DNA from: a virus
IMG/VR virus record: IMGVR_UViG_3300025889_000427
Location: 1-35,188 of that record
Direction: 5' to 3' (one strand)
Length of the DNA stretch: 35,188 bases
Part shown: positions 1-35,188 of the stretch, piece by piece
Layout: every line of letters begins with the position of its first letter
Numbering within the stretch: the first letter of the stretch is position 1
The notes under the pieces: model-generated
The model's input: the letters and a program-made list of their open reading frames with translations, nothing else
The model's database searches: none
What the model was told of the DNA's origin: nothing
Program-made: the position numbers and the translations under genes

Positions 1-38
1 CAGATTTCTTCATGATGTAATTTGATAAAGGGGGGGTT
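1..38 (+). promoter_or_regulatory. Leader of the terminase operon with an unusual poly-G ribosome binding site
   Basis: The 38 bases before the terminase small subunit hold a run of seven G after AAA (positions about 29-37) ending two bases before the ATG at 39. This is a strong but unusually G-rich Shine-Dalgarno region in an otherwise AT-rich genome. No promoter can be assigned because the upstream DNA, if the map is circular, is the AT-rich tract at the other end of the window. Confidence 0.5.
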
Positions 39-509
39 ATGAATAAAAAACCGCCAGAACTTCATATCGTTGATGGCACAACTCCACGAAAAGGCATGCC
101 TTCATCATTGCCTGACAATTTGAAAAAACGCATTCCAAAAGCAGAATGGGTGGATGACCCTGCTTCTTGGAATAAATCAAAATTTATAGAAGAAACGGCA
201 AACTTTCTTTATGAGGTATATGGGATTGGCAATGATCAAGATAAACATGCTCTAGCAATGTTGGCTGATCATATTGATACTTATGTGCAATGTAGTAAAG
301 CCATAAAAAAAGGCGGCGTTATTACCACATTCAATAATGGTCAAACAGTTGGTCCAAATCCTTATTTATCTGTTCGCAATAAAACAACAACTCTTATAAT
401 ACAATTAATGAATGAACTTGGCTTGACACCAAGAAGTAGATTGTCTGCTGGCAAACAAGAAAACGATAGCCCACTTGCGCAATTTCTTAAAGGTCCATTG
501 GCTCAATGA
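39..509 (+). CDS. terS: Terminase small subunit, P27 family-like
   Basis: This 156-residue protein is probably the DNA-recognition subunit of the packaging motor. The N-terminal segment is proline- and lysine-rich (PPELHIVDGTTPRKGMP), as in P27-type small terminases. A helical central region carries the ADHIDTY...SKAIKKGG stretch and the ITTFNNGQTVGPNPYLSVRNK stretch that in this family precedes the oligomerisation helices. The C-terminus contains LGLTPRSRL, a typical P27 ending. It lies directly before the large terminase and its stop overlaps the next ATG by four bases (ATGA), which implies translational coupling. The start is set by the poly-G ribosome binding site two bases upstream. Confidence 0.9.
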   Translation: MNKKPPELHIVDGTTPRKGMPSSLPDNLKKRIPKAEWVDDPASWNKSKFIEETANFLYEVYGIGNDQDKHALAMLADHIDTYVQCSKAIKKGGVITTFNNGQTVGPNPYLSVRNKTTTLIIQLMNELGLTPRSRLSAGKQENDSPLAQFLKGPLAQ

Positions 510-2179
510 ATTGGCAAGATGGGTTGATCTATGCGACCAATGTATCTAAAGGCGAAATAAATGTTTGTCTAGAAGTTCGATTGGCTTGTCAGCGTTTTCT
601 TAATCAATATGAAAACAAAGAATGGGCATATGTATTTGATGAACGATTCCCGCAGCACGTTTTAAATTTTGCTGCAACACTTGTCCACACCAAAGGTCCA
701 CAAGCTGGACAGTCAATAGTATTAGAACCATTCCAAATTTTTTTGATTTGCGCGGTCTATGGATTTCGCAGCAAAAAAGATTTGACGGTCAGAATGGTTA
801 CAGATGTAATACTTTTTATTCCTCGCAAGGCAGGTAAGTCAACGCTGACTGCTGCTATTGCTTTGTACGAATTGCTATGCGGCGAAACAGGCGCAGAAGT
901 ATTTACGTTGGCAACTAATCGAGAGCAAGCAACGATTGTCTTTGATGCTGCAAAAGGTTTTGTCGAAAATATGCCGACCGAACTAGCATCAATGTTTAAT
1001 CCAAGCAAATATAGTATTGCCAAACGAGGCGATACTCAATCAATGTTTAAGGCATTGAGTCGCGATACTAAAAAAACAGGCGATGGTAAAAATCCGTCTT
1101 GCGTAATTATTGATGAAGCGGCGCAGATTGTAGACCGAAATAGTATTGAAGTATTACATTCGGGCATGGTTGCGCGACAAAATCCATTGCGGATATATAT
1201 TACGACTGCATCGTTTACTAAGGACACAAAATTCTATGAAGATTTTGCATTATATAGATCGATGCTCTACGGCGATGTTACTGATAATCCTCGGTGGTTT
1301 GGCCTTTTGTATGGTCTTGATCTGCATGATGATTGGCATGATCCTAACATTTGGGCTAAGGCTAACCCAATGCACGGTATTTCTGTTTTTGAAAATGCAA
1401 TCCAACAACGAGCCGAAGAAGCCAAACATAAGCCAGCCGCATTAAATGAATTTCTTTGTAAGACATTAAATGTATTTGTATCCGCTAATGAAGCATGGAT
1501 AGATCGCAATCATTGGGATGACGAAAAAAGTATTATTACTGTTCCACGTGAAACGCCAGAAGCAGTCTTTATTGGGTTTGACTTGGCAGCAACGCGCGAC
1601 CTAAACGCTGTTTGCACATTAAAGAGATTTGGCGAATTAGATTATGAGGCGCATTGGAAATTCTTTTTGCCAGAAGAAGGTTTAAGTTTTATTCCAAAGC
1701 ATTATGCCGATGTATTTCGATTGGCTAGACAATCAGGCATTCTAAAAATTACAGAAGGCAATGTAATGGATGACCGAGAAATCTCAGAATATATTAGGCA
1801 AGAGTGTGAAAAGTATGATGTAAAAGAAGTTGGCTACGATGCTTATAACGCGGCATCAATGGTTGCTCGCTTGCATGATTATGGAATACCTGTTAAAAAG
1901 GTTGGGCAAGGCATGGCGGTATTAAACAATCCGTCTAAATACATTGAAAAATTAATTCTAAACAATCAAATAAAACATGATGGCAATCCATTCCTCGGCT
2001 GGCAATTAGGTAACTGCGAGGTCTATACAGATGTAAATGGAAACATTAAAATCCGCAAGAATGAAGCAGACAAAGCGGCAAAAGTTGATGGCATTATTGC
2101 TTTAATTATTGCGGCGCATTGCTCATTGGATAATCCATTTGTATCAAATAGCTTTGGATTCAGAAGTTTTCAGATGTAA
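506..2179 (+). CDS. terL: Terminase large subunit (ATPase and nuclease)
   Basis: This 557-residue protein is the packaging motor and headful or site-specific nuclease. The ATPase domain shows a Walker A-like RKAGKST at residues 107-113 and a Walker B CVIIDEAA around 199-206, with D203 and E204 as the metal and catalytic acids. A coupling-type segment, YITTASF, is near 231. The RNase H-like nuclease domain shows D359 in GFDLAATRDLNAV, D445 in VGYDAYNA and D528 in KVDGIIALII, which are the three expected acidic positions. The length is normal for HK97-type large terminases. It overlaps the small subunit by ATGA and is followed 24 bases later by the portal. Confidence 0.97.
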   Translation: MNWQDGLIYATNVSKGEINVCLEVRLACQRFLNQYENKEWAYVFDERFPQHVLNFAATLVHTKGPQAGQSIVLEPFQIFLICAVYGFRSKKDLTVRMVTDVILFIPRKAGKSTLTAAIALYELLCGETGAEVFTLATNREQATIVFDAAKGFVENMPTELASMFNPSKYSIAKRGDTQSMFKALSRDTKKTGDGKNPSCVIIDEAAQIVDRNSIEVLHSGMVARQNPLRIYITTASFTKDTKFYEDFALYRSMLYGDVTDNPRWFGLLYGLDLHDDWHDPNIWAKANPMHGISVFENAIQQRAEEAKHKPAALNEFLCKTLNVFVSANEAWIDRNHWDDEKSIITVPRETPEAVFIGFDLAATRDLNAVCTLKRFGELDYEAHWKFFLPEEGLSFIPKHYADVFRLARQSGILKITEGNVMDDREISEYIRQECEKYDVKEVGYDAYNAASMVARLHDYGIPVKKVGQGMAVLNNPSKYIEKLILNNQIKHDGNPFLGWQLGNCEVYTDVNGNIKIRKNEADKAAKVDGIIALIIAAHCSLDNPFVSNSFGFRSFQM

Positions 2180-2203
2180 TACATTAGAAAATTTGAGGTA
2201 ATC

Positions 2204-3598
2204 ATGGGATTGTTGGACATTTTCAAAGGCAAAAGCCGCAAGGTAAATGAGGCAAACGTAGTCCTTGGACAGATGCAACTTGGTAATCAGGTTGTTATTG
2301 GTCAGCGCGATTATCAACCCGCCCAACAATTACTCTACGTTACTACATCAAGTCAGACTGTTGCAGGTCGGGTGCTTGATATGTCTGCGCTTACGCGCAA
2401 TTCGACCGTCATGGGTTGCGTAGGCGTAAAGGCTAGAGCCTTATCTCAATGCTCAATTAGTATTATGTCAAAGGCTGAAGATGGCACATTCGTAAATGCC
2501 ATCGCTGACCCTGACGTTGGTAACAGAGATAAGACTAAAGCCAAGCAAGTATTGAATTTATTGCAGAACCCAAACAACTTTCAAAGTCAATATGAGTTCT
2601 GGTATCAATGGTGTATGTGGCAGGACTTGGCTGGCGAATCGTTTACGCTGTTATGGCGCGACAAACAAGACGATAGTTCCAGAACGCCAATCGAGATGTA
2701 TATGCTCGATTCCACCCTTATTACTGTCAAACTATCGGACACACGATATCCGATCTATGTGCTTTCCAGCCCATCATATGGATTCTCAAAAGATCAGCCG
2801 CTTGAGTATTATCAGGTAATGCACATTAAAGAAGCGGCATGGCAAGGATCATCTGGTTTTAATAAAGGTATTTTGGCAACCGAATTAGTTGCGCTTGATC
2901 AAGACATTGATGTCTATGCCAACTTCATTATGCAAAACGGCGCAAAACCGTCTGGTGTTTTTATGACCGATCAGGTTATTCCGGACGCAAAGTATAAGGA
3001 AATTGCGGCGCGTATAAAGGAGGCATGGAATAGTTTAATGGGTAGTCGTGCAAATGATCCAAGCAAACCCGGTCAAGGTATGCTCTTGGATCAAGGTATG
3101 AGATATGAGCCTGTCAAAATGCTGACATTGCAAGATGCTGATGCTGCTGCTTTGAAGTTGCAAACCATGAAACGAATTTGCGGATTGTTTGGAGTGCCGC
3201 CAGCAATGCTAGGTATTGCAGATCAAAAATACAATAATACTCAAACGATGCTTGATGAGTTTTACAAGACCGTCATGTATCCAATGATTATTAATATTGA
3301 GCAAAAATTAAATAAGTCTTTGCTCAAAGGTTATCCCAATTTGTGCATTAGATTTGATACCAAAGACTTTTTAAAAGGCGCGGCTTTGGATCAAATGAAC
3401 TTTGTATCTGCTGGCTTAAATGCAGGTATTATGACAATCAATGAAGCGCGAGAATATTTGAATATGCCGCAGATTGAAGGCGGCGATGAGATTCCACAAG
3501 ACATCAAAAAAGCAGAACCAATACCCGGATCGTCCCCGCAGGACACAGGCGGCGGCGGCGGCAATCAAACTCGGCGAATGAATATTGGTACAAAATGA
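2204..3598 (+). CDS. Portal protein, HK97 family
   Basis: This 464-residue protein probably forms the dodecameric head vertex through which DNA enters. Family features include the N-terminal arm, the MGCVGVKARALSQCSISI helix region, the VMHIKEAAWQGSSGFNKGI segment (typical HIK...G.SP-like loop), the GAKPSGVF motif and the FGVPPAMLGIADQKYNNTQTM stretch that is characteristic of HK97-type portals. The C-terminal tail is low complexity with five consecutive glycines. It sits between the large terminase and the protease, the canonical place. A start with AGGTAATC upstream at 2204 is good. The stop overlaps the next small gene by ATGA. Confidence 0.95.
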   Translation: MGLLDIFKGKSRKVNEANVVLGQMQLGNQVVIGQRDYQPAQQLLYVTTSSQTVAGRVLDMSALTRNSTVMGCVGVKARALSQCSISIMSKAEDGTFVNAIADPDVGNRDKTKAKQVLNLLQNPNNFQSQYEFWYQWCMWQDLAGESFTLLWRDKQDDSSRTPIEMYMLDSTLITVKLSDTRYPIYVLSSPSYGFSKDQPLEYYQVMHIKEAAWQGSSGFNKGILATELVALDQDIDVYANFIMQNGAKPSGVFMTDQVIPDAKYKEIAARIKEAWNSLMGSRANDPSKPGQGMLLDQGMRYEPVKMLTLQDADAAALKLQTMKRICGLFGVPPAMLGIADQKYNNTQTMLDEFYKTVMYPMIINIEQKLNKSLLKGYPNLCIRFDTKDFLKGAALDQMNFVSAGLNAGIMTINEAREYLNMPQIEGGDEIPQDIKKAEPIPGSSPQDTGGGGGNQTRRMNIGTK

Positions 3599-3813
3599 AC
3601 CGAATGAAATTTGCCCTATCAGTTTTGGCTTCACAAATCAAGCCAAGCAATGTTAGACTTCCGGCAATTGAGCCTCCCCATAAGATACAAGATGACAATC
3701 AATCTATTATGAATGGGGTGATAAATGAAGAATGTGACATTCGTCTGCGAAGCGAGGGTGAGCCTCCCATTAAGCGCAAGCGAGGCAGACCAAGAACCAA
3801 GCGGCAAGATTGA
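3595..3813 (+). CDS. Small basic protein between portal and protease, AT-hook-like tail
   Basis: This 72-residue protein is not recognised. It begins on the portal stop (ATGA overlap) and its last 89 bases overlap the protease in another frame. Translational coupling to the portal supports that it is real. The N-terminal half is unremarkable. The C-terminus KRKRGRPRTKRQD is strongly basic and contains an RGRPR core like that of AT-hook DNA-minor-groove binders. Because it lies in the head cluster it could bind packaged DNA or act in assembly, but that is inference. It could also be a non-coding overlap frame; the coupling and the basic motif argue against this. Confidence 0.6.
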   Translation: MNRMKFALSVLASQIKPSNVRLPAIEPPHKIQDDNQSIMNGVINEECDIRLRSEGEPPIKRKRGRPRTKRQD

Positions 3814-4525
3814 AGCAGTAGTAACGACATGGGGTGCGCGTGAAGGCGCAGATGGTCGGCGTTTCAATTACCAGCCTGAAGGTTTTAAAGATTGGATGGA
3901 AGCATTTATGGAAGGCGACAAGCCTCTTCCAATGTTTCTTAATCACAATGATTATGGAATGCCTGTCGGTGAATGGTCAGATTTTGAAATGACTGACGAT
4001 GGCATGAAGGCAAATGGTCGTCTGTATCTAAACACAGTCGGCGGCTCGGACCTCTACCAAATCCTCAAAGAATCGCCCAATATGTTTGGCGGCGTTTCTG
4101 TTGGCGCGTACGCTGACGAATACCAATGGGTCAAAGAAGACGGAACACCAATGACAATTGGCTCTGATGATCCATACGAAGATGGTTATTTTCAAATCAC
4201 TAAAGGTGGTTTGCGCGAAGTGTCAGTGGTTATGTATCCAAACAATCCCAATGCTGAAATCCAAAAGTTGGAAGCCTTTGGCGATGATGGGAAATTAAAT
4301 CCAAGAGTTCTGGAGCGAATCCTGCGTGAAGCGGGACTAGCCAAGAAAGATGCGACTGCCGCATCTAGTATCTTCAAGAAAGTATTGGAACAGCGTGAGG
4401 CTTCCAAGAAATCTGAGGAATCGCCTAGTCGGAGTGAGTCTGATGCGGCAGTAAACGCCGAGGCAATCATGGCTGCATTAGAGCAACGTGAATTGTTGAA
4501 GGCTCTTGAAAAACGTCTTAAATAA
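3725..4525 (+). CDS. Prohead (capsid maturation) protease, HK97 family
   Basis: This 266-residue protein probably cleaves capsid N-termini during head maturation. The serine-protease features are a His in FLNHNDYGMPVGEW (about residue 65), the nucleophile Ser in MFGGVSVGAYADE (about residue 124) and an acidic partner in GLREVSVVMYPNNPNAEI, which match the H, S, E triad pattern of the HK97/U35 group. The C-terminal 80 residues are charged, helical and end in ALEQRELLKALEKRLK, which may be a scaffold-like segment. It overlaps the previous small gene and is followed nine bases later by the capsid gene. Confidence 0.92.
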   Translation: MKNVTFVCEARVSLPLSASEADQEPSGKIEAVVTTWGAREGADGRRFNYQPEGFKDWMEAFMEGDKPLPMFLNHNDYGMPVGEWSDFEMTDDGMKANGRLYLNTVGGSDLYQILKESPNMFGGVSVGAYADEYQWVKEDGTPMTIGSDDPYEDGYFQITKGGLREVSVVMYPNNPNAEIQKLEAFGDDGKLNPRVLERILREAGLAKKDATAASSIFKKVLEQREASKKSEESPSRSESDAAVNAEAIMAALEQRELLKALEKRLK

Positions 4526-4534
4526 GGAACCATC

Positions 4535-5890
4535 ATGTCTATCGAAAAAATTCTAGAAAAAGTTGATGCTATTGAAGCATCTAACATTGCAAAAATTGAG
4601 GAAGTAAAAACTCAGGTTGTTGAAGATGTAACCAAAACCGTTGACGCTGTAAAGTCAGAACTGGCTGAACAAGTTGCGGCTTTGGAAGCAAAGGTTGCAT
4701 CAATCAAATCGCCTGATATTATTCGCGCTCCCCATAAGACTGTTCGCGGTGACGTAAATCGTCGCGTTCGTGAGCAGCTTGCTTCGTTCTACAAAGGCAA
4801 TACTAAGCTGCATCAAGAAATTAAACTGTGGGAATCTGAAGATCAGCATGCTGCTTACCTGCTAGAAGCCTCGGCTTTGACAGGCTCTGGTGCTGGTATT
4901 GGTGGTCGTACTGCTTATGATCCTGTATTCCACAAGCAGCGTCTGCTTAACCCAATGCGTGGCGTTTCTCGCAATGTATCTACTGATGGTTCAACCTATC
5001 AGTTCCGCGCAAAGACTGGCAACGCTGGTGCTGCATGGGGTTATTCAATTCAGAACAACGGTGCAGCCACGACTGAAGCAACAGCCATTTGGCAACTGAA
5101 TATGCAAGATATTAACGTTCAGTTCCCAATTCGTACTGCTGCTCTAGACGATATTGACGGTTTGGAAGCCAATGTTGTTGACGATATGCTGCAAGAGTTT
5201 TCGCAGCAAGAAGGCTTGTCAATGATTTTGAACGATGATCAAGCTGGCTCAACCACAACTGCATACGGTGGTACAAATGGTCTGCGTGGTCTGAATTATT
5301 ATCCCGGCTCAAATGCAACCTACGCTGGCGGCACTATTTCGACTGCGGCTTTTGGCTCTAGCGGTACTGCATCGTCCGATGGTCTGCATGACATTGCGAC
5401 TTACGATCAAACAACGACCAACGGAAATGGCTCGGCTAATAATGTCACCTTTGGCGATATTGTTACCTTCCTCCATTCTTTGCCACAGCAATACTGGTCA
5501 AACGGCAACAAGTTCATCATCAATCCTTTGATGCTTGCTGCTATTCGCGGTCTGGTTGATGACAATGGCACGCCAGTGTTTGAGCGTATGTCGCCTCTGG
5601 TGTACGAAGGCATTGTTGGCAAGCTGATGGGCTACGATGTTGTGGTTAACAGCTATCTGGACAATCCAACTGCTCCAGATGCTTCACCCGGCACAACCAG
5701 TTTGTTCCCAATGTATTTTGGTGACTTTAATCGTGGTCATACCATTGTTGATCGTCTGAGCATGGTGCTGCGTAGATACGAACAGACCCAGCCCGGCTTT
5801 ATTACCTTCTACGGTGAAAAGCGTTTGGCAACGTCTGTTGTTGATCCATTCAGCATTATTCGTTATCGCTCTACTGCAACAGGCGCGTAA
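4535..5890 (+). CDS. Major capsid protein 1, HK97 fold with N-terminal delta domain
   Basis: This 451-residue protein probably forms the main head shell. Residues 1 to about 60 are a heptad-rich coiled coil (delta or scaffolding domain) expected to be removed by the upstream protease. From about residue 115 (LTGSGAGIGGRT) the HK97 capsid body begins, with WQLNMQDINVQFPIRTAALDDIDGLE (spine helix region), the NDDQAGSTTTAYGGTNGLRG loop, INPLMLAAIRGL and a C-terminal YEQTQPGFITFYGEKRLATSVVDPFSIIRYR strand region. Ribosome binding site AAGGAACC precedes the ATG. A terminator hairpin follows after five bases. Codons here are richer in GC than in neighbouring genes, as usual for a highly expressed capsid gene. 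Confidence 0.95.
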   Translation: MSIEKILEKVDAIEASNIAKIEEVKTQVVEDVTKTVDAVKSELAEQVAALEAKVASIKSPDIIRAPHKTVRGDVNRRVREQLASFYKGNTKLHQEIKLWESEDQHAAYLLEASALTGSGAGIGGRTAYDPVFHKQRLLNPMRGVSRNVSTDGSTYQFRAKTGNAGAAWGYSIQNNGAATTEATAIWQLNMQDINVQFPIRTAALDDIDGLEANVVDDMLQEFSQQEGLSMILNDDQAGSTTTAYGGTNGLRGLNYYPGSNATYAGGTISTAAFGSSGTASSDGLHDIATYDQTTTNGNGSANNVTFGDIVTFLHSLPQQYWSNGNKFIINPLMLAAIRGLVDDNGTPVFERMSPLVYEGIVGKLMGYDVVVNSYLDNPTAPDASPGTTSLFPMYFGDFNRGHTIVDRLSMVLRRYEQTQPGFITFYGEKRLATSVVDPFSIIRYRSTATGA

Positions 5891-5895
5891 AAAAG

Positions 5896-5919
5896 TGGGG
5901 AGGGAAACCTCCCCATTTT
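5896..5919 (+). terminator. Intrinsic terminator between the two capsid genes
   Basis: An eight-base-pair perfect stem TGGGGAGG / CCTCCCCA closes a GAAA tetraloop and is followed by TTTTG. It begins five bases after the first capsid stop codon. The short T tract suggests partial rather than complete termination, which would let less RNA reach the second capsid gene. Confidence 0.85.
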
Positions 5920-5942
5920 GTATAACTATTAAGGAAGATCAA

Positions 5943-6965
5943 ATGAGTGCAAATCAAAAAATTCTTGACGGAATCAAATTGTCTTTGCGCGAAAATCGCA
6001 AAGTAACAATTGATCTGAGTGAGGCATCTACCTTGACCGGATCAGGTCTTGATATTGGTGGTCGCACTCACTTTGATGATGCTTTTGCAAAACTGCGATA
6101 TGCAAACCCATTTCGCATGGGCGCACGAAATATTAAAACGCCGAATATGTCGGCAGTTCAATTTGTAGCAAAAACAGGTAACGCCACAAATCAAACAAAT
6201 CCTTGGGGTTATACATTTACTCCAAATAGCGGAACACCAAATACAGCAACATCCATTTGGCAATTGCCTGCTCGAGTTATTACTGCACAGTTACCAATTC
6301 GTATTGCAGCATTAGAAGATATTAATGGTCTGCAATCTGAATTAATTGAAGATATGACATTGGAATTTGGTCAGCAAGAAGCCTATTCAATGGCATTGAA
6401 TGACGATCAATCTGGAAGTACAACAACCGCATATGGCGGCACAGACGGTTTGCGCGGTTTGGATTATTACACATCAAATACTGCATCTGCTTTTGGCAGC
6501 AGCGGCACAGCAATGACTGATGGTATTCATGACATTGCAACTGTATCGCTTGGAGGTTCCGCTATTACCTACAATAAAGTTGTAGATATTGCTAACGCTT
6601 TGCCAGCGCAATATTGGGGTTTGCCAACAACAGCATGGCACATGACTCCAACAATGATTCAAACTTTGCGCCAATTAAAAGACTTACAAGGTTTGCCCTT
6701 ATTCCTTGATGGCGGCGAGCCAATGGAAGAAGGTGCATTGTGTTCTATTTTTGGTTGGCCTGTTATTCCTAATCCTTACTTGAGTTCAGCCTTTCCAATT
6801 TATCTTGCTAATTGGGATCGATTTATGACTATTGCAGATGTGGAAGAAATGTCAATTCAAATGATGGATCAAACGGCTCCGGGTTTCATCACAATGTATG
6901 CTGAGAAGCGCATGGTGTCGACTGTAAAAGACCCGTTTGCTGGTGTTCGTGCAAGTGCAGCGTAA
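5943..6965 (+). CDS. Second HK97-fold capsid protein, paralog lacking the delta domain
   Basis: This 340-residue protein is a clear paralog of the preceding capsid protein. Shared segments include LTGSG-x-x-IGGRT, VAKTGNA/RAKTGNA, ATSIWQLP, QLPIRIAALEDINGLQ, LNDDQSGSTTTAYGGTDGLRGL, AFGSSGTAMTDGIHDIA, LPAQYW and PGFITMYAEKRMVSTVKDPF. Its LTGSG is at residue 31 against 115 in the first copy, so the whole coiled-coil delta domain is absent. The start at 5943 has AAGGAAG upstream and lies after the terminator; an upstream in-frame ATG at 5814 falls inside the first capsid gene and is rejected. It could be a minor or vertex capsid subunit, or an expression-tuned second shell protein. Confidence 0.93.
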   Translation: MSANQKILDGIKLSLRENRKVTIDLSEASTLTGSGLDIGGRTHFDDAFAKLRYANPFRMGARNIKTPNMSAVQFVAKTGNATNQTNPWGYTFTPNSGTPNTATSIWQLPARVITAQLPIRIAALEDINGLQSELIEDMTLEFGQQEAYSMALNDDQSGSTTTAYGGTDGLRGLDYYTSNTASAFGSSGTAMTDGIHDIATVSLGGSAITYNKVVDIANALPAQYWGLPTTAWHMTPTMIQTLRQLKDLQGLPLFLDGGEPMEEGALCSIFGWPVIPNPYLSSAFPIYLANWDRFMTIADVEEMSIQMMDQTAPGFITMYAEKRMVSTVKDPFAGVRASAA

Positions 6966-6975
6966 AGGATAAGTC

Positions 6976-7644
6976 ATGGCTGTTGAGAATCAAACACTCG
7001 CGCCGTTTTATGCAAATCAGCGCAATCCGTTTAACTATGCAAAAGTTGAACAGATCAGCCGCGACTTAACAACAGGCTGGTTGACGCTTGAAGATATTAC
7101 GCAACAAATAAATTTGTTTGATGATGAGAGCCAAGATTCCTATCTTGAATCGCTTGAACTAGCAGTCCGTATGGCGATTGAAGATTATCTTGGTATGGCA
7201 ATTTTCCCTACGCAGTACAAAATTTATTACCCAAATTTTGGTTTGTATAACAGCGCAGTTTATCTTGACCTTCCTGAAGTATCACAAGCAAATCAAGGTT
7301 GCGTTGGAGTAGTAATAAATAAAGTGGAGTGCTATACAACCTCAAACACAGTTCCAGTTGTAATTGATCAAAATGAATATTCATATGACCCAACTGGCAA
7401 TCAGGTGATATTAAATGCTTTGCCAAATACTTTGAATCAACAAGTTGCAAATCCGGTAGTTGTAACCTATACGCAAAACAGAAGTCCAATTGCAAATTAT
7501 CCGGTGGTCAAACAAGCAGGATTATTGCTGTTTACTCACTTGTATAACAATCGTTCAACTGTTGGCGATACAGTAGGAATTAAAGCAGAAATACCTTTTG
7601 GCACTCAAGCATTATTGCGACCATATAAAACTTTGGTGATGTAA
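6976..7644 (+). CDS. Head-tail connector, gp6-like adaptor
   Basis: This 222-residue protein probably forms the adaptor ring below the portal. The helical segment LTLEDITQQINLFDDESQDSYLESLELAVRMAIEDYLG, starting around residue 35, is typical of the DNA packaging / gp6-like (Phage_connect) family, including the short hydrophobic end of helix 1 and the DYLG turn. The middle is beta-rich. It follows the second capsid gene by 10 bases with ribosome binding site AAAGGATAAG, and its stop overlaps the next ATG by one base. Expected position and size support the call. Confidence 0.85.
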   Translation: MAVENQTLAPFYANQRNPFNYAKVEQISRDLTTGWLTLEDITQQINLFDDESQDSYLESLELAVRMAIEDYLGMAIFPTQYKIYYPNFGLYNSAVYLDLPEVSQANQGCVGVVINKVECYTTSNTVPVVIDQNEYSYDPTGNQVILNALPNTLNQQVANPVVVTYTQNRSPIANYPVVKQAGLLLFTHLYNNRSTVGDTVGIKAEIPFGTQALLRPYKTLVM

Positions 7645-7988
7645 TGACAATTGTTCGGTATGAAAACATTACTATTAATAACGTCACTAATGGCGTTGAT
7701 AGTATTGGGCAATATACTCAGACAATTACAGAATGGTTTAAGACAAGAGCATTAACGCATGACGTAGCGAATAGCGTAAGAATTTCCGAGCGTTATAGAG
7801 TGTATTCTGACTTAGTAAATTTTGAAGTTAATTACACTCCAAATACAAAATTGATTGTTGATAATCAGAACAATTACAGCATTACATGGCGTAATCATGA
7901 TTGGCGTATTACTGATGTGCGAGAATCAAATAATAGAATGAAGGTTACTTTTTTGTGTTACAGAAATGATCCGGACACTAAAGTATGA
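7644..7988 (+). CDS. Head closure / head-tail joining protein
   Basis: This 114-residue protein probably seals the head and provides the tail docking surface. It has the small beta-barrel profile of the SPP1 gp16 / HK97 gp7-like group, with the family-like pattern ...NYSITWRNHDWRITDVRESNNRMKVTFLCYR near the C-terminus (residues about 75-108). It starts one base into the end of the connector gene and overlaps the next gene by four bases, so the three connector genes form a coupled unit. Assignment rests on position and the C-terminal motif. Confidence 0.75.
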   Translation: MTIVRYENITINNVTNGVDSIGQYTQTITEWFKTRALTHDVANSVRISERYRVYSDLVNFEVNYTPNTKLIVDNQNNYSITWRNHDWRITDVRESNNRMKVTFLCYRNDPDTKV

Positions 7989-8407
7989 GCGTACAGCAAA
8001 ACCCGTTTCAATATGCCGAGTGCATCCAATATCAATTGGCTGGCATTGTTGATCCTGTTCCTGTATATGCTTCATTTAATAGAAATTGGGCTACACAAAC
8101 AAGGTTTGTAACGTGGCAATTGCGTAACATCCATCAGCCTGTTTATACTGGACAAACGCAAAGTAACAAAGGCATTGATAGACCGATTTTTCAAATCTCT
8201 GTGTTTACAAAAGACATGGACGATGCGTTTAATTTGTCTAATACGATATTACAGGATTTGCATGGTTACTCTGGGGTATTCGGCGATCCCGCTGGCTCTG
8301 GATTTTTCATTGCAAAGGCAGATGTAGTTTGGCTTTACAACACATATGATGACGATATTGGTATGAACCAGATTATTCTGGATTGCACCATTGACGTTCC
8401 CACATAA
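7985..8407 (+). CDS. Tail terminator / tail completion protein (DUF3168-like)
   Basis: This 140-residue protein probably caps the growing tail tube and joins it to the head. The N-terminal MSVQQNPFQYAECIQYQLAGIVDPVPVYAS and central RPIFQISVFTKDMDDAFNLSNTILQDLHGYSGVF resemble the tail terminator fold, where a strand-helix with D-x-A...AN.I...L pattern is common. The C-terminal DIGMNQIILDCTIDVPT is strand-like. It is coupled to the upstream head closure gene by ATGA and stands directly before the tail tube gene, the usual place. Family membership is inferred and not certain. Confidence 0.7.
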   Translation: MSVQQNPFQYAECIQYQLAGIVDPVPVYASFNRNWATQTRFVTWQLRNIHQPVYTGQTQSNKGIDRPIFQISVFTKDMDDAFNLSNTILQDLHGYSGVFGDPAGSGFFIAKADVVWLYNTYDDDIGMNQIILDCTIDVPT

Positions 8408-8445
8408 GACAAGATCGATTAAACTTTTCTTAGAGGAAAATTAAA

Positions 8446-8970
8446 ATGGCTCTTATCGATAAAATCCTACCGGGATATGTGGCAACCATTTGGTGTCAAG
8501 ATGATGCTACTCCCACTCCCTTGACTGATGCGCAACTGGCAACATGGACTAGTCAAGTCGCCGATATTATTGGCACATCGGCTGGCGGCACTGGCACTGC
8601 GGGCATTCAAATTCCCGTTGAGGCTGTTCCTGCTTTTGGTTCAGACGATGCGTTTGCAGCATACTCTGTTGCTGGTGCTCGGACTGGTTCAAAGATCACA
8701 ACTCAGAATCAGGTCACATCGTTGACAATTACTTGCCCTTGGAACCCTGCTGACGTAGCGCAATTGCTTATGCGTGACGATGGTTACAATGGCACGATTA
8801 TTCGCACCTACGTCATTGCAGTTTATGATGGCACTGATACTGTGGCTTATGCCTTTAATGGTCGCATTGGCGGTCTAAAATGGGATATGTCGCCATCGGC
8901 TGAAGGTAAGTTTGAATTTACCATCCACCCGACAGGCGGTAATGCTTACGGCTGGTCCAACAATGCCTAA
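8446..8970 (+). CDS. Major tail tube protein
   Basis: This 174-residue protein probably makes the tail tube. It is Gly-, Thr- and Ala-rich, lacks charged clusters and is beta-rich, as tube proteins are. Segments such as QVTSLTITCPWNPADVAQLLMRDDGYNGTIIRTYVIAVYDGTDTVAYAFNGRIGGLKWDMSPSAEGKFEFTIHPTGG fit tube proteins where the last part (SPSAEGKFEFTI) corresponds to a conserved D-x-x-P-x-x-x-x-x-x-x-F pattern. The codon use is optimised and GC-richer than neighbours, like the first capsid gene. Ribosome binding site AGAGGAAAA is upstream. An intrinsic terminator follows after four bases, as is common for tube genes. Confidence 0.87.
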   Translation: MALIDKILPGYVATIWCQDDATPTPLTDAQLATWTSQVADIIGTSAGGTGTAGIQIPVEAVPAFGSDDAFAAYSVAGARTGSKITTQNQVTSLTITCPWNPADVAQLLMRDDGYNGTIIRTYVIAVYDGTDTVAYAFNGRIGGLKWDMSPSAEGKFEFTIHPTGGNAYGWSNNA

Positions 8971-8974
8971 TGGG

Positions 8975-8998
8975 ATGCCTCCTTCGGGAGGCATTTTT
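8975..8998 (+). terminator. Intrinsic terminator after the tail tube gene
   Basis: A perfect eight-base-pair stem ATGCCTCC / GGAGGCAT with a very stable TTCG tetraloop is followed by TTTTAT. It separates the highly expressed tube gene from the chaperone genes and is expected to reduce their transcription. The right arm contains GGAGG, 14 bases before the next ATG. Confidence 0.9.
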
Positions 8999-9005
8999 AT
9001 ATAAC

Positions 9006-9227
9006 ATGACACAAATAAATAACTCTCAAGACCTGCTGACTTATATAATCAGTCAAGCAAATAGCGGTCAAAAAAATTGGTTTGGTTTCCAACAGCAGAG
9101 GATTGCTGGCATTGATGCTGCGTATAAGATGGCAATACTTCACGCAGACAAAATGACACCAGAGCAAGTAGTTGACTATGTTACAAAATTGAATAACACA
9201 ATCTACGACAAAATGTTGAGGGCTTAA
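9006..9227 (+). CDS. Small helical protein before the tail chaperones
   Basis: This 73-residue protein (MTQINNSQDLLTYI...) is not recognised. It is entirely helical and polar with aromatic N-G-Q-K-N-W-F-G-F-Q residues in its middle. It starts eight bases after the tail-tube terminator; a longer in-frame start at 8970 would run through the terminator stem and is rejected. The nearest Shine-Dalgarno-like bases (GGAGG) are in the terminator right arm at an over-long spacing, so translation may be weak. It ends one base before the chaperone start, so it belongs to the tail assembly block. No function is proposed. Confidence 0.7.
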   Translation: MTQINNSQDLLTYIISQANSGQKNWFGFQQQRIAGIDAAYKMAILHADKMTPEQVVDYVTKLNNTIYDKMLRA

Positions 9228-9689
9228 ATGAAACTTTCCGAACTTCTCAAAGTTAATCAAGAAACACTTCGTACAAGAGCATTTACATTAGGCGGTCAAA
9301 AATTCCGAGTTCGCGTTCCGCTTGCAATTGAATTGGAGGCAATAAATAAACGAATATCTGAAGTTGATTATTTAGCAAAGACAGATGAACTATTAAAGCC
9401 TTTGCTTGAAAAGAAAAAAGAATTGGAAAGCGAAAATATTGTTTATACAAAAAATGATGTTTTGGTGGACGGTCGATCAACGCGCGAATTAGCAAAGATG
9501 ACCGCACAAACAGAGCAGCGAATTTTGGAAATGGTCAAATTGTTAGTAACTGAAATTGAAGGTCACAGTTTAGATGGTTTGACATACAAAGAAATAAATG
9601 ATGAGTTTCCATTTGCAGTTCAATTGGAATTAATGAAAAAGATTGCAGAAGTTATCTCGCCGGGATATGAGGAAGCAAGAAAAAACTAA
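9228..9689 (+). CDS. Tail assembly chaperone, G-like (zero-frame product)
   Basis: This 153-residue protein is the predicted short form of the tail assembly chaperone, analogous to lambda gpG. It is acidic and helical, with an N-terminal beta segment (FTLGGQKFRVRVPLAIELEAI) as in many phage tail chaperones that bind the tape measure protein. Its last codons are AGA AAA AAC TAA, so a slippery heptamer A_AAA_AAC sits immediately before the stop and in the correct phase for -1 slippage into the next frame. It lies between the tail tube and tape measure genes, the canonical position. Confidence 0.87.
   Translation: MKLSELLKVNQETLRTRAFTLGGQKFRVRVPLAIELEAINKRISEVDYLAKTDELLKPLLEKKKELESENIVYTKNDVLVDGRSTRELAKMTAQTEQRILEMVKLLVTEIEGHSLDGLTYKEINDEFPFAVQLELMKKIAEVISPGYEEARKN
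9680..9686 (+). other. Programmed -1 ribosomal frameshift site, A_AAA_AAC
   Basis: The heptamer A AAA AAC spans the last two sense codons and one base of the codon before them, in X_XXY_YYZ phase relative to the zero frame. The zero-frame stop TAA follows at once (9687-9689). A -1 slip continues with CTA ATT GGC TCA TTG in the frame of the downstream 9698 reading frame without any intervening stop. No stimulatory pseudoknot is obvious by eye. Confidence 0.9.
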
Positions 9690-10027
9690 TTGGCTCATTG
9701 CGTTTGCAGACACGCGCATATGTGCTGGCGCATGGTGGTGATCCAGATGTAATGAGCGAAGAAGATTTCCGTATGGTCATGGTGTCATATGCAGACGGGA
9801 TGATAGGCAACAAAAAAATAATAAGCACACTTGGTAGTTTGACTGCGGGTGTGTTTAATTATTTAAGGAGCAATCAAAGTAAAGCGTATTCATTAGAAGA
9901 TATTATTGGCTCGGCAAATGATTATATTTATCCACCAATGTCAGATGAACAAAAGCAGCATGATGTAAATCAAAGATTAAAACAGTTTATGAGTTCCCGT
10001 CCCGGATCGGAAGGATTTATGAAATGA
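9686..10027 (+). CDS. Tail assembly chaperone, T-like extension made by -1 frameshift
   Basis: This 113-codon stretch has no ATG of its own at the start (first candidate TTG at 9698, no Shine-Dalgarno) and is expected to be made as a C-terminal extension of the preceding chaperone, giving a fused GT-like protein of about 266 residues. The extension reads LIGSLRLQTRAYVLAHGGDP..., helical, and ends GSEGFMK. In lambda-type phages the T part contacts the tail tube protein while G contacts the tape measure. The stop overlaps the next gene by ATGA. Confidence 0.88.
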   Translation, partial: LIGSLRLQTRAYVLAHGGDPDVMSEEDFRMVMVSYADGMIGNKKIISTLGSLTAGVFNYLRSNQSKAYSLEDIIGSANDYIYPPMSDEQKQHDVNQRLKQFMSSRPGSEGFMK

Positions 10028-10587
10028 GTGGTCCTAAACAAAGCACAATGTCAATTTGGGGCGCAGAGGAACTTGCATATTTGTTTGATCAAATAAGCAT
10101 AGAAATGGGCGTTGAAAGTGCCGATAAAAATGTTTTAATTCCTGCTGCTCGAAACGCGATGAAAATTGTTTTGGAATCAGCAAAATCAAAATTAGTCCCT
10201 GATCATGGTTACGATACAGGGCAATTAAAAAGAACTTTGCGCGTTACTGCAAAAGTGGCAAAGCCTAAAGATCGAAAATCAAAATATGTATCCCCAACTG
10301 ATTTAATTATTGCTCAAGTCAGCACATTGATAAAAGGTAAGGATATGTCTGATGGTCGCGCAATGTTTGTTGAGTACGGCACAAAAAATAAAAATAAAAC
10401 TATTGCGGCTCCAAAAGGATTATCTAAAAAAGCCATTAGTGCTTATCAACGAGAATTTGGCACAGTACGAATGGCGGCGCGTCCTTATCTAAGACCAGCA
10501 TTGCAAGAAAATGAAACGGCAGTTATTGATAAATTGGCTGCTGAAATTACAAAGCAAATTTCAAAATACAAAAGCAAAAAAATTTGA
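10024..10587 (+). CDS. HK97 gp10-like protein
   Basis: This 187-residue protein resembles the HK97 gp10 family (neck or tail-completion related). Supporting features are the N-terminal ...KNVLIPAARNAMKIVLESAKSKLV helix, the GYDTGQLKRTLRVTAKV segment and the C-terminal MAARPYLRPALQENETAVIDKLAAEITKQI segment (R-P-x-L-R-P-A followed by a helix), the typical ending of the family. It starts by ATGA overlap with the frameshifted chaperone. Its place, after the chaperones and directly before the tape measure, is unusual because gp10-like genes normally lie among the connectors before the tube gene. Confidence 0.85.
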   Translation: MSGPKQSTMSIWGAEELAYLFDQISIEMGVESADKNVLIPAARNAMKIVLESAKSKLVPDHGYDTGQLKRTLRVTAKVAKPKDRKSKYVSPTDLIIAQVSTLIKGKDMSDGRAMFVEYGTKNKNKTIAAPKGLSKKAISAYQREFGTVRMAARPYLRPALQENETAVIDKLAAEITKQISKYKSKKI

Positions 10588-10598
10588 GGTAATTAACT

Positions 10599-13547
10599 AT
10601 GAACTTAATTGCTAGATTAGGAGTTTTGCTTGGACTTGATAATAAAGATTTTATCAAGGGCATAGATCAAGCAACACAAAAAACTCGCGAATTTGAAATT
10701 AATACAAAACGCGAATTAAAACTTGCAGAAAAAAACTTTGCTGCGTTTCAAGCATCTGTAAGCAGAGGTATGTTAGGAATTGCCGCTGCGGCGGCTGCTA
10801 TTGGATCAGCATTTAAATATGCAGATGAAATTGAAAAAACAGCAAAGGCTTATGATGTAACTGTTGAATCATTATTGGCATTACAGCAAGCCTTTAAATT
10901 ATCTGGCGGCGAATCAGCAATGGCTGGCGATGCTTTGCAAAAACTTGCAGTAGCACAACAAAATGCGATTGATGGTAGTGATTCATTGCGAGATGCTTTC
11001 AAAAAATTAGGCATTAGTGGGAAAGATGTTGAGCAATTGGCTTTAGAGGATTTGTTTAAACGTGTTGCTCAAGAATTGGGCAATGTTGAAAACACTACTC
11101 AACGAGCCGCATTGCAACAAGAGTTGCTTGGTAAAGCAGTTAAAGGAACAAATTGGAAAGAATTTGCAAGCAATTACAAAGAAATGGCCGATCCTTCTTT
11201 GGCGCAAGCGATTGAAGAAAATGCAAGAGCATGGGGAAATATTGAAGATATATTTCAAGGCATACTTAATACCATCCAAAAAATGGTTCAGCCTTTTGCC
11301 GCAATGGTTAATTATATTGCCGACATTGGAAATGAATGGGATAGATTAAAAAAAGGTGGTGGTGCAGAAATTGATTTTGGTGCTGCATTTGGTGGTATGC
11401 CGGGAGAGGCAATAGTTGGACAATATTATGATGCAAAACGACCCAATACAAAAATAGCGCCAGCACCTAAAACTGGTGAGTACTCTACTTTATCGACAAA
11501 AGGCAAATCAGACGCCAATAAAGCAGCAGAAGAAGAAAGGCGCAAAGCAGAGGCAAGAGCGCAACTACAGGAAGAAATTAAACTGATTCAACGTAAAGCA
11601 GATATTGCAGCATTGATGTTTAATCTTGATTCTAAAGCAATCACGTTAGGAGAAAAGTCGGTAGCACAAGAAAAATTGCAATTAGATTTGGCAAATGATA
11701 TAGCCGTAATTCGTGCTAATGCTGCAAAAGAAAGATCAAAAGACAAAGCGCAAGTTGATCTAATTAATAAAAAAGAAGAAGCCGCTATTGCTGCAAGAGT
11801 ACAGCAATATGAATATGCAGATGCTTTACGGCAAAAAAATATGCAACGCGCATTTGCACTTACGATACAGACATTAGATATTGAAGCAGAAAAATCAAAA
11901 GAAATTGCGGAACTAGAATTTACTTCGCAAATGGATTTGCTTGAGTTAGAAAAAGAAAAATTTAATGTTGGTGAAAACGGATATGAGCAAATAAAATTAT
12001 TTCTTGACGAACAAGATAAATTACAAAAACTAAGTCTAAGTTATAAACAAAATTTAGAAGCAATAAATACAGAATTTGACAGGTCTGCAAAAAGTGCAGA
12101 AGATTTGGCTATTCAGCAAAAGAAAACAAATGCTGAAAATCTTGCGTATTTACAAGCAAAAGAAAGAATTGAAAAACAAGCAGAAATTGCTCGGGAAATA
12201 TTGGCTATAAAACAAGAGCGAGATCATGCTATTGCAGTCAAAAATATACAAACGCAAACTGCTGCAAGATTATTTGCAATTAAAACAGAAACAGAAAATA
12301 CTAAAGAATCTTTGGAACTTGAAAGAGAAAGATATGAACTTGGTCATCAAGCATATAATTTGAAAAAAATTGATGTAGAAGCAGGGCAACAAATAGAGCG
12401 AGTTTTAGAAGAAACAAAAATAAAAGCAAAAGAAATAGTTGATGAATATAACCTCACAGGCAAAACATTAAAAGATCAAGAGTTATTAGGTTTACGTCTT
12501 AATAGTTTATATAAAGAAGAACAGGCGTTATTAAATGGGATTGTAAAAAACCAAGAATTAAAAGGAGTAATTTTAAAAGAACAATTTGAATTACAACAAA
12601 AATTGTTTACGCTTGATCTTGCTCAACAAAAAGGTCGAGATATTGCAAACATTCAAGCACAACAAAAGGCAGACAAGGATAGACTTGGTCTTGAATATCG
12701 GCGTTATATGTTGACGCAGAATCAATACAATTTGCAAAGTCTAGAACTTGATAATGTAATGCGTTTGATAGAAGCAGAAAAAAAATATAACGACCAAAAG
12801 AAAGAAGCAAAATATGAAATGGAACGGCAAGGTAGTACGCAAGAAGCGCGTGAGAACTATGAACAAATAATAAAAGCAATTGATGAAGTTCGTGATATTG
12901 AATTGCAAGCAATCGAAGATGTTAATAATGCCAGAACTAGAAATGCTGAAGCAGATGTTGCGCGACAAAAAAGTTTCGTAGAAGGATGGGGTTATGCTGC
13001 AAGGAAATTCCGTGAAGATTCGGAAAATGCTTTTGCGCGTGGAGAAAGAGCATTTGGCGCAGTCATGAGTAACATGGATGCAGCCATCAGCAATTTTGTT
13101 GAAACAGGAAAATTTGCATTTGAAGATTTTGCGGTATCAGTTATTAAAGATTTGATCCGCATGGAAATGCAAGCGCAAGCAACAATGTTGTTCAGAATGC
13201 TTATTGGTTCATTGGGTGGTTTCTCAATGTCAAATGCTAATTTTGATGCAGGTATCGGTGGCAATATTGGAATGGCGGCAACAGGTGGAGAAATTAGCGG
13301 TCCAACTATTGTTGGCGAAAATGGTCCTGAACTATTTATCCCATCGCAGCGTGGCACAATTATTCCCAATACTATTGCTCCAAGCATGGCAGGGATGGGA
13401 CAGCCTCAAATGGTAATTAATGGTCCTTACATTGAAAATATGTCAGCAATTGATACTCAATCTGGGCAACAATTTTTAGCAAAAAATAAAAATACAATTT
13501 GGGCTGCATATCAAAGCGCAAATCGTACTGTGCCATTATCGAGGTAA
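10599..13547 (+). CDS. Tail tape measure protein
   Basis: This 982-residue protein probably sets tail length and is injected with DNA. The N-terminal part is tape-measure-like (IARLGVLLGLDNKDFIKGIDQATQKTREFE). A hydrophobic Ala-rich helix (MLGIAAAAAAIGSAF, about residues 59-73) precedes YADEIEKTAKAYDVTVESLLALQQAFKLSGG, a common tape measure motif. Residues about 300-800 are a long charged coiled coil. The C-terminal 100 residues have ATGGEISGPTIVGENGPELFIPSQRGTIIPN, the conserved end of lambda H-like proteins. From the usual 1.5 Angstrom per residue this predicts a tail near 150 nm. It is the longest gene in the window. Confidence 0.96.
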   Translation: MNLIARLGVLLGLDNKDFIKGIDQATQKTREFEINTKRELKLAEKNFAAFQASVSRGMLGIAAAAAAIGSAFKYADEIEKTAKAYDVTVESLLALQQAFKLSGGESAMAGDALQKLAVAQQNAIDGSDSLRDAFKKLGISGKDVEQLALEDLFKRVAQELGNVENTTQRAALQQELLGKAVKGTNWKEFASNYKEMADPSLAQAIEENARAWGNIEDIFQGILNTIQKMVQPFAAMVNYIADIGNEWDRLKKGGGAEIDFGAAFGGMPGEAIVGQYYDAKRPNTKIAPAPKTGEYSTLSTKGKSDANKAAEEERRKAEARAQLQEEIKLIQRKADIAALMFNLDSKAITLGEKSVAQEKLQLDLANDIAVIRANAAKERSKDKAQVDLINKKEEAAIAARVQQYEYADALRQKNMQRAFALTIQTLDIEAEKSKEIAELEFTSQMDLLELEKEKFNVGENGYEQIKLFLDEQDKLQKLSLSYKQNLEAINTEFDRSAKSAEDLAIQQKKTNAENLAYLQAKERIEKQAEIAREILAIKQERDHAIAVKNIQTQTAARLFAIKTETENTKESLELERERYELGHQAYNLKKIDVEAGQQIERVLEETKIKAKEIVDEYNLTGKTLKDQELLGLRLNSLYKEEQALLNGIVKNQELKGVILKEQFELQQKLFTLDLAQQKGRDIANIQAQQKADKDRLGLEYRRYMLTQNQYNLQSLELDNVMRLIEAEKKYNDQKKEAKYEMERQGSTQEARENYEQIIKAIDEVRDIELQAIEDVNNARTRNAEADVARQKSFVEGWGYAARKFREDSENAFARGERAFGAVMSNMDAAISNFVETGKFAFEDFAVSVIKDLIRMEMQAQATMLFRMLIGSLGGFSMSNANFDAGIGGNIGMAATGGEISGPTIVGENGPELFIPSQRGTIIPNTIAPSMAGMGQPQMVINGPYIENMSAIDTQSGQQFLAKNKNTIWAAYQSANRTVPLSR

Positions 13548-13550
13548 ATT

Positions 13551-14231
13551 ATGTCGCTGCAAACCATTCTTTCGGTTGCTGAATCTATCGGAATTAATGA
13601 TCACAAATTTGCTGGTCAAATGTTGTCGCGCAATATGCGGTTGACTACATCTGAAGTTTTAACGGTGCAGCCATTTGAATTTATGATTCGTCCGATGAGT
13701 TATTTGCTTTATTCTCAAAATCGGGTGGTGCTTTCTACGCTGCGTGAAGCTGACAGAATATCAGAGCAATATTTAAATTTTGGGACAACTGGTTGGCTAA
13801 ATTACATTGCTTATCGCGGCGATATGACTAGCGGTCAAATTGCGGCTTGTGAATTTCAAACAGCAACAGCAAATAAAACAATTGTTTTAGGTTCATTGCC
13901 ATCTATATCATCAAGCGCATATATTGTAAAAACTGGCGATTTTCTTCAGATTGGTCGATACGCCTATATAGCGACAGCAGATGTGCAAAGGGGCGTTAGC
14001 GCGACTGTAAATATTCCTGTGCATAGAACAGTATTAACAACTCTGACAAGCACAATGGCGGCAGTAATAGGGCAATATGGAACAACGCAGACGCTTGGAG
14101 GCAGCACATATACTGGAATTACATTTCCTGTATTTTTAAGAGATTACCCAACATATACATTAGTTCCAATGACAAATGATTCGTTTATATCTTGGAACGG
14201 TGAATTTAAAGCGATTGAATCTGTGCTATGA
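13551..14231 (+). CDS. Distal tail protein, M/L-region structural protein
   Basis: This 226-residue protein lies just after the tape measure and begins a coupled set of distal tail genes; its stop overlaps the next ATG by four bases. It is beta-rich with few charged clusters. The segment SEVLTVQPFEFMIRPMSYLLYSQNRVVLSTLREADRISE is followed by TGDFLQIGRYAYIATADVQRG, a pattern consistent with a tail hub or distal tail protein that contacts the tube. I do not recognise the family firmly. The role as a distal tail component is inferred from position, coupling and composition. Confidence 0.65.
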   Translation: MSLQTILSVAESIGINDHKFAGQMLSRNMRLTTSEVLTVQPFEFMIRPMSYLLYSQNRVVLSTLREADRISEQYLNFGTTGWLNYIAYRGDMTSGQIAACEFQTATANKTIVLGSLPSISSSAYIVKTGDFLQIGRYAYIATADVQRGVSATVNIPVHRTVLTTLTSTMAAVIGQYGTTQTLGGSTYTGITFPVFLRDYPTYTLVPMTNDSFISWNGEFKAIESVL

Positions 14232-14821
14232 ATAATATTCCACCAGTTCAAAATACAAATGTAATCCGGTATGCGGATTTTATTCGCATTACAACTGCAA
14301 CTTCGGTGTACAGATTTGCAACAACGCCAACTGCATTAACAATCCCTGCGGTTGATGCTTTGCCATTTACTGCATTAGGCACATTAGTTCAAGTCGGATC
14401 AGCGTCAAGAGATATAAAATCCACAGCAAATGAAACAACTGTTACGCTAGTTGGTATTGATACCACAATGCTTGCGTTAGTTTTGGCATCCGATATTAAA
14501 GGATCGCAGATTGAAATGTGGCATGGGTTTTTTGATGCAAATGGCGAACTTTTAACCACTGGTGGCGTGGGTGGTTTATATCAATTTTTTAATGGGTATA
14601 TAAATTCATTTAGTATTTCCGAACAATGGGCAGAAGAATTGCGCGGATATATGGGTGTCATTACAGTTAATGCATCCAGCATACAATTAATTTTGCAAAA
14701 TAGGGTTTCTGGTAGATATACAAATGATGCTTCATGGCAGTTTTATAATCCCGGCGATACGTCAATGGATAGAGTTGCGTTTGTTCAAACTATTAATTAT
14801 GCATTTGGCAAACAAACATGA
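14228..14821 (+). CDS. Tail hub protein, DUF2163-like
   Basis: This 197-residue protein resembles DUF2163-like tail proteins (hub region of gene transfer agent and siphophage tails). It has a beta-rich N-terminal part (VQNTNVIRYADFIRITTATSVYRFATTP), a domain with FQVGSASRDI...NETTVTLVGID-like strands and LASDIKGSQIEMWHGFFDANG, and a C-terminal DASWQFYNPGDTSMDRVAFVQTINYAFGK, where N-P-G-D-x-S-M is a recurrent ending in this group. It overlaps the preceding gene by ATGA and the following acetyltransferase by ATGA. In related tails the next gene is often an NlpC/P60 peptidase, here replaced by a GNAT gene. Confidence 0.65.
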   Translation: MNNIPPVQNTNVIRYADFIRITTATSVYRFATTPTALTIPAVDALPFTALGTLVQVGSASRDIKSTANETTVTLVGIDTTMLALVLASDIKGSQIEMWHGFFDANGELLTTGGVGGLYQFFNGYINSFSISEQWAEELRGYMGVITVNASSIQLILQNRVSGRYTNDASWQFYNPGDTSMDRVAFVQTINYAFGKQT

Positions 14822-15264
14822 TTCGCAAAGCAAATAAATTTGATGTTGATCGCATAATTGAAATGTTAATCAATTATCGAGAGCAATCACCATTAAATGC
14901 ATTAAGACTTGCAAATGATCGTGAACACATCGAACAAATGCTTTCAAATATTTTGGCGGGTGCTGGCGTAATATTTGTTTCCGAAAAAGATGGTGTTTTA
15001 ATTGGAATGTTAATTGCTGCAAAATTTCCTAATATTTGGAATTCTCAAATTATGCAATGCAGTGAAATTGCATATTGGGTTGAATCAGAATATCGAGGTG
15101 GCACAAGCGCATATAGATTGCTAAATGCTTATGTATCAGAATGCGAACAATTAAAAAAATCAAATCAAATTGATTTTTACACTGTATCAAAAATGATTAA
15201 TTCGCCAAATCTAAAATATGAAAGATTTGGCTTTGAGCAACTTGAACAAACTTGGGTGCATTAA
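14818..15264 (+). CDS. GNAT-family N-acetyltransferase-like protein in the tail operon
   Basis: This 148-residue protein has the GNAT fold pattern: MIRKANKFDVDRIIEMLINYRE (beta1-alpha1), GVIFVSEKDGVLIGMLIAAKFP (beta2-beta4), SEIAYWVESEYRGGTSAYRLLNAY (beta4 with the acetyl-CoA pyrophosphate loop R-G-G-T-S-A; the canonical Q/R-x-x-G-x-G/A becomes Y-R-G-G-T-S-A), and KYERFGFEQLEQTWVH (C-terminal beta strands). It is coupled to its neighbours by ATGA overlaps and by direct adjacency to the tip protein, so it belongs to tail assembly rather than a moron cassette. A substrate cannot be seen. It could acetylate a tail or host protein or play a structural role. Confidence 0.8.
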   Translation: MIRKANKFDVDRIIEMLINYREQSPLNALRLANDREHIEQMLSNILAGAGVIFVSEKDGVLIGMLIAAKFPNIWNSQIMQCSEIAYWVESEYRGGTSAYRLLNAYVSECEQLKKSNQIDFYTVSKMINSPNLKYERFGFEQLEQTWVH

Positions 15265-18108
15265 ATGCCGGGATCAATAATTGTCAGCTATTTAGGGATG
15301 ACTGGCGTTACCGCAACGATTACTGCATTTGCGATTAATTTGGTTGCGTCTGCGGTAATTTCAAAAGCATTAGCACCAGATGTTACTGATAATAATGTTG
15401 GCACAATTCCAAATCCCGGAAATAGGCAGCAACTTCCACCGGCAACTGACAATAAATTGCCTGTAATTTATGGCAGTGCATTTGTTGGCGGTGCAATAAC
15501 TGATCTTTCAATTACTACTAATAATCAAACAATTTATTATGTATTGTCATTGGCTGAAGTAACTAATTCAGAAAATGGAAATACCGGCGATATATATACA
15601 TTTGGCGATATATATTGGGCTGGCAAAAAAGTTGTTTTTAGTACAGTTGCCGGTGAAGGATACAAAGTTACAGGATTGCTTGATGAATCAACAGGTTTAA
15701 CTGACACAAGCGTTAACGGTTATCTTGAAATTTATTTGTATCGCAATGGCTCAAACACCCCAACAAATAGCAGTACATCAGCAATTACATTATTGTCCGA
15801 TGTAAATTTGACTTATCAATGGGATGCAACAAAATTAATGAGTAATACCGCTTTTGCGGTAGTTAAACTTTTATATTCTCAAGATGCTGGAACAACAGGA
15901 ATTCAGCAAACAAGATTTGAAGTTATTAGTCCGCGTTCTGCGCCCGGCGATTGTTTTTTAGATTACCTTACATCAGAAAGATATGGCGCAGCAGTGCCAT
16001 TGGCAAATATTGATACTGCAAGTTTAGCTGTATTAAATACATATTCAAATGAATCTGTTACTTATACGCCTTATACTGGTGGCACAGCTACACTTACAAG
16101 ATTTAGATTTGATGGTTTGATCGATACATCACAAACCATTATGAGCAACATTCAATTGATGGCAAATTGCTGTGATTGTTTGGTTAGATACAATGAAATA
16201 ACTGCAAAATGGGGAATTGTTACACAGCAGCCGACATATAGTCCTGCAATGACAATTGATAATTCAAATATTGTCGGCGCAATATCTGTCACTCCGTTAG
16301 ACATTGCAAATTCATATAATATTGCAGAAGTTAAATTTGTTGATGGTACGCAGCAAGATACATTTGCAAGCGCAATATTTGATTTGGCAGTTGTAAATCC
16401 ATCATTAATGTATCCAAATGAACCAATTAATAAACAGCAAATTACATTGCCGCTTATAAATAATGACGTTCGCGCACAATTACTTGCAAATAGATTTTTG
16501 GAATCATGCCGCGAAGATTTGCAAGTGCAATGCGTAATTGGTTATGTTGGCATTCAATTAGAAGCAGGTGATATTGTTGAAATGACTAATGCCAATTATG
16601 GCTGGTCAAACAAACCATTTCGCGTTCAAAAAGTTACAGAAAATTTTACTGATGACGGACAAGTAACAGCATCACTTGTTTTGTCTGAATTTAATTCTGC
16701 TGTATATGATGATGCAAATATTACTCAATTTACGCCATCACCAAATACAGGTTTTTATGATCCGGGAATTTTTGGAACGGTTCTCGCACCAACAATTTCA
16801 GGAATTGTAAATTCTGGGTATAAACCAAAATTTGATGTTGTGCCAGTTACCAGTTCTGCTGGCATTATTTCTTTTGTTGAATTGTGGTATTCAACTGTAT
16901 CAAATCCAACCACATCGCAATTAACATTATTGCAAACTTATACATCCACAAATGGCATATCATATGGATTAAATTATTCTTTGCCAGCATTAGAAATTGC
17001 AGATTTTGCTACTGGCACATATTACTTTTTTACTCGCATGGGTAATTCACTTAAAACAAGTGTATTTTCTTCTGCTGCATCAATAATTTGGAATCCAACT
17101 CATATTGATAATGTTGGATCAATTGCGGGTAATGGCATAAATCTTGAATGGTCTGCTGTATCTAATTGGCGGCTTGCTGGATACAAACTTCGGTATCAAT
17201 ATGGATCAAGCACAGATTGGGGAAGTGCTATACCATTATTTAATGGCGTATTAACAGAAACAAGCTATCTGGCTTATGGTTTGCCATCTGCTTTGGTTAC
17301 TGTAATGGTCAAAGCTGTTGATACAGTTGGCAACGAATCTTTAAATGCGACTTATGTGCAATTAAACACAACGGATACATTGCTTGCTAATGTGGTTGAA
17401 GTGCTTGATTTTAAAGCTGATGGATGGCCGGGAACTATAACAAATGCCACAATAGTTGGTGGCAATCTTGTTGCAAATATTGATGATTCTTTTTATGGCG
17501 CAGATGATCAATCATTTTATGACTTAGATAATGATCCATTTTATATATTGGCAAGTGTTGAATCATTACAATATACAACTGATCCGGTTTACATTATTAG
17601 CGCATTGGCAGGATCATCTGGCGTTTTGAATTGGACTGCTCAAGGCAACGCAATTTTCGTTGAATATCGGCTTATAAATGATAGTCCGTTTTATGGTGCT
17701 GATGAAGATTCAAAATATGGCGCTGATCCGACTGCTTCATTTTATGGTGTAGATAATCCATTTATTACAATGCCATCTAGTATTGTAATGAAAAATGATA
17801 TATATCAATTTAGAATTACGATAGGAACTGGTGCAATTGGTGAAGTTTCTGAATTTAATTTTGTAATTGATGCGCCTGATTTAGTTGAGGTAATACCAAA
17901 TCATATTGTTAATGGCGGGGTAATTCCATATACAAAAAATTTCACATCAATTAAGGCAATACAGGCAACATTGCAGCAAAATGCATTAGGTGTAGTGACA
18001 TTGCGAGTTGATAAAACTGTGCCACTTTCGCCGACTTTAACAGGATATAATTCAGCTAATGTTGCCACATCTGGCGCAAAAGCCGATATAACATTGCAAG
18101 GATACTAA
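15265..18108 (+). CDS. Tail tip / host specificity protein, J-like
   Basis: This 947-residue protein probably forms the central tail tip. Residues about 10-35 are hydrophobic (MTGVTATITAFAINLVASAVISKAL), as in phage tip proteins. Lambda J-like features include GNRQQLPPATDNKLPVIYGSAFVGGAITDLSIT near residue 50, then CFLDYLTSERYGAAVPLANID and LDIANSYNIAEVKFVDGTQQDTF (phage tail-like domain around 220-380). Fibronectin-like strands follow from about 520. The last 200 residues hold Tyr/Phe-rich FYGAD repeats (about 740 and 805-835). It is followed one base later by a fibre gene. The length is at the lower end for J-like proteins. Confidence 0.9.
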   Translation: MPGSIIVSYLGMTGVTATITAFAINLVASAVISKALAPDVTDNNVGTIPNPGNRQQLPPATDNKLPVIYGSAFVGGAITDLSITTNNQTIYYVLSLAEVTNSENGNTGDIYTFGDIYWAGKKVVFSTVAGEGYKVTGLLDESTGLTDTSVNGYLEIYLYRNGSNTPTNSSTSAITLLSDVNLTYQWDATKLMSNTAFAVVKLLYSQDAGTTGIQQTRFEVISPRSAPGDCFLDYLTSERYGAAVPLANIDTASLAVLNTYSNESVTYTPYTGGTATLTRFRFDGLIDTSQTIMSNIQLMANCCDCLVRYNEITAKWGIVTQQPTYSPAMTIDNSNIVGAISVTPLDIANSYNIAEVKFVDGTQQDTFASAIFDLAVVNPSLMYPNEPINKQQITLPLINNDVRAQLLANRFLESCREDLQVQCVIGYVGIQLEAGDIVEMTNANYGWSNKPFRVQKVTENFTDDGQVTASLVLSEFNSAVYDDANITQFTPSPNTGFYDPGIFGTVLAPTISGIVNSGYKPKFDVVPVTSSAGIISFVELWYSTVSNPTTSQLTLLQTYTSTNGISYGLNYSLPALEIADFATGTYYFFTRMGNSLKTSVFSSAASIIWNPTHIDNVGSIAGNGINLEWSAVSNWRLAGYKLRYQYGSSTDWGSAIPLFNGVLTETSYLAYGLPSALVTVMVKAVDTVGNESLNATYVQLNTTDTLLANVVEVLDFKADGWPGTITNATIVGGNLVANIDDSFYGADDQSFYDLDNDPFYILASVESLQYTTDPVYIISALAGSSGVLNWTAQGNAIFVEYRLINDSPFYGADEDSKYGADPTASFYGVDNPFITMPSSIVMKNDIYQFRITIGTGAIGEVSEFNFVIDAPDLVEVIPNHIVNGGVIPYTKNFTSIKAIQATLQQNALGVVTLRVDKTVPLSPTLTGYNSANVATSGAKADITLQGY

Positions 18109-18109
18109 C

Positions 18110-19378
18110 ATGGCATATACACCACCGCCAGCAAAAACGGAGATTTCCGACACATACCCAAACCCATCAAATGCGGTTGCTAGGGCTGGATTTGGTACGC
18201 TGTGGGAATATGTAACCGGATTGCTTGGGTTGACTGGTAATCCTGCTCAAGCGCAAATTGCGTTGGAATTGGAGCCGGGCGTTGATGTGCAAGCGTATAG
18301 TTCAACTTTGCAAAGTTATGCAAACGGCAATACTCTTGGCTTCAAGAACCGCATCATCAACGGTGCGATGATGATCGACCAGCGCAATGCTGGGGCGAGT
18401 GTGACAGGTACGGCAAGCCTTGTTTATAACTTGGATAGGTATGCTTCTCTTGTAAACACCGACGGTGTTATGACTTTTCAGCGTGTAACTGACGCGCCTA
18501 CAGGATTTACGTATTCTTTAAGAGCAACAACTACAACTGCTGATGCGTCGCTATCTGCCAGCCAAAGAGCAATTTTATTGCAGCGTATTGAAGGATTTAA
18601 TTCTGCCGACCTCATGTTGGGCAGCGCAAGTGCCGTTCCGTTTACGTTGTCGTTTTGGGTAAAAAGCACATTAACCGGTACGTTTGGCGGTGCGTTTCAA
18701 AACAACGACAGTGACAGAGCCTACCCTTTTACGTACACAATCTCTGCCGCGAATACTTGGGAGAAGAAAACAGTAACGATCACAGGCGATACAACTGGTA
18801 CTTGGAACACAACAACAGGCACAGGATTGCAAATATGTTGGGGTCTTGGTGTCGGTTCAACTTTTAGTGCCACAGCAGGATCTTGGCAAGCGGGAGACTT
18901 TAACTCTGCTACTGGTGGAACTTCTGTTATCGGCACTCTCAACGCCACATGGCAAGTAACCGGCGTACAACTCGAAAAAGGCAGCACAGCCACCAGTTTT
19001 GACTACAGGCCGTATGGTACGGAGTTGGCGTTGTGTCAGAGGTATTACTACCGAGCAACTGGAAACGCAAGCAATGTTTTTTGGGCTGGTATTGGTTATG
19101 TTATTGATACAACAAGAGCGCAAGGTTTGACATTTTTTCCTGTAACTATGCGAACAGACCCGACAGCATTAGAGCAATCTGGTACAGCAAGTGATTACAG
19201 CGTTTTAACAGGAGTAACAGCAACCACTTGTACAAGTGTTCCAGTTTTTAATGCTGCTACAAATAGAAATTTGGCCGTAACCCAGTATACAACAGGCGCT
19301 ACTTTAACTGCTAGTCAAAGTATTGCGCTTAGATTGGCCAATGCAAATAGTTACTTAGGTTGGAGCACAGAACTATGA
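18110..19378 (+). CDS. Tail fibre / receptor-binding protein with a carbohydrate-binding-like C-terminal domain
   Basis: This 422-residue protein probably binds the host surface. The N-terminal 90 residues (SDTYPNPSNAVARAGFGTLWEYVTGLLGLTGNPAQAQIAL) look like the attachment segment. From about residue 78 it has the widespread phage fibre module FKNRIINGAMMIDQRNAGAS, followed by a beta-sandwich (FTLSFWVKSTLTGTFGGAF) and the typical ATWQVTGVQLEKGSTATSFDYRPYGTELALCQRYYYR segment. Codon use is GC-richer and more mixed than the tip protein before it, consistent with modular exchange. It begins one base after the tip gene and overlaps the next small gene by four bases. Confidence 0.9.
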   Translation: MAYTPPPAKTEISDTYPNPSNAVARAGFGTLWEYVTGLLGLTGNPAQAQIALELEPGVDVQAYSSTLQSYANGNTLGFKNRIINGAMMIDQRNAGASVTGTASLVYNLDRYASLVNTDGVMTFQRVTDAPTGFTYSLRATTTTADASLSASQRAILLQRIEGFNSADLMLGSASAVPFTLSFWVKSTLTGTFGGAFQNNDSDRAYPFTYTISAANTWEKKTVTITGDTTGTWNTTTGTGLQICWGLGVGSTFSATAGSWQAGDFNSATGGTSVIGTLNATWQVTGVQLEKGSTATSFDYRPYGTELALCQRYYYRATGNASNVFWAGIGYVIDTTRAQGLTFFPVTMRTDPTALEQSGTASDYSVLTGVTATTCTSVPVFNAATNRNLAVTQYTTGATLTASQSIALRLANANSYLGWSTEL

Positions 19379-19542
19379 TCTACAAAATGCTTCCTCGCCA
19401 AGAAGGCGAACCACAAATCTACGCTCGTATTGACGATGACGGTTTGTGCCGCTTAACTTGTGCGGCTGATTATCCAGAATTTAAAGCGTGGCTTGAAGAA
19501 GGCGGTGTCCCAGAGCCTGCTGATGAGGTGCCAAGTGAATGA
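19375..19542 (+). CDS. Small fibre-associated protein, possible fibre chaperone
   Basis: This 55-residue acidic protein overlaps the fibre stop by ATGA, so translational coupling sets the start at 19375 rather than an in-frame GTG/ATG upstream. The sequence MIYKMLPRQEGEPQIYARIDDDG...DYPEFKAWLEEGGVPEPADE resembles short phage proteins in which a Y-x-x-W-L-x-E-G-x-x-P-E-P-A-D-E ending is common and that follow fibre genes. A role in fibre folding or attachment is inferred. It is too small and acidic to be an enzyme. Confidence 0.7.
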   Translation: MIYKMLPRQEGEPQIYARIDDDGLCRLTCAADYPEFKAWLEEGGVPEPADEVPSE

Positions 19543-19661
19543 TTGGCTGACTAATAAAATTTTAGTATCACTGCAAGTGTAATTATTTAGAAAAAATAAT
19601 ACATTACATGATTCGTTTGCCTGTAAGGTTATAGGCAAATTAACCAAGCACAGGAGCAATC
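19543..19661 (+). promoter_or_regulatory. Intergenic leader with a hairpin before the second fibre cluster
   Basis: In this 119-base gap a seven-base-pair hairpin (TTTGCCT at 19616-19622 pairs with AGGCAAA at 19633-19639, ten-base loop) lies 22 bases before the next ATG. It has no T tract, so it is not a classic terminator. An AT-rich inverted repeat (ATTATTT / AAATAAT) lies around 19582-19600. The ribosome binding site is CAGGAG. The gap may hold a promoter or a translational control hairpin; I see no consensus -35/-10 pair. Confidence 0.4.
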
Positions 19662-20147
19662 ATGGCAGTATTTAATAAAAATACTCTTACGCAAGTAAGC
19701 GGGTTTGATAATCCAATTATTGCTGGCGAATTGGTTTATCAGCAAAAAGCGTTTTGGAATCTTACAATGACAGGCGAAACTTATTTGCCTGTTGATCTTA
19801 CTGGCGCGACAATCGATGCTCAAATTATTCGCCGCCAATTATCTAATGTCAAGGATACTCGCTACGGGTTGACGTTTGACATTACAGATTACACACCAAC
19901 TCCAACAGCAATACCATTAAGCATTGTGAATCGTGATGATACTGAAGGAAAATTTACTTTAGTATTTGATGATGATGCTTGGGATTTATTGTCGACTGAC
20001 CCTGAATTAGCAATTGATTATGTTAATGGCGCAGGATTTTCTGGTCGCATAAAAATTGGGTTTCCTCAATCTGGTTTAACGCCAGAGCAAGACAGCATTA
20101 TTTTTCTTTTGTTTATTGTTCGCTCTGATGCCATAGTAAAGGTGTAA
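19662..20147 (+). CDS. Structural protein of the tail fibre region, unknown
   Basis: This 161-residue protein is not recognised with certainty. It is beta-rich, with AVFNKNTLTQVSGFDNPIIAGELVYQQKAFWNLTMT, then LPVDLTGATIDAQIIRRQL (a common 'BppU-like' fibre-base pattern of the type D-L-x-G-x-x-I-x-x-Q-I), and DTEGKFTLVFDDDAWDLLS. Such sequences form the baseplate-attachment domain of fibre proteins. It is separated from the next gene by two bases, which encodes a collagen-like/C1q-like protein, so the two probably form an accessory fibre. Ribosome binding site CAGGAG is eight bases upstream. Confidence 0.65.
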   Translation: MAVFNKNTLTQVSGFDNPIIAGELVYQQKAFWNLTMTGETYLPVDLTGATIDAQIIRRQLSNVKDTRYGLTFDITDYTPTPTAIPLSIVNRDDTEGKFTLVFDDDAWDLLSTDPELAIDYVNGAGFSGRIKIGFPQSGLTPEQDSIIFLLFIVRSDAIVKV

Positions 20148-20149
20148 TC

Positions 20150-20803
20150 ATGCCGACAATGAATGTACAAACCATACCAAGCAGCACGACTGTTTGCGTA
20201 GAGGATTCAAATAATATCACCGTCAATATGCAAGGCGGCAATCAAATCAATTTGCAAGTTGATTGTCCTCCGCAACAAACAATTAGGATTGATAGAGGCG
20301 TGCAAGGTGCGCCCGGCAACAATGGTATTTATGGCTCATTTATTGATACGACTACGCAAACAAATAACAACATTACGCAAGCCAAATATTTGCAGTTCAA
20401 TACGACAGTTGAAAATGATGGTGTAGTTATTGAAAACGATATAAATGCTTTGCCAACTAAAGTGGTTTTTTATGAGGCAGGGATTTATACAATTACATTT
20501 TCAATTCAATTTGCAAATTTAAATAATCAGATTCATGACACAGATATTTGGTTAGTTAAAAATGGAACACAAGTCGCGCAATCTAACAGCAAGTTTGCAA
20601 TTCCTAATTCTCATGGCGGTGTTTATGGTCATTTAATTGGAACGATTAATTATGTTTTGACGTTAGAAGCAAATGATTATTTGCAGTTTGGATGGTCAGT
20701 AGATAATACTCAAATACAAGTCGAAGCAATACCAGTTCAATTAAATCCAACAAGACCAGCAACACCATCGATTATTTTGACTGCAATTCAAACCGCAATA
20801 TAG
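20150..20803 (+). CDS. Accessory fibre with collagen-like stub and C1q-like jelly-roll head
   Basis: This 217-residue protein appears to have three parts: a beta-rich N-terminal arm (NVQTIPSSTTVCVEDSNNITVNMQGGNQINLQVD), a short collagen-like GVQGAPGNNG segment near residue 50, and a C1q/TNF-like jelly-roll (about residues 65-217) with KVVFYEAGIYTITFSIQF, DIWLVKNGTQVAQSNSKF, GTINYVLTLEANDYLQFGWSVD. These jelly-rolls trimerise and often form receptor-binding heads. It follows the previous structural gene after two bases. The domain name is inferred from strand pattern and the collagen stub. Confidence 0.7.
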   Translation: MPTMNVQTIPSSTTVCVEDSNNITVNMQGGNQINLQVDCPPQQTIRIDRGVQGAPGNNGIYGSFIDTTTQTNNNITQAKYLQFNTTVENDGVVIENDINALPTKVVFYEAGIYTITFSIQFANLNNQIHDTDIWLVKNGTQVAQSNSKFAIPNSHGGVYGHLIGTINYVLTLEANDYLQFGWSVDNTQIQVEAIPVQLNPTRPATPSIILTAIQTAI

Positions 20804-20812
20804 GAAAAGAAA

Positions 20813-21046
20813 ATGGATTTGCAAACCTTATTTAACATAATGATTTCTGTATTGCTTGCCATTGTTGGATGGTTTGCGCGTACTGTATGGGATTCTTTAA
20901 CAGAATACAAAGACCGTTTGCATGAAGTTGAATTGCATTTGCCAAACCATTACGTCAAGCAAGTAGATATAAATGCTCGGTTTGATAAATTGGAAACAAT
21001 GTTGGAAAGAGTATTTGCAAAGTTGGATCAAAAGCAAGATAAATAA
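20813..21046 (+). CDS. Small membrane protein with N-terminal TM and coiled coil
   Basis: This 77-residue protein has one hydrophobic N-terminal helix (LFNIMISVLLAIVGWFA, about residues 5-21) followed by a charged amphipathic helix with heptads (DINARFDKLETMLERVFAKLDQKQDK). Such TM-plus-coiled-coil proteins stand close to lysis genes in many phages and are sometimes annotated as inner-membrane spanin-like or holin-associated, but no lipoprotein partner is seen. It lies between the fibre genes and a second TM protein in the lysis block. Function is not assigned beyond membrane localisation. Confidence 0.65.
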   Translation: MDLQTLFNIMISVLLAIVGWFARTVWDSLTEYKDRLHEVELHLPNHYVKQVDINARFDKLETMLERVFAKLDQKQDK

Positions 21047-21059
21047 GAAAGGCTTTGCC

Positions 21060-21677
21060 ATGATTGATCCAGTTACTATTGGGCTGGCAATTCAAGGTGT
21101 CAAATTAGTTGTTCATGGCATCAAGGCGGCAGCAGATGAAGCAAAAGAAGCATTTGATAGTATTAATAAATGCGTTGAATCTGGTAAACAATTAGCAGAT
21201 TCTATTGCACCAGTACAAAAATTTTTTGCTGCGGCTGATAAATATGAAACGCACAGATCAGAATTAGAAACAGCAAAACAAGAACAAGACAAAGCAATAG
21301 AGAGAGGTGAAAATATTAAAAATCATATGTCGGATGCTGAATATGTCATGGAATTAATGGCAATAGACCGACAGATAAAACAATATTATGACAATATAAA
21401 ACACATTTTTATTTATCATTTTCAAGAAGCAGGAATGTGGGAAGAATTTTGGCAGAGGATGGGATCGCTACGCGCAGAACGTGAAGCAAAAGCAGAAGCA
21501 AAACGCAGAGCAGAAACAGAAAAGCGATTGCACGAACGTGCAGAAGCAATGAAAAAGAAAAGACAAAGAGCCAAACGAATTGAAACAGTACAAACAATTG
21601 CGGCAATGATTGTGGTATTTGGTTTGATAATTTTGTTTGGTTATTTTATTCGATGGATGTTTGAGCAAGGAGGTTAA
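21060..21677 (+). CDS. Coiled-coil protein with C-terminal membrane anchor near lysis genes
   Basis: This 205-residue protein starts with PVTIGLAIQGVKLVVHGIKAAADEAKEAFDSIN, an amphipathic Gly/Ala-rich helix, continues with long charged helices (ETHRSELETAKQEQDKAIERGENIKNH; EREAKAEAKRRAETEKRLHERAEAMKKKRQRAKRIE), and ends in a TM helix (TVQTIAAMIVVFGLIILFGYFI). The topology, a basic coiled coil before a C-terminal TM, suggests a membrane-tethered virion or lysis-related protein. The start 21060 has AAGAAAGG upstream; an in-frame ATG at 20973 lies inside the previous gene and is rejected. The family is not recognised. Confidence 0.6.
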   Translation: MIDPVTIGLAIQGVKLVVHGIKAAADEAKEAFDSINKCVESGKQLADSIAPVQKFFAAADKYETHRSELETAKQEQDKAIERGENIKNHMSDAEYVMELMAIDRQIKQYYDNIKHIFIYHFQEAGMWEEFWQRMGSLRAEREAKAEAKRRAETEKRLHERAEAMKKKRQRAKRIETVQTIAAMIVVFGLIILFGYFIRWMFEQGG

Positions 21678-21678
21678 T

Positions 21679-22089
21679 ATGTTTGGACTTGATGCACTGC
21701 TTGGAATTGGCGGCAAACTAATTGATAAACTTATTCCTGATCCAGAACAAAAAGCAAAGGCGCAATTGGAACTTGCAAAGATGGCGCAAGATGGCGAACT
21801 TGCAAAGATGGCGAACGAAACTGATCTGTTTAAAACAGAGCAAAATAATATTACTCAGCGACAACAAGCCGATATGGCAAGTGATTCATGGTTGTCAAAA
21901 AATATTCGACCATTAACGTTAATTTATATTTTGGTTGCTTATTTAGTATTGGCAATACTTGACGCTGCTGCGTTAGATATTGCAGATTCATTTGTTGAAT
22001 TACTTGGGCAATGGGGTATGTTGGTAATGTCTTTTTATTTTGGCGGCAGGACGCTAGAAAAAATTATGGACATGAGGACAAAGAAATGA
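21679..22089 (+). CDS. Holin, three-TM GTA-type
   Basis: This 136-residue protein probably triggers lysis timing. The N-terminal part is GLDALLGIGGKLIDKLIPDPEQKAKAQLELAKMAQDG, then a polar helix, then hydrophobic segments NIRPLTLIYILVAYLVLAILDAAA and LGQWGMLVMSFYFGGRTLEKI. The I-P-D-P-E-x-K-A-K-A motif, with two to three TM helices near the C-terminus, is characteristic of the holin-of-three-TM family found in gene-transfer agents and phages. It starts at 21679 with AAGGAGG upstream and overlaps the endolysin by ATGA, the classical holin-endolysin pair. Confidence 0.88.
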   Translation: MFGLDALLGIGGKLIDKLIPDPEQKAKAQLELAKMAQDGELAKMANETDLFKTEQNNITQRQQADMASDSWLSKNIRPLTLIYILVAYLVLAILDAAALDIADSFVELLGQWGMLVMSFYFGGRTLEKIMDMRTKK

Positions 22090-22622
22090 TTGAAAATTTT
22101 TTACTATCGCTTAAACATATGTTGGGACATGAAGGCGGGTTTCAAAATGATCCGCGTGATCCCGGCAATAAACTTCCTGACGGACGCGCAGGATGCACTA
22201 TGTTGGGTGTGACGCAAGCCTCATGGGAATCATTTGTTGGTAAGCGAGTAACGCAAGAAAAAATGAAGTCATTGACCGTCCATGATGTTGCGCCAATCTA
22301 TAAAAAAAAATATTGGGACGCTGTGCACGCTGATGAACTGCCGACAGGGTTGGATTATTTGATGTTTGATTTTGCGGTCAATGCTGGGCCCGGACGCGCA
22401 ATTAAAATTATGCAAGCGGCTTTGGGCGTAACAGTTGATGGGGTTATTGGGCGCAATACATTGAAAGCAATTTCCAATTCAGACCCTCACGATTTAATTG
22501 AAAAATTTAGCGATGCAAAAGAAGAATATTACCGCAGCCTAAGAACCTTTGATACGTTTGGCAAAGGCTGGCTGCGGAGAGTTGCTGAAGTCAAAGTGAA
22601 TGCCTCTGAGATGCTTGCTTGA
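22086..22622 (+). CDS. Endolysin, GH108 lysozyme with peptidoglycan-binding domain
   Basis: This 178-residue protein probably hydrolyses peptidoglycan. The family start is ENFLLSLKHMLGHEGGFQNDPRDPGN, with the catalytic Glu at residue 16 in HEGGF, followed by GCTMLGVTQASWESF. DEL..GLDYLMFDFAVNAGPGRAIKIMQAALGVTVDGVIGRNTL is the second half, a PG_binding_3-like unit. No signal peptide is seen, so release depends on the holin. The start at 22086 overlaps the holin stop by ATGA; an upstream in-frame ATG at 22011 lies within the holin gene and is rejected. Its 3' end overlaps a convergent gene by 32 bases. Confidence 0.95.
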   Translation: MIENFLLSLKHMLGHEGGFQNDPRDPGNKLPDGRAGCTMLGVTQASWESFVGKRVTQEKMKSLTVHDVAPIYKKKYWDAVHADELPTGLDYLMFDFAVNAGPGRAIKIMQAALGVTVDGVIGRNTLKAISNSDPHDLIEKFSDAKEEYYRSLRTFDTFGKGWLRRVAEVKVNASEMLA

Positions 22623-22791
22623 TTCTGTACTCGCGACATCGTTGACGATCAGCAGGTGAAAAGTCAGGACTGATCTCAGCGATGTTGCAATTCAATTGTC
22701 GTTTTTCATTTGCTTCCAAAGCAAAATACATCATGACAATGCTGGCAATTGCAACGACTGCATAGTAGGACAGCACGATATATTCTTTCAT
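22591..22791 (-). CDS. Small membrane protein, last gene of the minus operon
   Basis: This 66-residue protein has one TM helix (VLSYYAVVAIASIVMMYFALEA, about residues 6-27) followed by a short polar tail with LNCNIAEISPDFSPADRQRCREYRI, a conserved ending with two Cys that occurs in small phage membrane proteins. It overlaps the upstream minus gene by ATGA and its 3' end overlaps the convergent endolysin by 32 bases, which leaves no room for a bidirectional terminator. Its function is unknown; it may be a membrane accessory such as a superinfection or antiholin factor. Confidence 0.75.
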   Translation of the reverse strand: MKEYIVLSYYAVVAIASIVMMYFALEANEKRQLNCNIAEISPDFSPADRQRCREYRIKQASQRHSL

Positions 22792-22991
22792 TTGATTATC
22801 GCCTCCCTGTTTTGTTTGAACAGATAATCATTGCGATATTCGCTTGGAGGTTGCCATTCGTATTTTTTCCAGATAGCTTGGACGTTTGCGCCAGAAGTCC
22901 ATCTAAAATTATCTAGCGGATTAATTTTGTGTTCACCTTTATAGGCATCAGGCACAACCATATTATCTTTGCCGACGACTTTGAATTTCAT
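22788..22991 (-). CDS. Conserved small phage protein, unknown
   Basis: This 67-residue protein contains GEHKINPLDNFRWTSGANVQAIWKKYEWQPPSEYRNDYLFKQNRE, a pattern I associate with small conserved early phage proteins of unknown function. The Trp-rich centre and P-P-S-E-Y-R-x-D-Y-L-F motif indicate a folded domain rather than a spurious frame. It overlaps both neighbours by ATGA and so is co-translated. Start set by overlap with the HNH gene stop. Confidence 0.8.
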   Translation of the reverse strand: MKFKVVGKDNMVVPDAYKGEHKINPLDNFRWTSGANVQAIWKKYEWQPPSEYRNDYLFKQNREAIIK

Positions 22992-23263
22992 AATTCCTCC
23001 AAAAGTTTATTTGTAAGTTGCAATAAATCTTCCTCAGATAAATTGTAATGAACTGCAAACGCTTTTTTCCCCATGCCATGCACACCAGTATTGCCGCGAT
23101 GGTGTTCAGGGCATAAGCCAATAACAGGCGCATTGTCGCGCTTCATGCCATGCCGCCTGATATGATGAATCTCGCAAGGAGAATCTTTATATCCAAGCTG
23201 CCGACACAAAATGCAACCCAATGCAGCAATGCGCCCATATAATTTTTTAGTGGCGATGGTCAT
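22988..23263 (-). CDS. HNH-type nuclease, Ref/RecA-dependent nuclease-like
   Basis: This 91-residue protein has the HNH zinc motif CILCRQLGYKDSPCEIHHIRRHGMKRDNAPVIGLCPEHHRGNTGVHGMGKKAF, with Cys-x-x-Cys, the H-H pair (CEIHHIR) and CPEHH. The G-V-H-G-M-G-K-K-A-F-x-x-x-Y ending is typical of small phage proteins related to P1 Ref, which cuts RecA-coated DNA. The ATG at 23263 is preferred; an upstream TTG at 23290 would lengthen it by nine residues without a better ribosome binding site. It overlaps the PD-(D/E)XK-like gene by 17 bases. A recombination role is inferred from the cluster. Confidence 0.82.
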   Translation of the reverse strand: MTIATKKLYGRIAALGCILCRQLGYKDSPCEIHHIRRHGMKRDNAPVIGLCPEHHRGNTGVHGMGKKAFAVHYNLSEEDLLQLTNKLLEEL

Positions 23264-23756
23264 TAAAAGTTTTGACTTCCTTTTTTGCAACTAAATAAAA
23301 TTCTTTATCGCCATCTGCTGTTTTCATTGTTCGCAACATAGATGGCTTAATCAAATCTTCGCGCATCATATAACCAAATACTTCGCAAAAAGATAAATCT
23401 CTAGGCGCGTAAGTGCCAATAAATATGTCAGCATCTTTGCGATCTGTCCAAGGCACAGTTGCAATCCCGCCATGCTCTAAATCTGTGCATTTCACATCAA
23501 TAGTTTGACCTCCGCGAGTAATCAAATCCGCGCCAAAGTCATAGCGATAATTGCAATCTAAGTTCATGTGAAGGTTTAAATATTTGGAAACAACATATTC
23601 TGAATACACTCCGCGCTTTACAATTTCTTCAGCAGGAAACTTTTTATTTTGTTGACGTTCTATAGTTTCCCGACTTGTGGCTTTGTATCTTAAGTCAGCG
23701 ATTAGATCAAGAATTTCCTTTTCGGTTTGTGTAAAAGTATGTTTATAAGTAATCAT
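23247..23756 (-). CDS. PD-(D/E)XK-like nuclease, uncharacterised
   Basis: This 169-residue protein has features of the PD-(D/E)XK fold: an acidic helix GVYSEYVVSKYLN (E53), then YRYDFGADLI (D73/D77), and TIDVKCT with D87-V-K89 ten residues after D77. This D-x(9)-D/E-x-K spacing fits restriction-enzyme-like nucleases and Holliday resolvases. N-terminal residues 1-45 form a helical arm (EKEILDLIADLRYKATSRETIERQQ). It is coupled to its neighbours by ATGA upstream and overlap downstream. Together with RusA and the HNH gene it suggests several nucleases in one operon. A specific substrate cannot be inferred. Confidence 0.6.
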   Translation of the reverse strand: MITYKHTFTQTEKEILDLIADLRYKATSRETIERQQNKKFPAEEIVKRGVYSEYVVSKYLNLHMNLDCNYRYDFGADLITRGGQTIDVKCTDLEHGGIATVPWTDRKDADIFIGTYAPRDLSFCEVFGYMMREDLIKPSMLRTMKTADGDKEFYLVAKKEVKTFNDHRH

Positions 23757-24103
23757 TGTGTAAGTTTCCCCTCTGCTCTATTGGATGCTTCAAGGCTGCG
23801 CCATACTTCAATTTTTGCTTCTGCTCCAACCATCCACCATCTTAAGTGTTCTGCAATTGCGACCGCTTCTTGCAATGCTTTTAAATGTTGAATGTAAGTT
23901 GGGTGCGAATACGCATAAGACATTTTTGCAGATTCAGTTTTATCTATGCATTCGCGCATCAATATTGCTTTCAAAGATTTTCTGTATTCCATCATGTAGG
24001 TTACATGGGCTTTTGCTTTTGCAAATGCTTCAGCGTTGTTCCGAATGTAATCCAATGCTTCAAATGGACTAATGTTTTCTTTTGTTGTTTTGTGTGTATC
24101 CAT
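23753..24103 (-). CDS. Conserved early phage protein, unknown function
   Basis: This 116-residue helical protein has the layout ALDYIRNNAEAFAKAKAHVTYMMEYRKSLKAILMREC...SYAYSHPTYIQHLKALQEAVAIAEHLRWWMVGAEAKIEVWRSLEASNRAE, a recognisable conserved phage early protein without a known function. The pattern R-K-S-x-K-A-x-L-M and W-R-S-x-E-A-S-N-R is characteristic. It starts with AAAGGA upstream and overlaps both the zinc protein and the nuclease gene. A helical-bundle adaptor is likely; no catalytic motif is visible. Confidence 0.8.
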   Translation of the reverse strand: MDTHKTTKENISPFEALDYIRNNAEAFAKAKAHVTYMMEYRKSLKAILMRECIDKTESAKMSYAYSHPTYIQHLKALQEAVAIAEHLRWWMVGAEAKIEVWRSLEASNRAEGKLTQ

Positions 24104-24272
24104 CGCCGATCTTTCCTTTGCTTTTATAGATGCTAGGACTTTGTTTATCTACGCAACGCTGACATCGCCATGCGCGGCATGAATGTGGTTTTTTGTATCC
24201 TCCTTCCGCAGGCCTATGTTGTTGGCATGTAGTACAGAATCGTTCATTCTTTGACAAAAACTCCTTCAGCAT
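24069..24272 (-). CDS. Small zinc-ribbon-like protein
   Basis: This protein (67 residues from the ATG at 24272) contains ERFCTTCQQHRPAEGGYKKPHSCRAWRCQRCVDKQ, with two C-x-x-C pairs and a further Cys, which fits a zinc ribbon. It is nested between the MazG-like gene, which it overlaps by 29 bases, and the next gene. The first eleven residues may be absent, because a TTG at 24257 sits closer to an AAGGAG. It may be a DNA- or RNA-binding cofactor. The Cys pattern makes it credible despite the size. Confidence 0.65.
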   Translation of the reverse strand: MLKEFLSKNERFCTTCQQHRPAEGGYKKPHSCRAWRCQRCVDKQSPSIYKSKGKIGDGYTQNNKRKH

Positions 24273-24546
24273 TTAAGTATCCTTTTCTATCTTTGATTTC
24301 TTCATAAGCTGATTTTAAACATCGAGTCAAATCCAAGTCTTCAATAGCAGCAACATTGATAAGGCATACAAGAACGTCCCCAATTCCATCAATAATTCCG
24401 TCACGGTTTCGCTTGGTAATTGCATCTGCTAATTCTCCCATTTCAGAAAATGCTTTAAGCAATTGTGTTTTGCTGTCGCTGTTTTCAATAATGCCTCTTG
24501 CTTCAGACCAACGAATGACATCTAATTCAATTATGTTCCAAGTCAT
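24244..24546 (-). CDS. MazG-like nucleotide pyrophosphohydrolase
   Basis: This 100-residue protein is a small all-alpha NTP pyrophosphatase-like protein. It has LLKAFSEMGELADAITKRNRDGIIDGIGDVLVCLINVA (about residues 29-66), where E-M-G-E-L-x-D and D-x-I-G-D-V-L-V are the metal-binding E-x-x-E and D-x-x-D elements of MazG. It lies inside the replication operon, overlapping the P-like gene by 20 bases, and has a good ribosome binding site (AAAGGA). A role in nucleotide pool control or ppGpp modulation during infection is inferred from family knowledge. Confidence 0.87.
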   Translation of the reverse strand: MTWNIIELDVIRWSEARGIIENSDSKTQLLKAFSEMGELADAITKRNRDGIIDGIGDVLVCLINVAAIEDLDLTRCLKSAYEEIKDRKGYLNAEGVFVKE

Positions 24547-24940
24547 TTATATTCCTTTGCTTTAAAGTTGATAATAATTCTGCTAAACGTTTTTTGTTTT
24601 CTTCGATCTTTTCTTTGCTTTCTGTATAACCAAGAGCCAAAGTATTTTCTGGAACATGATTCAAGCGTAGCATTTCACAAAATGCAGGCAGCGATGGCGG
24701 GTCAGCGGGCAAGTTTTCCAAGGTGCGCTTAATTGTTTCGGGATATTGTGACCAACCTGCTAATTTTTTTGACCAATGATCCATGGCATTTACCACGCCA
24801 GCATCCGTTCCGTCAGGTAATACTTGTCCAGTTTTCCACATATTTAAAAATCGAGTTCCATAATGGCCTTGCATTGTGGCAAAGATTTTTTGAATCCACC
24901 CCGCTGGCAAAGCACGATCAGATGTCAATGATGTTTGCAT
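24527..24940 (-). CDS. Replication protein P-like, putative helicase loader
   Basis: This 137-residue protein (from M at 24940, which has AAAGGA six bases upstream) resembles lambda P-type helicase loaders. It has PAGWIQKIFATMQGHYGTRFLNMW, a helix with VVNAMDHWSKKLAGWSQYPETIKRTLENLPADPPSLPAFCEMLR, in which P-x-D-P-P-S-L-P-A-F-x-E-M-x-R is the typical ending of the conserved region. It overlaps the DUF1376 initiator gene by 23 bases, paralleling the O-P pair. Longer in-frame starts (24982, 24970) lack a good ribosome binding site. The name rests on motif pattern and position. Confidence 0.75.
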   Translation of the reverse strand: MQTSLTSDRALPAGWIQKIFATMQGHYGTRFLNMWKTGQVLPDGTDAGVVNAMDHWSKKLAGWSQYPETIKRTLENLPADPPSLPAFCEMLRLNHVPENTLALGYTESKEKIEENKKRLAELLSTLKQRNINDLEHN

Positions 24941-25613
24941 TGATATTCCTTTCATCGCCAAAAATAGATCGAGCAGCGGCAATGTTTTTGTCTTGATATG
25001 CAGGTGGTTTATTTCTTAAATGCTCAACAATCCAATCAGCTTTAAACCCAACCCATCCGCGCTCACAGCAAATGCGAATTGCATCCTCCAATGGAATGCT
25101 GGCTTTGTTTGCTTCCCTAATTAAGCCCTTGATTGCTGTTTCAGTAATGGCGGCTTTCTTTGATTTCCGAAGCGTTACAAAATCTTGCCAAACAGAATCG
25201 CTGACTCCTTCAGGAGTGACAACTATATGTTTTTTATTATGGTTATTGGTTATTGGTTTATGGTTTATGGTTTGCATTGGGGTTGCATTAGAGTGGTTAT
25301 TACCTCCCCATCGTTTTTGAGCGCCTCGCTTACCTGCTTCACCGTATGCGCGATACTTTGCGATTTCTTCATCAGCGCGAGAATTGACCCATCCATCATC
25401 GGTAAGTCTAAAAAAACATTCCAGTACAAACTGCACTTCAGTAGCATAATCACGCATGCCAATCTGCCTTGCGACTGTTTCTACTTCAGTAAGTAATGGT
25501 TTTTCGTGTAGATAATATTCATCTAGTAGTCGCCTGTACGCAAGATCCTCCATTAAAGACAGGTTGCGCGTATGACTAGCGTAATCACCAATGTGAAATT
25601 GAAAATAATTCAT
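24918..25613 (-). CDS. DUF1376 replication protein, O-like initiator
   Basis: This 231-residue protein probably acts in replication initiation. The N-terminal MNYFQFHIGDYASHTRNLSLMEDLAYRRLLDEYYLHEKPL is the DUF1376 signature, which is often found in lambda O-like initiators. Residues about 95-115 carry a basic linker (EAGKRGAQKRWGG). The C-terminal half (VWQDFVTLRKSKKAAITETAIKGLIREANKASIPLEDAIRICCERGW) is a helical domain seen in phage DnaD/O-like proteins. It is preceded by a CACGAAAGGA box. It overlaps the helicase loader gene. Confidence 0.9.
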   Translation of the reverse strand: MNYFQFHIGDYASHTRNLSLMEDLAYRRLLDEYYLHEKPLLTEVETVARQIGMRDYATEVQFVLECFFRLTDDGWVNSRADEEIAKYRAYGEAGKRGAQKRWGGNNHSNATPMQTINHKPITNNHNKKHIVVTPEGVSDSVWQDFVTLRKSKKAAITETAIKGLIREANKASIPLEDAIRICCERGWVGFKADWIVEHLRNKPPAYQDKNIAAARSIFGDERNINANIIDI

Positions 25614-25732
25614 GACATCCTTTCGTGAATGTAGCGATAAGTATTATGCGCGAGCATATTTTAAAAAAGAAAAAGTCATTTGTACACCCGTAAATTTTGA
25701 TTTTTTTGCGAGATTAAAAGTATCTAATTTAC
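25614..25732 (-). promoter_or_regulatory. Leader between rusA and the replication genes
   Basis: This 119-base gap, read on the minus strand, is AT-rich and holds ATAATACT (positions 25640-25647 on the complementary strand) and the ribosome binding box TCACGAAAGG at 25619-25628. The ATAATACT element recurs near other early genes and resembles a -10 region, but there is no clear -35 element here. It may be an internal promoter for the replication genes or simply the mRNA leader. Confidence 0.35.
25619..25628 (-). promoter_or_regulatory. Conserved ribosome binding box TCACGAAAGG before the DUF1376 gene
   Basis: Minus-strand TCACGAAAGG five bases before the ATG at 25613. The AAAGGA core is the Shine-Dalgarno; the TCACG extension is shared with four other early-gene start regions and is not needed for ribosome binding. 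Confidence 0.7.
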
Positions 25733-26101
25733 TTAGGAATCAAAATGAATATTTTGAATTGTTACAATACATTTGCCTTTTTTAAACAGTTCCTTGCGAA
25801 CTATATGTAAAGAGTCAATTTGACTATCGTCATCAAAAATACCTGCTTGGCACAAAGAATCTAACAAACTTTTTATTCCATTATCTATGTCACGTTTTCT
25901 ACGATCAGGAGGATATAGTTCAATATGAACCTCTAATCTAGCTGCGCCAAATCCCAATTGTTGTAATTGTTTGTAAGCAACTAAACAGTTTGCTTTGAAC
26001 TCTCTTGCTTTAATAGTAAGAAAACGATGCGATCCTTTAAATCCCCAATAAGAATTTACAGAGGGCGGGTAAGGCAAAATTAATTTCATTTTTTTTGTCA
26101 T
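25733..26101 (-). CDS. rusA: RusA-type Holliday junction resolvase
   Basis: This 122-residue protein probably cuts Holliday junctions. The family pattern is clear: ILPYPPSVNSYW near the start, then YPPDRRKRDIDNGIKSLLDSLCQAGIFDDDSQIDSL (about residues 63-97), with D71, D73 and the D90-D92 cluster as the metal-binding acids and K77 nearby. This is the standard RusA length. It is the first gene of the minus operon, divergent from the ERF gene; its two possible starts (ATG at 26101 and at 26089) both lack a Shine-Dalgarno, so translation may be poor or leaderless-like. Confidence 0.95.
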   Translation of the reverse strand: MTKKMKLILPYPPSVNSYWGFKGSHRFLTIKAREFKANCLVAYKQLQQLGFGAARLEVHIELYPPDRRKRDIDNGIKSLLDSLCQAGIFDDDSQIDSLHIVRKELFKKGKCIVTIQNIHFDS

Positions 26102-26118
26102 AGATTGATTAATTTAAA

Positions 26119-26146
26119 GTTATAATACTATTGAGTATTTGCTCAA
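26119..26146. promoter_or_regulatory. Divergent promoter with palindrome between rusA and ERF
   Basis: The plus strand holds TATAAT at 26121-26126 for the ERF gene (no good -35 at 17 bases; TTGTCA is 20 bases upstream). On the minus strand, TTGAGC (26146-26141) and TATAAC (26124-26119) are separated by 16 bases and face rusA. Between them TTGAG / CTCAA (26131-26135 and 26142-26146) form a six-base-spaced palindrome that could be an operator. The two -10 elements overlap, so one complex may exclude the other. Confidence 0.45.
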
Positions 26147-26153
26147 ATAATTT

Positions 26154-26163
26154 TCACGAAAGG
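26154..26163 (+). promoter_or_regulatory. Conserved ribosome binding box TCACGAAAGG before the ERF gene
   Basis: TCACGAAAGG lies six bases before the ATG at 26170. It decides this start over the in-frame TTG at 26131. Confidence 0.75.
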
Positions 26164-26169
26164 TTAATT

Positions 26170-26727
26170 ATGATTACATCTGAATCAATTAAACATATTG
26201 CGCCCGCATTATTAACAGCGCAGCGCAATATTACTTTTGCTGCCAAGACAGCCAAAAACCCACACTTCAAAAACAATTACGCTGACCTGCCATCGGTCAT
26301 TGATGCAGTCAAGGACGCATTGAACGATGCTGGCATTGTGTTTATCCAAACGCCAACGCCAAGCGAGGATGGACGTTTGCATCTTGTCACGCGAATGATT
26401 CATGAATCAGGCGAATGGATAGAGGATATTGCAGTATGCGCTATGCCAAAGCAAGACGCGCAAGGTTTTGGTAGTGCTATGACATATCTTCGCAGGTATA
26501 GCCTTGCAGCATTTTGTGGGTTATATCAAGCAGACGATGATGGAGAAGCAGCACGATACGATACCGAACCATACGCCAAGCAGTTACGCGCTGCTGATAC
26601 GATGGACGCGCTAAAAGAATTGTGGATGGACATTATGCGCGACCAAAAGGTCATGGGTGACAAGCAAGCGTTGCGTATATTTGAAGCAGAAAAAGACAAG
26701 CGCAAAAAAGAATTGGAGGCGCAATGA
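26170..26727 (+). CDS. erf: ERF-family single-strand annealing recombinase
   Basis: This 185-residue protein probably anneals complementary single strands. Typical ERF features are LTAQRNITFAAKTAKNPHFKNNYADLPSVIDAVKDALNDAGIVFIQTP (K-N-P-H-F-x-x-x-Y-A-D-L), then DGRLHLVTRMIHESGEWIE and the MPKQDAQGFGSAMTYLRRYSLAAFCGLYQADDDGE segment with the G-S-A-x-T-Y-x-R-R-Y-x-L motif. The C-terminal part is a short helix. It is the first gene of the plus early cluster and shares the operon with an exonuclease and SSB, a common recombination set. Confidence 0.95.
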   Translation: MITSESIKHIAPALLTAQRNITFAAKTAKNPHFKNNYADLPSVIDAVKDALNDAGIVFIQTPTPSEDGRLHLVTRMIHESGEWIEDIAVCAMPKQDAQGFGSAMTYLRRYSLAAFCGLYQADDDGEAARYDTEPYAKQLRAADTMDALKELWMDIMRDQKVMGDKQALRIFEAEKDKRKKELEAQ

Positions 26728-27008
26728 CTATCACCCTCCGCGCCCGAATCGCCCAGCCTGAACCGGAGCCGGTGGCGTGGGCGTGGGAAGTAAACAGCGG
26801 TGCAGGATACTACACCAGAGGTGTAGGGTTTGATAAGACAGACATCCCATTTGCAAAACACATTCCGCTTTATATCGCCCCACCACAGCGCGAATGGCAA
26901 GGGCTGACGGATGAGGAAATTGAACAAATTGTCGATGAGTATTGGGAGGATCTTTTGATGTTTGCCGAGGCCATCGAAGCCAAGCTAAAGGAAAAAAATT
27001 ATGATTAA
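26724..27008 (+). CDS. Conserved phage protein of unknown function
   Basis: This 94-residue protein has the layout ...PEPVAWAWEVNSGAGYYTRGV...HIPLYIAPPQREWQGLTDEEIEQIVDEYWEDLLMF. The P-L-Y-x-x-P-P-Q-R-E-W-Q-G-L-T-D-E-E-I motif is seen in many small phage early proteins and its role is unknown. Base composition at the 5' end (26730-26790) is clearly GC-richer than in its neighbours, suggesting a separate origin. It overlaps the ERF gene by ATGA. Confidence 0.75.
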   Translation: MTITLRARIAQPEPEPVAWAWEVNSGAGYYTRGVGFDKTDIPFAKHIPLYIAPPQREWQGLTDEEIEQIVDEYWEDLLMFAEAIEAKLKEKNYD

Positions 27009-27312
27009 CAAATTGTGTGCAAAAATTCTATCGCCAATGCAAGTTATGTTGTTGCAAGAAGCGGCATTAAGTCCAACAGAAAATAGATCAAAACAAATTA
27101 ATAAAGTTATAGAATCAATTAAAAAACAAAGTCCTGAAAAATTTTTCCACGATACTCCGGAACAAATTGATCCTGCAATGCGTGAAAGAATTTTTTATGA
27201 TGAGCCGATAGGATTTAAAAGTCCAATTTATAAATATTGTGTTCAAAAATATTTGGGTACGGATCAACTCAAAGAATTTAAACGACGCGACAAAATACTA
27301 TTGAAAAAATAA
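27001..27312 (+). CDS. Hypothetical basic protein
   Basis: This 103-residue protein is not recognised. It is Lys-rich and helical, with NRSKQINKVIESIKKQSPEKFFHDTPEQIDPAMRERIFYDEPIGFKSPIYKYCVQKYL. It overlaps the preceding gene by eight bases and precedes the exonuclease gene by nine bases, so it is part of the recombination operon. Codon use is AT-rich like the surrounding genes and unlike its predecessor. No catalytic motif is visible. Confidence 0.65.
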   Translation: MINKLCAKILSPMQVMLLQEAALSPTENRSKQINKVIESIKKQSPEKFFHDTPEQIDPAMRERIFYDEPIGFKSPIYKYCVQKYLGTDQLKEFKRRDKILLKK

Positions 27313-27321
27313 GAGGCAATC

Positions 27322-27945
27322 ATGGATACCAAATTATTGGAACAAGGAACAGACGAATGGAAGATGGCGCGTCTTGGTCATGTATCTGCAAGCAACATTG
27401 CAGCCGTCATGAGCAAAGGCAAAGACAATTCAGAATCCACAATCAGGCGCAACTATAAAATCAAATTAGTTGCCGAGCGCATGACAGGCAAGCCGCAGGA
27501 GTCATACAAAAATGCGGCAATGGAATGGGGAAATGAGCAGGAACCCTTTGCTCGAATGGCATATGAAGCATTGACAGGAACGCTAGTTGATAAAACAGGC
27601 TTTTGGAAACATGAAACAAAAGAATGGATAGGGGTATCGCCCGATGGTTTAGTTGGCGATGATGGTTTGATAGAAATCAAGTGCCCAAATACTACAACGC
27701 ATTTGGAATATATTTTCGATGATGTAACGCCATCGGAATATAGAAAGCAAATCCAAATGCAATTGTGGGTTACAGGTAGAGCGTGGTGCGACTTTGTTAG
27801 TTATGATCCGCGTTTGCCTGTGAATAATCAATTATTTATCAAGCGAAATATGCGCGATAACAAATTGATAGCTTTAATGCAGGAAGATGTAGATGTATTT
27901 TTAAAAGAGATAGACGCAATCATCAATAAATTGAAAGGAATGTAA
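27322..27945 (+). CDS. YqaJ-type (lambda exonuclease-like) viral recombinase
   Basis: This 207-residue protein probably resects DNA ends to feed the annealing protein. It has the YqaJ start QGTDEWKMARLGHVSASNIAAVMSKG, E74 in WGNEQEPFAR, and the catalytic block GVSPDGLVGDDGLIEIKCP, where D108, E118 and K120 are the PD-(D/E)XK metal-binding and catalytic residues. YRKQIQMQLWVTGRAWCDFVSYDP matches the conserved Q-x-Q-x-W region. Ribosome binding site AAGAGG is upstream. With ERF and SSB it forms a complete recombination module. Confidence 0.95.
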   Translation: MDTKLLEQGTDEWKMARLGHVSASNIAAVMSKGKDNSESTIRRNYKIKLVAERMTGKPQESYKNAAMEWGNEQEPFARMAYEALTGTLVDKTGFWKHETKEWIGVSPDGLVGDDGLIEIKCPNTTTHLEYIFDDVTPSEYRKQIQMQLWVTGRAWCDFVSYDPRLPVNNQLFIKRNMRDNKLIALMQEDVDVFLKEIDAIINKLKGM

Positions 27946-27947
27946 TC

Positions 27948-28238
27948 ATGGATGACCCAATTCAAAGCAGCATTCAATATTTGATAGAAACTGGATGGAC
28001 TGAGGAACAGGCGAAAAATTTAATCAAAGCGATTAATGACCCATCAGCAGAAAGATTATGGGAAATTGCTCCCAAGTGGATTGAGCATTGTGGCGAAACC
28101 AAATTTTATGTAACCGGGATGCTTGATTCGGTTGCGATGGGTTTGGTAAGTGTTTCAATGAACGAAGAAGGCGAATGGATGTTTGCTTTGAATGACAAAG
28201 GTTTGGGCGTTGGCAAAACATTGCAAGGAGGTATGTAA
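27948..28238 (+). CDS. Hypothetical acidic protein between exonuclease and SSB
   Basis: This 96-residue protein is not recognised. It is acidic and Trp-rich (ETGWTEEQAKNLIKAINDPSAERLWEIAPKWIEHCGETKF) and has a UBA-like helical start. It lies two bases after the exonuclease and two bases before the SSB gene, so it is surely co-expressed. The position inside the recombination set suggests an accessory factor, which is inference only. Confidence 0.65.
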   Translation: MDDPIQSSIQYLIETGWTEEQAKNLIKAINDPSAERLWEIAPKWIEHCGETKFYVTGMLDSVAMGLVSVSMNEEGEWMFALNDKGLGVGKTLQGGM

Positions 28239-28240
28239 TT

Positions 28241-28654
28241 ATGGCATCAATAAATAAATTCATTGGCATTGGTAATGTAGGCAAAGACCCTGAAGTTAGA
28301 GTCACGCAATCTGGAGACGTGGTAGTCAATATGTCCATTGCCATTACAGAAAAGTACAAGGCAAAGGATGGCACTCAAAAAGAAGTGACCGAATGGGTGC
28401 GTCTTGTTTTCTTTGGCAAGCTGGCTGAGATCGTGCAGCAATACATTACCAAAGGGATGCAGATTTACGTTGAAGGTAAATTGAAAACAGAAAAGTATGA
28501 CAAGGATGGTCAAACGCATTATGTGACCAAAGTTGTTGGCGAGAAAATGCAAATGCTTGGAAGCAAAAGCGATAAACCAAGAGCAGAAACAAAACAGTCT
28601 ATGCCGCAACCTTCAGAATTTGATATTCCGCTTGACGATGATATTCCATTCTAG
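28241..28654 (+). CDS. ssb: Single-stranded DNA-binding protein
   Basis: This 137-residue protein probably coats single-stranded DNA. It has the OB-fold signature INKFIGIGNVGKDPEVRVTQSGDVVVNMSIAITEKYKAKDGTQKEVTEWVRLVFFGKLAEIVQQYITKGMQIYVEGKLKTEKYDKDGQTHYVTKVV (residues 5-100), a short linker and an acidic tip ending DIPLDDDIPF, the site used to contact replication partners. The family length is normal. It is the last gene of its operon; a structured non-coding region follows. Confidence 0.97.
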   Translation: MASINKFIGIGNVGKDPEVRVTQSGDVVVNMSIAITEKYKAKDGTQKEVTEWVRLVFFGKLAEIVQQYITKGMQIYVEGKLKTEKYDKDGQTHYVTKVVGEKMQMLGSKSDKPRAETKQSMPQPSEFDIPLDDDIPF

Positions 28655-28691
28655 TTAATATCAACTGGCAACTTTCCTTCGGCTGTTCTTC

Positions 28692-28767
28692 GGAGGCGAC
28701 AATAGTTCTCGGCACAACTGAAAACTGCCGCAGGCTCCCTCCTGCTCCTTTCGTGATTGTCGCCTCC
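28692..28767 (+). ncRNA. Candidate structured RNA with three-way junction, complementary to early ribosome binding boxes
   Basis: A 12-base-pair stem pairs GGAGGCGACAAT (28692-28703) with ATTGTCGCCTCC (28756-28767). Inside it, AGTT/AACT (28704-28707 with 28716-28719) and GCAGG/CCTGC (28730-28734 with 28741-28745) make two hairpins. The segment 28746-28755 is left unpaired and, with its flanking bases (28745-28756, CTCCTTTCGTGA), is the exact complement of TCACGAAAGGAG. A T-rich run (TTTTCCTGTTTTTT, 28771-28784) follows, as at an RNA end. No coding frame is credible here. It is an alternative that this is only a terminator-like hairpin after ssb. Confidence 0.5.
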
Positions 28768-28932
28768 TCCTTTTCCTGTTTTTTGCGTGACTAAGCACGC
28801 TAAATCATGTTTAAATTGTTATTAAAATGTTAATAAAAAAAGTTTATTAAATAAATTTGAGTCTGTGTAATAATACTTATGTAGTACATATAAGTTATTT
28901 TTTTGATAATACTCTCACGAAAGGGGATCATC
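28768..28932 (+). promoter_or_regulatory. AT-rich leader with inverted repeat before the second early gene cluster
   Basis: The stretch contains a five-base-pair hairpin (GCGTG/CACGC, 28785-28800), an AT-only inverted repeat TTAATAAA/TTTATTAA (28830-28837 with 28843-28850), and two copies of ATAATACT (28870-28877 and 28906-28913). No clean -35/-10 pair is found, though the AT-rich tract could act as an UP element or origin-like unwinding region. It ends in the ribosome binding box TCACGAAAGG. Confidence 0.4.
28915..28924 (+). promoter_or_regulatory. Conserved ribosome binding box TCACGAAAGG
   Basis: TCACGAAAGGGG begins 18 bases before the ATG at 28933 and decides that start over the in-frame GTG/ATG at 28903. 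Confidence 0.7.
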
Positions 28933-29124
28933 ATGTTACAAGCACAAATTCGCAATACCATTCGCGGTGAATTCATCAAGCGCAATGAAGCGGCAAAGAC
29001 CGTTTACATTCGTGGCGAATATATCCGCGAGAAAAAAGCGTTTGAATGTCGTTCGTTTGATGACATCAATAAATTCATTTACATCAAAGCAGATAAAACC
29101 GTTTTTGTTGATTTCGAATTTTAA
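28933..29124 (+). CDS. Small basic early protein, unknown
   Basis: This 63-residue protein (MLQAQIRNTIRGEFIKRNEAAKTVYIRGEYIREKKAFECRSFDDINKFIYIKADKTVFVDFEF) is not recognised. It has an alternating strand pattern and two repeats of a R-G-E-[FY]-I-[KR] unit (RGEFIKR and RGEYIRE). It starts after a TCACGAAAGG box and is followed by the 101-residue gene after 10 bases. The regular beta pattern suggests a small folded domain. Confidence 0.7.
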   Translation: MLQAQIRNTIRGEFIKRNEAAKTVYIRGEYIREKKAFECRSFDDINKFIYIKADKTVFVDFEF

Positions 29125-29134
29125 GGAGAACGAC

Positions 29135-29440
29135 ATGCAGCAACCAATTTTAAAAGTTAACTACACGATCGATATGGAATGTGATTGGAGTGTTGATTAT
29201 GCTTACAAGGGTTATGGTTTTGCAATTAAACGTCCAGATGGAGGAACAGTTTGTACATTGCCTAATGGTTTACGATCTGAAGAAAAAGCGTTGGCGTATT
29301 TAGTAAGTGCCGCGCCTGACATGCTTAAATTGTTGGAAGCAATTTGGGGCAATGAAAAAGCAATGAAGCATATTCCATACGATCAAGCAGTTGAAATTGC
29401 AGAAGTAATTGCGAAAGCAAGAGGAGAATTTGATGCGTAA
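29135..29440 (+). CDS. Conserved small phage protein, unknown
   Basis: This 101-residue protein starts with QQPILKVNYTIDMECDWSVDYAYKGYGFAIKRPDGG and continues with EEKALAYLVSAAPDMLKLLEAIWGNEKAMKHIPYDQAVEIAEVIAKARGEF. The L-V-S-A-A-P-D-M-L-x-L-L-E segment followed by a helix is a recurrent module of short phage early proteins. The start at 29135 has AAGGAG seven bases upstream; a longer frame from 28967 overlaps the previous gene and is rejected. It overlaps the small membrane gene that follows by eight bases. Confidence 0.75.
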   Translation: MQQPILKVNYTIDMECDWSVDYAYKGYGFAIKRPDGGTVCTLPNGLRSEEKALAYLVSAAPDMLKLLEAIWGNEKAMKHIPYDQAVEIAEVIAKARGEFDA

Positions 29441-29573
29441 TTTTTTGGCGGCGTTTCTTTCCATTGCATTCGCAGCATGGCTCGGAGCCGTATTTGCGTT
29501 TGCAATGATGGACACCAATTTCACCGAATGGCTCGGTGAGTTTCAGCAGTACTACTTCACGAAAGGAGAATGA
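29433..29573 (+). CDS. Very small membrane protein
   Basis: This 46-residue reading frame has ribosome binding site GAGGAG (29421-29426) seven bases upstream of its ATG. The protein starts MRNFLAAFLSIAFAAW, followed by LGAVFAFAMM, so it has one hydrophobic helix of about 20 residues, then a polar tail ending in FTKGE. It overlaps the previous gene by eight bases, ends one base before the next ATG, and its last codons contain the next gene's TCACGAAAGGAG box. Coupling on both sides makes it credible despite its length. Role unknown. Confidence 0.7.
   Translation: MRNFLAAFLSIAFAAWLGAVFAFAMMDTNFTEWLGEFQQYYFTKGE
29557..29568 (+). promoter_or_regulatory. Conserved ribosome binding box TCACGAAAGGAG
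   Basis: Exact TCACGAAAGGAG six bases before the ATG at 29575, located inside the coding end of the 46-residue gene. It fixes the start of the MGLDMYL-type gene over an upstream in-frame ATG at 29536. Confidence 0.75.
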
Positions 29574-29574
29574 C

Positions 29575-30015
29575 ATGGGACTGGATATGTATCTTGAATT
29601 GAATCGTCATGTTTCCAAGTATTCGGGCGATGATGAGGAAACCATTGAAGCTATTAAGACGTTAGGAGGACGCGATTTGGAACCGTCTAGCATCACATAT
29701 CGTGCAGCGTATTGGCGTAAAGCGAACCAGATTCATAAATGGTTCGTAGACAACATTCAATGCGGTAATGATGATTGTGGTCGGTATTACGTCAGCCGTG
29801 ATGATCTGCAAAATCTCATCAATGTTTGTAAGGAGGTTCAAGCAGATTATTCAAAGGTAGGAAAGTTATTGCCTCCATCCGAGGGATTTTTCTTTGGATC
29901 GCAAGATATAGATAGTGGATACTGGCATGACATTCTTATCACGATTGAGCAGTTAGAAAAAGCATTGAAGGTTTCTACTGGTCACGATTATTTTGAATAT
30001 CACGCATCTTGGTAA
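29575..30015 (+). CDS. Conserved phage protein, MGLDMYL family of unknown function
   Basis: This 146-residue protein starts with MGLDMYLELNRHV and contains ITYRAAYWRKANQIHKWFVDNIQCGNDDCGRYYVS and LPPSEGFFFGSQDIDSGYWHDILITIEQL. The A-Y-W-R-K-A-N-x-I-H-K-W-F-V-D-N and G-F-F-F-G-S-x-x-x-D-x-x-Y-W motifs mark a widespread phage and bacterial family whose function is unknown; database labels such as phosphoglycerate kinase for it are not supported by its sequence. It belongs to the plus early cluster. Confidence 0.85.
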   Translation: MGLDMYLELNRHVSKYSGDDEETIEAIKTLGGRDLEPSSITYRAAYWRKANQIHKWFVDNIQCGNDDCGRYYVSRDDLQNLINVCKEVQADYSKVGKLLPPSEGFFFGSQDIDSGYWHDILITIEQLEKALKVSTGHDYFEYHASW

Positions 30016-30027
30016 TTTTTTTGTTCA

Positions 30028-30038
30028 CACGAAAGGAG
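30028..30038 (+). promoter_or_regulatory. Conserved ribosome binding box CACGAAAGGAG
   Basis: CACGAAAGGAG seven bases before the ATG at 30046; the base before it is A rather than T. Confidence 0.7.
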
Positions 30039-30045
30039 CAATAAC

Positions 30046-31014
30046 ATGGCACACGAACTCACCATTCGCGCAGATGGTTTTGTAGAGATGGCATTTGTTG
30101 GACAGACACCTTGGCATGGCCTTGGTCAATCGCTTGATCAGGATGCCGACATGGAAACGTGGCGCAAGGCAGCAGGTATGGATTGGACAATTGAGTCAGC
30201 GCCTGCAATCTATACGCCAGACGGTCAGAACGTTTGTACATTTCCCGAGCGATTCATTCAATATCGCAGCGATACTCTGGCTCCATTGAGCATGGTGTCA
30301 GGACGTTATAAGCCTGTGCAACCCAGCCAAGTATTGGATTTTTTCAATGAGTTGGTTCAAGAGCATGGGTTCAAATTGCATACCGCTGGAACATTGTTTG
30401 GCGGCAAACGCTTGTGGGCATTGGCTGAGACAGGCAAGTTTGGCGAGGTCACGAAAGGAGATGGTGTTGGCGGGTTCTTATTGCTGTCCACCTCATGCGA
30501 CAAAACTTTGGCAACGACTGCCCGATTCACTACGGTGCGGGTGGTGTGCAATAATACATTAAGCATGGCAACAAAACGAGGCGAAGCAATATCATTTACT
30601 CATTTGACTGCATGGGACGCAGAAAAAATGAGGGATAAGATTGCAGCACAAGTTGAATCGTTTGGAACATTTATGGAAATGGCAAAACATTTAAAAAAGC
30701 AAAAATGTAATGCCGAAGCAGCCGCCAATTTTATGAAGGGATTGCTTTTTACTTCTCAGGAATTGGCAACTATGGAGTCTGCGTATTTAGAAAAGTATCG
30801 CCCTTATAAGCGCATTCTTGAATTATTTAATGGGGAGGCTAAAGGGTCGGAATTGCCTAGTGTTATGGGAACCAAATGGGGATTATTGAATAGCATTACT
30901 GAATATTTTGATCATCATAGCCCAGCCAGATCAGATGATGCTCGATTAAATAATACTTGGTTTGGTGCGGGTAATGATATTAAAACAAAAGCAGTAGAAT
31001 TACTTTCCGCTTGA
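30046..31014 (+). CDS. DUF932 phage/plasmid-like protein
   Basis: This 322-residue protein is a clear DUF932 (TIGR03299-type) member: MAHELTIRADGFVEMAFVGQTPWHGLGQSL, then WTIESAPAIY, ERFIQYRSDTLAPLSMVSGRYKPVQPSQVLDFFNELV, LHTAGTLFGGKRLWALAETG, FLLLSTSCDKTLATTARFTTVRVVCNNTLSMA. The conserved T-P-W-H-G-L-G and C-N-N-T-L motifs are present. These proteins are common in phages and plasmids and their function is not settled. A further copy of TCACGAAAGGAG (30449-30460) lies inside the gene. Its stop codon overlaps the promoter for the next gene. Confidence 0.93.
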   Translation: MAHELTIRADGFVEMAFVGQTPWHGLGQSLDQDADMETWRKAAGMDWTIESAPAIYTPDGQNVCTFPERFIQYRSDTLAPLSMVSGRYKPVQPSQVLDFFNELVQEHGFKLHTAGTLFGGKRLWALAETGKFGEVTKGDGVGGFLLLSTSCDKTLATTARFTTVRVVCNNTLSMATKRGEAISFTHLTAWDAEKMRDKIAAQVESFGTFMEMAKHLKKQKCNAEAAANFMKGLLFTSQELATMESAYLEKYRPYKRILELFNGEAKGSELPSVMGTKWGLLNSITEYFDHHSPARSDDARLNNTWFGAGNDIKTKAVELLSA

Positions 31015-31039
31015 CATAATACTCAGCACTCAGTAATAC
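31011..31039 (+). promoter_or_regulatory. Sigma70-type promoter TTGACA-N17-TAATAC
   Basis: TTGACA (31011-31016) and TAATAC (31034-31039) are exactly 17 bases apart, the best promoter match in the window. The -35 element overlaps the DUF932 stop codon. The expected start is near 31046-31048, inside the left arm of the following hairpin. Confidence 0.75.
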
Positions 31040-31040
31040 T

Positions 31041-31070
31041 AACCTCCGGATAAACACCGGAGGTTTTTTT
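31041..31070 (+). terminator. Hairpin terminator whose right arm is the next gene's Shine-Dalgarno
   Basis: A nine-base-pair stem AACCTCCGG / CCGGAGGTT (31041-31049 with 31057-31065) has a seven-base loop and a run of seven T (31064-31070). The right arm contains GGAGG (31059-31063), placed seven bases before the ATG at 31071, so folding of the hairpin would also hide this ribosome binding site. Confidence 0.85.
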
Positions 31071-31286
31071 ATGCCTAAAGCAACTGTAACTATCAAAGCA
31101 ATTTTTCAAGATAATTCACAATCAATGACAATGGCAGATATATTAGCTATTGCTCCTGAATTAAAAAAAAATGAAATTAGCATGGCACTTTGTCACTTGC
31201 TTAAACAAGGCAAGTTGACCAGAGTTAAAACTCAACGCTCAAGTACTAGAGGCAGAAAAGAAGTATGGCAATATGCAGCAGTGTGA
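31071..31286 (+). CDS. Small winged-helix-like protein
   Basis: This 71-residue protein has the layout of a short winged-helix DNA-binding domain: VTIKAIFQDNSQSMTMADILAIAPELKKNEISMALCHLLKQGKLTRVKTQRSSTRGRKEVWQYA. Helices are followed by a strand-turn-strand (KLTRVKTQ...REVWQY) with the basic STRGRKE wing. It is the first gene of the last cluster and follows the promoter/terminator element. A regulatory role in the cluster is inferred. The start is fixed by GGAGG in the upstream hairpin. It overlaps the next gene by 14 bases. Confidence 0.7.
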   Translation: MPKATVTIKAIFQDNSQSMTMADILAIAPELKKNEISMALCHLLKQGKLTRVKTQRSSTRGRKEVWQYAAV

Positions 31287-31548
31287 ATTTTGTATTTCTG
31301 CTAAATGTGCAGGTGGCAAATATAATTTTTCTTGTGCTGGGTGTAGAGAAAGAGTATTGATGGATGAGCCATGCAAACTTGCGCGGAAAGCGTTGGCATC
31401 AAGAATTATATTGTGGGGTGAAATTCCTGATTGGCAGCGTGACCCGTCTTGTGGATGTATAAATCGATGCAAAAGAAAGCAAATCGCAGAAGCGGCTCAA
31501 ACAGAAATAAATATTACAAAGCAAAGGAAATATGATGCCTATAAGTAA
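31273..31548 (+). CDS. Cysteine-rich putative zinc-binding protein
   Basis: This 91-residue protein has Cys at MQQCEFCISAKCAGGKYNFSCAGCRERVLMDEPCKL and SCGCINRCKRK, nine to ten Cys in two clusters, which fits zinc binding. The remainder is basic and helical (KRKQIAEAAQTEINITKQRKYDAYK). It overlaps both neighbours, and no good Shine-Dalgarno precedes its ATG, so translation is probably coupled. Function unknown; DNA- or RNA-binding is plausible from composition. Confidence 0.65.
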   Translation: MQQCEFCISAKCAGGKYNFSCAGCRERVLMDEPCKLARKALASRIILWGEIPDWQRDPSCGCINRCKRKQIAEAAQTEINITKQRKYDAYK

Positions 31549-32017
31549 AAAATCAGATGGATGGTATTGGGGTAGCAAAGGGCCATTTGCTACAAAGCAA
31601 AAGGCAATTGATGTTGGACGTGCGACTCATGCGTCCGGATTTAAGGAGGAAGAAATGCCAGAACAATCAGCCATTACATTTGCATCATATATGCTGCACT
31701 CAATTACCTGCGCTCATATATTGCATCTCAAAACAAAGTCATATGCTGCACATATTGCATTGGGTGAGTATTATGAGCAAGTCGAAGATTTGATTGACGC
31801 TTGGATTGAATCGTATCAAGGCAAGTATGGGGTGATAGAAAAGTATGACGATTCATTTGAGCAGCATGATGATGCTTTGCAATACATGAGAATGATGAGC
31901 GATTGGTTGCAAACTATTCGTAAAGTATTGCCTGCCGATACTGAATTGCAAAATATCTTAGATGAGATTGCTGCATTGATAGATCGCACAATTTATAAAC
32001 TTAGTCGATTTCAATAA
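31535..32017 (+). CDS. Two-part protein: short N-terminal module fused to a helical domain (DUF5856-like)
   Basis: This 160-residue protein (start at the second of two tandem ATGs, AAGGA six bases upstream) has two parts. Residues 1-40 read ISKKSDGWYWGSKGPFATKQKAIDVGRATHASGFKEEE, a short module that occurs alone in phages. Residues 41-160 are helical, SYMLHSITCAHILHLKTKSYAAHIALGEYYEQVEDLIDAWIESYQGKYGVI, with a Dps/ferritin-like helix pattern; I associate it with DUF5856, tentatively. An internal AAGGAGG and in-frame ATG at the junction suggest a second, shorter product (see separate entry). Confidence 0.7.
   Translation: MPISKKSDGWYWGSKGPFATKQKAIDVGRATHASGFKEEEMPEQSAITFASYMLHSITCAHILHLKTKSYAAHIALGEYYEQVEDLIDAWIESYQGKYGVIEKYDDSFEQHDDALQYMRMMSDWLQTIRKVLPADTELQNILDEIAALIDRTIYKLSRFQ
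31643..31657 (+). other. Internal ribosome binding site and in-frame ATG at a domain junction
   Basis: AAGGAGG at 31643-31649 lies five bases before an in-frame ATG at 31655 (residue 41 of the 31535 start). It is a perfect Shine-Dalgarno at the best spacing and would make a separate 120-residue C-terminal domain. The sequence therefore suggests a gene fusion that kept the old start. Confidence 0.7.
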
Positions 32018-32031
32018 ATCAAGGGGAATAT

Positions 32032-32826
32032 ATGACACAACTTGAAATTGAATATAAACAAACAAGCAAATTAATTCCCTATGCAAGAAATGCAAGAACG
32101 CATGATGAAGAACAAGTGGCGCAATTAGTAGCAAGCATTAAAGAATTTGGCTTTACAAATCCTGTATTACTCGATGGTTCAAATACTATCTTGGCAGGAC
32201 ATGGGCGAATAATGGCAGCAGAAATTCTTGGGTTAGAAACTGTGCCAACAATACAATTAAGTCATTTAACTGATGCTCAAAAAACTGCATACGTTATTGC
32301 AGATAATAAATTGGCTTTAAATGCTCAATGGGACAAGGAAATTTTGTCTCTCGAATTAAAAAGTCTTGCAGACATTGGCTATGATCTTGAATTAATTGGC
32401 TTTAATTCTGATGAGTTAGAAGAATTTAATTTAAATAAAATAGATCATGATGATGATGACAACCCTTACACAGATAAAATTGATTCTCCAACATATGAGC
32501 CAGTTGGAGAAAAGCCACAAGTTGAAGAATTATTTGATGATTTGAAAGCAATGGATTTAATTGCTTCAATCAAAGAAAGCAAATTGCCAGAAAAAGAAAA
32601 GCAATTTTTAATGGCTGCCGCATCTAGACATATTGTTTTTGATTATTCAAAAATTGCTAATTTTTATGCTCATTCATCTAAAGAATGTCAGGAACTTATG
32701 GAGAAAAGTGCTTTGGTAATTATTGATTTTAATAAAGCAATTGAAAATGGATTTGTAAGATTGACAAATGAGATAGTTGATAGATTTCATCCTAATTCTG
32801 ATGAAGAAATTGAAGAAGATGAATAA
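32032..32826 (+). CDS. ParB-like nuclease-domain protein with phage-specific C-terminal domain
   Basis: This 264-residue protein has the ParB N-terminal fold: LIPYARNARTHDEEQVAQLVASIKEFGFTNPVLLDGSNTILAGHGRIMAAEILGLETVPTI, with the N-A-R-T-H box at 20-24 and the G-H-G-R box at 56-59. ADNKLALNAQWDKEIL follows. The C-terminal part (about 165-250), EELFDDLKAMDLIASIKESKLPEKEKQFLMAAASRHIVFDYSKIANFYAHSSKECQELMEKSALVIIDFNKAIENGFVRL, is a helical domain found on phage ParB-like proteins. There is no methyltransferase domain here, although such ParB parts are often linked to modification genes. It overlaps the next gene by eight bases. Confidence 0.88.
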   Translation: MTQLEIEYKQTSKLIPYARNARTHDEEQVAQLVASIKEFGFTNPVLLDGSNTILAGHGRIMAAEILGLETVPTIQLSHLTDAQKTAYVIADNKLALNAQWDKEILSLELKSLADIGYDLELIGFNSDELEEFNLNKIDHDDDDNPYTDKIDSPTYEPVGEKPQVEELFDDLKAMDLIASIKESKLPEKEKQFLMAAASRHIVFDYSKIANFYAHSSKECQELMEKSALVIIDFNKAIENGFVRLTNEIVDRFHPNSDEEIEEDE

Positions 32827-33772
32827 CGATTATGTGTTTGTTAGACATGGACAAACATATTGGAACAAAAATGGAATTATGCATGGTCAATACGATATTC
32901 CGCTTAACTATACAGGCACAAAACAAGCAGCAATAGTTTCTAAGGAATTAAAAACAAATCATTTTGACTTATGTTTTTGTTCGCCTTTAAAACGAGCAAA
33001 ATCAACAGCGTTTAGTATTTTATTGCATCATAAAAATACAAAAATTAAGTTTGATGATAGGTTAATGGAATTAAATAAAGGTCTGCTTGAAGGAAAGCAC
33101 TTAAATAGTGAAAAAATTTTAAAAAATGAAGATGAAAATATTTTAAAAAAATTTAATATTGAAAGTAAAAAAAATTTTTTTTTGAGAGTTAAATGTTTTA
33201 TATCTGAAATAGAAGAAAAATATAAAAATAAGAAAATTCTTATAGTCGCTCATAGCGGTACTATTAAGATGCTTTTTTTTTATTTCAATTTTCCAAAAAA
33301 ACCATTACATAAAGCATATTACGATTTACATATAAAAAATTGTAAAGCATATAAATTAGATTCATCAAATGTAAAGGGTTATAAAATGAAAATTGGTTTT
33401 TTCCCGATGGTTGCAGATATTTTGCATTCTGGTCATGTTCTATCAATTGAAGAAGCAAAAAAACATTGTGATTTTCTAATCATTGGATTGCATTGCAAAC
33501 CAAATTATAAAAACCCAAAACAATCTATTTATGAACGATATATGCAGTTGCGTGCTGTTAAATGGGTTGATGAGGTAATTCCTTATGAAAATATTGATCG
33601 AGATATGGATGTCTTTGTTTCTCTTGATTACGATATTTATTTTCTTGGGGAAGATCACAAAAATGAAGAATGGGAGTTAAAAGATATTATTGAAAAACAA
33701 GAAAAGGAAATTGTATATTTGAAAAGAAAGCATAATTACAGCAGTACAAGGATAAAAAATGAAATTGAATAA
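32819..33772 (+). CDS. Bifunctional histidine phosphatase / cytidylyltransferase-like protein
   Basis: This 317-residue protein is a fusion of two enzymes. Residues 1-180 are a phosphoglycerate-mutase-like phosphatase: VRHGQTYWNKNGIMHGQYDIPLNYTG (R9, H10), FCSPLKRAKSTA (R59), MELNKGLLEGK (E84) and IVAHSGTIKML (H145). Residues 190-317 are a TagD-type HxGH nucleotidyltransferase: IGFFPMVADILHSGHVLSIEEAKKHCDFL (H203, H206), IYERYMQLRAVKWVDEVIPYE and a C-terminal HNYSSTRIK like the T-x-x-I-S-T motif. It would make a CDP-linked small molecule and remove phosphates. ATG at 32819 overlaps the ParB-like stop; an upstream in-frame start at 32777 is rejected. The gene is very AT-rich. Confidence 0.88.
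   Translation: MNNDYVFVRHGQTYWNKNGIMHGQYDIPLNYTGTKQAAIVSKELKTNHFDLCFCSPLKRAKSTAFSILLHHKNTKIKFDDRLMELNKGLLEGKHLNSEKILKNEDENILKKFNIESKKNFFLRVKCFISEIEEKYKNKKILIVAHSGTIKMLFFYFNFPKKPLHKAYYDLHIKNCKAYKLDSSNVKGYKMKIGFFPMVADILHSGHVLSIEEAKKHCDFLIIGLHCKPNYKNPKQSIYERYMQLRAVKWVDEVIPYENIDRDMDVFVSLDYDIYFLGEDHKNEEWELKDIIEKQEKEIVYLKRKHNYSSTRIKNEIE
33373..33388 (+). other. Internal ribosome binding site and ATG between the two enzyme domains
   Basis: AAAGGG at 33373-33378 precedes an in-frame ATG at 33386 by seven bases. The ATG (residue 190) is the natural first residue of the cytidylyltransferase domain (MKIGFFPMVADILHSGH), so a separate 128-residue enzyme could be made. Confidence 0.65.
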
Positions 33773-34622
33773 AAATTATGCTGTTTTTATTCTTTCGCAT
33801 GGAAGACCAGATAATGTAATTACTTATCAAACTTTGCGAAAATGTGGTTACACTGGACGAATATTTATTATTGTTGATGATGAAGATAAAACGATTAATG
33901 AATATAAAAAGCGATTTAAGAATGAAGTAATCGTTTTTAGTAAAGCTGCATATGCAAACAAGTTTGACATCATGGACAACTTTAGCGGCAATAAGGTAAT
34001 TGTTTTTGCTCGCAATGCTTGTTATGACATTGCTCGAGAATTAGGGCTCGATTATTTTTTTGAATATGAAGATGACTACACAAATTTTCAGTATAGATTT
34101 GTTGATGGGGATGCTTTAAGAGGACGAACTATTCGCAAACTTGATGAAGTATTAGATTTAATGATTGATTGTTTAAATGATACAAAAGCAACAACTATTG
34201 CTTTTTCTCAAGGAGGCGATTTTATTGGTGGAGCAGGAGCCTTTAAAAATAATATATTTAAGAGAAAGGCAATGAATAGTTTTGTATTTAAAGTAAATAC
34301 TAATCCTGCTGACGATTTGCTTTTTATTGGCAGAATGAATGATGATGTTAATACTTATCTAACACAAGGAAAAATAGGCAAATTATTTTTTCAAACAGCT
34401 AATTTAAATTTAGTTCAATTAACAACACAATCAAATTCAGGTGGAAATACAGAGGCATATAAATCCTTTGGCACTTATGTTAAGTCTTTTTATAGCGTAA
34501 TAGCAGAGCCAAGTTGTTGCAAGATTGATTTAATGGGTCGTACAAATAAAAGAATTCATCACAAAATTAAATGGAATAATGCAGTCCCAAAAATTATTAA
34601 TGAATCCTTTAAAAAAAGATAA
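33759..34622 (+). CDS. TAGT-type glycosyltransferase (TET-associated family)
   Basis: This 287-residue protein matches the TET-associated glycosyltransferase pattern: YAVFILSHGRPDNVITYQTLRKCGYTGRIFIIVDDEDKTINEY at the start, FARNACYDIARELGLDYFFEYEDDYTNFQYRF (residues about 83-114) with an E/D-D-D acidic cluster at 104-106 like a GT-A D-x-D metal site, AFSQGGDFIGGAGAF near 148-162, and GRMNDDVNTY near 191. In this family the enzymes glycosylate modified cytosines in phage DNA. No TET hydroxylase is seen nearby. AAGGA lies upstream, and the gene overlaps the previous one by 14 bases. Confidence 0.85.
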   Translation: MKLNKNYAVFILSHGRPDNVITYQTLRKCGYTGRIFIIVDDEDKTINEYKKRFKNEVIVFSKAAYANKFDIMDNFSGNKVIVFARNACYDIARELGLDYFFEYEDDYTNFQYRFVDGDALRGRTIRKLDEVLDLMIDCLNDTKATTIAFSQGGDFIGGAGAFKNNIFKRKAMNSFVFKVNTNPADDLLFIGRMNDDVNTYLTQGKIGKLFFQTANLNLVQLTTQSNSGGNTEAYKSFGTYVKSFYSVIAEPSCCKIDLMGRTNKRIHHKIKWNNAVPKIINESFKKR

Positions 34623-34628
34623 CTCGCA

Positions 34629-35066
34629 ATGCCATTTGTTCCTCGTTATAAATTATGTGCTGAACTTGGGTGCAAAAACCCCAGACATTTAAAAAGTACT
34701 TTATGTATACAACATGGCGGCAAAGCGAATAATTTTAGAAAAAATGAGCAAAATAAAGGTTCGTTATATCATTCTGCTCAATGGCATTCATTAAGGGTCA
34801 TACAATTGACGCGCGAACCTTTATGCGCTGGTTGTAAATCAAGAGGCAAAATAGAGTCTGCTACTGTGGTAGATCATATATTTCCTTGGATGCAAATAAG
34901 TAAGGAAGCATTTTTTTTTAATATATTTCAAAGTTTGTGTATACATTGTCACAATTACAAAACTCAACTTGAACGCAAAGGTACTTACAGAAGATTTGGG
35001 ACTCCCCATATTGATTACAATCGCTCTGATTACATGATGGTTATGATGGAAAATGAGCGCATATAA
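34629..35066 (+). CDS. HNH homing-type/packaging endonuclease
   Basis: This 145-residue protein is an HNH endonuclease with zinc-binding Cys pairs: N-terminal KLCAELGCKNPRHLKSTLCIQHGGK, then EPLCAGCKSRGKIESATVVDHIFPW with D-H, and FQSLCIHCHNYKTQLERKG with C-x-x-C-H-N. The layout fits phage HNH enzymes that lie next to terminase genes and help packaging. If the genome map is circular, this gene precedes the terminase small subunit at the start of the window. The start has only a weak ribosome binding site. Confidence 0.9.
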   Translation: MPFVPRYKLCAELGCKNPRHLKSTLCIQHGGKANNFRKNEQNKGSLYHSAQWHSLRVIQLTREPLCAGCKSRGKIESATVVDHIFPWMQISKEAFFFNIFQSLCIHCHNYKTQLERKGTYRRFGTPHIDYNRSDYMMVMMENERI

Positions 35067-35188
35067 ATTATTTTTAAAAAAATTATAAAAAAGTTATTTA
35101 AATTAATTAATAAATAATAAAAATTATCAAAAAATTATTTTTTCAAAAAATTAACAGAAACTTAAAAATTTTGGGGTTTATATGGCAG
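35067..35188. other. Extremely AT-rich region between the HNH gene and the terminase
   Basis: From 35067 the sequence is almost only A and T to about 35171, with runs of A and T and short repeated TTAAATTAATTAATAAATAATAAA-like elements. No protein frame longer than a few codons is credible. The final ATG at 35182 would, if the ends are joined, yield only eight codons. If circular it lies directly upstream of the terminase genes, so it could be a cos/pac region, a replication start or an UP element. Confidence 0.45.

Follow-up and report, generated by a model that had tools for sequence, protein, structure and literature searches.

The TAGT glycosyltransferases of phages T2 and T6 extend alpha-glucosyl-hmC, and that of T6 adds a second glucose without a TET route (PMC13216743, PMC13390438). 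Solitary TAGTs are common as well, having been found in 288 of 753 surveyed phage genomes (PMC13216743). Given the second glucose of T6 and the many solitary enzymes, a TAGT without TET is in itself not odd, and the assumption of an earlier, sequence-only reading of the DNA described here, that a TAGT implies a TET-made acceptor, was too strong. A phage-borne supply of the sugar donor for DNA glycosylation has been proposed for arabinosylating phages and partly shown for phage Thanatos (PMC6024577, PMC13390438, PMC12838424). ParB domains occur alongside phage DNA methyltransferases or in fusion with them, and they also adjoin the DNA-modifying CmoX (PMC12783734, PMC12704722).

Here, we describe a TAGT locus in IMGVR_UViG_3300025889_000427, the record of a small bacterial virus, taken here in its entirety (35,188 bp; the window). 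Since the window spans the entire record and is about as long as several relatives (35.0-38.3 kb), it probably comes close to a complete genome. In the literature searched, we found no link between ParB and TAGT and none to the C-terminal domain described below; Iyer et al. 2013, who reportedly introduced the TAGTs, lay outside this search, and an earlier notice is possible.

A three-gene cassette ahead of the terminase

The cassette consists of three overlapping genes, all on the plus strand. Profile matches to PF02195, PF00300, PF01467 and PF20691 bear out the initial reading of these genes as ParB, a fusion of a phosphatase with a CTP_transf_like nucleotidylyltransferase (CT), and TAGT. The features are as follows.

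32032-32826, plus strand: gene 1, 264 aa, ParB_N and C-terminal domain
32032..32454, plus strand: ParB_N (ParB/Srx fold) domain, N-terminal part of gene 1, PF02195
32467..32826, plus strand: CTD, the C-terminal domain of gene 1, no Pfam match
from 32819, plus strand: gene 2, phosphatase-CT fusion, 317 aa
32819..33370, plus strand: histidine phosphatase (branch 1) domain, N-terminal half of gene 2, PF00300
33386..33772, plus strand: CTP_transf_like nucleotidylyltransferase (CT) domain, PF01467, with HxGH and RxHxYSS
33759-34622, plus strand: gene 3, TAGT glycosyltransferase, 287 aa, PF20691
34629-35066, plus strand: HNH endonuclease, PF01844 (8.5e-6), a neighbour outside the cassette
39..2179, plus strand: terminase small and large subunits, phrog_83 (1.7e-17) and phrog_9 (2e-137)

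The open reading frame list gives gene 2 as 331 aa from a TTG at 32777, but the sequence itself shows an ATG at 32819, overlapping the stop of the ParB gene, as the natural start codon. If the record is taken to be circular, the terminase comes after the HNH gene; the CTD-TAGT pair usually lies ahead of the terminase, also in several named phages. The HNH gene adjoins the cassette in many relatives, not in every one. Most other proteins of the window matched only structural, recombination and replication genes in PHROG and Pfam scans.

When the window was compared with 13 near-complete relatives, the genes for ParB-CTD, phosphatase-CT and TAGT were the only ones common to all, on differing backbones, and no fourth gene was shared by all cassette genomes compared. 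The three-gene set is found again in dozens of viruses that otherwise differ. Viruses with the CTD-TAGT pair infect Gram-negatives, Lactobacillus, Nocardia and one haloarchaeon. The CTD-TAGT core is present in at least 903 of 5,426 complete E. coli genomes (coverage 80% or more), where the pair sits in prophages as a ParB/Srx protein annotated ynaK and a 'hypothetical protein', ahead of the terminase. YnaK of the K-12 Rac prophage is a ParB_N fragment only (87 aa), and K-12 YdaY was ruled out as a TAGT remnant, as it gave no alignment to TAGT; the intact pair is thus not present in K-12.

Gene 1 is a ParB_N chimera with a constant TAGT partner

Gene 1 matches ParB_N (PF02195, E=1.7e-6, above the gathering score) and phrog_620 (1e-65), and its ParB_N domain also matches phrog_498, which is annotated as a DNA methyltransferase (1.5e-50). 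Foldseek searches with its AlphaFold model returned ParB, Noc and KorB, followed by sulfiredoxin and free serine kinase. Compared to a canonical ParB partition protein, the ParB_N fold is present, but the GERR box reads GHGR, the TIGR00180 (ParB) score lies below the cut-off (30.9 versus 58.45 bits), and there is no parA neighbour among the PHROG and Pfam matches within the window.

The protein is a chimera of ParB_N and a nameless C-terminal domain, the CTD, with the signature YEP...RHxVFNYxxIAxFYAH...LMExSALVIID..AIENGF and 15 invariant alignment columns over 21 phages. TAGT is found in 79 of the 80 loci from the CTD scan, making the CTD a near-obligate TAGT partner. Some relatives, in turn, lack ParB_N or have one of a different type, and the CTD stands alone at two loci (L008 and L078). 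The constant partner of TAGT is therefore the CTD and not ParB_N, so that the original label 'ParB' was correct for the N-terminal domain and missed the key part of the protein. The CTD is predicted to be helical, with good confidence over most of the domain, and has no PDB match of its own; a fold assignment from Foldseek was rejected, since all matches were ParB/Srx-fold proteins and none described the CTD.

The phosphatase-CT fusion and its possible substrates

The phosphatase half of gene 2 matches His_Phos_1 (PF00300, 6e-36, aa 5-181), with phosphoserine phosphatase 1, CobC and PGM as PDB matches, and the second half matches CTP_transf_like (PF01467, 4e-14, aa 199-313). The branch 1 core of the histidine phosphatases (RHG, second R, E and second H) is complete in 14 relatives: R8, H9, G10, R58, E83 and H144 (numbering of alignment A8) are all invariant, and the active residues of both phosphatase and CT are invariant over 14 rows. 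The same fusion was found at 63 of the loci collected, so it did not arise by chance, while in five loci the phosphatase is missing and the CT is kept. No cellular phosphatase-CT fusion turned up when 84,980 species genomes were scanned, and a cellular origin was rejected.

The best PDB match of the CT is the glycerol-3-phosphate cytidylyltransferase TagD (1.9e-13), followed by ethanolamine-phosphate cytidylyltransferase (7e-11). It matches the models for glycerol-3-phosphate cytidylyltransferase (TIGR01518, 1e-14) and heptose-1-phosphate nucleotidyltransferase (TIGR02199, 1.5e-13) about equally, and with 54.7 bits against an equivalog cut-off of 165.4, and 50.8 bits against 181.5, it reaches neither. 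It has the HxGH motif, and its C-terminal motif is RxHxYSS where TagD has RTxGISTT. The CTs of the main cassette clade form a separate clade on a long branch (length 1.53), and because of this divergence their substrate cannot be read from relatives; a substrate assignment from the phylogeny was therefore rejected.

Elsewhere in the CT superfamily, members adjoin epimerase and UDP-sugar dehydrogenase-like genes in Bacteroidota and sugar genes in cyanophages. One locus (L246) combines a CT with GmhA-, GmhB-, transaldolase- and HddA-like genes, and another (L230), which ends earlier, has the same context minus the kinase. Despite this context of distant relatives, the long branch led us to reject heptose as a settled donor. 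Among named phages, the nearest CTs include the one of AB434P2, which adjoins a dUMP hydroxymethylase; its 328-aa and 361-aa neighbours matched no family, the former also giving no convincing PDB match.

CT and TAGT are coupled

Gene 3 falls inside the TAGT family PF20691, which was the profile search proposed at the outset to check it (E=9.7e-32; 111 bits, where the cut-off is 27.5), and it matches phrog_842 (5.5e-64). Foldseek places its predicted model among GT-A/GT2-type folds, with protein glycosyltransferases such as ColGalT1 among the best matches; the confidence in the C-terminal third is too low for use. Residues D105, D196, K242 and H267 are invariant (alignment A3).

In the main clade (support 100/100), the CT adjoins TAGT in all readable CT-bearing loci and is kept wherever the locus is readable, whereas the phosphatase is not always kept. 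CT and TAGT were linked at least three separate times. At one locus (L174) the linkage is separate and the CT comes after TAGT, and a second cassette type contains genes for ParB, a HAD phosphatase-kinase, CT, a TAGT-like transferase, a radical SAM protein and terminase (L205, L207, L208, L210 and L285; order and completeness vary, and L208 is cut upstream). This transferase is kin to TAGT (hhalign E=8e-9), and that of L285 matches PF20691 at 6e-15.

The coupling extends to the metal motif, which is E104-D105-D106 in the window and D-D-D in TAGTs without CT. The change from aspartate to glutamate (EDD) occurs in 70 of 70 main-clade TAGTs with a CT and in 0 of 95 TAGTs without one. The CT-associated EDD enzymes form one clade with 100/100 support, so the switch lies on one branch and counts as one event; treating it as 70 independent observations was rejected.

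No base-priming enzyme was found

In line with the initial reading, neither a TET nor a cytosine-C5 methyltransferase was found in the window. Tet_JBP (PF12851) matched 0 of 28 and 0 of 14 records, the window included, using a model that has no valid positive control and scored nowhere above its cut-off. For PF00145, the search of related genomes that had been advised gave 0 matches in the window or the CT-bearing records, with control matches in 10 genomes, and thymidylate synthase family hydroxymethylases (PF00303) were likewise absent from the window and the CT-cassette records, with control matches in 9 genomes. As there is no gene for an oxidised base in the cassette and the searches for TET, C5-MTase and TS gave nothing, the cassette leaves its acceptor unexplained. 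A literature search found no experimental record of modified DNA in any CTD-TAGT virus, and the reviews of haloarchaeal viruses consulted make no mention of modified DNA in HHTV-2.

Discussion

What is new here is that only the three cassette genes run through the relatives, that the ParB protein is a chimera with the CTD, that CT and TAGT are coupled together with the EDD motif, and that the CTD-TAGT pair is frequent in E. coli. On balance, we think it somewhat more likely than not that these genes form a self-contained, horizontally moving DNA-glycosylation cassette, in which phosphatase-CT makes a dedicated nucleotide-activated donor and TAGT is guided to the phage's DNA by ParB-CTD. The starting compound for phosphatase-CT would be a phosphosugar or polyol phosphate of the host: the phosphatase may take one phosphate off a bisphosphate, or otherwise correct the precursor, and the CT would couple the phosphate that is left to an NTP. 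TAGT, a GT-A enzyme whose DxD motif may have been retuned from D to E for this donor, would transfer the group to the acceptor, which could be a host-modified or an unmodified base. The CTD would bind or activate TAGT as part of a partner subunit, with ParB_N, whose fold is that of an NTP-dependent DNA clamp or loader, bringing the enzyme to phage DNA. This would take place late in infection, directly ahead of packaging, and the packaged DNA would be shielded from host nucleases. A bolder version, in which ParB-CTD and TAGT alone directly glycosylate a canonical DNA base that has not first been oxidised or hydroxymethylated, the CTD presenting or activating the base and this clade using a phage-made non-UDP donor, is speculative and rather unlikely.

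That the CT supplies the donor is well supported by context, since CT and TAGT were linked at least three separate times and the motif switch tracks the CT. The same evidence lends strong contextual support to the early suggestion of an unusual, CT-derived donor, but not to the CDP linkage proposed with it, which is not proven: the CT is about equally close to the glycerol-3-phosphate cytidylyltransferase and heptose-1-phosphate adenylyltransferase models, lacks RTxGISTT and stands in its own clade. The linkages and the motif switch also make it quite improbable that TAGT uses a common host UDP-sugar while phosphatase-CT is a passenger or has a separate job, such as in CTP pools or the nucleotide state of ParB, even though ParB folds bind CTP, ATP or GTP (PMC12704722) and at least 95 TAGT loci have no adjoining CT; in the clade, the CT is never lost where readable. 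As to the donor itself, an NDP-heptose or like aldose, made from a 1,7-bisphosphate via the 1-phosphate with the first steps from the host, is a reasonable possibility, if short of probable, and is a donor-specific form of the main reading, compatible with it. NDP-sugars are normal GT-A donors, and the heptose-type gene contexts, the heptose model match and the HAD phosphatase-kinase fusions ahead of the CT in the second cassette type point this way, whereas the long-branched CT clade, the slightly better glycerol-3-phosphate model with TagD as best PDB match, and the five loci without phosphatase do not. We find it less probable, though still conceivable, that the CT makes a CDP-polyol of the CDP-glycerol type, from which TAGT moves the polyol phosphate or polyol, as first suggested from the sequence. 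The TagD and ethanolamine-phosphate cytidylyltransferase matches and TIGR01518 agree with this, and phage SP-15, with hypermodified DNA, has a CDP-glycerol glycerophosphotransferase (PMC5977210), but the TagD motif is replaced, all scores are far under the equivalog cut-offs, and a phosphatase would be superfluous if the substrate were glycerol-3-phosphate.

DNA is the likely acceptor: ParB domains lie beside or are fused to phage DNA-modifying enzymes, the window domain matches phrog_498, and the T6 TAGT modifies phage DNA. The AB434P2 CT next to a dUMP hydroxymethylase, and the phage-built sugar donors of arabinosylating phages and Thanatos, also count in favour of the cassette reading. It is unlikely that TAGT and its partner instead glycosylate a virion or other phage protein (capsid, portal or terminase), with the dedicated donor decorating particles. 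GT-A/GT2-type folds use many acceptors, ColGalT1 is among the best structural matches, the cassette adjoins terminase and head genes, and the searches for PF12851, PF00145 and PF00303 found no base-priming enzyme. However, the usual partner is a ParB-family domain, the TAGT of T2/T6 works on DNA, and the pair rides with differing head and packaging genes, so that no single conserved virion acceptor is evident. A role in changing host surface glycans or teichoic acids for superinfection exclusion, with ParB being unrelated, appears very improbable: the sugar gene neighbours of the CT superfamily in Bacteroidota and cyanophages and the prophage location in E. coli would fit, but the hosts of CTD-TAGT viruses have differing envelopes, and the TAGT partner has a ParB fold.

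With these results, a large group of solitary TAGTs has a constant partner, the CTD, and one TAGT clade has its own donor-making enzyme and a matching metal-motif change. E. coli is an unexpectedly frequent home of the pair, and what TET-less TAGTs modify, and with what, becomes testable in this organism. The cassette suggests that phage DNA chemistry includes a new nucleotide-activated donor, and would bear on phage escape from restriction, type IV nucleases and DNA glycosylases.

Comparison with known systems

The beta-glucosyl-HMC-alpha-glucosyltransferase of T2/T6 shares PF20691 and the GT-A fold with the window enzyme, and belongs to an hmC-type system without TET (PMC13216743, PMC13390438). 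In T6, the alpha-glucosyl-hmC that TAGT extends is phage-made at the nucleotide level, whereas the window has no hydroxymethylase or alpha/beta-glucosyltransferase; its TAGT comes with the CTD as partner and with dedicated donor genes. The arabinosylation clusters of RB69, NP and Bas46, like the window, combine a phage DNA glycosyltransferase with candidate enzymes for activating an unusual sugar (PMC6024577, PMC13390438). These genomes of about 170 kb carry a 5-hydroxy-dCMP synthase and isomerase, epimerase, kinase and NTP-transferase genes; the 35-kb window has a single phosphatase-CT fusion and no base-priming gene. The pentose modification of Shewanella phage Thanatos also relies on phage-encoded sugar activation for DNA glycosylation, as proposed here (PMC12838424), but TH1_063 is a UDP-xylose pyrophosphorylase resembling glycosyltransferase folds, and Thanatos has a deoxycytidylate hydroxymethylase/TS-like gene. 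The carboxymethylcytosine system CmoX/CmoY of Synechococcus phage S-B43 likewise modifies a DNA base and often has ParBc proteins in its neighbourhood (PMC12783734), and S-B43 carries a CT homologue ('putative TagD'); its chemistry is carboxymethyl transfer with an AMP-forming ligase, and TAGT is absent from that paper (PMC12783734). TagD and the C-domain of HldE (heptose-1-phosphate nucleotidyltransferase) share the CTP_transf_like fold and HxGH with the window CT, which differs in having RxHxYSS for RTxGISTT, the histidine phosphatase fusion and a separate clade. The E. coli prophage pair has ParB_N-CTD beside TAGT, as in the window, and the two TAGTs are 50% identical, but the prophage enzyme has the DDD motif and, unlike that of the window, is accompanied by no phosphatase-CT.

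Gene content of the window

The window spans a complete virus record (35,188 bases) with a siphovirus-type gene set, comprising terminase, portal, head, tape measure, tail and endolysin genes, an Erf/RecE recombination pair and RusA. Two overlapping open reading frames (ORFs) at 4535-5890 and 5814-6965 each match phrog_10 (major head protein), pointing to a head gene that is either duplicated or in two parts. The flagged stretch holds three overlapping genes, all on the plus strand, whose domains and intact catalytic residues were established computationally. The sequence-only reading had described the overlap and the domains correctly. Its fusion of a phosphatase with a CTP_transf_like nucleotidylyltransferase domain (CT) also stands, with the start codon moved from TTG at 32777 to ATG at 32819.

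Genes of the cassette
32032-32826, plus strand, gene 1, ParB_N domain protein
32819 (ATG) to 33772 (stop), plus strand, gene 2, histidine phosphatase fused to CT
33759-34622, plus strand, gene 3, TAGT glycosyltransferase (PF20691, E=9.7e-32)

TAGT is followed by an HNH gene and, in a circular reading of the record, then by terminase.

Linkage of CT to TAGT

The cassette is real and conserved. A phosphatase-CT fusion is present in 63 loci and a CT alone in five; wherever main-clade loci can be read, TAGT comes immediately after CT. The phosphatase can thus be dispensed with, whereas CT cannot. In the TAGT tree, CT-bearing TAGTs form one clade (support 100/100). Elsewhere in this tree, locus L174 represents a separate gain of CT, here located just after TAGT. 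A third linkage is found in a second cassette type (L205, 2137-6485; L285, 4916-9712; also L207, L208 and L210), which combines ParB, a HAD phosphatase fused to an APH/RIO-type kinase, CT, a TAGT-like transferase, usually a PA0069-like radical SAM protein and, as last gene, terminase. The order differs slightly between loci; L208 is cut off upstream, and L285, a Lachnospiraceae prophage, has two ParB genes, both after the transferase. This transferase is related to TAGT (profile comparison E=8e-9; PF20691 6e-15). Three separate couplings, all established by computation, would be hard to explain unless CT makes the donor of TAGT.

A near-obligate partner of TAGT

Gene 1 is made up of ParB_N (aa 1-140) followed by an unnamed domain at its C-terminus (CTD, aa 146-264), which shows 15 invariant columns in an alignment covering phages of E. 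coli, Lactobacillus, Nocardia and Vibrio, a haloarchaeal virus and uncultured viruses. TAGT is present in 79 of the 80 loci obtained by scanning IMG/VR with the CTD alone. Conversely, among loci found by TAGT, the CTD is absent only from contigs that stop short and from the distant L011, and L010 retains only a much diverged C-terminal region. Together, CTD and TAGT occur in 161 loci. The CTD can also form a gene of its own ahead of TAGT, as in Vibrio phage pv27 and in L078. In L060 (6684-7604) it is fused to a GmrSD_N/ParB-like (IIDGHQR) domain instead of ParB_N, a swap of the domain on the DNA side that left CTD and TAGT in place. The co-occurrence in both directions, the stand-alone CTDs and this swap therefore identify the CTD as a near-obligate TAGT partner in this subfamily, and ParB_N as an exchangeable attachment. 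The sole exception in the CTD scan, L176 (3560-4351, E. coli phage), has another gene in the place of TAGT, apparently a TAGT loss. In the 191-kb phage pv27 (L008, 5432-5875; L120, 7507-7971) the stand-alone CTD adjoins TAGT, a separate CT gene lies ~83 kb off, and a thymidylate-synthase-family gene is present at 25391-26248.

Without CT, the ParB-CTD/TAGT core is common in E. coli: 80% or more of the query was covered in at least 903 of 5,426 complete genomes, and where looked at the core was located in prophages between trkG and terminase. RefSeq names the pair 'ParB/Srx family (ynaK)' and 'hypothetical protein'. In K-12 the Rac prophage retains no more than an 87-aa ParB_N piece of the CTD-TAGT pair, which hundreds of other E. 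coli genomes carry intact. This truncated YnaK (L365, 2378-2641; NC_000913.3, 1425377-1425640) matches aa 1-86 of the pair's ParB_N at 98%; the neighbouring YdaY gave no match to TAGT. Because the core is so frequent, the question can be tested in laboratory strains.

Acceptor and base-modifying genes

The window ParB_N has a ParB/Srx fold. ParB domains are found together with phage DNA methyltransferases or fused to them, and also next to the DNA-modifying CmoX (PMC12783734, PMC12704722); the ParB_N of the window in addition gives a match to phrog_498, annotated as DNA methyltransferase (1.5e-50). Mainly for these two reasons we prefer DNA over protein, the rival view, as the target of TAGT, and the acceptor may be a host-modified or an unmodified base.

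The sequence-only reading saw neither TET nor a cytosine-C5 methyltransferase in the window, and profile searches likewise found none: the window and the CT-cassette relatives gave no match to PF00145 or the thymidylate synthase family (PF00303), with working controls, nor to Tet_JBP, in a search without a working positive control. Single-protein scans of the window also returned none of the three. A stronger argument, which needs no model, came from clustering every ORF of the window and of 13 near-complete relatives. Only three families run through nearly all 14 genomes: phosphatase-CT (13/14; the exception, G017, is the single relative picked as lacking CT), TAGT (13/14) and ParB-CTD (12/14), the TAGT/ParB gaps at relatives G009, G003 and G014 being genes that are present there but were overlooked because ORFs were listed piecewise. 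The family next in rank is shared by 10 of the 14. The phage backbones that carry the cassette therefore differ, and as far as clustering could see it brings no dedicated TET or methyltransferase along.

Donor identity

Models of glycerol-3-P cytidylyltransferase and of heptose-1-P adenylyltransferase match CT with similar scores, each far short of its cut-off. The idea of an unusual donor is strengthened in its general form by the three CT-TAGT linkages and a motif switch in TAGT; the proposed CDP linkage gains no such strength. The computed switch concerns the metal-binding DxD motif: among 166 long TAGT sequences, EDD is present in all 70 of the CT clade (E104-D105-D106 in the window), and TAGTs without CT have DDD in 93 of 95 and EDD in none. 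L174 has DDD. Since EDD is confined to one branch, the switch is a single event, and we read it as a sign, short of proof, that the donor pocket has changed.

More distant members of the CT superfamily occur in sugar-nucleotide gene neighbourhoods in Bacteroidota, in the apparent NDP-heptose pathways of L246 and L230, and beside a dUMP hydroxymethylase in phage AB434P2 (the last two described below). These contexts do not settle the substrate, because cassette CTs form a separate long branch in the tree. A phosphatase with a nucleotidyltransferase fits best with a bisphosphate-to-NDP-sugar route, and next with a CDP-polyol.

Several other CT loci were noted. Two uncultured phage contigs carry CT with GmhA-like, GmhB-like and transaldolase genes (L230, 4001-6816), in L246 (3709-7975) also with an HddA-like kinase and a GT4-type glycosyltransferase; these are apparently phage-borne NDP-heptose pathways using a CTP_transf_like enzyme as nucleotidyltransferase. 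In Agathobaculum phage AB434P2 (OP172633.1; L121, 769-8307), CT lies near a dUMP hydroxymethylase in a single run of thymidylate-kinase-like, HAD-kinase fusion, CT, two unknown proteins, dUMP hydroxymethylase and DNA polymerase III alpha genes, which looks like a thymine hypermodification operon. A CT homologue of Synechococcus phage S-B43 (MN018232.1, 58598-58996) is annotated as putative TagD, and CmoX carboxymethylcytosine was found in the same phage.

Proposed route and known systems

As to chemistry, subunit role, acceptor, timing and benefit of the cassette, we infer a route in which the phosphatase would convert a host phosphosugar to a monophosphate, CT with an NTP would turn this into an activated donor, and TAGT, held and aimed by ParB-CTD, would use it to glycosylate phage DNA prior to packaging. 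That the cassette is such a variant of phage DNA hypermodification by TAGT, with a phage-made donor, we consider about an even chance. The nearest solved structure to CT is TagD, which has RTEGISTT where CT has RxHxYSS. We make no claim that the cassette belongs to the TET-linked systems; TAGT without TET is already known, both from T6, where it puts a further glucose onto alpha-glucosyl-hmC (PMC13390438), and from solitary TAGTs, which occur without alpha- or beta-GT in 288 of 753 phage genomes (PMC13216743).
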